NCBI GenBank assembly: GCA_001464895.1
Contig: LNEE01000048.1
Location: 62,001 to 126,000, forward strand
Length of the DNA: 64,000 nt
Origin: Betaproteobacteria bacterium Ga0077532
GTDB taxonomy: Bacteria; Pseudomonadota; Gammaproteobacteria; Burkholderiales; Ga0077523
Reading direction: 5' to 3'
Under the pieces are notes generated by a model. The model was not told the origin of the DNA. It was given only the letters and a program-made list of their open reading frames with translations, and did not search any database. The first letter of the stretch is position 1. Each line of letters opens with the position of its first letter. The translations under genes were made by a program, and so were the position numbers. Below, piece by piece: positions 1 through 64,000 of this stretch.

Positions 1-1725
1 GGTCGCGTACCCGCCTGCCATCTGGAGGACCGTCACGCCGCCAGCGCCGAGAGCCATGGTGAGGTAGGCAGGGATGAGCTTGCGCTCGAAGCCGAATCGA
101 ACCACATAGTCCTGGGCGTATTGGGGGCTGATCGCCTGGAGAATGCGGATGGAGACCATGTTCTTCGACTTCGTCAGTGCCGTTCGCATGGTGATGGGTC
201 CCTCGAAGGTCCCGTCGTAGTTCTTCGGTTCCCAAGTGGTTGATCCGGTCTCGGACGCATCGAACGACAGCGGGGAGTCGCTGATGACGGTCGCCGGCGT
301 GAAGCCCTTCTCGAGAGCGGCCGAGTACACGAACGGCTTGAAGCTCGAGCCCGGCTGCCGGTATGCCTGGGTCACGCGGTTGTACTTGTTCCTGTTGAAG
401 TCGAAGCCACCGACCAGGGATCGAATGGCGCCGCTCTCGCTGTCCACGGAAACCAGTGCCGCTTCGACCAGCGGCAGTTGGAGGATGTGCCATTGGCCCG
501 CGGCATCGCGGCGTACCCGGGTGCGTGCCCCCCGCCGTAGGCGGCGATCCGGAGGCGCCTTCTCGCCGACCATCTTCTGGGCGAATCGCATGCCTTCCGC
601 TCCCACTGACACGGCGCCAACGCCTCTTGCGAAGAGGGTGGCGCCACGGCTGTCGATGTCGAGCACGATCGCCGGGTAGATGCCGTCGGTTTCGACGTCG
701 TCGTTGAACAGGTCCTCCAGCAACTCGTCAGCGGCATCGGCCGGAAGCTCGACGTGCCCCTCTGCGCCGCGGAAACCATGCCGTCGGTCGTAGTCAAGAA
801 CTCCGTTCCGCAGGGCCGAGTAGGCCGCATCCTGATGGGGGACGGAAAGGGTCGTGTAGACACGAAATCCGGACGTGTAGGCCGCCTCCTGATGCTTCTC
901 GAAGAGTTGCTGGCGGACCATCTCGTTCAGGTGGTCGGCCCGCGTGGCGAACGCCTGTCGATCCTTGCGCACATCCATCTTCGCTGCGACGGCAGTCTCG
1001 AACTGCGCGTCGGAGATGAACCCAAGTTCCCGCATGCGTCGGAGCACGTACTCCTGGCGGATCTTGGCGCGTCGCGGATTGCTGATCGGGTTGAACGTGG
1101 ACGGGGCCTTCGGCAATCCGGCGAGCATGGCGAGTTCCGCGACGCTCAGCTGTTCGAGTGGGCGGCCGAAATAGGTCCGGGCGGCAGCGGCAAACCCGTA
1201 CGCCCGCTGGCCGAGAAATATCTGATTGACGTACAGCTGGAGGATCTCGTCCTTCGACAGGTTGTGCTCGATCTTGAATGCGAGCAGCGTTTCGTTGAAT
1301 TTGCGGGTGAACGTCTTCTCGGAGCTGAGGAAGAAGTTTCTTGCCACCTGCATGGTGATCGTGCTTGCCCCCTGTCGCGCGCCGCCCTGCAGAAAGTTCG
1401 AAAGTGCGGCACGTGCAACGCCGATATAGTCGACGCCGCCGTGTTCATAGAAGCGCTCGTCTTCGGCGGCAATGATTGCCTGCACCATCGGCTTGGGGAC
1501 GTCCTTTATTGCCACCAGTGCCCGACGCTCCTCGCCGAATTCACCGATGAGGGCGCCCTCGCTGCTGAAGATCTGCAAGGGAATCTTGGGCCGGTAGTCG
1601 GTGAGCGACTCCAGCGATGGCAATCCAGGGTACGCAACGACAACTGCATACCCGAGCAGGAGGCCACATGCGGCCAGGAGAGAAGTCAGCAGGAATAGTG
1701 GCAGGAGCCACCAGCGAAGGCGCAT
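1..1725 (-). CDS. mrcA: Penicillin-binding protein 1A, class A (3' end cut by window edge)
   Basis: Bifunctional peptidoglycan synthase: a periplasmic glycosyltransferase plus a transpeptidase, anchored by one N-terminal membrane segment (about residues 5-30). The visible 575 codons show the GT51 glycosyltransferase box EDERFYEHGG near residue 88, QGASTITMQ and the transpeptidase motifs S460-SFK (after RQPG) and S520-K-N. The C-terminal KTG box must lie beyond the left edge, since family members are about 770-850 aa. The ATG at 1725 gives a short basic cytoplasmic tail and a clean membrane anchor. The gene is divergent from pilM, the usual ponA/mrcA-pilM arrangement in beta- and gammaproteobacteria. 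Truncation is by the window, not by mutation. Confidence 0.95.
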   Translation of the reverse strand, partial: MRLRWWLLPLFLLTSLLAACGLLLGYAVVVAYPGLPSLESLTDYRPKIPLQIFSSEGALIGEFGEERRALVAIKDVPKPMVQAIIAAEDERFYEHGGVDYIGVARAALSNFLQGGARQGASTITMQVARNFFLSSEKTFTRKFNETLLAFKIEHNLSKDEILQLYVNQIFLGQRAYGFAAAARTYFGRPLEQLSVAELAMLAGLPKAPSTFNPISNPRRAKIRQEYVLRRMRELGFISDAQFETAVAAKMDVRKDRQAFATRADHLNEMVRQQLFEKHQEAAYTSGFRVYTTLSVPHQDAAYSALRNGVLDYDRRHGFRGAEGHVELPADAADELLEDLFNDDVETDGIYPAIVLDIDSRGATLFARGVGAVSVGAEGMRFAQKMVGEKAPPDRRLRRGARTRVRRDAAGQWHILQLPLVEAALVSVDSESGAIRSLVGGFDFNRNKYNRVTQAYRQPGSSFKPFVYSAALEKGFTPATVISDSPLSFDASETGSTTWEPKNYDGTFEGPITMRTALTKSKNMVSIRILQAISPQYAQDYVVRFGFERKLIPAYLTMALGAGGVTVLQMAGGYAT

Positions 1726-1784
1726 TGGCAAAGTTCGTGCTTGGTGAGGCGCGCGCAGGAACCTTCCGACGCGACGGCATGCGG

Positions 1785-1790
1785 ATTATA
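1785..1790 (-). promoter_or_regulatory. -10 element of the mrcA promoter
   Basis: On the minus strand this reads TATAAT followed by CCGC, 59 bases before the mrcA start. No convincing -35 box was found. The same TATAAT-CCGC layout precedes argS and the cytochrome c gene in this window. Confidence 0.5.
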
Positions 1791-1836
1791 GGCGGTCCCT
1801 CTCATCCGGAATCATTGCGAGAGTACTTTCTCAAGC

Positions 1837-1865
1837 TTGATTTGTAGTTGCCAGTCGTATCTAAT
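1837..1865 (+). promoter_or_regulatory. Candidate sigma-70 promoter of the pil operon
   Basis: TTGATT (1837-1842) and TCTAAT (1860-1865) are separated by 17 bases and end about 32 bases before the chosen pilM ATG. This is one of the few AT-rich stretches nearby. It is a motif match only. Confidence 0.45.
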
Positions 1866-1897
1866 GTGTTTTGGACGTAAATTGGCGTAACTTGTCC

Positions 1898-3010
1898 ATG
1901 CTGAAGGGAAAAGTCGATTTCGCAGCGGTCTCGAGGGTTCTGTCGGAGCTGATGAAGCCGAAAACGCCGCCCCTCATCGGCGTGGACATCAGTTCTTCTT
2001 CAGTCAAGCTCGTCGAGTTGTCTGCAGTGGCGAAAGGCCGATATCGGCTGGAGCGCTACACCATCGAGCCGCTGCCGAAGGATGCAGTGGTCGATGGCAA
2101 TATCATGAACCTCGACGAAGTGGGCGATGCCGTCAAGCGGGGTTGGAAGAAGCTCAACAGCCGAATCAAGAACCTCGCCCTTGCACTCCCTTCTGCGGCC
2201 GTGATCACGAAAAAGATCGTGGTGCCGGCCGGGCAGCGCGAGGAGGATCTCGAAATCCAGGTCGAGACCGAAGCCAATCAGTACATCCCGTTTGCGCTCG
2301 AGGAAGTCAACCTCGATTTCCAGATCCTCGGACCGTCTCCCAACAATCCCGAAGAGGTCGAGGTTCTGATCGCCGCCTCGCGCAAGGAAAAGGTCGAGGA
2401 CCGGGTGGCGGTTGTGGAATCCCAAGGGCTGAAGGCCGTCGTCATGGACATCGATTCCTTCGCCGCCCAGACAGCGTTCGAACTCATCCAGGGGCGATTT
2501 CCCGACGGAGGGGTGGACCAGACCATCGCGCTCGTTGACGTCGGTTCGTCCATGATGAACATCAACGTCTTGCGCAACGGCCAGTCGGTCTACATGCGCG
2601 AACAGCCATTCGGCGGCAATCAGCTCTCGCAGGAGATCCAGCGGACGTTCGGCCTTTCCATCGAAGAAGCCGAGGCCGCGAAGAAGAGTGGCGGTCTTCC
2701 CGAGAACTACGAGCCCGACGTCCTGCGGCCGTTCATGGATACCCTGGCGCTCGAAGTTACCCGCGCGCTCCAGTTCTTCTTCACGTCCACGCAGTACAAC
2801 CAGGTGCATCACATCCTCCTGGCTGGCGGCTGTGCGTCCATCCCCGGGTTGGATGAGGTCGTATCCCGTCGCACCGGTGTGAACACCGTGATCGCGGATC
2901 CTTTCGCGAGCATGGAGAAGGCCTCGAAGATCAAGGAGCGGCAGCTGGCGCAGGATGCGCCGTCGCTCATGGTTGCCTGCGGACTCGCGATGCGAAGATT
3001 CGACGCATGA
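1898..3010 (+). CDS. pilM: Type IV pilus assembly ATPase-like protein PilM
   Basis: Actin-like cytoplasmic protein of the type IV pilus alignment complex; it binds the N-terminal tail of PilN at the inner membrane. The 370-aa product has the family's opening GVDISSSSVKLVEL, the phosphate-loop pair typical of the FtsA/PilM fold (IALVDVGSSMMNINV near residue 220), and LLAGGCASIPGL near residue 315. I chose the ATG at 1898. A TTG at 1871 would add nine residues but has no better ribosome-binding site. It is the first gene of pilMNOPQ, and its stop overlaps the pilN start (ATGA). Confidence 0.95.
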   Translation: MLKGKVDFAAVSRVLSELMKPKTPPLIGVDISSSSVKLVELSAVAKGRYRLERYTIEPLPKDAVVDGNIMNLDEVGDAVKRGWKKLNSRIKNLALALPSAAVITKKIVVPAGQREEDLEIQVETEANQYIPFALEEVNLDFQILGPSPNNPEEVEVLIAASRKEKVEDRVAVVESQGLKAVVMDIDSFAAQTAFELIQGRFPDGGVDQTIALVDVGSSMMNINVLRNGQSVYMREQPFGGNQLSQEIQRTFGLSIEEAEAAKKSGGLPENYEPDVLRPFMDTLALEVTRALQFFFTSTQYNQVHHILLAGGCASIPGLDEVVSRRTGVNTVIADPFASMEKASKIKERQLAQDAPSLMVACGLAMRRFDA

Positions 3011-3600
3011 TCCCAATCAACCTACTACCGCATCGCGAGGAGCGCCGTAAGGAGCAGCGCAAGCGCTTCGTCGGGCTCGCGGCTGTGACCTTCCTGATCG
3101 GCATTGCCATCTGGGGGGCGGTCCACACCTACTTCGGCAACCGCATTCAGACCCAGGTAGGGCGAAACGAGTACCTCCTGAACGAAATCGCGATCCTCGA
3201 TCGCCAGATCGAGGAGATCAAGAAGCTCAAGGAGCAGACCGAAGCCTTGCTGGGTCGCAAGCAGGTCGTCGAATCGCTGCAGTCCAATCGGTCGGAGACC
3301 GTCAGGCTCCTGGATCAGTTGGTTCGGCAGATTCCTGACGGCGTCTACCTCAAGTCGGTCAAGCAGACCGGGAACCGCGTGAACATCTCGGGCTACGCGT
3401 CTTCCAACGCCAGGGTATCGACGCTCATGCGAAACCTGGAGGCTTCCCCCTGGCTGGAGGCTCCGAGTCTGGTCGAGATCAAGGCGGCGATCGTCGACAA
3501 GCAGCAGCAGAACGAATTCATCGTCAATGTGAACCTCACTCGCGATAAGGCTGATTCGACAGACGCGAGCCAGGGACAGAAGAAGCCTCCGAAAGGCTGA
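3007..3600 (+). CDS. pilN: Type IV pilus inner-membrane assembly protein PilN
   Basis: Bitopic protein that links cytoplasmic PilM to periplasmic PilO and PilP. The N-terminus MIPINLLPHREERRK contains the conserved INLLPYR-like PilM-binding motif. It is followed by one membrane segment (about residues 23-42), a coiled coil (45-95) and a ferredoxin-like periplasmic domain (about 100-180). Length 197 aa is typical. The start overlaps pilM by four bases and pilO follows after five bases. Confidence 0.94.
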   Translation: MIPINLLPHREERRKEQRKRFVGLAAVTFLIGIAIWGAVHTYFGNRIQTQVGRNEYLLNEIAILDRQIEEIKKLKEQTEALLGRKQVVESLQSNRSETVRLLDQLVRQIPDGVYLKSVKQTGNRVNISGYASSNARVSTLMRNLEASPWLEAPSLVEIKAAIVDKQQQNEFIVNVNLTRDKADSTDASQGQKKPPKG

Positions 3601-3605
3601 TCCCC

Positions 3606-4244
3606 ATGACACTCGACGATCTCAAGAGGCTCAACCCCCGGGATATCGGAAACTGGCCGGTACTGCCGAAGCTGGGTGTGCTCTTGCTCGCGCTTCTGCT
3701 GATCGTCGCGGCGAGCTACTGGTTCGACTGGCGCCTGCAGGCCGAGGAACTCGCTGCTGCCCGCCAGCAGGAACTGGATCTGCGCGACACCTTCCGGAAG
3801 AAGAAGGGGCAGGCAATCAACCGCGATGCCTACAAGAAGCAACTCGCGGACATCGAGCAGGCGTTCGGTGCGATGTTGAAGCAGCTGCCGAACAAGGCGG
3901 AGATGGAAGCCCTCCTGACCGACATCAACCAGGCCGGCCTGGGTCGGGGCCTGCAGTTCACGCTGTTCCGCCCGGCGCAGCAGGAGACCATGTCCGAGTT
4001 CTACGCCGAGTTGCCCATCACGATCCGCGTCATCGGCGCGTACCATGACATCGGGGCATTCGCGAGCGACGTGTCGCAGCTCTCGCGGATCGTCACGCTG
4101 AACGACATTGGCGTCGCGTACGACAAGGAGGGCAATCTGACCCTTGACGCGACGGCCAAAACCTACCGATATCTGGACCAGAGTGAGCTCGAGGCTCAGA
4201 AGCGGAAGGAGAAGGACGCCAAGGCGGGGGCCAAGAAGAAATGA
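3606..4244 (+). CDS. pilO: Type IV pilus inner-membrane assembly protein PilO
   Basis: Partner of PilN in the inner-membrane alignment subcomplex. The 212-aa protein has a short cytoplasmic start, one membrane helix (about residues 20-38, LGVLLLALLLIVAASYWF), a coiled-coil stretch, and a periplasmic ferredoxin-like domain; FTLFRPAQQE near residue 120 is characteristic. The C-terminus is lysine-rich (DAKAGAKKK). The stop overlaps the pilP start in ATGATG. Confidence 0.93.
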   Translation: MTLDDLKRLNPRDIGNWPVLPKLGVLLLALLLIVAASYWFDWRLQAEELAAARQQELDLRDTFRKKKGQAINRDAYKKQLADIEQAFGAMLKQLPNKAEMEALLTDINQAGLGRGLQFTLFRPAQQETMSEFYAELPITIRVIGAYHDIGAFASDVSQLSRIVTLNDIGVAYDKEGNLTLDATAKTYRYLDQSELEAQKRKEKDAKAGAKKK

Positions 4245-4774
4245 TGAGGCGCGCTTGGAGTGTTCTTCTCGTCCTCGGTTTGTCCGCCTGTGGTGGCGAC
4301 GAATACCAGGATCTCCGCCAGTTCGTGAACGATTCCGGCAATGATCTCCGCGGGCGGGTGGACCCGCTCCCCGAGATGACGCCTTACCAGCCGTTCTCGT
4401 ACGAGGCCTACGATCTGCCGGACCCCTTCCGTCCCCGGAAGCCCGAGGCGACCGAGAAGGGCGACAGCGAGAGGCCCAGCCAGGCGAGCGAGTTGCGTCG
4501 CAAGGAGGCGCTGGAAGCTTATCCGCTCGAAAGCTTGAAGATGGTCGGAACTCTGCAGGACAAGGCCAAGAAGATGTTCGCCCTCATCAAGACCCCCGAG
4601 GGCAATCTGTACCAGGTGAAGAACGGCAACTATATCGGCCAGAATTTCGGCATCGTGTCGGTCATAACGGAAACGTCGATCACGCTCAAGGAGGTGGTGC
4701 AAGACGCCTCTGGAGTCTGGACCGAGCGTACGAGCAGCCTGCAGTTGCTCGATGAAGAGGAGTCGAAGCGATGA
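4241..4774 (+). CDS. pilP: Type IV pilus lipoprotein PilP
   Basis: Inner-membrane-attached lipoprotein that bridges PilN/PilO to the outer-membrane secretin PilQ. The 177-aa precursor has a lipoprotein signal peptide with lipobox LSAC at about residues 14-17. A disordered region with DPFRP follows, then the C-terminal beta-sandwich (ESLKMVGTL..., GNLYQVKNGNYIGQNFG) that contacts the secretin N domains. It overlaps pilQ by four bases (ATGA). Confidence 0.93.
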   Translation: MMRRAWSVLLVLGLSACGGDEYQDLRQFVNDSGNDLRGRVDPLPEMTPYQPFSYEAYDLPDPFRPRKPEATEKGDSERPSQASELRRKEALEAYPLESLKMVGTLQDKAKKMFALIKTPEGNLYQVKNGNYIGQNFGIVSVITETSITLKEVVQDASGVWTERTSSLQLLDEEESKR

Positions 4775-6939
4775 GAACCTCCGGGGCGGCCTTGTGCCGC
4801 ATCATTTTTACCGCGGTGCTGGCCCTGGCCGCGCTGCCTTCCTGGGGGGCGAAGCCGGCGACCGACCCGTCGTCCTCCACGGCGACGAATTCGATCGATG
4901 CAGTGGAAGTCCTGTCGGGGCAGGGTGGGCTCGTCCTGGTGAAGATCACCATGAAGCAACCGCTCGCGGCGCTGCCAGCCAGCTTTGCCATCAACAACCC
5001 GCCCCGTATCGCATTCGATTTCCCCAACACCACCAACGGCCTCGGCAAGTCCAGTCAGGAGATCGGCAACACCGAACTGCGCTCCGTGCGGATCGGGCAA
5101 TCGGGCGGTCGGGCGCGGGTGGTTCTCAATCTGACCCGGCCGGTGAAGTACGACGCTCAGTTGGACGGCAAGATCCTCTCGATCAACCTGCAGGCTGGTG
5201 GAGGTGCGTCTCAGAACAATGTCGCGAGCGCCTCTGAAAGCACCCACTTCGCTTCGGGCAAGCCGAACGTCCCCCACGCCCTGCTGAATCTCGACTTCCG
5301 CCGAGGCAAGACGGGTGAGGGTCAGGTCGTCATCGACCTTTCGGATAGCACCACCGGCATCGACATCCGCCGCCAGGGCAAATCCGTCGTGGTCGACTTC
5401 CTGCAGGCGGAGATCCCGGCGAATCTCCAGCGGAAGATGGATGTGGCTGACTTCGCGACACCCGTCGACATCGTCGAGGCATCGCGCCAGGGCTCCAACG
5501 CCCGCGTCGTGATTTCGCCCCACGGGAACTGGGAGCACTCGGCCTACCAGACCGACAACCGACTCATCGTCGAGGTGAAACGGGTCATCGAGGATCCGAC
5601 GAAGATCGGCGCCGCATCGGGGCGGGGCTACGTCGGCGACAAGCTGTCGCTGAACTTTCAGAATATCGAGGTCCGGGCTGTTTTGCAGGTGATCGCCGAC
5701 TTCACGGGGCTCAATATCATCACGAGCGACACGGTCGCCGGGAACCTCACTCTGCGTCTGAAGGATGTCCCGTGGGATCAGGCCCTGGACATCATTCTGC
5801 AATCGAAGGGGCTCGATCTGCGGAAGAATGGGAGCGTCGTCTGGATCGCACCTCGCGACGAACTCACGACCAAGGAGAAGCTCGCTCTCGAGGCGCAGCA
5901 GCAGCTCCAGGAACTCGAGCCGACGAGGACCGAAAGCTTCCAGCTGAACTACATGAAGGCGCAGTCGCTTCACTTGATGATGTCCGATCCGAACCAGCGC
6001 CTGCTGACGAAGCGAGGTAGCGCTGTCGTAGACCCGAGATCGAACACCATCTTCGTGCAGGACACCCCGTCGAAGCTGGAAGAAATCGCGGCGCTCATCA
6101 AGAAGATCGATATCGCGGTGCGCCAGGTGATGATCGAGGCACGGATCGTCGAGGCCTCCGACACCTTCGGCCGATCGATCGGTGCACGCCTCGGTACGCT
6201 CAGTCTGGGCGCCGGAGCGGGCTTCCAGCCGCTCGGAGGTGACCGGGTTCGCATGAACGTCGGCGGCAACGTACGAAGTGTCGGCGTGCAGACCGGTCAG
6301 GCTCAGGACTACGCGGGCAGCTTCTTCCCGGATTCCCTGGCAGTGAACCTTCCGGCGCCGGCGCTGAGTGCCGGCAGTGGATCCGCAGGGGCGTTCACGT
6401 TCTCCCTCTTCAATCCCAGCCAGACGCGCTTCCTGAACCTGGAGATCTCGGCGCTGCAACTCGATGCGCGCGGCAAGCTGATTTCCAGCCCTCGCGTGAT
6501 CACCGCCGACAACATCGAGGCGGGTATCGAGCAGGGGACCGAAATACCCTACCAGATGGCGACGGCATCCGGCGCCACCAGCATCAGCTTCCGGAAGGCG
6601 ACGCTGTCGCTCAAGGTGAAGCCGCAGATCACTCCCGACGACAACGTGATCATGAAGCTCGATGTCCATAAGGACAGCATCGGCGTGACCACGAACGCCG
6701 GTCCTGCGATCGACACGAAGCAGGTCACAACCGAAGTGCTGGTGGAGAACGGTGGCACGGTGGGCATCGGTGGCATCTACACCCAGGACGAGACGACGCA
6801 GCAGAGCAAGATCCCCATCCTCGGTGACATCCCGATCATCGGGTTCTTCTTCCGGAACGAACGTCGATTCAACGACCGTCGCGAGCTTCTGGTGTTCGTG
6901 ACGCCGCGAATCCTCAAGGAAAACCTCACGCTTCGCTGA
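4771..6939 (+). CDS. pilQ: Type IV pilus outer-membrane secretin PilQ
   Basis: Forms the outer-membrane gate for the pilus. The 722-aa precursor shows a Sec signal peptide (cleavage likely after SWG-A near residue 26), two AMIN domains (about 40-130 and 170-265), a secretin N0/STN domain (LNFQNIEVRAVLQVIADF, about 290-360), an N1 domain, and the C-terminal secretin barrel with VENGGTVGIGGIY and KIPILGDIPIIGFFF. It is the last pil gene; 75 bases separate its stop from the earliest possible aroK start. Confidence 0.95.
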   Translation: MRTSGAALCRIIFTAVLALAALPSWGAKPATDPSSSTATNSIDAVEVLSGQGGLVLVKITMKQPLAALPASFAINNPPRIAFDFPNTTNGLGKSSQEIGNTELRSVRIGQSGGRARVVLNLTRPVKYDAQLDGKILSINLQAGGGASQNNVASASESTHFASGKPNVPHALLNLDFRRGKTGEGQVVIDLSDSTTGIDIRRQGKSVVVDFLQAEIPANLQRKMDVADFATPVDIVEASRQGSNARVVISPHGNWEHSAYQTDNRLIVEVKRVIEDPTKIGAASGRGYVGDKLSLNFQNIEVRAVLQVIADFTGLNIITSDTVAGNLTLRLKDVPWDQALDIILQSKGLDLRKNGSVVWIAPRDELTTKEKLALEAQQQLQELEPTRTESFQLNYMKAQSLHLMMSDPNQRLLTKRGSAVVDPRSNTIFVQDTPSKLEEIAALIKKIDIAVRQVMIEARIVEASDTFGRSIGARLGTLSLGAGAGFQPLGGDRVRMNVGGNVRSVGVQTGQAQDYAGSFFPDSLAVNLPAPALSAGSGSAGAFTFSLFNPSQTRFLNLEISALQLDARGKLISSPRVITADNIEAGIEQGTEIPYQMATASGATSISFRKATLSLKVKPQITPDDNVIMKLDVHKDSIGVTTNAGPAIDTKQVTTEVLVENGGTVGIGGIYTQDETTQQSKIPILGDIPIIGFFFRNERRFNDRRELLVFVTPRILKENLTLR

Positions 6940-7044
6940 CGTGAATCTCCACCGTGCGCCGGGGCACGTCCGGCAAGCGGTGGGGCGCAGTCGCAGGACG
7001 GTCCTGCCTACTGCATGGCGGAGCGACGGGCTAGAATCCAGCCC

Positions 7045-7626
7045 ATGGATGATCCGACTCCGTTTCCGGTCCAGGGCCCAGTCCCGCACGGGAACATCTT
7101 TCTCGTGGGGCTGATGGGTGCCGGCAAGACGTCCGTCGGCAAGCTCCTCGCCAAGCGCCTTTCGATGTCCTTCCTCGACTCCGATCACGAGATCGAGGCC
7201 CGGACGGGCGTCAAGATTCCCGTGATCTTCGAGATCGAAGGTGAGGCTGGCTTCCGCGCGCGAGAAGCCGCCGTCATCGACGAGCTCACCCGCCTCGACG
7301 GCGTCGTGCTTGCGACGGGTGGCGGCGCAGTCCTCGACCCGGCCAACCGCGCCGCCCTGCACTCGCGGGGGACCGTCATCTATCTCCGCGCGAACGTCGA
7401 CGAACTCTGGAACCGCACCCGGCACGACCGCAGCCGGCCGTTGCTTCAGACCGCGGATCCTCGCGCACGACTGGCGGAGCTCCTGGTCGTCCGCGATCCC
7501 CTCTACCGCGAGGCAGCCCACGTGATCGCCGACACCGGGATCCAGAGCCTGCGCACGTTGGTGGCCCGCCTGGAGGCGACACTCCTCGCCCGCGGCGTCG
7601 CCTCACAAGGAACCCACCAATGCTGA
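7045..7626 (+). CDS. aroK: Shikimate kinase
   Basis: Phosphorylates shikimate with ATP in aromatic amino acid biosynthesis. The Walker A motif [12 protein letters not shown] starts near residue 18. Shikimate-binding [12 protein letters not shown], the GGGAV loop and the lid with RPLL are all present. I start at the ATG at 7045; an in-frame ATG at 7015 would add ten residues across a TAGAAT element (7032-7037) that looks like a -10 box. The stop lies inside the first codons of aroB (7-base overlap), so the pair is probably coupled. Confidence 0.94.
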
Positions 7627-8708
7627 CCACCACTGTCGGGCTGGGCGATCGGGCCTACCCCATCTACATCGGCTCCGGCCTCATCGACCAGGCGGATCTC
7701 TTCACCCGCCACATGCCGCAGAAGCGCGCCGCTCTGGTGACGAACGACACGGTCGCGGAGCTCTACCTTCCGCGTCTGCAGGCGGTGCTGGAGAGTGCGG
7801 GCGTCTCCGTTCTTCCGATCGTCGTCCGCGATGGCGAGGCCTTCAAGACGTGGGAAACCCTCAATGCCATCTACGACGCGTTGCTGTCGGCGCGCTGTGA
7901 AAGACGCACCACCCTGATCGCACTGGGCGGCGGCGTCGTCGGGGACATCACCGGATTCGCCGCAGCGACCTACCTTCGCGGTGTCCCGTTCATCCAGGTG
8001 CCGACGACGCTGCTCGCGCAGGTGGATTCATCGGTGGGCGGGAAGACGGCCATCAACCATCCACTCGGCAAGAACATGATCGGCGCGTTCTACCAGCCCG
8101 CCGCCGTGATCGCCGACCTTGCCACCCTCTCGACCCTGCCGCCGCGGGAGTTGTCCGCCGGCTTGGCGGAGGTGATCAAGTACGGGTTCCTGGGCGACCG
8201 CGATTTCATCGACTGGCTGGATGCCCACCTCGAAGCGTTGCTTGCCCGCGATCCAGCGGCCCTGGCCTTCGCGGTCGAGCGCTGTTGCCGGAACAAGGCC
8301 GACATCGTCGCCCGCGACGAGCGCGAGACCGGTGACCGTGCGTTGCTGAATCTTGGACACACGTTCGGGCACGCCATCGAGGCGGCGCTCGGATTCGGCC
8401 GATGGCTGCATGGCGAGGCCGTCGGTGCCGGCATGGTGCTGGCCGCCCGGACGTCCCGGCAGTTGGGCCATCTCGACGACGCCGACGTGGCGCGCGTCAC
8501 GGCCATGGTGGCCCGGGCCGGATTGCCCGTCACGCCACCGCACCTCGATATCGCGCAATGGCTCGACCTCATGGGGCACGACAAGAAAGTGGAAGGCGGG
8601 CGGCTGAGATTCGTTCTGCTGAAGTCGCTCGGCCAGGCCTACGTCGATGCCGCGGTCCCGCGGCCTGTACTCGAGGAAGTCCTGGCCGGCGCTGCGGTCG
8701 ATGCGTGA
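7620..8708 (+). CDS. aroB: 3-dehydroquinate synthase
   Basis: NAD- and metal-dependent cyclisation of DAHP to 3-dehydroquinate, the second step of the shikimate pathway. The 362-aa length is normal. Diagnostic stretches are [35 protein letters not shown] and the metal-binding HTFGHAIEA...[10 protein letters not shown]. It overlaps aroK upstream and dgt downstream (8 bases). Confidence 0.96.
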
Positions 8709-9822
8709 CCTCGCGCCGTATGCTGCCCGGGGGGAAACGTCGCGCGGACGCGCGCTTCCGGAACCTCCCCCCGATGGCCGTACGGAGTATCAGCGCGACC
8801 GCGACCGCATCGTCCACTCCACCGCGTTCCGGCGCCTCGAGTACAAGACCCAGGTCTTCGTGAACCACGAAGGCGATCTCTTCCGGACCAGACTCACGCA
8901 CTCGATCGAAGTCGCCCAGATTGCGCGCTCGGTGGCACGCAACCTGGGCCTCAACGAGGATCTCGTCGAAGCGATCTCCCTCGCCCACGATCTCGGGCAC
9001 ACGCCGTTCGGACACGCGGGGCAGGATGCCTTGAACGAATGCATGCGCGAGCACGGCGGGTTCGAGCACAACCTCCAATCGTTGCGCGTGGTCGACCATC
9101 TCGAGAGTCGCTACGGCGCCTTCGATGGCCTCAATCTCACGTTCGAGACGCGCGAAGGCATCCTCAAGCACTGCTCCGTCCGAAACGCCGAAACCCTCGG
9201 TGCGCTCGGCGAGCGGTTCCTCCGGCGGCGCCAACCGGGGCTCGAGGCGCAACTCGCGAATCTGGCCGACGAACTCGCCTACAACAACCATGACGTCGAC
9301 GACGGCCTGCGCTCCGGGCTCATCGATATCGAAGGGCTGTCGACGGAGCCCCTGTTCCGCCGGCACCTCGACGAGGTGGGACGGCTGTATCCGGATCTCC
9401 GCGATCGCCGGCGCATCCACGAGACCGTCCGCCGGATGATCAACTTCCTCGTCTCGGACCTCATCCGGGAAAGCACCGATCGGATTGCCCGGGCGGCGCC
9501 CGCTTCGATCGAGGAAGTCCGCGAGGCGCCGCCGCTCATTGCCTTCGGGGCGCAGGTGCACGAAGAGCAGCAGTCCCTGAAGCGCTTCCTGCGCGAACGC
9601 CTCTATCGCCACTTCCGGGTGGCGCGCATGGCGGCGAAGTCACGGCGCATCGTCCAGGAACTCTTCGCCGCCTTCCTGTCCGATCGCCGTCTCCTGCCAC
9701 CCGAGTTCCAGGGCCGAGCCGACGCCGAAGGGGTCCGGGCCATCGCGGACTACATCGCCGGGATGACCGACCGGTACGCCATCCTGGAGCACCGCCGCCT
9801 CTTCGCGATCGAGAATCTCTGA
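8701..9822 (+). CDS. dgt: Deoxyguanosinetriphosphate triphosphohydrolase-like HD protein
   Basis: HD-domain phosphohydrolase that converts dGTP (or other dNTPs) to the nucleoside and triphosphate. The 373-aa product is of the shorter dGTPase-like type 2 class. Motifs seen: [50 protein letters not shown] (the HD pair) and YNNHDVDDG. The ATG at 8701 overlaps the aroB end; an earlier in-frame GTG-type start at 8647 lies deep inside aroB and is less likely. aroKB-dgt is a common betaproteobacterial order. Confidence 0.9.
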
Positions 9823-9900
9823 CGCAGCGCACCACATCGGCCCTGCTCCGGTTGAAGCAGCGAGCCGCCTCGCGTTACCATCCGATCCCTTACGCCCTGT

Positions 9901-9976
9901 GAAAACGTCGTGTTTTCCGGGGCCTGGCGCACACAGCCGTTGCCGAGACCGCCCCGCCGTTGCGGAGACCGCCCAC
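9901..9976 (+). repeat. gltB leader: inverted repeat and 20-bp tandem repeat
   Basis: The 203-base gap between dgt and gltB holds the inverted repeat GAAAAC-N5-GTTTTC (9901-9917). It also holds two adjacent 20-base units (9937-9956 and 9957-9976, starting CCGTTGC and containing GAGACCGCCC) that differ at only three positions. They end 49 bases before gltB. They could be regulator sites or a neutral slippage duplication. Confidence 0.5.
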
Positions 9977-10025
9977 GGCAGGTGGCGCCTGGACGACGCC
10001 GAGCAGCAATTCGAAGAGGTTAGCC

Positions 10026-14647
<4,622 letters not shown>

Positions 14648-14669
<22 letters not shown>

Positions 14670-14697
14670 TAATTGGGAAGCAGGCTCGCTGCGTAGT
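14648..14697 (+). repeat. Tandem duplication of the gltB 3' end
   Basis: A 23-base unit (14648-14670, containing the last gltB codons and its TAG stop) is repeated exactly at 14675-14697, a period of 27 bases. The second copy is outside the reading frame and carries a second in-register stop. It looks like a recent slippage event. Confidence 0.85.
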
Positions 14698-14766
14698 GGA
14701 TGGGGCATCGGGCGCGGCGTGCATCGCGCCGTGACGGACAAGACCAACTGAGTCGAGATCGAGTAC

Positions 14767-16251
14767 ATGGGCAAGGTAACGGGATTCATGGAGTACCAGC
14801 GGCTGACCGAGGCCGCGGAGCCGGCCGTCGAGCGGGTCCGTCACTGGAAGGAGTTCGTCGGTCATCTGACCGATCAGGAGGCTTCGATCCAGGGAGCCCG
14901 GTGCATGGACTGCGGCATCCCGTTCTGCATGCAGGGCTGTCCGGTGAACAACATCATTCCGGACTGGAACGACCTCATCTACCGGCAGAACTGGCGTCAG
15001 GCGCTCGACACCCTGCACTCCACGAACAACTTCCCCGAGTTCACCGGCCGCGTCTGTCCGGCGCCGTGCGAAGCGGCCTGTACGCTGAACATCAACGCCG
15101 ACCCGGTGGGCATCAAGTCCATCGAGCACGCGATCATCGACAAGGGCTGGGAGATGGGCTGGGTCGTCCCACAGCCCCCCAAGGCGAAGACCGGCAAGCG
15201 GGTCGCCGTGGTCGGGTCCGGCCCGGCAGGCATGGCTTGCGCCCAGCAACTCGCGCGCGCCGGGCACGACGTCACGCTCTTCGAGAAGAACGACCGCATC
15301 GGGGGTCTGCTGCGCTACGGCATTCCCGATTTCAAGATGGAGAAGCACCACATCGACCGCCGGATGGCGCAGATGCAGGAGGAGGGCGTGACCTTCCGTC
15401 CGGGCGTCTGTGTGGGGAAGGCGCCCACCGAGGGCGGCGTGACCAACCTCGCCAAGGAGTACATCGATCCCGAGAAGCTCCTCGCCGAGTTCGATGCCGT
15501 CACCCTGACCGGCGGCGCCGAGCAGCCGCGCGATCTCCAGGTCCCCGGGCGCGAATTGCAGGGCATCCACTTCGCGATGGAGTTCCTGCCCCTGCAGAAC
15601 CGCGTGGTGGCCGGCGACCGGATTCCCGGCCAGATCATGGCAACGGACAAGCACGTCGTGGTGATCGGCGGTGGCGACACGGGTTCCGATTGCGTCGGGA
15701 CATCGAATCGCCACGGCGCGGCCTCCGTCACGCAGTTCGAACTCCTGCCCCAGCCGCCTGCCGAGGAGAACCGCGCCCTGACGTGGCCCTACTGGCCGCT
15801 CAAGCTGCGGACGTCCTCGTCCCACGAGGAAGGCTGCTCGCGAGACTGGGCCGTCTCGACCAAGGCGTTCCGCGGCGAGAACGGTCACGTGAAGGCGCTA
15901 GTTTGCGTGCGCGTGGAATGGAAGAAAGACGATGCGACCGGGCAGATGAAGATGGTCGAAGTCTCCGGGAGCGAGTTCGAGATTCCCGCCGACCTCGTGC
16001 TTTTCGCGATGGGTTTCGTCTCTCCGCTGGCGAGCGTTCTCGAGTCGTTCGGCGTCGCCAAGGACGCCCGCGGCAACGTGAAGGCGTCGACCGAAGGCCC
16101 GGTGTCGTACCAGACCAACGTGCCGAAGGTTTTCGCGGCGGGCGACATGCGCCGCGGTCAATCGCTGGTGGTCTGGGCCATCCGTGAAGGGCGCCAGGCG
16201 GCGCGCGCGGTCGACGAATTCCTGATGGGCCGCAGCGATCTGCCGCGCTGA
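14767..16251 (+). CDS. gltD: Glutamate synthase, small (beta) subunit
   Basis: NADPH-oxidising FAD subunit that feeds electrons to GltB. The 494-aa product has N-terminal Fe-S cysteines ([17 protein letters not shown], and [11 protein letters not shown]), the first nucleotide-binding fold [27 protein letters not shown], a second NADPH fold [15 protein letters not shown] and the terminal FAD contact [17 protein letters not shown]. It lies 97 bases downstream of gltB and is probably cotranscribed. Confidence 0.96.
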
Positions 16252-16399
16252 CCCCGGTTCGGCGCGTGGGCGGGGGCTGCAAGGTCCCCGTTTCGCAGAC
16301 ACGCCGGGTCCATGCTCCCCCGTTGTTTCCCGCGCCCTTCGCCGCGAGCCTGCTTCGGCGTCCGTCAGCCGTTCCTAGCCCACCCCCGAGTCCGAGCCC

Positions 16400-17461
16400 A
16401 TGTCCCGTCCCAAGAACGACACGTTCCTCCGCGCCCTGCTGCGCGAACCCACGCCCTACACCCCGATCTGGATCATGCGGCAGGCCGGTCGCTATCTCGC
16501 CGAGTACAACGCCACCCGCGCGCGCGCCGGGGACTTCATGAGCCTGTGCCGCAATGCGGATCTCGCCACGGAAGTGACCATGCAGCCGCTCGCACGCTTT
16601 CCGCTCGATGCGGCGATTCTCTTCTCCGACATCCTCACCGTGCCCGATGCCATGGGCCTCGGCCTCTACTTCGCCGAGGGCGAGGGGCCGCGCTTCGAGC
16701 GCCCCCTGCGCGACGAATGGGCGATCAACGACCTCACGCCGATCGATCCCTGGGGCAACCTGCGCTATGTGATGGATGCCGTCTCCCAGATCCGGAAGGC
16801 GCTGGCCAACGAGGTGCCGCTCATCGGCTTCTCCGGCAGCCCGTTCACGCTGGCCTGCTACATGATCGAAGGCCAGGGCGGGACCGATTTCGAGCGCGTG
16901 AAGGGCATGGCCTACGGCCGCCCCGACCTGCTCCACAAGATCCTCGACGTGAATGCGCGGTCCGTCGTCGCCTACCTCAACGCCCAGGTCGAGAGCGGCG
17001 CCCAGGCCCTCATGCTGTTCGACACCTGGGGAGGCGCGCTCTCGAACGCGGCCTATCAGGAGTTCTCGCTGGCCTACATGCAGCAAGTGGTGGCCGGGCT
17101 CACGCGTGAGCGCGACGGGCAGAAGGTGCCGGTCATCGTGTTCACGAAGGGGGGCGGCCTGTGGCTGGAGAAGATCGCCGCGATCGGCTGCGATGCCGTC
17201 GGCCTCGATTGGACGGTCGATATCGGGGAAGCACGGGCCCGGGTCGGCAAGCACGTCGCGCTGCAGGGCAATCTCGATCCGACGATCCTGCTGACGACGC
17301 CCGAGATCGTCCGCCGCGAGGCTGGCAAGGTGCTCGCGTCCTACGGCGCCGGCACCGGCCACGTGTTCAATCTCGGCCACGGCATTTCCCGTGTGACCCC
17401 GCCCGAGAACGTCGCGGCACTGGTCGACGCCGTCCACGAGCAGTCGCGCATCTATCACTGA
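16400..17461 (+). CDS. hemE: Uroporphyrinogen decarboxylase
   Basis: Decarboxylates uroporphyrinogen III to coproporphyrinogen III in haem synthesis. The 353-aa length is typical. Signature [16 protein letters not shown] holds the substrate-binding arginines, followed by [15 protein letters not shown] with a catalytic aspartate, [16 protein letters not shown] and [16 protein letters not shown]. The 148-base upstream gap shows no clear promoter, and the gene may be read through from gltBD. Confidence 0.97.
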
Positions 17462-17503
17462 ATTCCAGCCGACAGCGGCCGGAAACCCGCGTCTTTCCAC
17501 GAG

Positions 17504-17694
17504 TTATGCACAGGGCGCCAGCATTGGCGCGGGTCTTCCGGCCATTCCCCTCTGAGTGCCCGGGTGGGATGTTGCAACTCTCTGATTGTCAATTCTTCTT
17601 CGTGCATGCGTTTCCACGGTGCATGCTTCCCGGGAAGACTTCACGACCGACTCTTGACATTCGCCGCGGAAGCTCATGCACAGATTTATCCACA
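17504..17694 (+). promoter_or_regulatory. Cluster of DnaA-box-like sites in the 347-bp hemE-priA gap
   Basis: The gap 17462-17808 contains no gene. It holds TTATGCACA (17504-17512), TCATGCACA (17674-17682) and TTATCCACA (17686-17694), all on the plus strand. The first and third fit the TTATNCACA DnaA consensus and the second has one mismatch. The stretch is noticeably richer in AT than its surroundings. No dnaA, dnaN or rpmH is nearby, so this is more likely a DnaA-binding regulatory site for priA than the chromosomal origin. Confidence 0.5.
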
Positions 17695-17808
17695 GCCTCC
17701 GCACCCCGTTTCTGCCAGTCCGTCCAACGGGTTCCTACCGATATGTCATGCGAGATCGAAGCTCCTGACGCCAACTCCCTGCCTTGCAAACGGAATTGAG
17801 GGACTGTC

Positions 17809-19992
17809 GTGCCTTTCCTCCAGGTGGCTCTCGACGTACCGGTGGATACGCTCTTCGACTACCGGTACCCCGATGCGGATGAGGAGGATGTCGGGTGCCT
17901 GGTCGTCGTCCCTTTCGGGCGTGCACACCGGGTCGGTGTAGTCACCGGGGTTTCCGACAGCACACTGATCGAGTCCAACCGTGTCCGGCAGGCGACGCGG
18001 ATCGCCCGCCATCTGCCGCGCGTGCCGGCGGAGATCCTCGACCTCGCCCGATTCTGTCACCGGTATTACCACCATCCCCTGGGCGAGATCCTTCTCGGCG
18101 TGCTCCCCACGGCGTTGCGTCGGACGGATGCCACGGCACTCACGCCCGAGCGCGCCTATCGCCTGACGGCGGCAGGCCGCGGCATCGATCTCCAGGCGGT
18201 GCCTGCACGCGCGACGCTGCAACGCCGCCTGCTCGAATCGCTGCGCGGCGCGCCGGCGTTGGGGGTTCCGGAGATCAACGCCCTCGGCAGCAGCGCCATG
18301 CGCGTACTCCGGGTGTTCATGCACACGGGGTGGGTCGAGGAGACCGCACTACCCGCCCCCGCAGCGCCGGAGTCCGCCGCGCTCCCGCCGACCGCTTCGG
18401 GTCACACGCTGAATTCGGAGCAGTCGCAGGCCGTTGCGGCCATCGTCGACACGCTCGGGCGGTTCGAGACGCACCTGCTGCAGGGCGTCACCGGCAGTGG
18501 CAAGACCGAGGTCTACCTCCAGGTGATCGCCGAGGCAGTCGCGCGCGGCGGCCAGGCCCTGCTGCTCGTTCCCGAGATCAATCTCACGCCGCAGTTGCAG
18601 GCGCGGGTGGACGACCGGTTCGGTGCCGACCGCGTCGTCGCCCTGCACAGCGGCCTCGCCGAAGGCGAGCGGCTCGCGCGCTGGACGAAGGCGGCGCGCG
18701 GGGAGGCCACCATCGTCGTCGGTACGCGCCTCGCCGTGTTCACGCCGATGCCGCGTCTCGCCCTCATCGTCGTCGACGAGGAACACGACGCCTCGTACAA
18801 GCAGCAGGAGGGGCTCCGATATCACGCCCGGGATCTCGCGGTCGTGCGTGGCCGCAACCGCGCCGTGCCGCTCGTGCTGGGCTCCGCGACCCCCTCGCTG
18901 GAGAGCGTCCGCCAGGTCGATGCCGGACGGTACCGCCCCGCCTACCTGCGAACGCGCGCCGGTGGAGCGGCACCTTCGGTCCGCGTCATCGACACCCGCG
19001 CGCTACCGCCGGGCGAGTGGCTGCATCCGGCGTCGGCAGAAGCCATCTCCGGCGCCATCGGCCGGGGCGAGCAGAGTCTCGTCTTCATCAACCGGCGCGG
19101 GTACGCCCCGACGCTGCTCTGCCATCACTGCGGCTGGGTGGCGCCGTGTCATCGATGCAGCGCGCGCCTCACGTACCACCACGGCGCGCGTCGCCTCCGT
19201 TGCCATCACTGCGGACACGAGGCGTTGCCGCCGCGCGCCTGCCCCTCGTGCGGCAGCCAGGATCTGCGCCCGCTCGGTCAGGGCACCGAGCGGGTCGAGG
19301 AGCAGCTGGTCGCCCGCTTCCCGGGGGCCAGGATCGCCCGCGTGGACCGCGACACGACGCGCCGCAAGGACGCATTCGCGCATCTGCGCGATCGGATCGA
19401 GTCGGGCGACATCGACCTGCTCGTCGGCACCCAGATGCTCGCGAAGGGGCACGACTTCCCGCGCCTGACCCGCGTCGTGGTGATCGGTGCCGACCAGGGG
19501 CTCTTCTCCCCCGATTACCGGGCCGAGGAGCGTCTCTTCGCGCTGCTGCTCCAGGTGGCCGGCCGCGCAGGTCGCGCATCGCTCGCGGGGGAGGTACTGG
19601 TTCAGACGGGCGCGCCCGAGCATCCGCTCTATGCCGCACTGGTCGCCCAGAACTTCGATCGTTTCGCGCGCGAGCAGCTCGAGATGCGCCGCGCCGCCGG
19701 CTTCCCGCCCTACGTGCACCAGGCGTTGCTCCGCGCGGAAGCCACCGACGAGCAGGCGGTCTTCGAGTATCTCCGCCAGGCGGCGAACGCCGGCCGCGAC
19801 CTCGGTGAAGACGTGTTGCTGTTCGATCCGGTCCCGCCGCTGGTCGCGCGGGTTGCGGGCAGATGGCGCGGGCAGTTGCTGGTACAGGGTTCTGCGCGAC
19901 CCGCGCTGCATCGATTCCTGGATGCGTGGGGGCCGGCCCTCCAGACGCCGCGCGTGCGCTGGTCGCTCGACGTGGACCCGCTCGACTTCTGA
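17809..19992 (+). CDS. priA: Primosomal replication restart helicase PriA
   Basis: 3'-5' DNA helicase that reloads the replisome at stalled forks. The 727-aa product has the N-terminal DNA-binding domain, Walker A GVTGSGKTEVYL (near residue 226), the DEEH box VVDEEHDASYKQ, and the zinc-binding cysteine cluster CHHCGWVAPCHRC ... CHHCG ... CPSCG inserted in the helicase core. Motif V/VI (GTQMLAKGHDFP, LLLQVAGRAGRA) follows. The start is GTG, with GAGGGA about six bases upstream. Confidence 0.96.
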   Translation: MPFLQVALDVPVDTLFDYRYPDADEEDVGCLVVVPFGRAHRVGVVTGVSDSTLIESNRVRQATRIARHLPRVPAEILDLARFCHRYYHHPLGEILLGVLPTALRRTDATALTPERAYRLTAAGRGIDLQAVPARATLQRRLLESLRGAPALGVPEINALGSSAMRVLRVFMHTGWVEETALPAPAAPESAALPPTASGHTLNSEQSQAVAAIVDTLGRFETHLLQGVTGSGKTEVYLQVIAEAVARGGQALLLVPEINLTPQLQARVDDRFGADRVVALHSGLAEGERLARWTKAARGEATIVVGTRLAVFTPMPRLALIVVDEEHDASYKQQEGLRYHARDLAVVRGRNRAVPLVLGSATPSLESVRQVDAGRYRPAYLRTRAGGAAPSVRVIDTRALPPGEWLHPASAEAISGAIGRGEQSLVFINRRGYAPTLLCHHCGWVAPCHRCSARLTYHHGARRLRCHHCGHEALPPRACPSCGSQDLRPLGQGTERVEEQLVARFPGARIARVDRDTTRRKDAFAHLRDRIESGDIDLLVGTQMLAKGHDFPRLTRVVVIGADQGLFSPDYRAEERLFALLLQVAGRAGRASLAGEVLVQTGAPEHPLYAALVAQNFDRFAREQLEMRRAAGFPPYVHQALLRAEATDEQAVFEYLRQAANAGRDLGEDVLLFDPVPPLVARVAGRWRGQLLVQGSARPALHRFLDAWGPALQTPRVRWSLDVDPLDF

Positions 19993-20026
19993 GCGTTTCG
20001 ACCCCGGTTTCCGCGGGGGCGCGGTT

Positions 20027-20032
20027 TATAAT
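20027..20032 (+). promoter_or_regulatory. -10 element of the argS promoter
   Basis: TATAAT followed by CCGCGC, 25 bases before the argS ATG and 34 bases after the priA stop. No clear -35 box is visible. Confidence 0.5.
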
Positions 20033-20057
20033 CCGCGCCTTTCCCGAAGTGCCTCCC

Positions 20058-21812
20058 ATGCCTCCGCCCGCGATCGATCTCAAGACCCACCTGTCCGGCC
20101 TGTTCGAGACCGCTCTCGAAGTCGTCGCCCCCGAGGCCACCGACACCCCCGTGGTGCTCGAACGTCCCAAGGTCGCCGCTCACGGGGACTTCGCGTGCAA
20201 CGTCGCGATGCAACTCGCCCGGCGCCTGAAACGCAATCCCCGCGAGATCGCCCAGCGCATCATCGATCAGTTGCCGACATCCCCGTGGGTGGCGCGCGCG
20301 GAGATCGCCGGTGCCGGCTTCATCAACCTCTTTCTGCGTCCCGAAGCGAAGCGTGCCGTCGTGCAACGCATCTTTGCCGAGGGCGACGCCTACGGCCGCG
20401 TGACCGTCGGCGCCGGCAAGCGCGTGCAGGTGGAGTTCGTTTCCGCCAACCCGACGGGCCCGCTGCACGTGGGCCATGGCCGAGGCGCCGCGTACGGGGC
20501 GAGCCTCGCCAATCTGCTGGAGGCCGCCGGCTTCGAGGTGGCCCGCGAGTACTACGTGAACGACGCCGGCCGCCAGATGGACATCCTGTCGGTATCGGCA
20601 TGGGTGCGTTATCTGGAGCTGTTCGGCGAAGCCGTACCGTTCCCCGCCAACGGCTATCAGGGCGACTACGTCCGGACCCGTGCCGCCGAGATGAAAGCCG
20701 TCGACGGCGATCGCTTCTCCCGCCCTGCCGCCGCGGTGACGGACGGTCTGCCCGACGCACCCGAGGGCGACGAAGCTGCCGTCGAAGCGCGCATGGATGC
20801 GCTCATCGAACGCGCCAAGCAGTTGCTCGGCCCCGACTTCGATCGCCTCACGCTCTTCGTGCTCGAGCGCCAGCTGGAAGGCATCCGCGACGTGCTCGGC
20901 CGCTTCGGCGTCACCTTCGACCAGTGGTACTCGGAGCGCTCGCTCTACGACTCCGGACGCGTGGCCCGGGCCCTCGAAGTGCTCGACACCAACGGCCATC
21001 TCTACACGCAGGACGGCGCGCGCTGGTTCCGCTCCACCGCGTTCGGGGACGACAAGGATCGCGTCGTCCAGCGCGAGAACGGGCTCTACACCTACTTCGC
21101 GTCGGACATCGCCTACCACCACGACAAATTCCAGCGCGGCTTCGATCTCGTGGTCGATGTCTGGGGTGCCGATCACCACGGCTACATTCCGCGCGTGAAG
21201 GCGGCGTTGTCGGCATTCGAGATCGATCCCGAAAGGCTCGTCGTCCCGCTCATCCAGCTCGTGGCGCTCTTCCAGGGCGGCGAAGCGGTGAAGATGGGCA
21301 AGCGAAGCGGCAGCTACGTGACGCTGGAAGACCTGATGGACGACGTCGGGGTCGATGCGACGCGCTACTTCTATCTCGCCCGGAAGTGCGACCAGCACCT
21401 CGACTTCGACCTCGATCTTGCAAAGTCGCAGAGCAACGACAACCCGGTCTACTACATCCAGTACGCCCACGCGCGGGTCTCGAGCGTCCTCGAGGAATGG
21501 GGCGGTGACCGCTCGACGCTGGTCGGGAGCGATCTCTCCGCGCTCGATACTCCCGCGGAGCTGGCCCTCCTGCAGCGGATCACCGATTACCCCGACACGA
21601 TCGAGTTCGCTGCCCGCGATCTCGCGCCGCACGTGATCGCCTTCTACCTCAAGGACCTCGCCGCCGATTTCCACAGCTATTACAACGGCACCCGGTTCCT
21701 GGTCGACGACGAAGCGGTCCGCAACGCGCGTCTCGCCCTCGTGCTCGCGGTGCAGCAGGTGCTGCGGAACGGATTGCGGCTTCTCGGCGTCGGCGCGCCG
21801 GAGCGGATGTAG
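20058..21812 (+). CDS. argS: Arginyl-tRNA synthetase
   Basis: Class I synthetase charging tRNA-Arg. I start at the ATG at 20058, which gives MPPPAIDLKTHL and 584 aa, the family size; the frame stays open upstream only inside priA. The HIGH signature is PTGPLHVGHGRGAAYG, preceded by VEFVSANP. The KMSKS position reads KMGKRSG, a variant common in ArgS. The C-terminal DALR domain includes YYIQYAHARVSSV. A promoter lies directly upstream. Confidence 0.96.
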   Translation: MPPPAIDLKTHLSGLFETALEVVAPEATDTPVVLERPKVAAHGDFACNVAMQLARRLKRNPREIAQRIIDQLPTSPWVARAEIAGAGFINLFLRPEAKRAVVQRIFAEGDAYGRVTVGAGKRVQVEFVSANPTGPLHVGHGRGAAYGASLANLLEAAGFEVAREYYVNDAGRQMDILSVSAWVRYLELFGEAVPFPANGYQGDYVRTRAAEMKAVDGDRFSRPAAAVTDGLPDAPEGDEAAVEARMDALIERAKQLLGPDFDRLTLFVLERQLEGIRDVLGRFGVTFDQWYSERSLYDSGRVARALEVLDTNGHLYTQDGARWFRSTAFGDDKDRVVQRENGLYTYFASDIAYHHDKFQRGFDLVVDVWGADHHGYIPRVKAALSAFEIDPERLVVPLIQLVALFQGGEAVKMGKRSGSYVTLEDLMDDVGVDATRYFYLARKCDQHLDFDLDLAKSQSNDNPVYYIQYAHARVSSVLEEWGGDRSTLVGSDLSALDTPAELALLQRITDYPDTIEFAARDLAPHVIAFYLKDLAADFHSYYNGTRFLVDDEAVRNARLALVLAVQQVLRNGLRLLGVGAPERM

Positions 21813-21815
21813 GCC

Positions 21816-22535
21816 GTGGCCAGTCGCGACTACAAGACGCCTCGTCCGTCCGTGTCCGCCAGATCCGGCAGCCCGATGCTCGTCGGCATCGTCATCGGCA
21901 TCCTCGTCGGTCTTGCGGCCGCGCTGGCTGTCGCGCTGTACCTCTTCAAGGTCCCCGCGCCCTTCGTGCCCCGCGAGGGTGGTGGCAAGGCGGTGCCCGA
22001 GTCGGTGTCGAAGCCCACAGGCCAGGCCGAAACATCGGACCGTGACGCATCCCCCGCGAAGCCGGGTGCCGGATCCGCGGCCTCGAAGTCGACGACCGCG
22101 TCGCCGCGGTCCGGCACTCCCGACGCGGACGGCGAGAGATCCCGATTCGATTTCTACGAGATCCTGCCCGGCACCGAGAACGCGACGAAGTCCCGCGAGA
22201 GCAAGCCGGCGGACAGCAAGGCTGCCGAGCGGAAGGCGGCTGCAGCCGCGCCGGCGCCTGCCCCTGCGTCAGCAGCAGCGGGCGGCGCGGATGTCTACTA
22301 CCTGCAGGCTGGCGCGTTCCAGAGTGCCGCCGACGCGGACAACCTGAAGGCGCGGCTGGCGCTGGCCGGCATCGAGGCCAAGGTCCTCACGGCCGATCTC
22401 CCGGAAGGAAAGATCTGGCATCGTGTCCGCGTGGGCCCGCTGCGCGGCGTTGACGAGGTCGGACGCGTACGCGAGCGGCTCAAGCAGAACCAGATCGACG
22501 CGACGCTGATCAAACAGAAGGCAACGGCCGACTGA
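21816..22535 (+). CDS. FtsN-like SPOR-domain membrane protein
   Basis: The 239-aa protein has a short cytoplasmic tail, one membrane helix (about residues 24-46, LVGIVIGILVGLAAALAVAL), a long Ala/Pro/Lys-rich periplasmic linker, and a C-terminal SPOR domain (about 160-235: YYLQAGAFQSAADADNLKARL, VRVGPL). SPOR domains bind denuded glycan strands at the septum, so a division-linked role is likely. The start is GTG four bases after argS. This argS-SPOR-dsbA order is frequent in betaproteobacteria; I avoid the name ftsN because homology outside the SPOR domain cannot be judged here. Confidence 0.85.
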   Translation: MASRDYKTPRPSVSARSGSPMLVGIVIGILVGLAAALAVALYLFKVPAPFVPREGGGKAVPESVSKPTGQAETSDRDASPAKPGAGSAASKSTTASPRSGTPDADGERSRFDFYEILPGTENATKSRESKPADSKAAERKAAAAAPAPAPASAAAGGADVYYLQAGAFQSAADADNLKARLALAGIEAKVLTADLPEGKIWHRVRVGPLRGVDEVGRVRERLKQNQIDATLIKQKATAD

Positions 22536-22615
22536 CCCTGTCGCTCCGACGACACGCGCGACACTCGGCGTTTGACACGATGTACGACGCGCCAAAGGCG
22601 CTTACTGGAGGTGAC

Positions 22616-23269
22616 ATGAAGATCGTCAGGCACATGGTTCTCGCGGCAATGCTGGCCGGCGTCGCGGGCGGTGCGACCGCCGCGGTGGAAGTGAACAAGG
22701 ACTACCGGACGCTCGCCACCGTGCAGCCGACGGAACCCGCCGGCAAGATCGAGGTGCTCGAGTTCTTCCAGTACGGCTGCGGCCACTGCTACGACTTCGA
22801 GCCGACCGTGAAGGCATGGAAGGCCAAGAAGGCAAAGGACGTCGAGTTCCGGTACGTGCCCACGGTCTGGGACGAATCCCGGATTCCACAGGCCAAGATG
22901 TACTACACGTTCGAGGCGCTCGGTCTGCTCGATGCACTGCACGAGAAGGCCTACGAGACGATCCACCAGAAACAGGTGAAGCTCTGGGATCGCGCGGTCC
23001 TGATGAAGTGGGCTGCCGAGCAGCCGGGTGTCGACGCCAAGAAGTTCGAGGAGACGTACGACTCCTTCGGCGTCAACAGCAAGGTCCAGCGCGCCATGAA
23101 GATGACCAAGGACTACGCCATCAAGGGCACGCCGACCGTCATCGTGAATGGCAAGTACACGACCGGCCCCGGCTACGCGTCCGGTGCCAATGGGCAGGTG
23201 GACTACGCACGCTTCCAGCAGATCCTGGAAGACCTGATCGGGATGGAACGGAAGAAGGGCGCCAAGTAG
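22616..23269 (+). CDS. dsbA: Periplasmic thiol:disulfide interchange protein DsbA
   Basis: Introduces disulfide bonds into exported proteins. The 217-aa precursor has a Sec signal peptide (cleavage near GGATAA-VE, residue 23), the redox motif C55-G-H-C58 inside a thioredoxin fold, and the cis-proline loop KGTPTVIVNGKY. GGAGGTGAC just before the ATG at 22616 decides the start; an ATG 36 bases earlier has no such site. A strong terminator follows the stop. Confidence 0.94.
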   Translation: MKIVRHMVLAAMLAGVAGGATAAVEVNKDYRTLATVQPTEPAGKIEVLEFFQYGCGHCYDFEPTVKAWKAKKAKDVEFRYVPTVWDESRIPQAKMYYTFEALGLLDALHEKAYETIHQKQVKLWDRAVLMKWAAEQPGVDAKKFEETYDSFGVNSKVQRAMKMTKDYAIKGTPTVIVNGKYTTGPGYASGANGQVDYARFQQILEDLIGMERKKGAK

Positions 23270-23284
23270 TCCTGGCGACACATC

Positions 23285-23308
23285 GAAGGCCGGCGCAAGC
23301 CGGCCTTC
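23285..23308 (+). terminator. Hairpin terminator after dsbA
   Basis: A perfect 10-bp stem (GAAGGCCGGC / GCCGGCCTTC) closed by a GCAA tetraloop lies 15 bases after the dsbA stop. The tail TGCATTTCC is only weakly T-rich. Confidence 0.8.
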
Positions 23309-23331
23309 TGCATTTCCGGGGGGGGCACGCC

Positions 23332-24111
23332 ATGGAGCAGTCGCTGAAAGTCGTGATCACCGGGGCGTCCGACGGCATCGGTGCAGCACTCGCCCGCCAC
23401 TACGCCGAACGCGGCGCGACGCTGGGCCTCATCGCCCGGCGCGAAGATCTCCTCCAGGCACTTGCCGCTTCGCTGGCCGGAACGGTCGCGATCTATCCAG
23501 TCGATGTCCGCGACGGCGCAGCGACGGCCTCTGCCGCCGCGGACTTCCTGTCACGCTTCGGGCGGCCCGACATCGTGATCGCCAACGCTGGGGTCAGCGC
23601 CGGCAACCTCACCGGCTGCTCAGAAGACGTCGAGACCTGCCAGTGGATCTTCGACGTGAACGTGATCGGCATGGTGAAGACGTTCCAGCCTTTCCTCGAA
23701 TCGATGTGCGCCGACAGGCGCGGCGTGCTCGTTGGCATCGCGAGCGTCGCAGGCATCCGCGGTCTGCCCGGCAGCGGTGCCTACTGCGCGTCGAAGGCAG
23801 CCGCGATTGCGTATCTGGAAAGCCTGCGGGTGGAGTTGCGCGGAAGCGGCGTCTCGGTGGTCACCCTCTGTCCGGGCTACGTGCGCACGGCCATGACGGC
23901 CCACAACCCCTACGCGATGCCCTTCCTGCTCGAGGCGGACGACGCCGCCCGGCGTCTCGCGCGCGCCATCGACCAGCGACGCGCGTACGCCGTCGTGCCC
24001 TGGCAGATGGGGCTCGTGGCCCGGTTGCTCCGATTGTTGCCCCGCTGGATGTTCGACCGCGCGTTCGCGAACGTGAAGCGCAAGCCCAGGCGGACAGCAG
24101 TCACGCGCTGA
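23332..24111 (+). CDS. Short-chain dehydrogenase/reductase
   Basis: Classical SDR oxidoreductase of 259 aa with the nucleotide-binding motif TGASDGIG (residues 10-17), NAGVSAG, the catalytic serine region (GIASVAG) and YCASKAAA holding Tyr and Lys. The lack of an acidic residue after the second strand (GLIARREDLL) suggests NADP preference. The substrate cannot be inferred. The start ATG at 23332 lies 23 bases after the dsbA terminator. It converges on the HAD gene with a 24-base gap. Confidence 0.88.
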   Translation: MEQSLKVVITGASDGIGAALARHYAERGATLGLIARREDLLQALAASLAGTVAIYPVDVRDGAATASAAADFLSRFGRPDIVIANAGVSAGNLTGCSEDVETCQWIFDVNVIGMVKTFQPFLESMCADRRGVLVGIASVAGIRGLPGSGAYCASKAAAIAYLESLRVELRGSGVSVVTLCPGYVRTAMTAHNPYAMPFLLEADDAARRLARAIDQRRAYAVVPWQMGLVARLLRLLPRWMFDRAFANVKRKPRRTAVTR

Positions 24112-24135
24112 TCGTGCCGGGCAGGGGTGTCCGGG

Positions 24136-24786
24136 TCAGCGGAGGACGAGGCCCGTCACACGCTCCAGTTCCGCGATGGCAACGTCGGGGTCCGTGACCT
24201 TGATCGTTGTCATTCCCAGCGCCTTTGCGGGTTTCAGATTGATGCCGAGGTCGTCTAGATAGACGGCCTCCGCGGGCGCGATGCCGAGGCGCTCGCAGGC
24301 CATCAGATAGATCGCCGGCTCCGGTTTGCGCACGCCGACCTTGCTCGACTCCAGCACGAAGTCGAAGAGCCCCGTCACTTCGCGCCACGCGCGCTCGCGA
24401 TCGGCCGAGACGACCCCGGGGCCGAGGTCCCCGAAATTGTTCGTGATGCAGGCTGTGCGGAACACCGCTCGGCAGCGGCGCAGCGCTTCCACCATCGCCG
24501 GCCGGATCTCTCCGAAGAGCAGGCGCAACACATCGCTGCCGGGGACCGCATGCCCGAGCGCTCTGGCCTCGGCATCGAACGCCGCATCGAAGTCCTGCGC
24601 AGTGATCTCCGCGCGTTCCAGCTTCGCCCAGGCGTTGTCGTCGGGATTGATCGAGTTGATCCGTCGCAGCAGCCCCTCGGGCAGACCGCGCTCGCGCTCA
24701 TACCGGGAGAAGGCGTCGAACGGGCTGCTGCTGAACACGCCACCGAAGTCCCAGAGGACTGCACGGAGCGTTGAGGCTTGGGTCAT
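24136..24786 (-). CDS. HAD-superfamily hydrolase
   Basis: Haloacid-dehalogenase-type phosphatase of 216 aa. The N-terminal box reads AVLWDFGGVFSSSPF: the nucleophile Asp is present, but the usual DxD second acid is Gly (DFGGV), as in the epoxide-hydrolase/haloacid branch (YihX-like). Motif II is ITNNFGD, motif III lies around SSKVGVRKPEPAIY, and motif IV is VYLDDLGINLKPA. Its ATG overlaps the stop of the TPR gene (ATGA), so it is the third gene of a parA-like/TPR/HAD operon. Confidence 0.85.
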   Translation of the reverse strand: MTQASTLRAVLWDFGGVFSSSPFDAFSRYERERGLPEGLLRRINSINPDDNAWAKLERAEITAQDFDAAFDAEARALGHAVPGSDVLRLLFGEIRPAMVEALRRCRAVFRTACITNNFGDLGPGVVSADRERAWREVTGLFDFVLESSKVGVRKPEPAIYLMACERLGIAPAEAVYLDDLGINLKPAKALGMTTIKVTDPDVAIAELERVTGLVLR

Positions 24787-25247
24787 GGGTTGCGTTTCTT
24801 GTAGGTGGCAATGGCCCGGGCGAGCTGCTTCTGCTCTTCGCACGGGATCGGTGTGCAGATCTTCTCTAGCTCGGCGAGATGGGCTTCCGCCTTCGCGAGC
24901 TGGCGGGTCATCAGATAGGCCTCGCCGATGTACTCGTGCGCCCCGCGGTGCTTCGGATCCAGCCGCAGGGCCTCGGCGTAGGACGCGAACGACGCGTCGA
25001 ACTGGCCGAGCTTGCGATGCGCGAAGCCCAGCCAGTTGTGAGCGTCGGGGCTTTCCGGGTTCGCTGCGACAGCTTTCTGCATGGCCGTCACGGCAGCGGG
25101 CCAATCCTCGGCATCGATCGCCTTCTTCCCCGCCGCGAAGTCGGCGTCGGTGGTGGCTGTCGTGTCGGCGTCGCGACCCATGTTGGCGGCAGCGCCGCCG
25201 ACGATGAGTGCGAGGAGCAACGGTGTCAGGCGCAGGAACGGATGCAT
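24783..25247 (-). CDS. Small periplasmic TPR protein
   Basis: The 154-aa product has an N-terminal signal peptide (MHPFLRLTPLLLALIVGGAAA) and two to three tetratricopeptide repeats (DWPAAVTAMQKAVAANPESP; FDASFASYAEALRLDPKH; QLAKAEAHLAELEKI). A conserved-looking Cys pair (CTPIPC) sits near the C-terminus. GGAGGAGACGACC precedes the ATG. TPRs mediate protein contacts; the partner is unknown. The gene starts 16 bases after the ParA-like gene. Confidence 0.8.
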   Translation of the reverse strand: MHPFLRLTPLLLALIVGGAAANMGRDADTTATTDADFAAGKKAIDAEDWPAAVTAMQKAVAANPESPDAHNWLGFAHRKLGQFDASFASYAEALRLDPKHRGAHEYIGEAYLMTRQLAKAEAHLAELEKICTPIPCEEQKQLARAIATYKKRNP

Positions 25248-25263
25248 GGTCGTCTCCTCCAGG

Positions 25264-26028
25264 TCAGGGGGTGAGGAAGCCCGCACCGTCCAGTTCCGCC
25301 AGCAGCGCACGGTAGTCCGTCGCGCCCTGGCTGGACGGTGCGAAACCGAAGATGTCCTTCGCGTGCATGGGGCTCTCGGCGAGCGAGACGCTCTCGTGGA
25401 TGCGCGTCTCGCACACGATGCCCGGAAACGAATCCACGACTTCTCGATAGATCCGGAACGAGAGCTTGCGCCGCGCATCGTAGCGTGTCACCACGACACG
25501 GCGCACGAAGGGGCGACCGGTCCGGCGCTCCAGCACATCGAGCGCGGCATTGATGCGGTGGACACCCTGCAGGGACAGGAAGTCCGCGGACACGGGAATG
25601 AGCACCCGGTCGGCCGCCATCAATGCATTCAGCGTGAGAACGCCGAGCATGGGGCAGCAGTCGATCAGCACATTCGGGGTCTCGGACCAGCCGGCGTCCT
25701 CGAGGCCGCCCTTCAACTTCTTCGTCATGCTGACGTCGGCACCGTAGAGGGCGTCGACCTTCGAGAGGTCGAGCGATGCGGGAACGAGCCGGACGCCGAT
25801 GCCCGCCTCTCTCACGAGCGTGGCAAGCGGGACGGAATGCTGGAAGAAGGCAGAGATGCTCTCGCCCGGCGGCACCGCGCGTACGCCGAGGGCGAGCGAC
25901 AAGTGCGATTGCGGATCGAGGTCGATGGCGACAGGCGCGCGGCCCGCGCGACCCAGTGCACTTGCCAGATTGAAGGTGGTCGTCGTTTTGCCGACACCCC
26001 CTTTCTGGTTGAAGACGGCGACGACGCT
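25264..26028 (-). CDS. ParA/MinD-family ATPase without a ParB partner
   Basis: Deviant Walker A motif FNQKGGVGKTTTT right at the N-terminus, Walker A' (VAIDLDPQSHLSLALG) and Walker B (VLIDCCPMLGVLTLNAL) identify a ParA-type partition/positioning ATPase. I place the start at GTG 26028, giving MSVVAVFNQ and 254 aa; a TTG at 26061 would add 11 residues. No parB or centromere-like repeat is adjacent. The following TPR and HAD genes point to a job other than chromosome partition, perhaps positioning of a protein cluster. Confidence 0.85.
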   Translation of the reverse strand, partial: SVVAVFNQKGGVGKTTTTFNLASALGRAGRAPVAIDLDPQSHLSLALGVRAVPPGESISAFFQHSVPLATLVREAGIGVRLVPASLDLSKVDALYGADVSMTKKLKGGLEDAGWSETPNVLIDCCPMLGVLTLNALMAADRVLIPVSADFLSLQGVHRINAALDVLERRTGRPFVRRVVVTRYDARRKLSFRIYREVVDSFPGIVCETRIHESVSLAESPMHAKDIFGFAPSSQGATDYRALLAELDGAGFLTP

Positions 26029-26225
26029 CACAGCCGGCGCCCGCACGCGGGCACGTTGCAACGGCGGACGGGCCCTCGCTGCGTCACTGCGGCACTTCCA
26101 TCAAGGACGACTCCGGATTGGCTCTTGCCGCGAGAGTGCCAAGCACCGCGAAATTGAGCAAGGAGCACGGCAATGTCATCAGTCCCGACCTGCCGCCAGT
26201 GCGACCTCGTCTCCGACGAACGTGC

Positions 26226-26250
26226 GACTGGCCCGGGTTCCGGGCCAGTC
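26226..26250 (-). terminator. Perfect hairpin downstream of the H-NS gene
   Basis: An 11-bp perfect stem (GACTGGCCCGG / CCGGGCCAGTC) with a 3-base loop starts 14 bases past the H-NS stop. There is no T-run on either strand, so intrinsic termination is uncertain. Confidence 0.55.
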
Positions 26251-26263
26251 ATCGGGACATCGA

Positions 26264-26644
26264 TCAGCTCTTGCCGCGCTTTATCAGGAAGCTCTCACGC
26301 TTGGCGCCAGCGGCTTCCGCCTCGCTCAGCCACTTGGGGGTGCTCCCTCTGCCGCTCCAGGTTTCCCCGGTCTTCGGGTTCTTGAACTTGGCGGGCACTT
26401 TCCGACCCGTGAGCGGGTGGGTCACGTCACGACCGCCCCCCAGGCGTATCGCCTTGCCTGCGCCGCGCGGCGCAGTGCTCGAAACGGCCCCGCGCAACTC
26501 GGGCAATGTGATCTCGTAGTGATGAATCGCCTGGGCAATGGCAACCAGGATGGGCTTCTTCTGCCGTTCGCGAAGAATGGCAGCCTCGTGTTGCAAGCGT
26601 TCTATCTGTGCAATCAACGACTCATAGGATTTGGAGCTAGGCAT
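26264..26644 (-). CDS. H-NS family nucleoid-associated protein
   Basis: The 126-aa protein has an N-terminal coiled-coil oligomerisation region (SYESLIAQIERLQHEAAILRE) and the C-terminal H-NS DNA-binding domain with the core WSGRGSTPKWL, preceded by KFKNPKTGET. This domain silences AT-rich, often foreign, DNA. I start at the ATG at 26644 (MPSSKSYESL); the open frame continues upstream without family similarity. It is transcribed alone. Confidence 0.9.
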   Translation of the reverse strand: MPSSKSYESLIAQIERLQHEAAILRERQKKPILVAIAQAIHHYEITLPELRGAVSSTAPRGAGKAIRLGGGRDVTHPLTGRKVPAKFKNPKTGETWSGRGSTPKWLSEAEAAGAKRESFLIKRGKS

Positions 26645-27098
26645 CGGTTTCCGTTTCAGAAGAAAGGCTGCAGTCGGGCACGACTGCTGGATCGGCCAAG
26701 GCGCCAGAGGGCTCAGCAGTTCGGATCCCGTGCGCGTGCTGGCGACCGGGACTTCATGACGACAAGTACGCGTCACTCGGGGTCAGGCACGCTTGGCCAG
26801 TCAAAGTTCTGCGGGGAGGCAGCATGATCAGGCATCCGGGGTGGGCGGCTCGGCTAGAGAGAATGAAAAGGCTTTCGATGCGGCCCATTCTCCCAACCGA
26901 TTGTCGACCCTCTTCTCGGCTCTTGCGTCCGACCCGGAGGTTGCTTTAAGCATGTGGGGTCGAAGATCGCACATTTCTTGTGCACACCGCAATAGGGTAT
27001 TGAAGTGTGCCCGCCGGCTTTGCCGATGCATCGATCGGCGATCGCAAAGAGAGTTGCGCCCGGCAAAACGTCCAATGTACAGGCCAACCCGCGGCAAT
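26645..27098. other. 454-bp gap without a supported gene
   Basis: This is the upstream region of the H-NS gene and the downstream region of korB. Open frames here have no recognisable domain and poor codon pattern. The only structure noticed is a short inverted repeat (GCCGAT-N6-ATCGGC) near 27021-27038, which could act in termination after korB. Confidence 0.5.
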
Positions 27099-28154
27099 TC
27101 ACCGCAGGGACGCGTTGATTGCTTCGAGCGCCGCGGCGCCCGGACATAGGTCTTCCTCGGTCAGGCCATTGAACGGCGCGTCGACGGTGTACAGGTGCTC
27201 GTGCAGATCCTCGGCGTGCGGATCGGCATAGAGCAGACCGGTGACGATTTCGCCGCGTGCCTGGTGGTGCTGCACATAGTTCATCGCGCCGATGCGGTCG
27301 GTGGGGTCGTACTCCCCGTGCAGTTTGCGCAGGCGAAGCAGCGTGCCGTCGTGATGCGGGATCTCCACCACGTGGCCCTCTTCATAGTCGGCGGTGACTT
27401 CGGGGCGCGTCTCGATGAAGTCGATGCGATTCACGGCCTCGTTGTGTTCGCGGACGTAGTCGTAGCTTCGAGTGCTGCCCGGGTGGTTGTTGAAGGCCAC
27501 GCACGGGCTGATGACATCGACGAATGCAGCGCCCTTGTGCGCGATGGCTGCCCGCAACAAAGGCACCAGCTGCCGCTTGTCGCCCGAGAAGCCGCGTGCG
27601 ACGAAGGTCGCTCCCATGATCAGCGCAAGCGATACCGTGTCGATCGGTGCATCGGTGTTGACCGCGCCGCGCTTCGATTTCGATCCCTGGTCGGCCGTTG
27701 CGGAGAACTGGCCTTTGGTGAGCCCGTAGACACCATTGTTCTCGAGGATGTAGACCATGTTCACGCCACGCCGCATCACGTGCGCGAATTGCCCGAGCCC
27801 GATGGAGGCCGAATCGCCGTCGCCCGAGACGCCGAGATAAAGAAGCGTGCGATTCGCGAGATTGGCCCCTGTCAGCACCGAAGGCATCCGGCCGTGGACG
27901 GTATTGAAGCCGTGCGAATTCCCGAGAAAGTAGTCGGGCGTCTTCGACGAACAGCCGATGCCGGACAGTTTCGCGACCCGGTGCGGTTCGATGTCCATCT
28001 CCCAGCAGGCTTCGATGATGGCGGCTGAGATCGAGTCGTGGCCGCATCCGGCGCACAGCGTGGAGATCTTTCCTTCGTAGTCGCGGCGGGTGAATCCGAC
28101 GCGATTCTCGGGCAGGGTCGGATGGTGCAGCCGGGGCTTCGCGATGTAGGTCAT
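27099..28154 (-). CDS. korB: 2-oxoacid:ferredoxin oxidoreductase, beta subunit
   Basis: Thiamine-diphosphate and Fe-S subunit. The 351-aa product has STLCAGCGHDSISA (C34, C37), GIGCSS (C68), the TPP-binding GDGDSASIG and NNGVYGLTKGQ, and a later Cys in VISPCVAFNN as the fourth cluster ligand. The size matches the two-subunit 2-oxoglutarate or related oxidoreductases of proteobacteria. The start overlaps the korA stop (ATGA). I use kor by analogy with the Thauera 2-oxoglutarate:ferredoxin enzyme; pyruvate or another 2-oxoacid is possible. Confidence 0.85.
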   Translation of the reverse strand: MTYIAKPRLHHPTLPENRVGFTRRDYEGKISTLCAGCGHDSISAAIIEACWEMDIEPHRVAKLSGIGCSSKTPDYFLGNSHGFNTVHGRMPSVLTGANLANRTLLYLGVSGDGDSASIGLGQFAHVMRRGVNMVYILENNGVYGLTKGQFSATADQGSKSKRGAVNTDAPIDTVSLALIMGATFVARGFSGDKRQLVPLLRAAIAHKGAAFVDVISPCVAFNNHPGSTRSYDYVREHNEAVNRIDFIETRPEVTADYEEGHVVEIPHHDGTLLRLRKLHGEYDPTDRIGAMNYVQHHQARGEIVTGLLYADPHAEDLHEHLYTVDAPFNGLTEEDLCPGAAALEAINASLR

Positions 28155-29989
28155 GCCACCTTGTCCTTCTCGAAGGGTGCCACCGCGCGCAGGTGCACCT
28201 GCTCGGCGATCGCGCGGGTGATGAAGCGGGCCGTGATCGGCGTGCCGTCGTAGTGCAGCAGCGGCATCAGTTTCGCGGGGTCGGCGTTCAGTTCGGTGAG
28301 CAGGAGTGTCCGCAACTGCGCATCGCGGTTCTGCTCGATGACGAACACCTGCTCGTGCGCGTCGATGAAATCGGTGACCGAATCCGGAAACGGAAAGGCT
28401 CGCACCCGCATCGTGTCGACCGCGATGCCTTCCTTCTCCAGCGCTGCCACAGCCTCGGCCATCGCCGGGCTGGTGGAGCCGTAGAAGATGGCGCCCGTCG
28501 GCGTTCGGTGCTTCGCCGCGGCCATCACCGGTTGTGGCACGAGCGCCTTCGCGGTCTCGAACTTCCGGAGCAGTCTTTGCACGTTGTCGATGTAGTCGGG
28601 ACCAGCTTCCGAGTAGACGGCATACGCATTCTTCGTCGTGCCGCGCGTGAAGTACCCGCCGCGATCGGGATGAGTGCCGGGATACGTCCGGTAAGGGATG
28701 CCGTCGCCGTCGACGTCCTTGTAGCGCCCGAAGTCGCAACCGGCGTCGAGCGCCTCACGCGTCATGACCTTGCCGCGATCGTAGGTGCGGCTGTCGTCCC
28801 ACTCGAACGGTGTGCACAGGCGCTGGTTCATCCCGATGTCGAGATCGGTCATCACGAAGACCGGCGTCTGCAGGCGGTCGGCGAGATCGAGCGCACCCGC
28901 GGCGTGCTCGAAGCACTCGTGCGGATCCTCGGGGAAGAGCAGCACGTGCTTGGTGTCGCCGTGGCTCGCGTAGGCACAGGCGAGGACATCGCTCTGCTGC
29001 GTCCGCGTCGGCATGCCGGTCGATGGTCCGCCGCGCTGCACGTCGATGATGGTGACGGGGATCTCCGCGAAGTACGCGAGGCCGATGAACTCGGACATGA
29101 GCGAGATGCCGGGCCCCGATGTGGCGGTGAAGGCGCGTGCGCCGTTCCACCCGGCACCGACCACCATCCCGATGGAGGCCAGTTCGTCCTCGGCCTGAAC
29201 CACGGCTCCGCGCACGCGCCCGGTGTCGGCGTCCGTCCGGAACTTGCCCACGTATTTCTGGAAGGCCTCGGCCACCGACGACGACGGCGTGATCGGATAC
29301 CACGCGCAGACCGTGGCGCCGCCGTAGATGCAACCGAGTGCCGCGGCGCTGTTGCCATCGACGAAGATGCGGTCGCCGACATTGTCGGCGGGCTGCACCT
29401 GCAGGCCGATCGGTGCCAGTTTCTCCTGCGCGTACTCGCGGCCGAGCCGCAGCGCATTCAGATTCGGCTGCAGCAGCTTTTCCTTGCCCTTGTACTGCTC
29501 GGCGATGAGTTGGGCGATCGCTTCCTGATCCACGCCGAGCAGCACCGAGAGCGCGCCGAGGTAGACGATGTTCTTGAAGAGCTGCCGTTGCCGCGGATCG
29601 CTGTACGTCGCGTTGCAGATCTCCGTGAGCGGCATCCCGATCACGTGGATGTCGTCGCGGAACTTCGACGGCGGCAGCGGGCGCGTGTTGTCGTAGAAGA
29701 GATAGCCGCCCGGCTCGATCTCGCGGAGGTCGGCATCCCACGTCTGCGGATTCATGGCGACCATGAGATCGACGCCCCCGCGCCGCGCGAGCCAGCCGCG
29801 CTCGCTGACCCGCACCTCGTACCACGTGGGCAGACCTTGGATGTTCGACGGGAAGATGTTGCGCGGGCTCACCGGCACGCCCATGCGCAGGATCGACTTC
29901 GCGAACAGCTCGTTCGCGGAAGCCGAGCCGGAGCCGTTGACGTTGGCGAACTTGACGACGAAATCGTTGACCGCGGTGATGGGCTTCAC
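28151..29989 (-). CDS. korA: 2-oxoacid:ferredoxin oxidoreductase, fused gamma-alpha subunit
   Basis: The 612-aa protein fuses the gamma domain (about residues 1-190: VNGSGSASANELFAKSILRMG, WYEVRVSERGWLARR) to the alpha domain (from VDGNSAAALGCIYGG). The alpha domain carries YPITPSSSVAE and TSGPGISLMSEFIGLAYFAEIP. It decarboxylates a 2-oxoacid to the acyl-CoA with reduction of ferredoxin. The start is GTG at 29989 with AAAGGAG six bases upstream; the frame stays open to 30028 but that part lies in an inverted repeat. It is the second gene of korC-korA-korB. Confidence 0.87.
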   Translation of the reverse strand: MKPITAVNDFVVKFANVNGSGSASANELFAKSILRMGVPVSPRNIFPSNIQGLPTWYEVRVSERGWLARRGGVDLMVAMNPQTWDADLREIEPGGYLFYDNTRPLPPSKFRDDIHVIGMPLTEICNATYSDPRQRQLFKNIVYLGALSVLLGVDQEAIAQLIAEQYKGKEKLLQPNLNALRLGREYAQEKLAPIGLQVQPADNVGDRIFVDGNSAAALGCIYGGATVCAWYPITPSSSVAEAFQKYVGKFRTDADTGRVRGAVVQAEDELASIGMVVGAGWNGARAFTATSGPGISLMSEFIGLAYFAEIPVTIIDVQRGGPSTGMPTRTQQSDVLACAYASHGDTKHVLLFPEDPHECFEHAAGALDLADRLQTPVFVMTDLDIGMNQRLCTPFEWDDSRTYDRGKVMTREALDAGCDFGRYKDVDGDGIPYRTYPGTHPDRGGYFTRGTTKNAYAVYSEAGPDYIDNVQRLLRKFETAKALVPQPVMAAAKHRTPTGAIFYGSTSPAMAEAVAALEKEGIAVDTMRVRAFPFPDSVTDFIDAHEQVFVIEQNRDAQLRTLLLTELNADPAKLMPLLHYDGTPITARFITRAIAEQVHLRAVAPFEKDKVA

Positions 29990-30022
29990 GCGGGACTCCT
30001 TTGCGAACGGACGGGGGCCTTG

Positions 30023-30076
30023 ACGCACTGTGCACGGTGCGATGGAGGCGTCAGGGGGAAGGTGTGCACAGTGCGT
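30023..30076 (-). repeat. Long perfect inverted repeat between korC and korA
   Basis: Two 13-base arms (ACGCACTGTGCAC at 30023-30035 and its exact complement at 30064-30076) flank a 28-base spacer. They lie in the 105-base gap between the korC stop and the korA start. It could fold in mRNA as an attenuator or processing site, or bind a dimeric regulator. Confidence 0.75.
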
Positions 30077-30094
30077 TCCGGAGGACGACTGCGC

Positions 30095-31915
30095 CTATGC
30101 GGCTTCGCGTCGCGGTGTGCGGCAACCCGGGCCCGCGTGGGTCATTTCGATGAGGAACTTCTGCATGTCCCACGCGCCCGTCGGGCAGCGCTCCGCGCAA
30201 AGGCCGCAGTGGAGGCAGACATCCTCGTCCTTCACCATCACGCGGTTCGTGCGCAGAGGCTCCGACACGTAGAGGGCCTGTGCGGTGTTCTCGGCCGGGG
30301 CTTTCAGGCGCACGCGCAAGTCAGCCTCGTCACCGTTCATCGTGAACGTGATGGAGTCCATCGGACAGATGTCGACGCAGGCATCGCACTCGATGCAGAG
30401 GCTCTTCGCGAACACGGTCTGCACGTCGCAATTGAGGCAGCGCTGCGCTTCCCGGAATGCGGCCGCGGCATCGAAGCCGAGTTCCACCTCCACCTTGATG
30501 CTCTTCAAGGCCTTGTCGGCCGCGGCCCACGGCACGGCCTGGCGGCTGCTCTGCGAGACATCGTTGTCGTAGCTCCACTCGTGGATGCCCATCTTCTGCG
30601 AGACGAGGTTCAGGTGCGGTGCCGGCCGCTCCGAGAGGTCCTCGCCCTGCAGGAACTTGTCGATGGACACCGCGGCCTCGTGGCCCTGCGCAACGGCCGT
30701 GATGATGTTCTTCGGGCCGAACGCGGCGTCGCCACCGAAGAAGACGCGCGGCAGCGTCGATTGCATCGTCTTCGCATCGAGCACCGGGAGACCGTGTCGA
30801 TCGAACTCGAGTCCGAGGTCGCGCTCGATCCACGGGAAGGCGTTCTCCTGTCCCACCGCGACGAGCACTTCGTCGCAGGGCACCAGCACGTCCGGCTCGC
30901 CTGTCGGCACGAGGGTCCGGCGACCATCGGCATCCCGCACCGCCTGCACCTTCTCGAAGGTCATGCCCGTGAGTCGGCCGTTCTCGTGCTCGAACGACTT
31001 CGGCACCATGAAGTTCAGGATGGGGATGCCCTCGTGCATGGCGTCCTCCTTCTCCCAGGGAGACGCCTTCATCTCGTCGAAGCCCGAGCGGACGATCACC
31101 TTCACTTCCTCGCCGCCCAGGCGTCGCGCGGACCGGCAGCAGTCCATCGCCGTGTTGCCACCGCCCAGCACGATGACCCGCCGGCCGACCTTCTCGATGT
31201 GTCCGAACGAGACCGAGGCGAGCCAGTCGATCCCGATGTGGATGTGTTTCGCGGCCTCGGTGCGACCCGGCAGTTGCAGGTCGCGCCCGCGCGGCGCGCC
31301 TGACCCCACGAACACGGCGTCGTAGCCTTCCGCGAGCAGATCCTCGAGTGAGTCGATGCGCCGGCCGCCGATGAACTCGACGCCGAGATCGAGGATGTAG
31401 CCGGTCTCCTCATCGATCACGGACTCCGGCAGGCGGAACCGCGGCACCTGCGTACGCATGAAGCCGCCGGCCTTGGGGTCCGCGTCGAGGACGGTGAGGC
31501 TGTAGCCGAGCGGAGCGAGATCGCGGGCGACTGTCAGGGCCGAGGGTCCGGCGCCGATGCACGCCACGCGCTTGCCGTTCCGTTGGGTGGGAGGGCGCGG
31601 AAGGCGGTCCCGGATGTCGTCCTTGAGATCCGCCGCCACGCGCTTCAGGCGGCAGATGGCGACCGGTTCGGGCTTCTCGACGTTCTCTTCCTCGACCCGA
31701 CCGCGGCGACAGGCGGGCTCGCAGGGGCGGTCGCAGGTACGACCGAGGATGCCGGGGAAGACGTTCGATGCCCAGTTGACCATGTAGGCGTCGGAGTACC
31801 GCCCGGCCGAGATGAGCCGGATGTACTCGGGGACCGGCGTGTGGGCCGGGCACGCCCACTGGCAATCGACGACTTTGTGGAAATAGTCGGGATCGCGGAT
31901 GTTGGTGGGATCCAA
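30095..31915 (-). CDS. korC: FAD/Fe-S NAD(P)H oxidoreductase subunit of the 2-oxoacid enzyme
   Basis: GltD-like flavoprotein with two extra ferredoxin clusters, 606 aa. Seen in order: an N-terminal cysteine region (WACPAHTPVPEYI, CDRPCEPACRRG), FAD fold VACIGAGPSALTVARDL, NADPH fold VIVLGGGNTAMDCCRSA, FFGGDAAFGPKNIITAVAQG, and 4Fe-4S motifs CIECDACVDICP (507-518) and CLHCGLCAERCP (567-578). It should pass electrons between ferredoxin and NAD(P). The start is TTG at 31915, supported by a perfect AGGAGG five bases upstream. It is first in the operon with korA and korB, like KorC of Thauera. Confidence 0.85.
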   Translation of the reverse strand: MDPTNIRDPDYFHKVVDCQWACPAHTPVPEYIRLISAGRYSDAYMVNWASNVFPGILGRTCDRPCEPACRRGRVEEENVEKPEPVAICRLKRVAADLKDDIRDRLPRPPTQRNGKRVACIGAGPSALTVARDLAPLGYSLTVLDADPKAGGFMRTQVPRFRLPESVIDEETGYILDLGVEFIGGRRIDSLEDLLAEGYDAVFVGSGAPRGRDLQLPGRTEAAKHIHIGIDWLASVSFGHIEKVGRRVIVLGGGNTAMDCCRSARRLGGEEVKVIVRSGFDEMKASPWEKEDAMHEGIPILNFMVPKSFEHENGRLTGMTFEKVQAVRDADGRRTLVPTGEPDVLVPCDEVLVAVGQENAFPWIERDLGLEFDRHGLPVLDAKTMQSTLPRVFFGGDAAFGPKNIITAVAQGHEAAVSIDKFLQGEDLSERPAPHLNLVSQKMGIHEWSYDNDVSQSSRQAVPWAAADKALKSIKVEVELGFDAAAAFREAQRCLNCDVQTVFAKSLCIECDACVDICPMDSITFTMNGDEADLRVRLKAPAENTAQALYVSEPLRTNRVMVKDEDVCLHCGLCAERCPTGAWDMQKFLIEMTHAGPGCRTPRREAA

Positions 31916-31970
31916 CGAGACCTCCTCCGCGGGCCGTTGTGAGTTTGTGGTGGATCTGCCGGGGCCCGTA

Positions 31971-31993
31971 CGGCGTTACAAATAGTAACGCCG
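31971..31993 (-). promoter_or_regulatory. Operator-like palindrome upstream of the kor operon
   Basis: A perfect inverted repeat with 9-base arms (CGGCGTTAC / GTAACGCCG) and a 5-base AT spacer, 56 bases upstream of the korC start. It is the right size for a dimeric repressor or activator. No regulator gene is adjacent. The host DNA between it and the element edge at 32260 contains only small GC hairpins. Confidence 0.7.
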
Positions 31994-32260
31994 GGGCGAG
32001 GGGCTGAGAAGTTGTCTCGGACGTCAATGGCGCGCTTCACCTGCCCCGCGAGAAGCGGGCGGGCTCTGAGTCTTGTCCGACCTGGCCGCGCCAGGCCCTC
32101 GGGCGGAATCGAGTAGCGGTGCTGTGGCTACGAACGACGCGAAAGGAATTTCCAAAGTTCGCGGAGGCGAGGTGCCGAGCGGATCGGGACTGCGGGGATG
32201 AGTGCCGATCGGCGCCCGGGAGGGGGCTGACGAAGCGGGAATGCTGAGGAGGAGGAAAAC

Positions 32261-32309
32261 TGGTGCGCCCGAGACGATTCGAACGTCCGACCCCTGCCTT
32301 CGGAGGGCA
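32261..32309 (-). repeat. Left attachment repeat (displaced 3' end of tRNA-Arg)
   Basis: Forty-eight of 49 bases match 42564-42612. It covers the tRNA from the anticodon stem to CCA; the only difference is the discriminator base (A73 here, G73 in the intact gene). The 5' half of the tRNA is absent, so this copy is not a functional gene. Confidence 0.93.
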
Positions 32310-32392
32310 AGGAATGAGACTTCTTTAGACGTTGTCTTCATAGGAGAAAAGAGCATTTGTGTCTTGAGGTGTCTAAAAATTTCCCGGTATGA

Positions 32393-32412
32393 TTTGGACA
32401 CTTTTTGGACAC
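32393..32412 (+). repeat. Left-end paired TTTGGACAC motifs (candidate integrase arm sites)
   Basis: TTTGGACAC occurs at 32393-32401 and 32404-32412, 11 bases apart, between the left att repeat and the integrase start. GTGTCTAAA at 32369-32377 is an 8/9 inverted copy. The same pair with the same spacing occurs at the right end (42498-42517). Confidence 0.6.
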
Positions 32413-32428
32413 CCGGAGGGCGGCGAAA

Positions 32429-33610
32429 ATGGCGACAACGCTTAACACCGTGAAGGCTCGCGAATCCCTTCGGCCACGGCACGCGCCCTACTTCACCAAG
32501 CTCGGCGCCGGGCAGCATCTTGGCTTCCGGAAGGTCACGACCACGACCACGGGGGTCTGGGTGGCACGGCATCGGGACGAGGAGACGGGCGCGCAAGCCC
32601 TGCACAGTCTCGGAACCTTCGAGGAATTGGCCCCGACCGACCGATTCGCAGCGGCGCGGCAGGCGGCGGAAGACTGGTTCAAGCATCTCGGCCGCGGGGG
32701 GAAGGCGGAGGTCGTCACGGTCCGGATGGCCTGCGAACGCTATGTGGAACACGTCCGCGAGGATGGACGCGCCAAGACTGCCGACGAAATGGATGCGCGC
32801 TTCGGGCGCTGGGTGTACGCGGACAAGAAACTCGCGGCGCTGCCCCTGCCGAAGCTGACGCAAGAGAAGGTGATCGCGTGGCGGCGAAACCTGCGGAAGA
32901 CGCCGGCCCCCGTCGGGCGCTCGAAGGAGAACACGGAAACCCGCGACCGCTCGGAAAGCTCAGTCAACCGGGATTCCACAGCGCTGCGGGCTGCGCTGAA
33001 CTTCGCGCATGATCGGGGCTGGGTCACTTCCGACATGGCGTGGCGCGTGGCCCTGCGGCCCACGAAGAACGCGGACGGTCGGCGCGATGCCTATCTGGAC
33101 CGCGAGCAGCGGCGCGCGCTTATCAAGGCGGCGGATACGTCCCTCGGCAGTTTCCTGACCGCGCTATCCCTCGTCCCCCTGCGGCCCGGCGCACTTGCGG
33201 CCCTGACCGTCGCGAATTTCGATCGGAAGCTCGGGGTGCTGTCCATCGGCAAGGACAAGACCGGCCAAGCCCGGCGCATCGCGCTACCGGCGAAGACGGC
33301 GGCTTTCTTCGCAGCGCTCGCCAAGGACAAGTTACCCGGCGCGGCCTTGCTCACGCAGGACGGTGGGAAGGCATGGGACAAGGACGCATGGAAATGGCCC
33401 GTGAAGGATGCCGCGAAGGCGGCAGGGCTGGCCGACACCGTGACGGCATACTCCCTGCGGCATTCCACGATTACCGATCTTGTCTCGGGCGGGCTGGACC
33501 TGTTGACGGTGGCGCAGTTGAGCGGGACGAGTGTCGCGATGATCGAGAAACACTACGGCCACCTTCAAAGCGACCGAGCATCTGCAGCACTGGAAATGCT
33601 GGCACTCTGA
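32429..33610 (+). CDS. int: Tyrosine-type site-specific integrase
   Basis: Catalyses integration and excision of the element at tRNA-Arg. The 393-aa protein has an N-terminal arm-binding region, a core-binding domain (about 95-205) and the C-terminal catalytic domain. Residues visible: R252 (VPLRPGALAAL), a Lys in GKDKTGQARR, R344 (SLRHSTI) and the nucleophile Y376 (IEKHYGHL). The first box II His is Y341 and the GH position is T367, as in some Burkholderia-type integrases. The ATG at 32429 has GGAGGG upstream; an in-frame TTG at 32405 falls in the TTTGGACAC repeat. It lies 120 bases from the left att copy. Confidence 0.93.
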   Translation: MATTLNTVKARESLRPRHAPYFTKLGAGQHLGFRKVTTTTTGVWVARHRDEETGAQALHSLGTFEELAPTDRFAAARQAAEDWFKHLGRGGKAEVVTVRMACERYVEHVREDGRAKTADEMDARFGRWVYADKKLAALPLPKLTQEKVIAWRRNLRKTPAPVGRSKENTETRDRSESSVNRDSTALRAALNFAHDRGWVTSDMAWRVALRPTKNADGRRDAYLDREQRRALIKAADTSLGSFLTALSLVPLRPGALAALTVANFDRKLGVLSIGKDKTGQARRIALPAKTAAFFAALAKDKLPGAALLTQDGGKAWDKDAWKWPVKDAAKAAGLADTVTAYSLRHSTITDLVSGGLDLLTVAQLSGTSVAMIEKHYGHLQSDRASAALEMLAL

Positions 33611-33707
33611 CCGAGTACGCCGCGCCTACCCCGACGGGGGGAAAACCAGGATCCCTTGCCTGGCTGGCGCGGTTTCCTGCTGCAAGGGCTCGCCGAAGGG
33701 AGGCAAC

Positions 33708-34634
33708 ATGTCGGAGAACGACAAGGATAAAGCGCGGGTTTCGAAGGCACCGGCGCCGATTTCACCCGTCAGGTCGGCTCCGCTTGTTAAGGTTGGAAAC
33801 GGGAGGGCCCCCGTCTCCGGTCCTAAACCCGCCGACTGGGACATGTGGGAACGCATTCCAGTGGCCAATCTGAAGGCCGCGATTGCCGTTTCGCTTGGCT
33901 ATGAGCCGCCCGAAACCTTGGAGGAGGAGCAACTCTACAGCGAGGGCGGCGAGTATCGGAAGCGCATGCATGTCGCTCTTTCCCATGCGACCGCAGGAAA
34001 GCTTCACCTATTCAGATCGGGGGCAATCAAACCCGGCGCACAGGTTGAACTGGCTGTTTTCGCTGAATGGGCGCTTTCACTGGGATGGATGTTGCCCGAG
34101 AGATTTCCGGGTGTCGCTGCTGCGGCCTTCGCTGCGTGGAAGCGTAAGGATCTCTGGAGCGAGCGTGAATTGCGTGATCTCTGCTGTGGGCTGATTCCCG
34201 ACCGATCGAGCCCTGCAACAGACGAACTGAACGAGGCGGAGGAGGCGATCCGGCGCGCCCTCATTGCAAGGGCGCTTCGAGCCATCGAGCCGATGTACTC
34301 GACTGCTGCCGATCGGTTGGCAGGGCGTGCGCGATTCTTCTCGCCGCAAGAGGCGATTCCTTGGGCGGCAGCGCGGTTTCCGGGACGGTTTCCGTTTGAA
34401 CCTGAAGCGATGAAGGTGGAAGACTTGGCGGCCGCCGAGAGGCCATTGGCACCCAAGGCCAAGAACACCCTCCTGAAAATCATATCGGCACTCGCTAAGG
34501 GATTGAACTTAGACCTGTCGCAACCGAGCAAGTCCGCAGTAATAATCGCCCGACTGACGGAAGAGAACGGTGCCCCCGTGGGTGCCCGGGCAATCGAGGA
34601 TTACCTGAAGGAAGCAAGAGCGCTGACGGCGTGA
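33708..34634 (+). CDS. Element-borne protein of unknown function
   Basis: No function recognised. The 308-aa product has a basic, Pro-rich start, then WDMWERIPVANLKAAIAVSLGYEPP, a pattern I associate with hypothetical proteins of proteobacterial integrative elements. A helical middle part and a C-terminal stretch (LLKIISALAKGLNLDL ... IEDYLKEARAL) follow. There is no membrane segment or signal peptide. GGGAGGCAAC precedes the ATG. Its place between integrase and AlpA suggests a role in replication or its control. Confidence 0.75.
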   Translation: MSENDKDKARVSKAPAPISPVRSAPLVKVGNGRAPVSGPKPADWDMWERIPVANLKAAIAVSLGYEPPETLEEEQLYSEGGEYRKRMHVALSHATAGKLHLFRSGAIKPGAQVELAVFAEWALSLGWMLPERFPGVAAAAFAAWKRKDLWSERELRDLCCGLIPDRSSPATDELNEAEEAIRRALIARALRAIEPMYSTAADRLAGRARFFSPQEAIPWAAARFPGRFPFEPEAMKVEDLAAAERPLAPKAKNTLLKIISALAKGLNLDLSQPSKSAVIIARLTEENGAPVGARAIEDYLKEARALTA

Positions 34635-34646
34635 TCAAGGCGTGAC

Positions 34647-34677
34647 CGAATATTCGTAGAGACTTATCGAATATTCG
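34647..34677 (+). promoter_or_regulatory. Twin palindromic operators upstream of the AlpA gene
   Basis: The palindrome CGAATATTCG occurs twice (34647-34656 and 34668-34677), with starts 21 bases apart, i.e. two helical turns. It sits in the 106-base gap before the AlpA-type gene. This spacing fits cooperative binding of two repressor dimers; the element's XRE-type protein or AlpA itself are the obvious candidates. Confidence 0.65.
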
Positions 34678-34740
34678 CGAACCCGGAAACGCCATGTGAA
34701 GAATTGCAAGCCATCCCCTGACGCCTGAGGAGGCACAGAG

Positions 34741-34998
34741 ATGGCTGCAACGATTCTTCGCTATAACAGCAATCCCCCTCCGTCTGTCCGCTCCGAAACC
34801 GGACTGCCCCGCTCTTCCCTATACGCAAAAATCAAAGCGGGGCTCTTCCCCCGCCCCGTCAGACTCGGCCCGCGCACGGCCGGGTGGCCTGCGAATGAGG
34901 TCGCGGCGCTGAATGCGGCCCGGATCGCCGGTAAGTCGGACGACGAAATTCGAGCGTTGGTACGGAAGCTCGAAGCCGCACGCGCATCGGCAGCGTGA
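34741..34998 (+). CDS. AlpA-family excisionase/transcriptional regulator
   Basis: Small MerR-like winged-helix DNA-binding protein of 85 aa. VRSETGLPRSSLYAKIKAG followed by FPRPVRLGPRTAGWPANEV is the AlpA signature. Members of the family activate integrase genes or act as excisionases. GAGGAGGCACAG precedes the ATG. It is the first gene of the apparent replication operon (34741-37686). Confidence 0.88.
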   Translation: MAATILRYNSNPPPSVRSETGLPRSSLYAKIKAGLFPRPVRLGPRTAGWPANEVAALNAARIAGKSDDEIRALVRKLEAARASAA

Positions 34999-35007
34999 GG
35001 TGCCGAC

Positions 35008-35229
35008 ATGCAATTTCTATACTCCGAAAGAAATGCGGCCCGGGGTGGTGCCCAGGCCGCTGAGGCGAAACAAGGAAGCGTCGCAACGGTTGCCGACTCG
35101 ACAGGGGCAATTGTGCCGACGCCCTCGAGTTGCATCAAGCATCTGATCGTCCGCGCTGCAGTGTGGGGTGTTCTTAGCGTGCCCGTCGCCGAATGGTTGA
35201 TTCGTGTCGGAGGGCTGTGCGATGAGTAG
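35008..35229 (+). CDS. Small conserved-looking element protein
   Basis: The 73-aa product has a polar N-terminal half and a hydrophobic C-terminal half (HLIVRAAVWGVLSVPVAEWL) that could be a membrane or amphipathic helix. Function unknown. Proteins with a similar C-terminus occur between alpA and primase genes in related elements, from memory of the arrangement. It starts 10 bases after the AlpA gene and overlaps the primase gene by eight bases. Confidence 0.65.
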   Translation: MQFLYSERNAARGGAQAAEAKQGSVATVADSTGAIVPTPSSCIKHLIVRAAVWGVLSVPVAEWLIRVGGLCDE

Positions 35230-35521
35230 CCCTCGATTCTTCTCCCGGTCGGCATTCGATCGCGGCCGTCTCCCTCGGCCCGCCGAATACTTCGATGCGG
35301 CCGGTATCAAGCTCTCGGCTGCAGGTACGTGGCGAAATGCTCTGTGTCCCTTCCATGATGACCATCATCCGTCCCTGCGGGTGCGCATTGAGACCGGCGC
35401 ATTCCGTTGCATGACCTGCGGCGCGAATGGGAGCGATGTGCTCGCTTTCCATATGCGTCGGCACGGACTGACCTTCATCGAAGCGGCGAAGGCGCTCGGC
35501 GCGTGGGAGGGCAGGCGATGA
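35222..35521 (+). CDS. CHC2 zinc-finger primase fragment
   Basis: The 99-aa protein consists of a CHC2-type zinc-binding domain like the N-terminus of DnaG: C42-P-F-H45 ... C63-M-T-C66, with the typical HPSLRV and DVLAF strands. DNA primases use this domain to read template. It has no TOPRIM part; that function lies in the next gene, whose start overlaps this stop (ATGA). The two genes thus look like a split primase. Start ATG at 35222; an earlier ATG at 35204 would add six residues. Confidence 0.88.
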   Translation: MSSPRFFSRSAFDRGRLPRPAEYFDAAGIKLSAAGTWRNALCPFHDDHHPSLRVRIETGAFRCMTCGANGSDVLAFHMRRHGLTFIEAAKALGAWEGRR

Positions 35522-37686
35522 CTCGCACGCAAGAAACATCGAAGGAAGCCGCCCGTCGGCTTGCCGCCAGAGCGATTTGTGACGGTTTCGAACCCGAAGC
35601 GCTACACGCCTACACGGATGGGGAGGGCGCGCCCGTGTACTGGCGCATCCGGCTGAAGCATCGCGAAACCGGAGAGAAATGGATTCGACCGATGAAGCAC
35701 AACGGCGATGCTTATGTACTGGGAGAGCCCGCATTCCCCGATGGCAAGATCCTTTACCTGAGGGATACACTTTCGGAAAACCCAGACGTGCCTGTAATCG
35801 TCACCGAAGGTGAGTTCAAGGCCGACAAGCTTGCCCCACTGGGTCTAGTCGTGACCACGTCTGGCGGCGCGGACTCTGCGGCAAAGGCAGATTGGCGCCC
35901 GCTTGCGGGACGTGCCGTCTTGGTTTGGCCGGACAACGATTCGGCTGGTGCCGGCTACGCCGATGCCGTCGCCTCGATCCTTCTGCCGCTGGGATGCACA
36001 GTGCGCATACTGGATGTGGCGGCGCTGAATCTGCCGCCGAAGGGCGATGCAGTGGACTGGCTGGCGCGGCACCCGGCAGCGACTGCTGCGGACGTTCTAC
36101 GTCTGCCGTCTCGGCCTGTTACAGCTGCGCCAGGCGCCACAGTGCGGGCGCCGGAGGGTCGACGACGTGCAGAAAATTGGATCCCCGCGCCGGTCCATCC
36201 TGACGATTCCTGGCCTGATCCGGAGCCTCTACCGAGCGGGGATATCTCAGTCCAAGCGTTCGATCTGGCCCTATTGCCCGACACCTTGCGGCCGTGGGTC
36301 GCGGACATCTGCGAACGGTTGCAGTGCCCCGCAGATTTCGTCGCCGTGCCCGTTGTTGTTGCGCTGGGTTCGCTGATCGGGCGGAAGGTCGGAATCCGGC
36401 CGCAAGCGATGACCGACTGGATTCAATACCCGAACGTCTGGGGCTGCATCATCGGTCGGCCCGGCACCATGAAGAGTCCCGCGGTTGCGGAGGCGCTTCG
36501 CCCCCTGCGCCGGATCGAAGCACGCGCCCTGGCAGAGTATGACGCGCGGATGCGCGACTTCGAAGGCGAGGCGGAGCTTGCGAAGCTGCGGCGGGACGCT
36601 GCAAGGGCAACGGCCGTGAAGCAGATGAGGGGCAAGAATCCCGATGCGGTAACCGTTGAAGACCTTCGCGTCGATACGCCCGACACCCCGATTCTCCGGC
36701 GCTACACGGCGAACGATTCGAGCCACGAAGCGCTGGGCGAGTTGATGCGGCAGAACCCGAACGGGCTATTGATCGAGCGGGACGAACTGGCGTCGATGCT
36801 CTCGCACCTTTCGCGTGAGGAGAACGCTAGTGCCCGCGGATTTTTTCTCACGGGAGCCGACGCGGCATCGGGCTACACGTTCGACCGGATCGGGCGCGGG
36901 CTCAATCTGCGCGTGCCCGTCGTCTGCCTGTCGATGCTTGGTACGACGCAACCCGGGCGAATCGCGTCATACCTCCGGCAAGCGATCGTCGGCGGGGACG
37001 GTGACGACGGACTGATGCAGCGATTCGGCCTGATCGTCTGGCCGGACCACGGGAGCGAATGGCGCAACGTGGACCGCTGGCCGGACACCGCGGCGCGCAC
37101 TGCCGCGTGCGAAGTATTCGAGCGACTAGAAGCGCTCGCCCCTGCGAGCATCGGCGCAACGGTCGAGGACGAGTGCGCGTATCTGCGATTTGCGCCGGAC
37201 GCGCTGGAAGCCTTCACCGAGTGGCGCGTCAGTCTTGAGGAGAAGGTGCGATCGGGCGACCTGCATCCGGCGCTGGAATCGCATCTGTCCAAGTACCGCA
37301 AGACCGTGCCGGCGCTCGCGCTCATCTTCCATCTCGCGGATGGTGGGTCCGGCCCTGCAACGCGGGGAGCGGCGCTGCGGGCCCTCGCATGGTCCGACTA
37401 CCTCGAAAGCCACGCGCGACGCTGCTATGGAGCGCTGAAGGCGTCAGACAACGATGCGGCGCGGCGCATCCTTGCCCGAATTGCGGCGGGGGATCTGAGC
37501 GACGGATTCCGGGCGCGGGACATCACGCAACGGGATTGGTCCGGGCTGACGGACGGGCCCGCGGTCCGCGATGCGCTGGGGCTGATGGTCGATTTCGGTT
37601 GGCTGGCTGAGGCGCCGTCGGCACCCGGCGCGCCGGGGCGCCCGAGCGTAACGTACCGTATCAACCCGAAGGGCGCGGCGCGATGA
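35518..37686 (+). CDS. TOPRIM-DUF3987 primase-helicase
   Basis: Putative replication protein of the element, 722 aa. The N-terminal third is TOPRIM-like (VPVIVTEGEFKADKL, LVVTTSGGADS, AVLVWPDNDSAGAGYAD). The rest matches the DUF3987 ATPase layout: ADFVAVPVVVALGSLIGRKVG, the P-loop-like GRPGTMKSPAV, LLIERDELASMLSHL and GDGDDGLMQRFGLIVWPD. With the CHC2 protein it should prime and unwind DNA. The start overlaps the upstream stop. The following 138-aa gene overlaps its stop (ATGA). Confidence 0.85.
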   Translation: MTRTQETSKEAARRLAARAICDGFEPEALHAYTDGEGAPVYWRIRLKHRETGEKWIRPMKHNGDAYVLGEPAFPDGKILYLRDTLSENPDVPVIVTEGEFKADKLAPLGLVVTTSGGADSAAKADWRPLAGRAVLVWPDNDSAGAGYADAVASILLPLGCTVRILDVAALNLPPKGDAVDWLARHPAATAADVLRLPSRPVTAAPGATVRAPEGRRRAENWIPAPVHPDDSWPDPEPLPSGDISVQAFDLALLPDTLRPWVADICERLQCPADFVAVPVVVALGSLIGRKVGIRPQAMTDWIQYPNVWGCIIGRPGTMKSPAVAEALRPLRRIEARALAEYDARMRDFEGEAELAKLRRDAARATAVKQMRGKNPDAVTVEDLRVDTPDTPILRRYTANDSSHEALGELMRQNPNGLLIERDELASMLSHLSREENASARGFFLTGADAASGYTFDRIGRGLNLRVPVVCLSMLGTTQPGRIASYLRQAIVGGDGDDGLMQRFGLIVWPDHGSEWRNVDRWPDTAARTAACEVFERLEALAPASIGATVEDECAYLRFAPDALEAFTEWRVSLEEKVRSGDLHPALESHLSKYRKTVPALALIFHLADGGSGPATRGAALRALAWSDYLESHARRCYGALKASDNDAARRILARIAAGDLSDGFRARDITQRDWSGLTDGPAVRDALGLMVDFGWLAEAPSAPGAPGRPSVTYRINPKGAAR

Positions 37687-38099
37687 AATGGCTTGCGCGA
37701 CTGAAGGAACACCGCGAAGAAGAAAGCGCGCTACCCGGGCGCCTTCGAAACCCTCGAAATGGGGGTTCTGAGGGTTTTGAAGGTGGGTGGGTAGCCCGCA
37801 TTCCGTCCAGCGAACAAGAGCGGCCGACCGGCGATGCAATTCGAGACGAAATCGAAAGGCATCTCGTTGCGTTACTGTACGACGCGCCGGACGAGATCCC
37901 GGAGGCGCTGGAGGTTGCAATGCGCGACCCCAGTGAAGCGCTAGAATGCTTTCGGTCGATGGTAGCAATGGCTAGTGCTATGTCCACGAATCAAACGATG
38001 TCGCGTGCGCGCGATTGCGATCGTTCCTCAATATCCACCCATGGATACCCCGTCCCCACAGAATCCGCATATGGATTCCGACCGAGTAAAGATCGTTGA
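37683..38099 (+). CDS. Small element protein following the helicase
   Basis: Unrecognised 138-aa protein. After a charged start it has a low-complexity Gly/Asn-rich stretch (RNPRNGGSEGFEGGWVARI, about residues 22-40), then a helical part (IRDEIERHLVALLYDAPDEI). The DNA at 37759-37791 is very G-rich. The start overlaps the helicase stop by four bases, so it belongs to the replication operon. Its 3' end overlaps the start of the XRE gene. Confidence 0.6.
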   Translation: MKWLARLKEHREEESALPGRLRNPRNGGSEGFEGGWVARIPSSEQERPTGDAIRDEIERHLVALLYDAPDEIPEALEVAMRDPSEALECFRSMVAMASAMSTNQTMSRARDCDRSSISTHGYPVPTESAYGFRPSKDR

Positions 38100-38439
38100 T
38101 GCCATCACGCTCCGGACCATGGCAATCGTCCGAGAGAATTTGCATCGACTACGCGAGCACGCGGGCAGTCCGACCCTTCAGGAAATCGCGACAAAGGCAG
38201 GGGTTGGGTATGGCACGTTGCATCGACTAGTTACCGGCACCGCCGGGCCGTCAGGCAAGAATCCTCCGCCAAATCTCGACACATTGGCTCCGTTGGCCCA
38301 CTACTTTGGGCTTGAGCCGTGGCAGTTGCTCGTTCCGAATGTGAATCCGGAGTCACCGCCGACACTTGTTACGCAGTCGGCGAGATCCGAGCCTGCTCAC
38401 TCACGTACTGGGAGACGAACGAGCGTGGAAAAAGCATGA
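38071..38439 (+). CDS. XRE-type (lambda-repressor-like) transcriptional regulator
   Basis: The 122-aa protein contains a Cro/CI helix-turn-helix: NLHRLREHAG, then LQEIATKAGVGYGTLHRLVTG, then NLDTLAPLAHYFGLEPWQLL. The C-terminus is polar and probably disordered. Starts at 38041 and 38071 are both possible; neither has a strong ribosome-binding site. It may repress the element's own promoters, for example through the twin palindromes at 34647-34677. Its stop overlaps the start of the Rap1a-like gene. Confidence 0.8.
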   Translation: MDSDRVKIVDAITLRTMAIVRENLHRLREHAGSPTLQEIATKAGVGYGTLHRLVTGTAGPSGKNPPPNLDTLAPLAHYFGLEPWQLLVPNVNPESPPTLVTQSARSEPAHSRTGRRTSVEKA

Positions 38440-38807
38440 ACTGGCGACCTTTTTCGGTGGCTTGCATGGTCGCCCTTTCGTCGATGGCATCTGCGCAATC
38501 GGGGAACGAGCTTCTCGCCACCTGTAGCCATCTCTCCAACCCAAAGATGGAGACTGTTTACGATGCTGGTCGTTGTGCCGGATTTATCGAGGGTTCAATG
38601 CGTACCATGGAAGTCTTCATGATGACCCTTCGAACGATCGACCCGACCTGGGTCCAACCTTACTGCATCCCGCCCAAGGCAACTTACAATCAAATTACAG
38701 CCGTGTTTGCCAGACATTTGGAACAACACCCAGAAACGCGTCACCAAAGTTCTGGCGTACTCTTCCTTCTTGCGATGAGCAAAGCCTTCCCCTGCCGAAA
38801 GAACTAG
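38436..38807 (+). CDS. Rap1a/Tai-family secreted protein (orphan immunity-type)
   Basis: The 123-aa precursor has a Sec signal peptide (VACMVALSSMASAQSG). The mature part matches the Rap1a pattern: GNELLATC near its start, AGRCAGFIEGSMRTM, YCIPPKATYNQITAVF and HLEQHPETRHQSSGVLFL, ending AMSKAFPC with four-plus cysteines. Rap1a and Tai4 neutralise type VI amidase effectors in the periplasm, but many members have no known role. No effector gene is adjacent. Overlap with the XRE gene is ATGA. Confidence 0.75.
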   Translation: MNWRPFSVACMVALSSMASAQSGNELLATCSHLSNPKMETVYDAGRCAGFIEGSMRTMEVFMMTLRTIDPTWVQPYCIPPKATYNQITAVFARHLEQHPETRHQSSGVLFLLAMSKAFPCRKN

Positions 38808-39178
38808 AGAAACAGGCGCGCGGACATGACCTTTGGCTACCGCGCCGGGGCCGACACAATCCGATTCTCGGTTCCCGGAGGCTCCCAGAGATTCCCGCAC
38901 TCGGTCTGAGCGGCAGGGATCGCCGTCGCGGCGATCTAGGTGATTCCGTAACGGCGGATCTTCTGCTCCCGTTGATGGGCGTGCGTCATCCCGCGTAGAT
39001 GGGAGCGTAGCGCGGTACTTGAAGAATGCTCCTACGGCATCGTGTCCCCCACCGGCTTGGCCAATAGCGCCCTGACCGTCGCCGCCATCCCGGGCGCCAC
39101 CACCCGCCCCTCGTCAATCTCCGCCAGCAATCGGGAACCCGATTTGCCAAATGATTTCGTATTCAGTGGAGGCGCGAC
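38808..39178. other. 371-bp gap without a supported gene
   Basis: A 28-codon open frame (ATG at 38826, MTFGYRAGADTIRFSVPGG...) has no recognisable similarity. On the minus strand the segment 39032-39168 has protein-like codon use but no in-frame ATG or GTG start and overlaps the promoter region of the next gene. Nothing else was seen. Confidence 0.4.
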
Positions 39179-39802
39179 ATGCCTAGAGGCGGATTGCGTT
39201 ACGGTGCTGGGCGGCCGGGGTGGCATCGGAAGGCTGAGGCGTCTCTGTCGCTGGATGTGCGACGACTGGCGCGCTTGGGCTATCTGCGGGCAGGTATGAG
39301 CTACGGGTGGACATGGCGCGACGGCTACGGCGACGTTGTCGGCACCATTGCGGTGGCTGTGCCCGACGCTTGCCGCGTGCTTCTGTCGTATCGCTGGACG
39401 CCCTATGCGGGCGAGCCGCAACGCGTATGTTGCAGCGTCCCACTGTGTCGGACCCGATGCAACTATGGCGCGTCTCGCGTCTGGTTTACGTGCCCCGAGT
39501 GCGATCGACGATGCGCGCTGATTTACTTCGGGGCGCCCGGTGGGCAATACGGATGCAGGAGGTGCGCCGTTGTTGCCTACGCGTCGCAGTCCGAGGATTG
39601 GATCGATCGGCTGTACCGGAAGCAGCAGAAGCTAGCGAAGCGAATGGCTGTTGGCGCTGATGACTGCATCTGGCGACGGCCGAAGGGCATGCACCAATCA
39701 ACCTACGGGCGACTTACTGAACAGTTCTTCGAGATCGAGGAAGCTCGGGACCAAGCGATCTTTTACCGGATTGAGCAGCGGCTACAGGCACGTTGTCGAT
39801 AA
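39179..39802 (+). CDS. Zinc-ribbon protein of unknown function
   Basis: The 207-aa product starts MPRGGLRYGAGRPGWHRKAE. The centre holds a beta-strand-rich region with cysteines arranged as a zinc ribbon (VWFTCPECDRRCALIYF ... GQYGCRRC). The C-terminus is helical and basic (LYRKQQKLAKRM ... RPKGMHQSTYGRLTEQF). Proteins with this layout are common in proteobacterial integrative elements and plasmids, and nucleic acid binding is plausible. GGAGGCGCGAC directly before the ATG supports the start. Confidence 0.75.
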   Translation: MPRGGLRYGAGRPGWHRKAEASLSLDVRRLARLGYLRAGMSYGWTWRDGYGDVVGTIAVAVPDACRVLLSYRWTPYAGEPQRVCCSVPLCRTRCNYGASRVWFTCPECDRRCALIYFGAPGGQYGCRRCAVVAYASQSEDWIDRLYRKQQKLAKRMAVGADDCIWRRPKGMHQSTYGRLTEQFFEIEEARDQAIFYRIEQRLQARCR

Positions 39803-40023
39803 ACGAGACGATGCACCCAATCGATTGCGTGGTGGCGGCAGAAATGTGAATTGGTGCCCCACGTCGGGAGATGGAGTCCGACGTTACCAAGTCCCGCATG
39901 TCTGTGACGGGACCCGCCTTGATCGTCCGTCTCTCGGACTGCGGATTCGTCCTTGCGGCGCAGCGATTGCACCTTAGGGCGCTTGTATGGCCCAACTACG
40001 CTAACGTCTACACGCGCCCCTGC

Positions 40024-40491
40024 TCAGGGAGAACCGCAAAAAATCTGTATCTCTTTGAAAGTGTCGCCGGTCGCGGATACCGATGTGTCCTCTGCGGTCC
40101 CGCCAAAAACCAGAGGGCCGCGCATTAGCGAAATGATCACAACACCAACGGGCTCACGCTCGGTTACCACAAGAGACGCGTTTACAACTTGGTTGTCGTC
40201 GGAGTAACACCAAAGATCCACGCGTTTCGCGTCAATCTTAGGCGCTCCCTTCCGCCAATCGTCGGTCTTGAAGCGTTTCACATGAGAGACACGGCACCGA
40301 TCCCACCCTGAGTCCCCAGATAGCGGGATAAAGAACGGCGAGTCATGAGGCCTGAACACTTTCTCCTCCCGCGTGGTTCCGTCGAGAACTCGGATCGAGA
40401 ATGAGCAGCCTACATCCGCAGCTAGGGGGCCGCTCATCAGTCCAGCGACTATCCCGAAGGCAGTCAGTGAAAAGGAGTGCGCTCTAGCCAT
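40024..40491 (-). CDS. Putative secreted protein of unknown function
   Basis: The 155-aa precursor has a signal peptide (FSLTAFGIVAGLMSGPLAA-DV). The mature part contains Cys pairs (VGCSFSIRV; WDRCRVSHV; DLWCYSDDN; IFCGSP) that could form disulfides. No family recognised. I start at the ATG at 40491, which gives a normal signal peptide; the frame is open for 29 more codons. Base composition is less GC-rich than the host genes. Confidence 0.6.
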   Translation of the reverse strand: MARAHSFSLTAFGIVAGLMSGPLAADVGCSFSIRVLDGTTREEKVFRPHDSPFFIPLSGDSGWDRCRVSHVKRFKTDDWRKGAPKIDAKRVDLWCYSDDNQVVNASLVVTEREPVGVVIISLMRGPLVFGGTAEDTSVSATGDTFKEIQIFCGSP

Positions 40492-40664
40492 TGGATCCAC
40501 CATTGGTTCGGATGGTGCGGCCAGCGACGTCCAGGTGCTTTGGGCTCGCATTTGTTCCGGTCCGTATGGTGATACCAAATGGCGAGATCAGGGGAATTGG
40601 ACATGCTTGTCAGTCGCAAACTGACTTTGTCCACACAGCGGGCGGTCGATCGGATTCATCGGGG

Positions 40665-41537
40665 CTACGCAGCCAACTTCACCAACTCATCCACGGCTTC
40701 GGTAGGGTTATGGACAACGTGAACAGATACGTTGTCTTCGTTGGCTTCCTGGCAAATCTCCTCACGTGCCATTCCAATCGAGTCGTGATCCCGATCTGAG
40801 AAGTTGGGGTCATCCGATCTGGGAAAGTGGAGAATCAGGCCAGCATGCAAGAACTCGCCTCTCTGTTGGGCTTTTCGCAGTTCCCAAAGCCGTCCGCGAG
40901 CGTCCTTGTAGCTCTCCGCAAGGCGACGGGGACGCATTACGCCGAAGTGCGCAACGAGTCTTGAGCCGATAAACCCAAATCTAACGGGCTGACCTTCGTC
41001 GACGATCACGCCCTCTCGATCGAAAAACGGCAATAAATCGACTCTTCGTGCTGCGACCTCAAGTTTCACGACGTCAATCCACCGAGATTTCGCGCTCTCA
41101 TGTGGGGGGTCGCTTTCTTGTGGAGCACTTTGGATGTTCTCAAAAACAATATCCGCAAGACTCGCGGACGACCGTATTGCCTGCCGAAGGATCCCATCGA
41201 GTGAGTCGCTGGCGGCGTCTCTCCAATCGCCGAGGAAAAACCCTGTAACGGGCGCGCGCCAAACCTTCGGGGGGGGGTCCTGAGCGAAGTGGACCTTCAA
41301 GGAGTCCACCGCTAGCTCTGCTAGTCCTCGAATCCCGGAAGCCTTGGCCCCGTAGAGCGCGCGCATCGCACTCGGACGAACGACCGAATGGACATGGAAG
41401 CCGTTCGATGATTTTGTGACGATGCCTAAGGTCAGCCGTTCACCACTCCCGTGGATTGGCTCAAGATAAACTGGACACCACTTGGCCCTGAACTCTGAGA
41501 CCGAAGGAAATGCGGCGGTGTTGACGAGAGTTTCCAT
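40665..41537 (-). CDS. Unrecognised 290-aa partner of the HipA-like kinase
   Basis: No domain recognised with confidence. The N-terminus (FRAKWCPVYLEPIHGSGERL, then LGIVTKSSNGFHVHSV) loosely recalls DUF3037 proteins, which often accompany HipA-like kinases, but this is a weak impression. The rest is mixed alpha/beta with no signal peptide or membrane segment. The start ATG overlaps the kinase stop by one base (TGATG); a GTG one codon earlier is also possible. Tight coupling suggests an antitoxin, regulator or complex partner of the kinase. Confidence 0.7.
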   Translation of the reverse strand: METLVNTAAFPSVSEFRAKWCPVYLEPIHGSGERLTLGIVTKSSNGFHVHSVVRPSAMRALYGAKASGIRGLAELAVDSLKVHFAQDPPPKVWRAPVTGFFLGDWRDAASDSLDGILRQAIRSSASLADIVFENIQSAPQESDPPHESAKSRWIDVVKLEVAARRVDLLPFFDREGVIVDEGQPVRFGFIGSRLVAHFGVMRPRRLAESYKDARGRLWELRKAQQRGEFLHAGLILHFPRSDDPNFSDRDHDSIGMAREEICQEANEDNVSVHVVHNPTEAVDELVKLAA

Positions 41538-42307
41538 CACGCTCTACCGAACAGTTCGCCTTGCGCACTAGGAAATCGCGCGACAAGCAAGGCAGCCAAT
41601 TGAGGATACCGTAGAGACAGAAAAGTCGAAAACTGAGATCCCAATTCAGCCCCGTTTGTCAGAGGGCCAACCGCAAGTGCATCTGCCGCCTGAGCAGTCA
41701 TGCTCGGGTCAAGGTTTGCTATCGCATTGATTACACGGTTCTTTAGGCGTTCTATCGCCGCTGAGTTCGTTTGCGTGAAGTGCCAAGTCATTAGAGCAAG
41801 CAGCTTGTTTTCGCATTGGCCGTTCCCGGGCGTGGATCCCAAGCAAATTCCGTGATCTATCAGCACGAACGAATCAAACCCATCCCAAAGAATGTTTTGT
41901 AGATTTCTGTCCGCATTGGCTATCCATTCGTCGAAACTTATGACCTCGCCGAGCTGCGTCCATTCATTGAGGCGCTTGGCAATTTCATTCAGCTCTTGTG
42001 CTGAAACCAACGATTCATCCACCTGAAACGCCTGAAGCAAGTTCGGGTGTTCGGTGTACACGGAGCCAAACAAGATTGATCCAATCAGAGAATCAAGAAT
42101 CACCACGGGCTCTGGGCAGGGAAGCCCGCAATCTCTAGCGAGGACTGAGCAAAAAAGCTCACATGCAAGCACTGAGGTGCTCACGCGCTTGACGATCACG
42201 ACGGGTTCGGAGCCGTCTTGCATGCGCGCGAAGCCTCGCCGCGCCTTATTCACGCCAATTCCAAGATCGATTGCGCCGGGCAGCAGCGTTCCGATTCGAA
42301 TCGCCAT
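41537..42307 (-). CDS. HipA-like serine/threonine kinase
   Basis: The 256-aa protein has the kinase layout of the short HipA-like family: a candidate ATP-binding K40 in VVIVKR, catalytic loop D126-EWIANADRNLQN with D133 and N138, and the metal-binding D151-H-G in FVLIDHG. HipA kinases phosphorylate translation factors such as GltX and cause growth arrest. No HipB-type antitoxin precedes it; the coupled downstream gene takes that place. It is the first gene inside the tRNA end of the element, a usual cargo position, and is less GC-rich than host genes. Confidence 0.78.
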   Translation of the reverse strand: MAIRIGTLLPGAIDLGIGVNKARRGFARMQDGSEPVVIVKRVSTSVLACELFCSVLARDCGLPCPEPVVILDSLIGSILFGSVYTEHPNLLQAFQVDESLVSAQELNEIAKRLNEWTQLGEVISFDEWIANADRNLQNILWDGFDSFVLIDHGICLGSTPGNGQCENKLLALMTWHFTQTNSAAIERLKNRVINAIANLDPSMTAQAADALAVGPLTNGAELGSQFSTFLSLRYPQLAALLVARFPSAQGELFGRA

Positions 42308-42497
42308 AGGACGTTGTAGCGGGTCGGTTCGACTGTATGCCCGAATGCCCGGGCGATGCCGGAAACCTCAAGCTCCGGCTACGGGTGCCTTGTCTGATCC
42401 TACGTCGACGCCGAGTTGGACGCAGATCAAACATTAGGGGCGCACGACCAGCGAGGTCGCAACTCTCTTGCCCGTCTCGGGCAAACTGAATCCGGAT

Positions 42498-42517
42498 TTT
42501 GGACAGTTTTTGGACAC
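42498..42517 (+). repeat. Right-end paired TTTGGACA motifs (candidate integrase arm sites)
   Basis: TTTGGACAG (42498-42506) and TTTGGACAC (42509-42517) repeat the left-end pair with the same 11-base spacing and orientation, 46 bases inside the right att repeat. A small perfect hairpin (TTGCCCG / CGGGCAA) lies at 42468-42484. Confidence 0.6.
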
Positions 42518-42563
42518 TTGATGGGATTGAGTCCCCAAGGTGTCGTATAACCCATTGATTCTT

Positions 42564-42612
42564 TGGCGCGCCCGAGACGATTCGAACGTCCGACCCCTGC
42601 CTTCGGAGGGCA
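42564..42612 (-). repeat. Right attachment repeat, inside intact tRNA-Arg
   Basis: Matches 32261-32309 at 48 of 49 positions and forms the 3' part of the intact tRNA gene, so integration preserved tRNA function. Confidence 0.93.
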
Positions 42613-42640
42613 GTACTCTATCCAGCTGAGCTACGGGCGC
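42564..42640 (-). tRNA. tRNA-Arg(CCG)
   Basis: A 77-base cloverleaf with encoded CCA. The acceptor stem GCGCCCG pairs with CGGGCGC, the D arm is GCTC/GAGT, the anticodon stem CTGCC/GGCAG carries loop CTCCGAA (anticodon CCG, codon CGG), the T loop is TTCGAAT, and the discriminator is G73. It is the integration target of the adjacent element. Confidence 0.97.
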
Positions 42641-42712
42641 GTTGGGGCATGAAGTATAGCCGTTCAGCGCGCCCGGCTCTACGGGTGCATTCCCCGCGAG
42701 GGGCGGGTCTCC

Positions 42713-42718
42713 TATAAT
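42713..42718 (+). promoter_or_regulatory. -10 element of the cytochrome c gene
   Basis: TATAAT followed by CCGCCG, 30 bases before the ATG at 42749. No clear -35 box. Confidence 0.5.
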
Positions 42719-42748
42719 CCGCCGGTTCCCTTTTGCCCAGAGGCAGCC

Positions 42749-43273
42749 ATGGCCCAGACTCCCCACGCCGAGGAGCATCAGTCCTTCATCAAGACGCCGG
42801 AGCAACTCGCCGCCGTCGTTTTCCTCGCCTTCGCTGTGCCGATCGTGATCATCGTGATCCTCACGCAGTTCGTGACAGGCCCCTCCAGCGATCCCGCCAA
42901 GTCCATGAACGAGGATGCCGTGGCCAGGCGGATCAAGCCGGTCGGGGAGGTCGTGTTCGGAGACGCTCAGCCTGCCGCGACGCCTGCCGCGCCGGCACCG
43001 GCGGCGCCCGTGGTCGCTGCGGCGCCGGCCAAGGTCGACGGCAAGGCTGTCTACGATCAGGCGTGCTCGGTCTGCCACTCTGCGGGAATTGCCGGGGCTC
43101 CCAAGACCGGGGACAAGGCGGCCTGGGCCCCGCGGATCGCGCAGGGCAAGGACACCCTGTACACGCATGCGATCGGCGGGATCCGCGGCATGCCGGCCAA
43201 GGGCGGCAACGCGTCTCTGGCTGACGCCGAAGTGAAGGCTGCCGTCGACGTGATGATCAGCCAGGCGAAGTAG
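42749..43273 (+). CDS. Membrane-anchored cytochrome c5-family protein
   Basis: Electron carrier of 174 aa with an N-terminal membrane anchor (about residues 19-42, LAAVVFLAFAVPIVIIVIL), an Ala/Pro-rich periplasmic linker (about 70-95) and one class I cytochrome domain with haem site CSVCH and a distal Met in GIRGMPAKGG. The YDQACSVCHSAGIAGAPKTGD pattern is that of cytochrome c5. It has its own promoter and terminator and likely feeds a terminal oxidase. Confidence 0.9.
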   Translation: MAQTPHAEEHQSFIKTPEQLAAVVFLAFAVPIVIIVILTQFVTGPSSDPAKSMNEDAVARRIKPVGEVVFGDAQPAATPAAPAPAAPVVAAAPAKVDGKAVYDQACSVCHSAGIAGAPKTGDKAAWAPRIAQGKDTLYTHAIGGIRGMPAKGGNASLADAEVKAAVDVMISQAK

Positions 43274-43298
43274 GTTCTCCCCCACGAGTTCGTGGCAG

Positions 43299-43326
43299 AA
43301 AGGCGCGGCAACGCGCCTTTTTCTTT
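43299..43326 (+). terminator. Intrinsic terminator after the cytochrome c gene
   Basis: A 9-bp stem AAAGGCGCG / CGCGCCTTT with a GCAA tetraloop (43299-43320) is followed by a T-rich tail (TTCTTTT), 25 bases after the stop. Confidence 0.88.
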
Positions 43327-43348
43327 TCCAGCGCCCGAGGCAAACCCC

Positions 43349-44161
43349 ATGGCCACATACGCGATCGGTGATCTCCAGGGCTGCTTCGACCCGCTCCGGC
43401 GTCTGCTCGACCACATCCGTTTCGATCCGGCGCGCGACCGCCTCTGGTTCGTCGGGGATCTCGTGAACCGCGGACCGGCGTCATTGGAGGTGCTGCGGTT
43501 CGTGCGTGCGCTCGGCGACCGGGCGGTGGTGACGCTCGGCAATCACGATCTTCACCTGCTCGTGGTGGCGGAAGGGTTCGCCAAGCGACATCCGGACGAC
43601 ACGCTGGGCGAGATTCTCGAGGCGCCGGACCGCGACGAACTGCTCGCCTGGTTGCGCTGCCGCACGCTGATGCATGTGGAAGGCGACTTCGCGATGGTGC
43701 ATGCGGGCCTGTTGCCGCAGTGGACGATCCCCGAGGCCGCAGCCCTCGCGGTCGAGGCTGAGGCGGTCCTGGCGGGCGAGGGCCATCGCGAGTTCTTCCG
43801 TCACATGTACGGCAACAAGCCGGATCGCTGGGACGATCGTCTCGCGGGTTGGGACCGCCTGCGCGTCGTGATCAATGCCTTCACCCGCATGCGCATCTGC
43901 ACGCCGGACGGCGCCATGGAGTTCCGCCACAAGGGCGAACTCGCCGACATCCCCGACGGTTACCTGCCCTGGTTCGATGTGCCGGGGCGCGCCAGTCTCG
44001 GCACGACGGTCGTGTTCGGACACTGGTCGGCGCTCGGTTGCCGCACCGGGGAGGGCTACGTTTCGCTCGACAGCGGATGCCTATGGGGGCGTGCGCTCAC
44101 GGCGCTCCGGTTGGAGGATCGGCGGGTGTTCCAGATCGCCTGCCCGGACGGGGGAGGCTGA
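43349..44161 (+). CDS. apaH: Symmetrical bis(5'-nucleosyl)-tetraphosphatase
   Basis: Hydrolyses Ap4A to two ADP; it also removes Np4 caps from RNA. The 270-aa product has the metallophosphoesterase signature in order: [28 protein letters not shown], plus VFGHWSALG and SLDSGC. The ATG at 43349 matches the family start [11 protein letters not shown]. The last 65 bases overlap the 3' end of the convergent acyltransferase gene. Confidence 0.95.
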
Positions 44162-44897
44162 GGGCGTCGGCGACCATGCCGGAGCAGTGTTCGGCGAGGT
44201 CGCGGCGATGCTTGCCAACCGCGTGCACCGCCGGAAGCAGGTGAAGTTCGGCCAACACTTCGGGCTTGTCGGTCAGCATGAGCGTCGACTCCCAGAGCGA
44301 CGTCTCGCCCGCGTAGGCGGCTCTCTGGTCGATGCTGCCATCGCGGGTCACGTAGCGCAGCGCCACCGGCAGTGCGTAGCCCGCCGAGCGCACCACCGGT
44401 TGTAGCAGCGACGCGTGGAACGGGCGCACTTCCGTGCCGTCGGTCGTCGAGCCCTCCGCGAACACCACCATGCGTTCTCCGCCGGCCAGCGCATCGTCCA
44501 GCGCCGCGTTCACCCGTGCCGTGTCGCTGCGCTTCGCGCGCTGGACGAACACAGTGCCCTGTCGGGCCACCAGCCATCCGACCACCGGCCACTGGCGGAT
44601 GTCCGATTTCGCCACGAAGCGGCAGTCGAGCGATGCCCGGATCACGAAGATGTCCAGCCACGACACGTGGTTCGACAGGACGAGCGTGGTGGCGCCCGGT
44701 GGCGTCGTGCTGGCGGTCCCGTGCACGCGCACACGCACGCGAAGGATGTGGAGCAGACGCCGCGACCACCAGCCGAACACAGCGGCGCGGGCCCGTGGCG
44801 GGATCACGGGAAAGACGACGCCGCTCAGCGTCAGGCCGGAGACCAGATGCACGGCGAGGCGCCCGACGCGGACGGTCTGCCGCAGGCTGAGCGCCAA
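44097..44897 (-). CDS. Lyso-lipid acyltransferase (PlsC/OlsA-like)
   Basis: Membrane-associated acyltransferase of 266 aa with the NHxxxxD catalytic motif NHVSWLD (H77, D82), [25 protein letters not shown] and the glycerol-phosphate-site box EGSTTDG. Next to the OlsB-like gene it is most simply OlsA, which acylates lyso-ornithine lipid; phosphatidate synthesis (PlsC) is the alternative. The start is unclear: TTG at 44897 is used, as no ATG or GTG is available upstream within the gap. It converges on apaH with a 65-base overlap. Confidence 0.83.
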
Positions 44898-44987
44898 GGT
44901 CAGCCCGCCGCGCCGGCGCAGCAGGTCGCGTTGCGCTGACCGGGGGCGGGACGGAGTTGGAAGTGCGCTGCTGGAGGATCGTGGCGG

Positions 44988-45755
44988 TCAGGTGTCGGGA
45001 ACATGCTTCATGAAGTGCCGGGCGTAGCGGCCATCGAGCCGGGACAGGGGCATCAGCATGAGCAGATCGGCGGTGTTGAAGTCGGGATCCCACGCGGGCT
45101 CGCCACAGACGAAGGCACCACAGCGCAGGTAGCCCTTGATGAGCGGCGGCACCGGGACTTCGCGATCGCCATCGAGGCGATCGAGGGGCAGTGGACAGCG
45201 CGGAAACACCCGGTACTCGATCGGGCTCAGGCTGGACTGCGAGAGCCGATTGTAGAGGCTGGCGGCGGAGTGTCCACCGTCCGCCATGCTGACCGACGCG
45301 CAGCCGATGAGGTACTCGTACCCGTGGGCCCGCATGAAGTCCGCGATGCCGGACCACAGCAGCGCGATCGTGGCGCCGTTGCGATAGTCCGGATGGACGC
45401 ACGACCGCCCGATCTCCATGGTCCGATCGCGCAGGTGCGCGAGCCGGGTGAGATCGAACTCCTCGTCCGAGTAGAACCCGCCGATCCGCCGTGCGCTGGC
45501 GCCGGTCAGGATCCGATACGTGCCGGCGACCTCGCCCGACGCGTCGTCGCGCACCACGAGGTGCTCGCAGTGCCGGTCGTAGAGATCCTGGTCCACACCA
45601 GGCTCGGGGCTGCGCAACTGCGCACCCAGCTCGTCCACGAACACCCGCCACCGCAGCTTCTGCGCCTCGCGGATGTCACTTTCCGTCCTTGCCATCTGCA
45701 CCTGCAGACGGGGGCGCGCCGCGCGGCGCGCCTCGTGTTGTTCCGACCGTAGCAT
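44988..45755 (-). CDS. olsB: OlsB-like GNAT acyltransferase (ornithine lipid synthesis)
   Basis: The 255-aa protein belongs to the haemolysin-like GNAT group that includes L-ornithine N-alpha-acyltransferase, which transfers a 3-hydroxyacyl chain from ACP to ornithine. Seen: AQKLRWRVFVDELGA, HLVVRD...GTYRIL, EIGRSCVHPDYRNGATIALLW and the C-terminal PPLIKGYLRCGAFVCGEPAW followed by DPDFNTADL, which is strongly OlsB-like. GAGGA lies five bases before the ATG. With the downstream acyltransferase it would make a phosphorus-free membrane lipid. Confidence 0.8.
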   Translation of the reverse strand: MLRSEQHEARRAARPRLQVQMARTESDIREAQKLRWRVFVDELGAQLRSPEPGVDQDLYDRHCEHLVVRDDASGEVAGTYRILTGASARRIGGFYSDEEFDLTRLAHLRDRTMEIGRSCVHPDYRNGATIALLWSGIADFMRAHGYEYLIGCASVSMADGGHSAASLYNRLSQSSLSPIEYRVFPRCPLPLDRLDGDREVPVPPLIKGYLRCGAFVCGEPAWDPDFNTADLLMLMPLSRLDGRYARHFMKHVPDT

Positions 45756-45852
45756 CGACGTCCTCGCCGCGTTTCATGACGGCGACGACGTTACGAATGC
45801 GGGGTGACGATGCCGTGAACGGACGGTGAAGAAACGATGAACGGGGCCGGCC

Positions 45853-46788
45853 TCAGCGCAGCGGGGTGCCGAAGGCCTCGCGGAAGCGCGTTTCGATCTC
45901 GCCCGCGGTGAACGCGTAGTTCTGCGCACCGCGCTTCGCGATCTTGATCGCTCCGATCAGCGATGCGAGACGGCCGGTCAGCGACCAGTCGAGGCCGTTC
46001 GCGATGCCGTACAGCAGGCCGCCGCGGTACGCGTCGCCGCATCCGGTGGGGTCGAGCACGGCCTCGGCCGTCACGCTCGGGATCTCTATGCGCTCGCCGC
46101 CGGTGAAGATGGTCGAGCCGCTGCCGCCGCGCGTCACGACGAAGGCTTTCACGCGCTTCGCCAGGGATTCCACCGACTGTCCCGTGCGCTCCTCGATCAG
46201 GCGCGCCTCGTAGTCGTTCGCGGTCACGTAGGTGGCGAGGTCGATGAAACCGTTCAGATCGGCGCCGTCGAACATCGGCAGGCCCTGGCCCGGATCGAAG
46301 ACGAACGGGATGCCCGCGTCGCGGAACTCGCGGGCGTGGTCGAGCATGCCCTGCCGGCCGTCCGGGGAGATGATGCCGAGCGAGATGTCCTTCGCGTCGG
46401 TCACGTGGTTCAGGTGGGACTCGGTCATCGCGCCCGGATGGAAGGCGGTGATCTGGTTGTCGTCGAGGTCGGTCGTGATGAAGGCCTGCGCCGTGTAGGC
46501 GCCGGGGATCTCCTTCAGGTGCTGACGCGGCAGGCCGAGGTCGTCGAGGCGCTTCGCGTACGGCGCGAAGTCCTGGCCCACCGTGGCCATGGGCACCGGC
46601 TTGCCGCCCAGTTGCAGCAGCGAGTACGCGATGTTGCCGGCGCAGCCACCGAACTCCCGCCGCATGTCGGGCACGAGGAACGAGACGTTCAGGATGTGGA
46701 TCTGGTCCGGCAGGATGTGATTCCTGAAACGGTCCTGGAACACCATGATGGTGTCGAAGGCCATGGAGCCGCAGATGAGGGTTTTCAT
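45853..46788 (-). CDS. PfkB-family carbohydrate/adenosine kinase
   Basis: Ribokinase-fold kinase of 311 aa. The N-terminal MKTLICGSMAFDTIM, GGCAGNIAYSLLQLGG and the C-terminal anion-hole/catalytic motif DPTGCGDAYRGGLL are diagnostic for PfkB proteins. The overall pattern resembles bacterial adenosine kinases, but substrate choice cannot be read from sequence. It is the last gene of the mre-rlpA run, 37 bases after rlpA, perhaps by read-through. Confidence 0.85.
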   Translation of the reverse strand: MKTLICGSMAFDTIMVFQDRFRNHILPDQIHILNVSFLVPDMRREFGGCAGNIAYSLLQLGGKPVPMATVGQDFAPYAKRLDDLGLPRQHLKEIPGAYTAQAFITTDLDDNQITAFHPGAMTESHLNHVTDAKDISLGIISPDGRQGMLDHAREFRDAGIPFVFDPGQGLPMFDGADLNGFIDLATYVTANDYEARLIEERTGQSVESLAKRVKAFVVTRGGSGSTIFTGGERIEIPSVTAEAVLDPTGCGDAYRGGLLYGIANGLDWSLTGRLASLIGAIKIAKRGAQNYAFTAGEIETRFREAFGTPLR

Positions 46789-46825
46789 GATGTTGTTGGG
46801 CCTGTGTTTGCGATAAATCCGGGGA

Positions 46826-47833
46826 TCAGCGCGTGACGACGAAGGGGCGGCTGCCGAGGCGGCCGGCCAGGCGGTCGGCCTCGCGCCGGGCGCTGTCGCG
46901 ATCGGGGAACGGGCCGCTCTGCACCCGGTAGAGCTTGTCGCTCGCGAGCACGCTGACCGGTTGGCTGAGGTCCGTCAGTTCGATGCGCATCTTCCTGGCG
47001 AAGTCCTCGGCGAAAGCGGCTTCGGAGAACGCGCCCAGCTGGAGGAACACACCTGTCGTCGCGGTGAGCGGCACGGCATTGTTGCTGCCCGGCAGGGCGG
47101 GGGGCGGCACAGCGGTTGATGGCAGCGGACTCCCCGTGGCGGTGTCGGCATCCGCCGATGCACCTTTTCCGTCCGGGAGGATGGCCTCGACCTCCACCTC
47201 GCCGCTGCCGTTGCCGATGAGACCGAGCTTCCACGCGGCCGCGTACGAGAGGTCGATCAGCCGATCGGCCTTGAAGGGGCCGCGATCGTTGACCCGCACG
47301 ACCACCGATCGGCCGTTCGAGATCGACGTGACGCGCACGTAGCTGGGCAGCGGGAGCGTCGTGTGCGCGGCGGTCATCCCGTACATGTCGTAGCGCTCGC
47401 CCGTCGACGTGGGCTTGCCGTGATAGCGCTTGCCGTACCAGGTCGCCACCCCGCGTGCCCGGTAGGGGCCCAGCGTCGTCATCGGCGTGTAGTCGCGACC
47501 CAGCGCGGAGTACGGGCGCAGCGCGGCGCGGTGGAGGGGTTCCATGCGCGGCACGGCGTCCGGGATGCTGGCGATGTCGGGTGGGTTGTCCCCGGGGCCG
47601 TCGTCCAGGTAGTAACCGCCCTTGCCGGACGAAGCCGGCTTCGCGGTCGAGCCCGTGCCGACGTCGACGGGCGGTGGCGGGACGGCAGTCGGTGCCTGCT
47701 CGTTGGGTCCGATCGGTGTCGATGCGCAGCCGGCGACGAATAGGCAACCTGCGACCAACAGGCAGCCTGCGATGACCACTGGCGCTCCGAACATGGTCGA
47801 GGTTCCCCGGGCGTGGTGGACGGGTCGGTTCAT
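46826..47833 (-). CDS. rlpA: RlpA septal/rod lytic transglycosylase lipoprotein
   Basis: Outer-membrane lipoprotein of 335 aa with a double-psi beta-barrel (RGVATWYGKRYHGKPTSTGE, VRVNDRGPFKADRLIDLSYAAA) and a C-terminal SPOR domain (VFLQLGAFSEAAFAEDFARKM). It cleaves denuded glycan strands. The signal peptide holds three consecutive lipobox-like units (IAGC, VAGC, VAGC). The ATG overlaps the rodA stop (ATGA), the classical mrdB-rlpA coupling. Confidence 0.92.
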   Translation of the reverse strand: MNRPVHHARGTSTMFGAPVVIAGCLLVAGCLFVAGCASTPIGPNEQAPTAVPPPPVDVGTGSTAKPASSGKGGYYLDDGPGDNPPDIASIPDAVPRMEPLHRAALRPYSALGRDYTPMTTLGPYRARGVATWYGKRYHGKPTSTGERYDMYGMTAAHTTLPLPSYVRVTSISNGRSVVVRVNDRGPFKADRLIDLSYAAAWKLGLIGNGSGEVEVEAILPDGKGASADADTATGSPLPSTAVPPPALPGSNNAVPLTATTGVFLQLGAFSEAAFAEDFARKMRIELTDLSQPVSVLASDKLYRVQSGPFPDRDSARREADRLAGRLGSRPFVVTR

Positions 47834-48924
47834 CCCTTCACGAGCCGCTTGTGCGTGTGGATGCTCATGAGGATGCCCAGACCGAACAGCAGTGTCACGA
47901 GCGACGTCCCGCCGTAGCTGATGAGCGGCAGCGGGACGCCGACCACCGGCAGGATCCCGCTCACCATGCCCATGTTCACGAACGCGTAGGTGAAGAACGT
48001 CAGCGTCACGGCGCCGGCGAGCAGCCGCGAGAACAGGACCGACGCGTTCGCCGAGATGTAGAGGCCGCGGCCGATCAGGAGCACGAAGAGGACGAGCAGC
48101 ACGAGATTGCCGAAGAGACCGAACTCCTCGGAGTACACGGCGAAGACGAAGTCGGTGGTGCGCTCGGGCAGGAAGTCGAGCCGTGCCTGGGTGCCGTTCA
48201 GCCAGCCCTTGCCGAAGAGTCCGCCCGAGCCCATCGCGATGGTCGACTGGATCGTGTGGTACCCGCTGCCCAGCGGATCCTGCGAGGGGTCGAGCATCGT
48301 GAGAACGCGCTGCCGCTGGTAGTCGTGCATCATCCCCCACAGGACCGGCAGGCAGCCCGCGATCACCGCGCCGAGGCCGACGATGATCTTCCACGACAGA
48401 CCCGCCAGGAAGAGCACGTAGAAGCCGGCGCTCGATACGAGCAGCGAGGTGCCGAGGTCGGGCTGCTTGGCGATGAAGCCGACCGGCACCGCCAGCACGA
48501 TGGCCCCGATCGCGAAGTCCTTCAGTTTCAGGATCGCCTCGTAGCGATCGAAGTACCAGGCGAGCATCAGCGGCACGCCGATCTTCATGATCTCGGACGG
48601 CTGGATCCGCGTGACGCCGATGTTGAGCCAGCGGCGCGCGCCGTTGCTGATCTCGCCGAACAGCGCAACGCCGACCAGCAGGGCGAGGCCGAGCGCATAG
48701 ACGGGCAGCGCCAGCCGCGCCAGGTGCTGCGGCGGGATGTTCGCGGCGACCCACATCACGCTCACCGCCACGCCCATGTTCAGCAACTGGCCGCCGACGC
48801 GCGAGAAGTTGCCGCCCGATGCGCTGTACAGCACGACCATGCCGATGCCGAGAAGCGCGGCGACGACGATCATCAGGAACGGGTCCAGATGCCGGGTGAA
48901 GAACCCGATGATCTTGTCAATCAT
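47830..48924 (-). CDS. rodA: Rod-shape peptidoglycan polymerase RodA
   Basis: SEDS-family glycosyltransferase of the elongasome, 364 aa with about ten membrane helices. Conserved parts: WRW-like motif RRWLNIGVTRIQPSEIMKIG, FIAKQPDLGTSLLV, LTMLDPSQDPLGSGYHTIQS, GLFGKGWLNGTQ, LPERTTDFVFAVYSEEFG (catalytic Asp region) and VGVPLPLISYGGTSLV. It overlaps mrdA by eight bases and rlpA by four. Confidence 0.95.
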   Translation of the reverse strand: MIDKIIGFFTRHLDPFLMIVVAALLGIGMVVLYSASGGNFSRVGGQLLNMGVAVSVMWVAANIPPQHLARLALPVYALGLALLVGVALFGEISNGARRWLNIGVTRIQPSEIMKIGVPLMLAWYFDRYEAILKLKDFAIGAIVLAVPVGFIAKQPDLGTSLLVSSAGFYVLFLAGLSWKIIVGLGAVIAGCLPVLWGMMHDYQRQRVLTMLDPSQDPLGSGYHTIQSTIAMGSGGLFGKGWLNGTQARLDFLPERTTDFVFAVYSEEFGLFGNLVLLVLFVLLIGRGLYISANASVLFSRLLAGAVTLTFFTYAFVNMGMVSGILPVVGVPLPLISYGGTSLVTLLFGLGILMSIHTHKRLVKG

Positions 48925-51007
48925 GCTCGTCCTCGTGCACTGCGGGCGCGGCCTCGTTGGGTGATGCTGCTTCCTTGGGCGGTTTGGGTTCCTTGCCCAT
49001 GATCACGTAGTCGAATACGGCACGCGCGATCGGCGCCGCGACCGATCCGCCGTGGCCGCCGTTCTCCACCAGGATCGCGAGTGCGAGCTTCGGGGCCTCG
49101 GCGGGCGCATACGCGATGTAGAGCGCGTGATCCCGGTACCGCTCGGGCGTGCGTGCTTCGTCGTACTTCTCGCCCGCTTTCATCCCGACCACCTGGGCTG
49201 TGCCGGTCTTCCCCGCGACCGGATACTCGGCGCCGGAGAAGGCGACGCTGGCCGTCCCGCCGGGCCGGTTCACGTCGATCATCGCATTGCGAACGCGCTG
49301 CAGGTTCTCCTCGCTGATCGTGAACTTGTTGAAGGGCTGCGCCTCGATCGTGCGGCGCTCGCCCGACTGCGAGTCCTCGATCTGCCGGACGAGGTGCGGG
49401 CGGTAGACGATCCCGCGGTTCGCGAGGATGGCGGTGGCGAAGGCGAGCTGCACGGGTGTTGCAAGGTTGTAGCCCTGGCCGATGCCCACGGAGATCGTGT
49501 CCCCTCCGAACCACTTCTGCTTGAAGCGCCGCATCTTCCACTCCTGCGACGGCAGCAGGCCCGTCGATTCGCCATCGATGTCGATCCCGGTGCGGCGCCC
49601 CAGTCCGAACTGACCGATGAACCGGTGGATATTGTCGATGCCGAGGTCCTGGGCGAGTCCGTAGTAGTACGTGTCGCACGAGATCACCAGCGAGCGGTGG
49701 AGGTTGACCATGCCGTGCCCGCCCTTCTTCCAGTCGCGGTACACGTGACCCCCGCCGCCCAGCACGAAGAAGCCGGGGTCCGAGATCGTGTAGTCGGGCG
49801 TGCGCTTGCCCAGCTCCAGCCCCGCCAGCGCCATGAACGGCTTGAAGGTCGACCCGGGCGGGTAGACGCCCTGCAGCGAGCGGTTGTTGAGGGGCTTGTC
49901 GGGGGAGTTGTTGAGGAGATCCCAGTTCTGGGAGTCGATGCCCTCCACGAAGAGGTTCGGATCGAATCCCGGGCGCGAGACGAAGGCGACCACGCCGCCC
50001 GTGGAGGGCTCGATGGCCACGAGGGCGCCACGAAACTTCCCGAAGGCGCGTTCGGCGATCTCCTGCACGCGGAGGTCGAGGGCGAGGTGGAGGTTGTTGC
50101 CCGACACCGGCAGCGTCGTGCGGAGGGTGCGCACGGAGCGTCCTCCGGCATCGGTCTCGACCTCCTCGAAACCGGCGACACCGTGGAGATCCTCTTCGTA
50201 GCGACCTTCCAGACCCACCTTGCCGATGTAATCCGCGCCACGGTAGTTCGCCGCGACGCCGCGCTCCTCGAGCTTCGTCTGCTCTTTCTCGCTGATGCGG
50301 CCGATGTAACCGATGACGTGGGAGGCGATCTCGCCATTGGGGTAGTGGCGGAACAGGCGCGCGTTGATCTGCACTCCGGGAAACCGGTGGCGGTTGACCG
50401 AGAAGCGCGCAACCTCTTCGTCCGTCAGCCGGGTCCGGACGGGAACGCTGTCGAGTTCGCGGCGCTCGTCCAGCAGCTTGCGGAAGCGCTTGCGGTCGCG
50501 CGGCTGGATGTCGACCAGTTCGGACAGTTGGTCGAGCAGTTCATCGAGCGGCCCGGCCGACTTGGGCGCGATCTCGAGCGTGTAGGCGGAATAGTTGTGC
50601 GCCAGCACTACGCCGTTGCGGTCGAGGATCAGGCCGCGGTTCGGCACCACCGGGACGATCGAGATGCGGTTCTGCTCGGCGAGCGTCATGTAGTAGTCGT
50701 GCTGGATCACCTGCAGGTAGAAGAACCGCAGCAGCAGCACGAAGAAGAGCAGGACGACGCCGGCCGCGCAGACCGCGAGCCGCCAGTGGAAGCGCTCCAG
50801 TTCCCGGGAGAGATCGCGCATCTCGACGCCGCGAGCGTTCGGGCGGAATCCGGAGCGCGGGGGCCCGGCCGGCACCTTGAACGGGAGCCGCGACAGCCAC
50901 ATCCGGAACTTCGAAGGCCCGCGCGAAACCTCGATGCCCCGCGCCGGCGGGCGGAACCCGGAGCGCGATCGACCGAAGGGCCATTTGAACGGGAGGCGGA
51001 AGAACAT
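48917..51007 (-). CDS. mrdA: Penicillin-binding protein 2 (elongation transpeptidase)
   Basis: Class B PBP that cross-links peptidoglycan with RodA. The frame gives 696 aa: an unusual N-terminal extension with an internal duplication (residues 4-27 and 40-63), a membrane helix (about 79-99), the dimerisation domain (RGLILDRNGVVLA), and transpeptidase motifs S386-TFK in YPPGSTFKPFM, SCDTYYYGLA and KTGTAQV. Typical members are about 620-660 aa, and starting at M63 (50821) would give 634 aa. Neither start has a good ribosome-binding site. Confidence 0.93.
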   Translation of the reverse strand: MFFRLPFKWPFGRSRSGFRPPARGIEVSRGPSKFRMWLSRLPFKVPAGPPRSGFRPNARGVEMRDLSRELERFHWRLAVCAAGVVLLFFVLLLRFFYLQVIQHDYYMTLAEQNRISIVPVVPNRGLILDRNGVVLAHNYSAYTLEIAPKSAGPLDELLDQLSELVDIQPRDRKRFRKLLDERRELDSVPVRTRLTDEEVARFSVNRHRFPGVQINARLFRHYPNGEIASHVIGYIGRISEKEQTKLEERGVAANYRGADYIGKVGLEGRYEEDLHGVAGFEEVETDAGGRSVRTLRTTLPVSGNNLHLALDLRVQEIAERAFGKFRGALVAIEPSTGGVVAFVSRPGFDPNLFVEGIDSQNWDLLNNSPDKPLNNRSLQGVYPPGSTFKPFMALAGLELGKRTPDYTISDPGFFVLGGGGHVYRDWKKGGHGMVNLHRSLVISCDTYYYGLAQDLGIDNIHRFIGQFGLGRRTGIDIDGESTGLLPSQEWKMRRFKQKWFGGDTISVGIGQGYNLATPVQLAFATAILANRGIVYRPHLVRQIEDSQSGERRTIEAQPFNKFTISEENLQRVRNAMIDVNRPGGTASVAFSGAEYPVAGKTGTAQVVGMKAGEKYDEARTPERYRDHALYIAYAPAEAPKLALAILVENGGHGGSVAAPIARAVFDYVIMGKEPKPPKEAASPNEAAPAVHEDEHD

Positions 51008-51082
51008 GGGCGCTCGCGTCAGTGCCCCGGCCCCGGCCGGTTCCGGCGGAGCGAGGCAGCGCTGGTCGGGGGCGCCAAGCGG

Positions 51083-51616
51083 TCAGACCTCGTTCGGATG
51101 GCGGCTGCGGCGCATCGGCAGCATCAATATCACCACGACGGCCGGCCAGAGCGCGGCGCCGGTGAGGCTCGATACGAAATACAGCATGTCGGGCGGCTCG
51201 GCACTCGCGGCGAGGCGCACGACGAGCTGGAGCGCCTGTTGCCCGAGCAGGATCCCGAGCACGTGCGCGATCTGGTAGCTCATCGGGAACATCTGGATGC
51301 GCCGGTGCAGGAAGATCCCCGCGAACGCCAGCGCGCAGTACGCCGCCGCGTGCTGACCGAAGAGGCTCGCATCGGCGACGTCCATCAGCAGACCCATCAC
51401 CCAGGCGGGCCAGAGCCCCACGCGGTGCGCCTGGAAGACGCTCCAGTAGAGGAGGATCACGGCGACGAAGTCGGGCATCGCACTCGACACCCAACCCGGG
51501 AGCGGGATCAGGTTGAGAAGGAGCGCCCCCAGCATCGTGACGAGGATGTAGCCACCGCGGACCGGCAGCAGGATCTCGTCGTCGTGGATGTTGTCGCCCA
51601 GGCTGTTCCAGCTCAT
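51083..51616 (-). CDS. mreD: Rod shape-determining protein MreD
   Basis: Integral membrane protein of 177 aa with five to six helices (YILVTMLGALLLNLIPL, FVAVILLYWSVF, WVMGLLMDVADASLFGQHA, CALAFAGIFLHRRI, GAALWPAVVVILMLP). It links MreC to RodA/PBP2. The start overlaps the mreC stop (ATGA); 75 bases separate it from mrdA. Confidence 0.92.
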   Translation of the reverse strand: MSWNSLGDNIHDDEILLPVRGGYILVTMLGALLLNLIPLPGWVSSAMPDFVAVILLYWSVFQAHRVGLWPAWVMGLLMDVADASLFGQHAAAYCALAFAGIFLHRRIQMFPMSYQIAHVLGILLGQQALQLVVRLAASAEPPDMLYFVSSLTGAALWPAVVVILMLPMRRSRHPNEV

Positions 51617-52518
51617 GGTTTGCGCGGCGTCGGAGACGCGGTCGGTGCGGCCGTCTTTCCCGCGGTGGCGAGGGGATTCTCGGGCCGTTCGGGGCCGGGA
51701 GACAGCACGACGACGCGATTGAAGCTGGACACGCCCGCGATCGGCGCGCAGTGGATCCGCGCGAACGATGCAGCGTTCGGATCGATGCGCGTCACCTTCG
51801 CCACCGGCAGGCCGGGCGGGAAGGTGCCGTCGATACCGGAGGTCACGAGAAGGTCACCCACCTGCATGTCGGAGTTCACCGAAACGAAGCGGAGTTCCAC
51901 GGCCCCGTCGTGACCCAGGCCGAAGGTGATCGAGCGCACCCCGCTGCGCACGTTCTGCACAGGGATCGACTGCGACTTGTCGGTGAGCAGCGAGACCTCC
52001 GACACCAGCGGGAACACCCGGGTGATCTGTCCGATCACGCCGCGGTGGTCGACCACCGAGAGACCCGTCTTCATGTCGTGCATCGCCCCGCGATCGATCA
52101 CCACCTTGCGGGTGAACGGGTCACGGCTTTCGTACAGGATCTCGGCGACCGTAGGAGTGCGCCCCGGGACGGGCTCGGCGTTGACGATGCGGCGCAGTTG
52201 CTCGTTCTCGGATTCCAGGGCCCGCACCCGCTGGCTGGCGGCGCCGCTCAGCAGGCGCTCGCGCTTCAGTTGCTCGTTCTCGCGGGACAGGGACGCCTGC
52301 GTCACGAAGAAGTCCCCCATCCGCGAGAAAAGCGCGCCCGGCATGGCGGCCACCTCCTGCAGCGGGTAGAGCGCCACGGAGACTCCGGCGCGGATCTCTT
52401 CGAGATACCGGAAGCGGACATCGGCGACGATGAACGAGAGGGAGAGCAGCGAGAAGAAGGCCAGTCTGGTGAGGAGACTGGGGCCGCGCTTGAAGATCGG
52501 CGCCGCGGAGGCTTGCAT
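51613..52518 (-). CDS. mreC: Rod shape-determining protein MreC
   Basis: Bitopic periplasmic scaffold of 301 aa: membrane helix at about 14-33, coiled coil (about 65-110), then two beta-barrel domains (VDHRGVIGQITRVFPLVSEV, LRFVSVNSDMQVGDLLVTSG). The C-terminus is Ala/Pro-rich. It binds and activates PBP2. The 139-base gap to mreB contains a small tandem repeat of GGAAACCAGGC. Confidence 0.94.
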   Translation of the reverse strand: MQASAAPIFKRGPSLLTRLAFFSLLSLSFIVADVRFRYLEEIRAGVSVALYPLQEVAAMPGALFSRMGDFFVTQASLSRENEQLKRERLLSGAASQRVRALESENEQLRRIVNAEPVPGRTPTVAEILYESRDPFTRKVVIDRGAMHDMKTGLSVVDHRGVIGQITRVFPLVSEVSLLTDKSQSIPVQNVRSGVRSITFGLGHDGAVELRFVSVNSDMQVGDLLVTSGIDGTFPPGLPVAKVTRIDPNAASFARIHCAPIAGVSSFNRVVVLSPGPERPENPLATAGKTAAPTASPTPRKP

Positions 52519-52657
52519 CAGGTCGGAAACCAGGCGGGAAACCAGGCGGAGGGCGGGAGTTGCGCCACGCGCGCCGGTCGGTCAGTCTCCCGCGAGGGAG
52601 TGGCGACGGTGCGCGGAGAACGGGAGGTGAGGGAGATGTCGGTGGAAGGCACCGGTG

Positions 52658-53773
<1,116 letters not shown>

Positions 53774-53844
53774 TTACGAGGCTTCGCCGAACTAGGCCAT
53801 CCATTGTTGTTTTTCCTCGCAGATATTCCTCGAAGACCGTACCC

Positions 53845-54132
53845 ATGCCGCTTGAAATCGACGATGTAGCCCGCATGGCGCAGCTCGCCCGCATCCGCAT
53901 CAGTGACGACGAGGCGAGCCGCACGCTCGCCCAGCTGAACGACATCTTCGCGATGATCGAGCAGATGCGCGCCGTGGATACCGAGGGCATCGAACCGATG
54001 AATCATCCGCTGGGCGGCCACCAGCGCCTGCGGGAAGACCTGGTGACCGAGCACGATCGGCGCGAGGCGGCCATGCGCAACGCGCCAGAGCACCAGGACG
54101 GCCTCTTCCTCGTGCCCCGGGTGATCGAATGA
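53845..54132 (+). CDS. gatC: Asp/Glu-tRNA amidotransferase subunit C
   Basis: The 95-aa subunit stabilises GatA in the GatCAB complex that converts Glu-tRNA-Gln and Asp-tRNA-Asn to the amidated forms. Pattern: [35 protein letters not shown], then LREDLV near the C-terminus. It is the first gene of gatCAB, with an ATGA overlap to gatA. Confidence 0.95.
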
Positions 54133-55604
54133 GCGTCGATGGTTCGACCGGCCTCGCCCGCGCGTCCGTCGCGGAACTGGCAAGGCTTCTCGCGGCGAAG
54201 GAGGTCTCGGCGGTGGACCTCGCCACGCTTTTCCTCGGTCGGATCGACGCCCACCGGGATCTGAATGCTTTCCTCGACGTCCGGCCCGAGGCGACGCTCG
54301 CCCAGGCCCGCGACGCCGATCGTCGCCGGGCTGCCGGCGAGACCGGTCCGCTGCTCGGCGTGCCCCTCGCGCACAAGGACATCTTCGTCACCCGCGACTG
54401 GGCCAGCACCGCGGCGAGCCGCATGCTGAAGGGGTACATGAGTCCGTTCGACGCAACGGTCGTCGAGCAGCTCGCCGCCGCCGGCATGGTCTGTCTGGGA
54501 AAGGTGAACTGCGACGAATTCGCGATGGGCTCGTCCAATGAGAACAGCGCTTACGGCCCCGTGCTCAATCCGTGGGACAAGGGGGCGGTCCCCGGCGGCA
54601 GCTCCGGTGGCTCGTCTGCGGCGGTCGCGGCGCGCATTGCTCCCGTTGCCACGGCCACCGACACCGGTGGTTCCATCCGCGAGCCGGCTGCCTTCACCGG
54701 CATCACCGGCACCAAGCCCACCTACGGCCGTCCGTCGCGCTGGGGCATGATCGCCTTCGCGTCCAGCCTCGACACGGCCGGCCTGATGACCGTGTCGGCT
54801 GAGGATGCCGCGATCGTGCTGTCCGCGATGATGGGCTTCGATCCGCGCGATTCCACCAGCGTCGATCGTCCCCCCGAGGATTGCACCCGCGATCTCCAAC
54901 GCCCCGTGAAGGGCCTGCGCATCGGGGTGCCGAAGGAGTTCTTCGGTCCCGGCCTGTCGCCGGACGTCGAGCAGTCGGTGCGTGCCGCCCTCGATGTGTA
55001 TCGCGGGCTCGGCGCCGAGCTGGTCGAGATCTCGCTGCCCAATGCGGCGCTCGGCATCCCCGTCTATTACGTGGTTGCGCCAGCCGAGTGCTCGAGCAAC
55101 CTCAGCCGGTTCGACGGCGTGCGGTACGGACATCGGGCGAGCGAGTACCGCGATCTCGAGGACATGATCTCCCGGTCGCGCGCCGAGGGTCTGGGCCCCG
55201 AGCCCAAGCGGCGCATCCTGATTGGCACCTACGTGCTGTCCCATGGGTACTACGACGCCTACTACCTCAAGGCTCAGCAGGTGCGCCGTCTGATCGCCGA
55301 CGAGTTCCGCCGCGCGTTCGAAACCTGCGACGTCATCGCGGGGCCCGTGACCAGCACCGTCGCTTTCGGCTTCGGCGAGAAGGCGGCCGACCCCGTCTCG
55401 ATGTATCTCGCAGACCTCTACACCGTGCCCGGCAGCCTCGCCGGCATCCCGAGCATGAGCATCCCGTGCGGGTTCGGTGACAAGGGGCGTCCCGTGGGTC
55501 TGCAACTCATGGCCGACTACTTCCAGGAGGCGCGCATGCTGGGTGCGGCCCACCAGTACCAGCTCGCGACCGATTGGCACCGTCAGGTGCCTGCGGGGTT
55601 CTAG
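54129..55604 (+). CDS. gatA: Asp/Glu-tRNA amidotransferase subunit A
   Basis: Amidase subunit releasing ammonia from glutamine, 491 aa. The Ser-cisSer-Lys triad is visible: the Lys in [12 protein letters not shown], then [16 protein letters not shown] and [14 protein letters not shown] (the usual REP/RQP variation). [20 protein letters not shown] is also typical. It overlaps gatC by four bases; gatB begins two bases after its stop. Confidence 0.96.
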
Positions 55605-55606
55605 CG

Positions 55607-57046
55607 ATGGCCAATCCGAACTGGGAAGTCGTCATCGGGCTCGAGACCCACGCCCAACTGTCCACGCAGTCGAAGATCTTCTCCGGCGCGCCAACGGCCT
55701 TCGGCGCCGAGCCGAACTCGCAGGCGAGTCTGGTCGACCTGGCCCTGCCCGGCGTGTTGCCGGTGCTGAACCGCGGGGCGGTCGAGCGCGCCATCCGCTT
55801 CGGGCTCTCGGTGGGAGCCACCGTCAACCGCCGGTCGATCTTCGCGCGGAAGAACTATTTCTATCCCGACCTCCCGAAGGGCTACCAGATCAGCCAGTAC
55901 GAGATCCCGGTGGTGTCGGGCGGCGGGCTCACGATCGACGTGGGTGGCGTCGAGAAGTACGTCCGTCTCACCCGCGCGCACCTTGAGGAGGATGCCGGCA
56001 AGTCCCTCCACGAGGACTTCCACGGCATGAGCGGCATCGACCTCAACCGGGCCGGCACGCCGCTCCTCGAGATCGTCTCCGAGCCCGACATGCGTTCCAG
56101 TGCCGAGGCGGTCGCCTACGCGAAGAAGCTCCACGAACTGGTGCAGTGGATCGGCATCTGCGACGGCAACATGCAGGAAGGCTCGTTCCGTTGCGACGCG
56201 AACGTGTCGGTCCGTCGGCGCGGCACCGAGACGTTCGGCACCCGCTGCGAGATCAAGAACCTCAACTCCTTCCGCTTCCTCGAGCAGGCCATCGAGTACG
56301 AGGTCGAGCGCCAGATCGAGCTGATCGAAGGCGGTGGTCGCGTCGTCCAGGAGACCCGCCTGTTCGACCCCGATCGCGTCGAGACCCGCACGATGCGCTC
56401 GAAGGAGGATGCGCAGGACTACCGCTACTTCCCCGATCCGGATCTGCTGCCGCTCGTCATCGACGATGCCTGGATCGATCGCGTGCGCGCGGAGATGCCG
56501 GCCCTGCCGGAGGCCCAGCGCGCGCGCCTCGTGGAAGTCCACGGACTGTCCGTCCAGGATGCGCAGGCACTGACCGCCAGCCGTGCCACCGTCGACTACT
56601 TCGAGGCCATGCTCGCGGCCCTGCCGGGCGAGGCGAAGTTGTGCGCCAACTGGCTGATGGGGGAGTTGTCCGCGCGGCTCAACCGTGAGCAGGTCGACCT
56701 GGCGCGCGCGCCCATCGACGCGCCACAGCTCGCTGCCCTGCTGCGGCGGATCACCGACGGCACGCTCTCCGGCAAGATGGCGAAGGACGTCTTCGACGCC
56801 ATGTGGAACGGCGAAGGTACGGCCGATGCCGTGATCGCTGCCCGCGGGCTCGCGCAGATCTCCGACGCCGGGGCCATCGCTGCCATCGTCGACGAAGTGA
56901 TCGCGGCGAATCCGAAGTCGGTGGAGGAGTTCCGCGCCGGCAAGGACAAGGCGTTCAACGCCCTCGTCGGCCAGGTGATGAAGGCGTCGAAGGGCAAGGC
57001 CAACCCGCAACAGGTGACCGACCTGTTGCGTGCCCGGCTCGGCTGA
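55607..57046 (+). CDS. gatB: Asp/Glu-tRNA amidotransferase subunit B
   Basis: Kinase/amidotransferase subunit that activates the tRNA-bound Glu or Asp, 479 aa. It has [65 protein letters not shown] and [10 protein letters not shown], followed by the tail YqeY-like domain. The ATG at 55607 begins [13 protein letters not shown]; a start 33 bases earlier falls inside gatA. Confidence 0.96.
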
Positions 57047-57053
57047 CGCGCGG

Positions 57054-59534
57054 ATGGCGGCCGCCGACACTGGCCGCCGTCATCGTCGACGGCGGTCGGT
57101 CCCGGAATCGGCCACCACCGGTGTCGCCGGGCGCATGGCCTGGCTGATCGTCGCCACTGGCGCCGCACTGGCCGCCGCCGGAGTCGTCGCGGCCCAGCCG
57201 TACGCGCCCTGGTGGCCACTCCTCGCCGGGTTCCCCCTGTTCGTTCTGGCATGGCTTCTTCCCGCCTGGAGCGCGGCGGTCGCCATCGCGCTTCTGCCGA
57301 TCGCAGACTTCACCGACCACACGGGAATGATCTTCCTGACCGAGTCGGATTTCCTTCTGCTGACGGCGGTTTCCGGCGCCTCGCTGCGTTTCGGGTCGAA
57401 ACCCTTGTCGGTCACCGATCCCGGCGGGCCTCCCACGGGGGTCTACGTGATCGCCATGGCGGGAGTGGGCATCGCGGGCGCGCTCGCGCTCGCCCATTCG
57501 CTCATCCCGCTGCCGGCGTTCGGCTGGGAGGCGATCTCCGGCTACAGCGGACCCCTGAACGGGCTCAGGCTCGCGAAGGCGTTCGTGATCTCGGTGCTTC
57601 TGCTGGCGGTCATCCGCGCCTCGCTTCGCGCCGATGCGCGAGACGCCGTGAAGGCGCTCTGGGCCGGGCTCGTGGCGAGCTTCGGACTCGTCAGCCTCTC
57701 GGTTTTCTGGGAGCGCTTCGCGTTCGTCGGCCTCACCGAGTTCGCAGCCGATTACCGGGCGACCGGTCCCTTCTGGGAAATGCACGTGGGTGGCGCGGCC
57801 CTCGATGGGTGGCTCGCGATGACGCTGCCCATGGCCGCCTGGGGGCTGGCCCGCAGCCGGCAGCTGCTCGTGTCGCTCGCGCTGGCCGCCATCGCCGCCG
57901 TCGGGATGTACGCCCTGTTGGCCACGTTCTCGCGCGGGCTCTATGGGGCTGCTGCCGTCGAGGCTGCCCTGCTCGCGGTCTGGGCCATGCGCAGTGGCGC
58001 CTTCGGTCGCGGCCGGGCCGGGCTCTCCATCGGTCGCGGCGTGGTCGGTCTGATCAGCGTGGGTGTGCTCGGGTATTCGGCGTTCGGCGTGTTCGCGACC
58101 AGCGGTTACCGGGGACTCGCCGCGTTTCTGGGGGTCGCATGGCTGGCCGTTGCCGCGGGGCCGCGCCTCGCCGGGATATCCGCAGGGGCCGTCGTGGGCG
58201 GCGTCGCGATCGGTGCGCTGATCGGTGGTGGCATCGCTTTCCTCGGGCCGATGCTGCCGAAGGGCCCCTATGTTCTGTACGGACTCGCCGCCGTCGCTGC
58301 CGCGGGTGCACTCTGGCTGGTGGATCGACGCCCGCGGCGCCCCGAGCAGGGGATCGCGCTGGGACTGCTCATCTCGACTGCCCTGGCCGCGCCTGTCGTC
58401 GCGACGCATTGGGGCGGGGACGGAGCGACGTTGCCGGCGTGGATCGCCGTGGCACTCGCAATCGCCCTGGTGCCGTTGTGCCAGGCGCCTCGCCCGCCCC
58501 TCTGGGGCAAGGATCCCTCCGTGCTCCTCGCGGGTGGGATTCTGCTGGCCGGCATCGGGACGGTCGCAGTCGTGGGCAACAGCTACTACGCCAACATCCG
58601 GTTCTCCACGACGGGTTCGGACATGTCGTATCGCACCCAGCACTGGTCCGACGGCCTCGGCCTGCTCCAATCGCCCGGTGAATGGTTGCTGGGGATCGGT
58701 CCGGGCCGCTACGCCGAGCGCTATGCGTGGCGGACGCGGGATCGCTTCGTCCCGGGGGAGTTCAGGATCGTCCCCGACGTGACAGGGCATCATCTGGTGC
58801 TCACGGGTCCGAGCCATCCGGTCGGCTGGGGCGAGATCTTCCGGGTGTCCCAGCGGATCGACATCGATCCTCGCCTTCCCCTTACCGTCGATTTCGTCGC
58901 GCGCCTGCCGGAGGACGTCGCTGCGGGTGTGCCCGTCCATTTCGACGTCTGCCGGAAGCATCTGCTGTACGACGAGAATTGCGTGACCGGTACCGTTCCG
59001 CTGCAGAAGGGACAGTCGGCTCAGCGCGTCGTGCTGGGGGGCGCCGACTCGATGGGGGCCTCGCGGGCCCTGGGATGGCCGCGGGCCACGCGCTTCGCGG
59101 TGGGGCTCGATAGCGTCGGCGGACGGGCCGAGATCCTCGCGTTGCGGCTCACCGATGCTGACGGACGGGAACTGCTCCGCAATGGCGACTTCCGGGATGG
59201 TACGCAGTGGTGGTTCTTCTCGAGCGACCGCTCGCACCTGGCGTATCACGCCAAGAATCTGTGGCTGCAGGTGTTCCTGGAGCAGGGAGTGCCGGGACTG
59301 CTCGCGATCAGCGTTGCAGGCGTGCTGGCGCTCTCGTGGCTGCTGGTCGGGCCGGGGAGCCGCCATCCGCTGGCGCCGCCGATCGCCACGGGACTCATCG
59401 GATTCGGCGTGGTGGCTGCGTTCGACAGCGTGATCGACGGCCCGCGTCTCGCCACGCTGTGCCTGCTGATGCTGGGCATCGCGCTGTCGCTGCGGCCACC
59501 ACCGGCGGGAGGCGCCGCGGCGCGCGCGTCGTAG
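57054..59534 (+). CDS. O-antigen-ligase/Wzy-like membrane protein with inserted domain
   Basis: The 826-aa inner-membrane protein has about a dozen hydrophobic helices and the ligase-type motifs YRTQHWSDGLGLLQSPGEWL, GIGPGRYAERYAW and HLAYHAKNLWLQVFLEQGVPGL, whose His is typical of this family. Between the last two lies an inserted soluble domain of about 170 residues (roughly 565-725), probably a periplasmic beta-sandwich. It ends LLRNGDFRDGTQWWFFSSD. Transfer or polymerisation of a glycan is likely, but the substrate is unknown and no polysaccharide cluster is nearby. Start ATG at 57054 (a GTG at 57030 overlaps gatB). Confidence 0.72.
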   Translation: MAAADTGRRHRRRRSVPESATTGVAGRMAWLIVATGAALAAAGVVAAQPYAPWWPLLAGFPLFVLAWLLPAWSAAVAIALLPIADFTDHTGMIFLTESDFLLLTAVSGASLRFGSKPLSVTDPGGPPTGVYVIAMAGVGIAGALALAHSLIPLPAFGWEAISGYSGPLNGLRLAKAFVISVLLLAVIRASLRADARDAVKALWAGLVASFGLVSLSVFWERFAFVGLTEFAADYRATGPFWEMHVGGAALDGWLAMTLPMAAWGLARSRQLLVSLALAAIAAVGMYALLATFSRGLYGAAAVEAALLAVWAMRSGAFGRGRAGLSIGRGVVGLISVGVLGYSAFGVFATSGYRGLAAFLGVAWLAVAAGPRLAGISAGAVVGGVAIGALIGGGIAFLGPMLPKGPYVLYGLAAVAAAGALWLVDRRPRRPEQGIALGLLISTALAAPVVATHWGGDGATLPAWIAVALAIALVPLCQAPRPPLWGKDPSVLLAGGILLAGIGTVAVVGNSYYANIRFSTTGSDMSYRTQHWSDGLGLLQSPGEWLLGIGPGRYAERYAWRTRDRFVPGEFRIVPDVTGHHLVLTGPSHPVGWGEIFRVSQRIDIDPRLPLTVDFVARLPEDVAAGVPVHFDVCRKHLLYDENCVTGTVPLQKGQSAQRVVLGGADSMGASRALGWPRATRFAVGLDSVGGRAEILALRLTDADGRELLRNGDFRDGTQWWFFSSDRSHLAYHAKNLWLQVFLEQGVPGLLAISVAGVLALSWLLVGPGSRHPLAPPIATGLIGFGVVAAFDSVIDGPRLATLCLLMLGIALSLRPPPAGGAAARAS

Positions 59535-59546
59535 CGCTACGGCGGG

Positions 59547-60185
59547 CTACTTCCGACCGACGCTCATCAGTTCGCGGAAGCGGGCCTTGTCGGCCTCGTA
59601 GCGATCGCGGATGCGCTGGATCTCGGCCTCCTTCGCTTTGTAGTCGGTCTCGGTCCTGGCGATCTCGGTCTTGTGGTTCGCGATCTCTTCCGGGAACGCG
59701 TCGGAGACCGGGCGGTTCGCCTTCTTCAGGGTTTCGACCTGCTTCTCGAGGGCTGCCAGCTGCGTTCGGAGCGCTTTCAACCGGGCCTCGATGGCCTGCA
59801 GGGACTGATTCGCCCCGGTCACCGCCCGATTGCGCGAGTCATCGATCTCGGCCTCGGTTGTGTACGTGTTGATGAGCGCGTTGTCCTTCCGGCGCTGTTC
59901 CTCGAGCCGCTTCTCGTCCTGCTTCCCCTTGGCCTTCTCGTCCTGGATCGCCCGGATCTGCTCCTCGGAGAGGGCGGCATCGTTCTTCTTCAGAACCCGT
60001 CCGCGGCGATCGAGCTCCGTGTTGCCCTTCTGGTTCACGTCACCCGGCAGAGTCTGGGTGTAGTGCGTCACGCCTTTCTCGTCGACCCACTTGTACAGTT
60101 TGGCTGCGCCCTTCGGTTCGGCAGCAGTCGCAATCGTGGTGAGCGCCACCAACGGAAGGACGATGACGAATCGCGGCAGGTTCAT
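59547..60185 (-). CDS. Periplasmic DUF4124 coiled-coil protein
   Basis: The 212-aa precursor has a signal peptide ([17 protein letters not shown]), a DUF4124 domain ([19 protein letters not shown], about residues 29-50) and a long charged coiled coil (about 70-205). The function of DUF4124 proteins is unknown; they are abundant in beta- and gammaproteobacteria. The start overlaps the pyrE stop (ATGA). Confidence 0.85.
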
Positions 60186-60844
60186 GGACTCACTCCGTAG
60201 CGTTGGCGATATTCCTCCACCCGAGGCAAGTGGTGCGCCAGAGCGGGGGTCGCCGCCACGTGGGCGAGCACATCGGTCAGCGTGCAGATCGGAAGCACGG
60301 GAATCCCGAAGGTCGATTGCACCTCCTGCGTGGCGGATTGCTCGCCCTGGCCGCGCTCCTGCCGGTCGAGGGCGATCAGCACGCCGGCCGGCGTGGCGCC
60401 ACCGGCCCGGATGATCTCGACGGATTCGCGGACCGACGTGCCGGCCGAGATCACGTCGTCGACGATCAGCACCTTGCCTGCGAGCCGCGCGCCGATCACC
60501 GTGCCGCCTTCGCCGTGGTCCTTCGCTTCTTTGCGGTTGAAGGCGAACGGGACGTTGCGTCCCGATTCGGAAAGCGTGAGCGCCGTGGCGGCGGCGAGCG
60601 GTATGCCCTTGTAGGCCGGGCCGAACAGCATGTCGAACGGGAGATCGGCCGCGTGCAGGGTCAGCGCGTAGAATCGGCCGAGCTGTCGGAGGCTCTCGCC
60701 GTCGTCGAACAGTCCGGCGTTGAAGAAGTACGGCGAGAGGCGACCGGCCTTGGTCTTGAACTCCCCGAACAGCAGCACACCCTTCTCGATCGCGAACGCC
60801 ACGAACTCGCGACGGAACGCCTCCCCACCGATTTCTCTCGTCAT
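60182..60844 (-). CDS. pyrE: Orotate phosphoribosyltransferase
   Basis: Forms orotidine-5'-phosphate from orotate and PRPP in pyrimidine synthesis. The 220-aa product has [49 protein letters not shown] (catalytic Lys/flexible loop) and the PRPP motif [16 protein letters not shown]. The ATG at 60844 is only six bases from the xth start on the other strand, so its promoter must lie within xth. Confidence 0.96.
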
Positions 60845-60850
60845 TTTCCG

Positions 60851-61627
60851 ATGCTTCGAATAGTCACGCTGAATCTTAACGGCATCCGATCCGCGGTCAA
60901 CAAAGGTCTTCTGCCTTGGCTCGAGACGGTCGGCGCCGATGTGCTGTGTGTGCAGGAGTTGAAGGCGCGCGCCACCGACCTCACCGACACCATGCGATCC
61001 GTCGACGGCCTCACAGGCTGGTTCCACCACGCGGAGAAGCCCGGCTACAGCGGCGTCGGGATCTACTCGCGGCGCGCCCCGGACCGCGTGATCGAAGGGC
61101 TGGGCCTGCCGGACATCGATGCGGAGGGTCGCTATCTCCAGACGGACTTCGGCAACCTGAGCGTCGTGTCGCTGTACCTGCCGTCGGGCTCCAGCTCCGA
61201 GGCGCGCCTCGCGGTGAAGTTCGACTTCATGGCGCGGTTCATCCCGCGGCTCCACGAACTCGCGCAGAGCGGCCGGGATGTCGTGATCTGCGGCGACTGG
61301 AACATCGCGCACAAGGAGATCGATCTCGCGAACCCGGTCTCGAACCGCAAGAACTCCGGCTTCCTGCCCGAGGAGCGCGCCTGGCTCTCGGGCGTGATCG
61401 ACAACCTCGGATACGTCGACGTGTTCCGCCAGTTGGATCCGCGGCCGAAGCAGTACACGTGGTGGTCGAACCGGGGCCAGGCGTGGGCGAAGAACGTGGG
61501 GTGGCGGCTCGACTACCAACTCGCGACCCCGGCACTGGCGGCGCGGGCGCGGGCGACCTCGATCTACATCGAGCAGCGATTCTCCGACCACGCGCCACTG
61601 ATCATCGACTACGACCTGGCGCCCTGA
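60851..61627 (+). CDS. xth: Exodeoxyribonuclease III
   Basis: AP endonuclease and 3'-exonuclease for base excision repair. The 258-aa protein has [28 protein letters not shown] (metal-binding Glu), [34 protein letters not shown] (catalytic Asp, Asn), WWSNRG and [11 protein letters not shown] (catalytic His). No ribosome-binding site fits before the ATG, and it may be leaderless. Divergent from pyrE with a six-base gap. Confidence 0.93.
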
Positions 61628-61645
61628 CGGACGGACGGACGACCT

Positions 61646-64000
<2,355 letters not shown>

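Follow-up and report, generated by a model that had tools for sequence, protein, structure and literature searches.

A divergent HipAD-like kinase and partner pair, probably a toxin-antitoxin module, carried by a small tRNA-integrated element

The combination of a HipA_2 kinase and a DUF3037 protein is a published kinase-toxin type of phage defence (2025-26), named PDC-M66 in PADLOC and also known as HipAD or DS-6. The HipA and DUF3037 module (PDC-M66) of Retron-Sda1 protects against phage Bas51 without the retron; deletion of the kinase abolishes defence, and deletion of the DUF3037 gene is toxic (PMC12548924). In DS-6 (HipAD), mutation of the kinase abolishes defence and the partner has been modelled touching both the kinase and DNA, with DUF1829 reported as the second domain of DS-6B (PMC13092281). 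For HipAD, PMC13092281 refers to Brenes & Laub 2025, a study of defence systems in E. coli prophages. DUF3037 is absent from the main text of a survey of Hip kinases (PMC8262856).

The gene pair described here is found in the window, i.e. the whole stretch of 64,000 nucleotides that was analysed. The gene of a HipA_2-type kinase, the presumed toxin, covers 41537..42307 on the reverse strand (256 amino acids; assigned by Pfam HipA_2, fold and catalytic motif). The gene of the partner, a presumed antitoxin or sensor, covers 40665..41540 on the reverse strand (290 or 291 amino acids; assigned by phrog_21150, hhalign and AF2). With a GTG start the partner has 291 amino acids and overlaps the kinase gene by 4 nt, and with the ATG at 41537 it has 290 amino acids and overlaps by 1 nt; the one-base overlap given in the first-pass annotation is valid for the latter start. 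The G+C content is 0.528 for the kinase and 0.561 for the partner against 0.654 for the whole window, so the pair is indeed less GC-rich than its surroundings. Both genes are intact. The pair is probably a type II toxin-antitoxin module, HipAD-like but divergent, serving as defence cargo of a small integrative, satellite-like element. The first-pass annotation had taken it for an undescribed system, which does not stand as systems of this kind are already published (PDC-M66, PMC12548924; DS-6/HipAD, PMC13092281). Its guess of a two-gene toxin-antitoxin or phage defence module appears to hold by analogy with the HipAD/PDC-M66 relatives. HipAD, recently described with few members, would gain a second large branch, borne by phages and satellites.

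The element is 10.3 kb long and integrated at a tRNA-Arg gene (CCG; 42564..42640, reverse strand; ARAGORN), which is the integration target. The right attachment repeat (42568..42612) lies inside the tRNA-Arg gene, in its 3' part, and is a perfect 45-bp match to the left repeat (32265..32309), a displaced 3' segment of tRNA-Arg. The genes between the repeats include a tyrosine integrase (32405..33610, forward strand; PF00589 1.4e-9; phrog_1 integrase 4.1e-37), a DUF3987 primase/helicase-like replication protein (35407..37686, forward strand; PF13148 7.4e-83; phrog_2373 helicase and phrog_6088 primase), an HTH protein and small genes. As first described, the pair lies at the tRNA end, where it is the final cargo. 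A small Rap1a-like protein (PF18602) is encoded inside the element at 38319-38807. An ORF of 184 amino acids without a family match directly follows the pair on its 3' side, also on the reverse strand (40024-40578), and could be a third gene of the operon. When the empty integration site was looked for in genus-mates the right flank was located and the left flank was not found. In wider genome samples phrog_21150 matches occur in about 1% of the genomes.

The kinase matches Pfam HipA_2 (3.2e-10, above cut-off), PADLOC PDC-M66A (9.7e-8) and phrog_3162 (3.6e-18). Its catalytic set consists of K40, E50, D126, N131-x-D133-R134-x3-N138 and D151-H152. All of these residues (K40, E50, D126, N131, D133, R134, N138, D151 and H152) are invariant in an alignment of 27 kinases, from which L028 and L032 were left out, and the four that had been listed at first (K40, D133, N138 and D151) are thus kept. 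The AF2 model of the kinase (pLDDT 92) has the HipA/PI3K-like kinase fold and is closest to CtkA (Z 16.5), HipA (Z 14.6) and HipT (Z 13.7). The fold and the catalytic motif are shared with HipBA and HipBST, and the window kinase is compact like HipT. Unlike these systems, the window pair has neither an HTH protein HipB nor a HipS, its partner is unrelated and the kinase comes first. No gene is present between the kinase start and tRNA-Arg, which means that an upstream HipB is lacking, in agreement with the first-pass annotation.

Operator-like inverted repeats were looked for upstream of the kinase and none were found, nor was a sigma-70-like promoter in a scan with one simple pattern. The negative promoter scan and the absence of the pair from the genus-mates (phrog_21150 in 0 of 11) would be expected if the pair were decayed or silent cargo without a current function in this genome. 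This is very improbable considering that both genes are intact with all conserved residues, that the profile match is full-length and that a single promoter pattern was used.

The partner, which could not be placed in the first reading, is a full-length match to phrog_21150 (5.8e-63) and distantly DUF3037-like. The window partner matched no Pfam family and no PADLOC family, DUF3037 and PDC-M66B included, and two relatives within the family (L021 and L010) had no PADLOC matches, PDC-M66B again failing. HTH families gave no match to the partner and none of the solved structures matched when searched by sequence with the partner family. Pfam DUF1829 was not found in the window partner, the A-type partners or L018/L019. 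HipD of phage PhiR5_1 does match PDC-M66B (3.8e-16), and its HipA matches PDC-M66A. BLASTP gave no similarity between the window partner and HipD (E 0.35). Because of this, and because the Pfam DUF3037 and PDC-M66B models failed, the homology between the partner and HipD rests on profiles. Long DUF3037 proteins, which in the relatives likewise sit directly behind a HipA_2 kinase, were aligned with the partner family by hhalign, giving 67-87% in local and 86-93% in global mode over nearly the whole length. After HipD had been added the values were 85-93%, and they rose to 93-97% (E 2.5e-7 to 5e-10, each from a single comparison) once bridging partners encoded by Photobacterium and by small plasmids of enterobacteria were included, the alignment being collinear over about 250 columns. 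Reversed controls gave 0.1-0.3%. These profile-profile alignments indicate that the partner is very probably a distant, full-length homologue of HipD/DUF3037. The loose likeness to DUF3037 mentioned in the first-pass annotation is thereby borne out, and over the full length. Two enterobacterial plasmids of 3.5-3.9 kb (L087 and L090) encode little more than a HipA-family kinase and, in an overlapping gene, a partner of 283 amino acids, which bridges the DUF3037 and phrog_21150 families.

As in HipAD/DS-6, a kinase of the HipA_2 superfamily comes first and the partner follows directly downstream, with a 4-nt overlap in hipA-hipD of PhiR5_1. The size of the partner is also similar (275 amino acids in HipD and 290 in the window), the partners are collinear in profile comparison and the genes are phage or element cargo. 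The order with the kinase first was thus correctly noted at first but is not unusual, since it is the rule for HipAD/PDC-M66, where the overlap is 4 nt. The window pair differs from HipAD/DS-6 in that its partner is undetectable as DUF3037/PDC-M66B by single-HMM search and its kinase belongs to a separate clade. DS-6B is reported with DUF1829, whereas the scanned A-type partners are without Pfam DUF1829, and the cI gene found upstream of hipAD in PhiR5_1 has no counterpart upstream of the window copy. With the Retron-Sda1 module (PDC-M66) the pair shares the two-gene architecture of kinase and DUF3037, including a PDC-M66A match of the kinase, but the window partner and the tested relatives lack a PDC-M66B match and no retron was noted nearby. 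A rule requiring both genes would therefore miss the window pair. Since the partner fails the DUF3037 and PDC-M66B models, the pair is named as a divergent HipAD-like branch and not filed as a member. The branch has been overlooked by the antitoxin model of PADLOC and by Pfam.

The AF2 model of the partner (pLDDT 88) has two domains connected by a disordered linker (residues 132-145). The N-terminal domain (about 16-124) contains the motif EPxxGSGER. The predicted C-terminal domain (about 147-290) resembles ERCC1 (Z 10.3), Can2 (Z 9.1), XPF (Z 8.7) and PspGI (Z 8.3), and further fold matches were Cdn1 and several restriction enzymes. A PD-(D/E)XK-like fold is predicted for this domain. No conserved acid/lysine catalytic set was found on its core strands across 40 sequences, and an active nuclease was rejected for this reason. 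The lack of conserved catalytic residues suggests that the domain binds rather than cuts. ERCC1 has a domain of the same class that binds rather than cuts. The modelling suggests a dead PD-(D/E)XK-like fold as the C-terminal half of the antitoxin. A viral protein with a DUF1828 domain also matches the partner model (1.1e-4). DUF1829 was weighed as a candidate identity of the C-terminal domain, with few Proteobacterial sequences for comparison.

Relatives were drawn from phages, plasmids, whole genomes, GTDB contigs and viral contigs. The alignment of the full family was too divergent for scanning the collections and sub-alignments succeeded; a single-sequence scan of the viral contigs gave no matches. 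The kinase gene is directly upstream of the partner gene in all 46 loci (the window and 45 others), with an overlap that is mostly 1-8 nt, and every full-length partner found is accompanied by a kinase. Pairing and order are obligate. Homologues were found for both genes and the pairing is kept in 46/46 loci, which is far beyond chance. The survey of kinase and partner neighbourhoods proposed in the first-pass annotation thus gave pairs throughout, in a mobile and not a housekeeping context. Neither of the findings that it had named as speaking against its reading, a partner mostly without the kinase or a housekeeping context in core genomes, was made.

Strong purifying selection acts on both genes, with dN/dS of 0.04-0.26 in close pairs. 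Kinase and partner have correlated identity matrices (r 0.92, in part reflecting shared ancestry), showing that the two genes are inherited together. Because of long branches and an unsettled bootstrap, only the main groups of the kinase tree were used. The phrog_21150-type kinases form one group (support 99/97), and the four partner types need three changes, which is the minimum, so that partner type tracks kinase clade.

In most close pairs (L037/L038, L039/L040, L046/L052 and others) conservation is somewhat higher in the partner than in the kinase. Antitoxins usually show the reverse, and a partner that changes more slowly than the kinase fits uneasily with a plain toxin-antitoxin reading. 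The NxDRxxxN motif is found in the kinase of 44 of the 46 loci. The exceptions, L028:2846-3580 and L032:5249-5986, have NVDRHIGQ, where the second catalytic Asn is replaced by Gln, and are possible pseudokinases judging from sequence, with a dN/dS of about 0.1 indicating purifying selection. Purifying selection on a kinase that is probably weakened, as in this lineage, is likewise uneasy with a plain toxin-antitoxin reading. The partner might instead be an adaptor, substrate or sensor that steers the kinase to its target, both proteins jointly being the effector. This would agree with the better conservation of the partner in close pairs, with its modelled two-domain structure including a nucleic-acid-type fold and with the selection on the partner in the branch where the kinase is probably impaired. 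It is nevertheless quite unlikely, as the toxicity that follows deletion of DUF3037 in the Retron-Sda1 module is the behaviour of an antitoxin (PMC12548924).

Most of the 46 loci are phages, prophages or plasmids. Of about 40 non-redundant loci, at least 12 have a gene for a CI/S24-type repressor, above the Pfam cut-off, directly upstream (L010, L021, L027, L030, L039, L040, L044, L046, L047, L049, L052 and L054; the repressor of L040 was assigned by near-identity to the scanned L039 protein). The recurrence behind a prophage repressor is thereby shown across loci. Escherichia phage PhiR5_1 was annotated by its depositors with cI, 'HipA toxin', 'HipD antitoxin', kil and gam, and in a phage-like plasmid of Klebsiella a kinase-DUF3037 pair is located behind an S24 gene. 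In phage lambda, rexAB comes right after the repressor gene, and the pairs of the relatives occupy the same position, an analogy of position only, the proteins being unrelated.

The DUF3987 primase of the window element has a 45-46% relative in another genome of the same taxonomic order. The stretch in that genome (L107:3822-15974) consists of tRNA-Ser, an integrase, a DUF3987/Toprim primase, type I R-M genes (hsdR-like, hsdM and hsdS) and then canonical PDC-M66A/B, and may from its gene content be a defence-loaded relative of the window element. In a second genome the PDC-M66 genes, DUF3037 included, are likewise downstream of type I R-M. The position behind prophage repressors and the type I R-M neighbourhood fit a defence role. 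The same toxin and antitoxin biochemistry could serve as an addiction module, with the gain lying in element retention and not in phage defence, and the location of the pair on an integrative element, and of relatives on phage-like plasmids and on 3.5-3.9-kb plasmids with almost nothing else, would be compatible with this. Addiction as the role is unlikely in view of the frequent repressor-adjacent position and the R-M company, both fitting defence, and of the phage protection given by the characterised relatives (PMC12548924, PMC13092281). Defence and addiction do not exclude each other.

For the HipAD-like defence module considered probable here, toxicity, neutralisation, trigger, kinase target and defence are proposed by analogy with the relatives. 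The kinase, which like HipT and CtkA is without the extra N-terminal subdomain of HipA, would be the toxin and would phosphorylate a host component, which probably belongs to the translation apparatus, as it does for HipA and HipT. The partner, as a relative of HipD, would bind the kinase and keep it inactive, while its dead nuclease-like C-terminal domain probably would contact DNA or a phage-linked ligand. Infection would disturb the complex and release the kinase, and the resulting growth arrest would limit the spread of the phage. The diverse set of pairs can be used for asking what the kinase substrate and the release trigger are.

Partner N-terminal halves that stand alone were found on Pseudomonas plasmids (L012:4974-5375, L013:4806-5366 and L014:4806-5366), with no kinase within about 10 kb, and are possible lone antidotes. 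A more far-reaching and rather unlikely proposal is that the phrog_21150 partners make up a HipAD branch with a mechanism of its own, the dead PD-(D/E)XK domain acting as a sensor of DNA or of a ligand made by the phage. In that case the lone N-terminal domains of the Pseudomonas megaplasmids would be portable antidotes, a counter-defence silencing such kinases in recipient cells. In many chromosomes (L055, L056, L057 and L064-L069) a HipA_2 kinase is likewise followed by a short DUF3037 protein (about 130-140 amino acids). The kinases of these loci form a separate tight clade and possibly have a different role.
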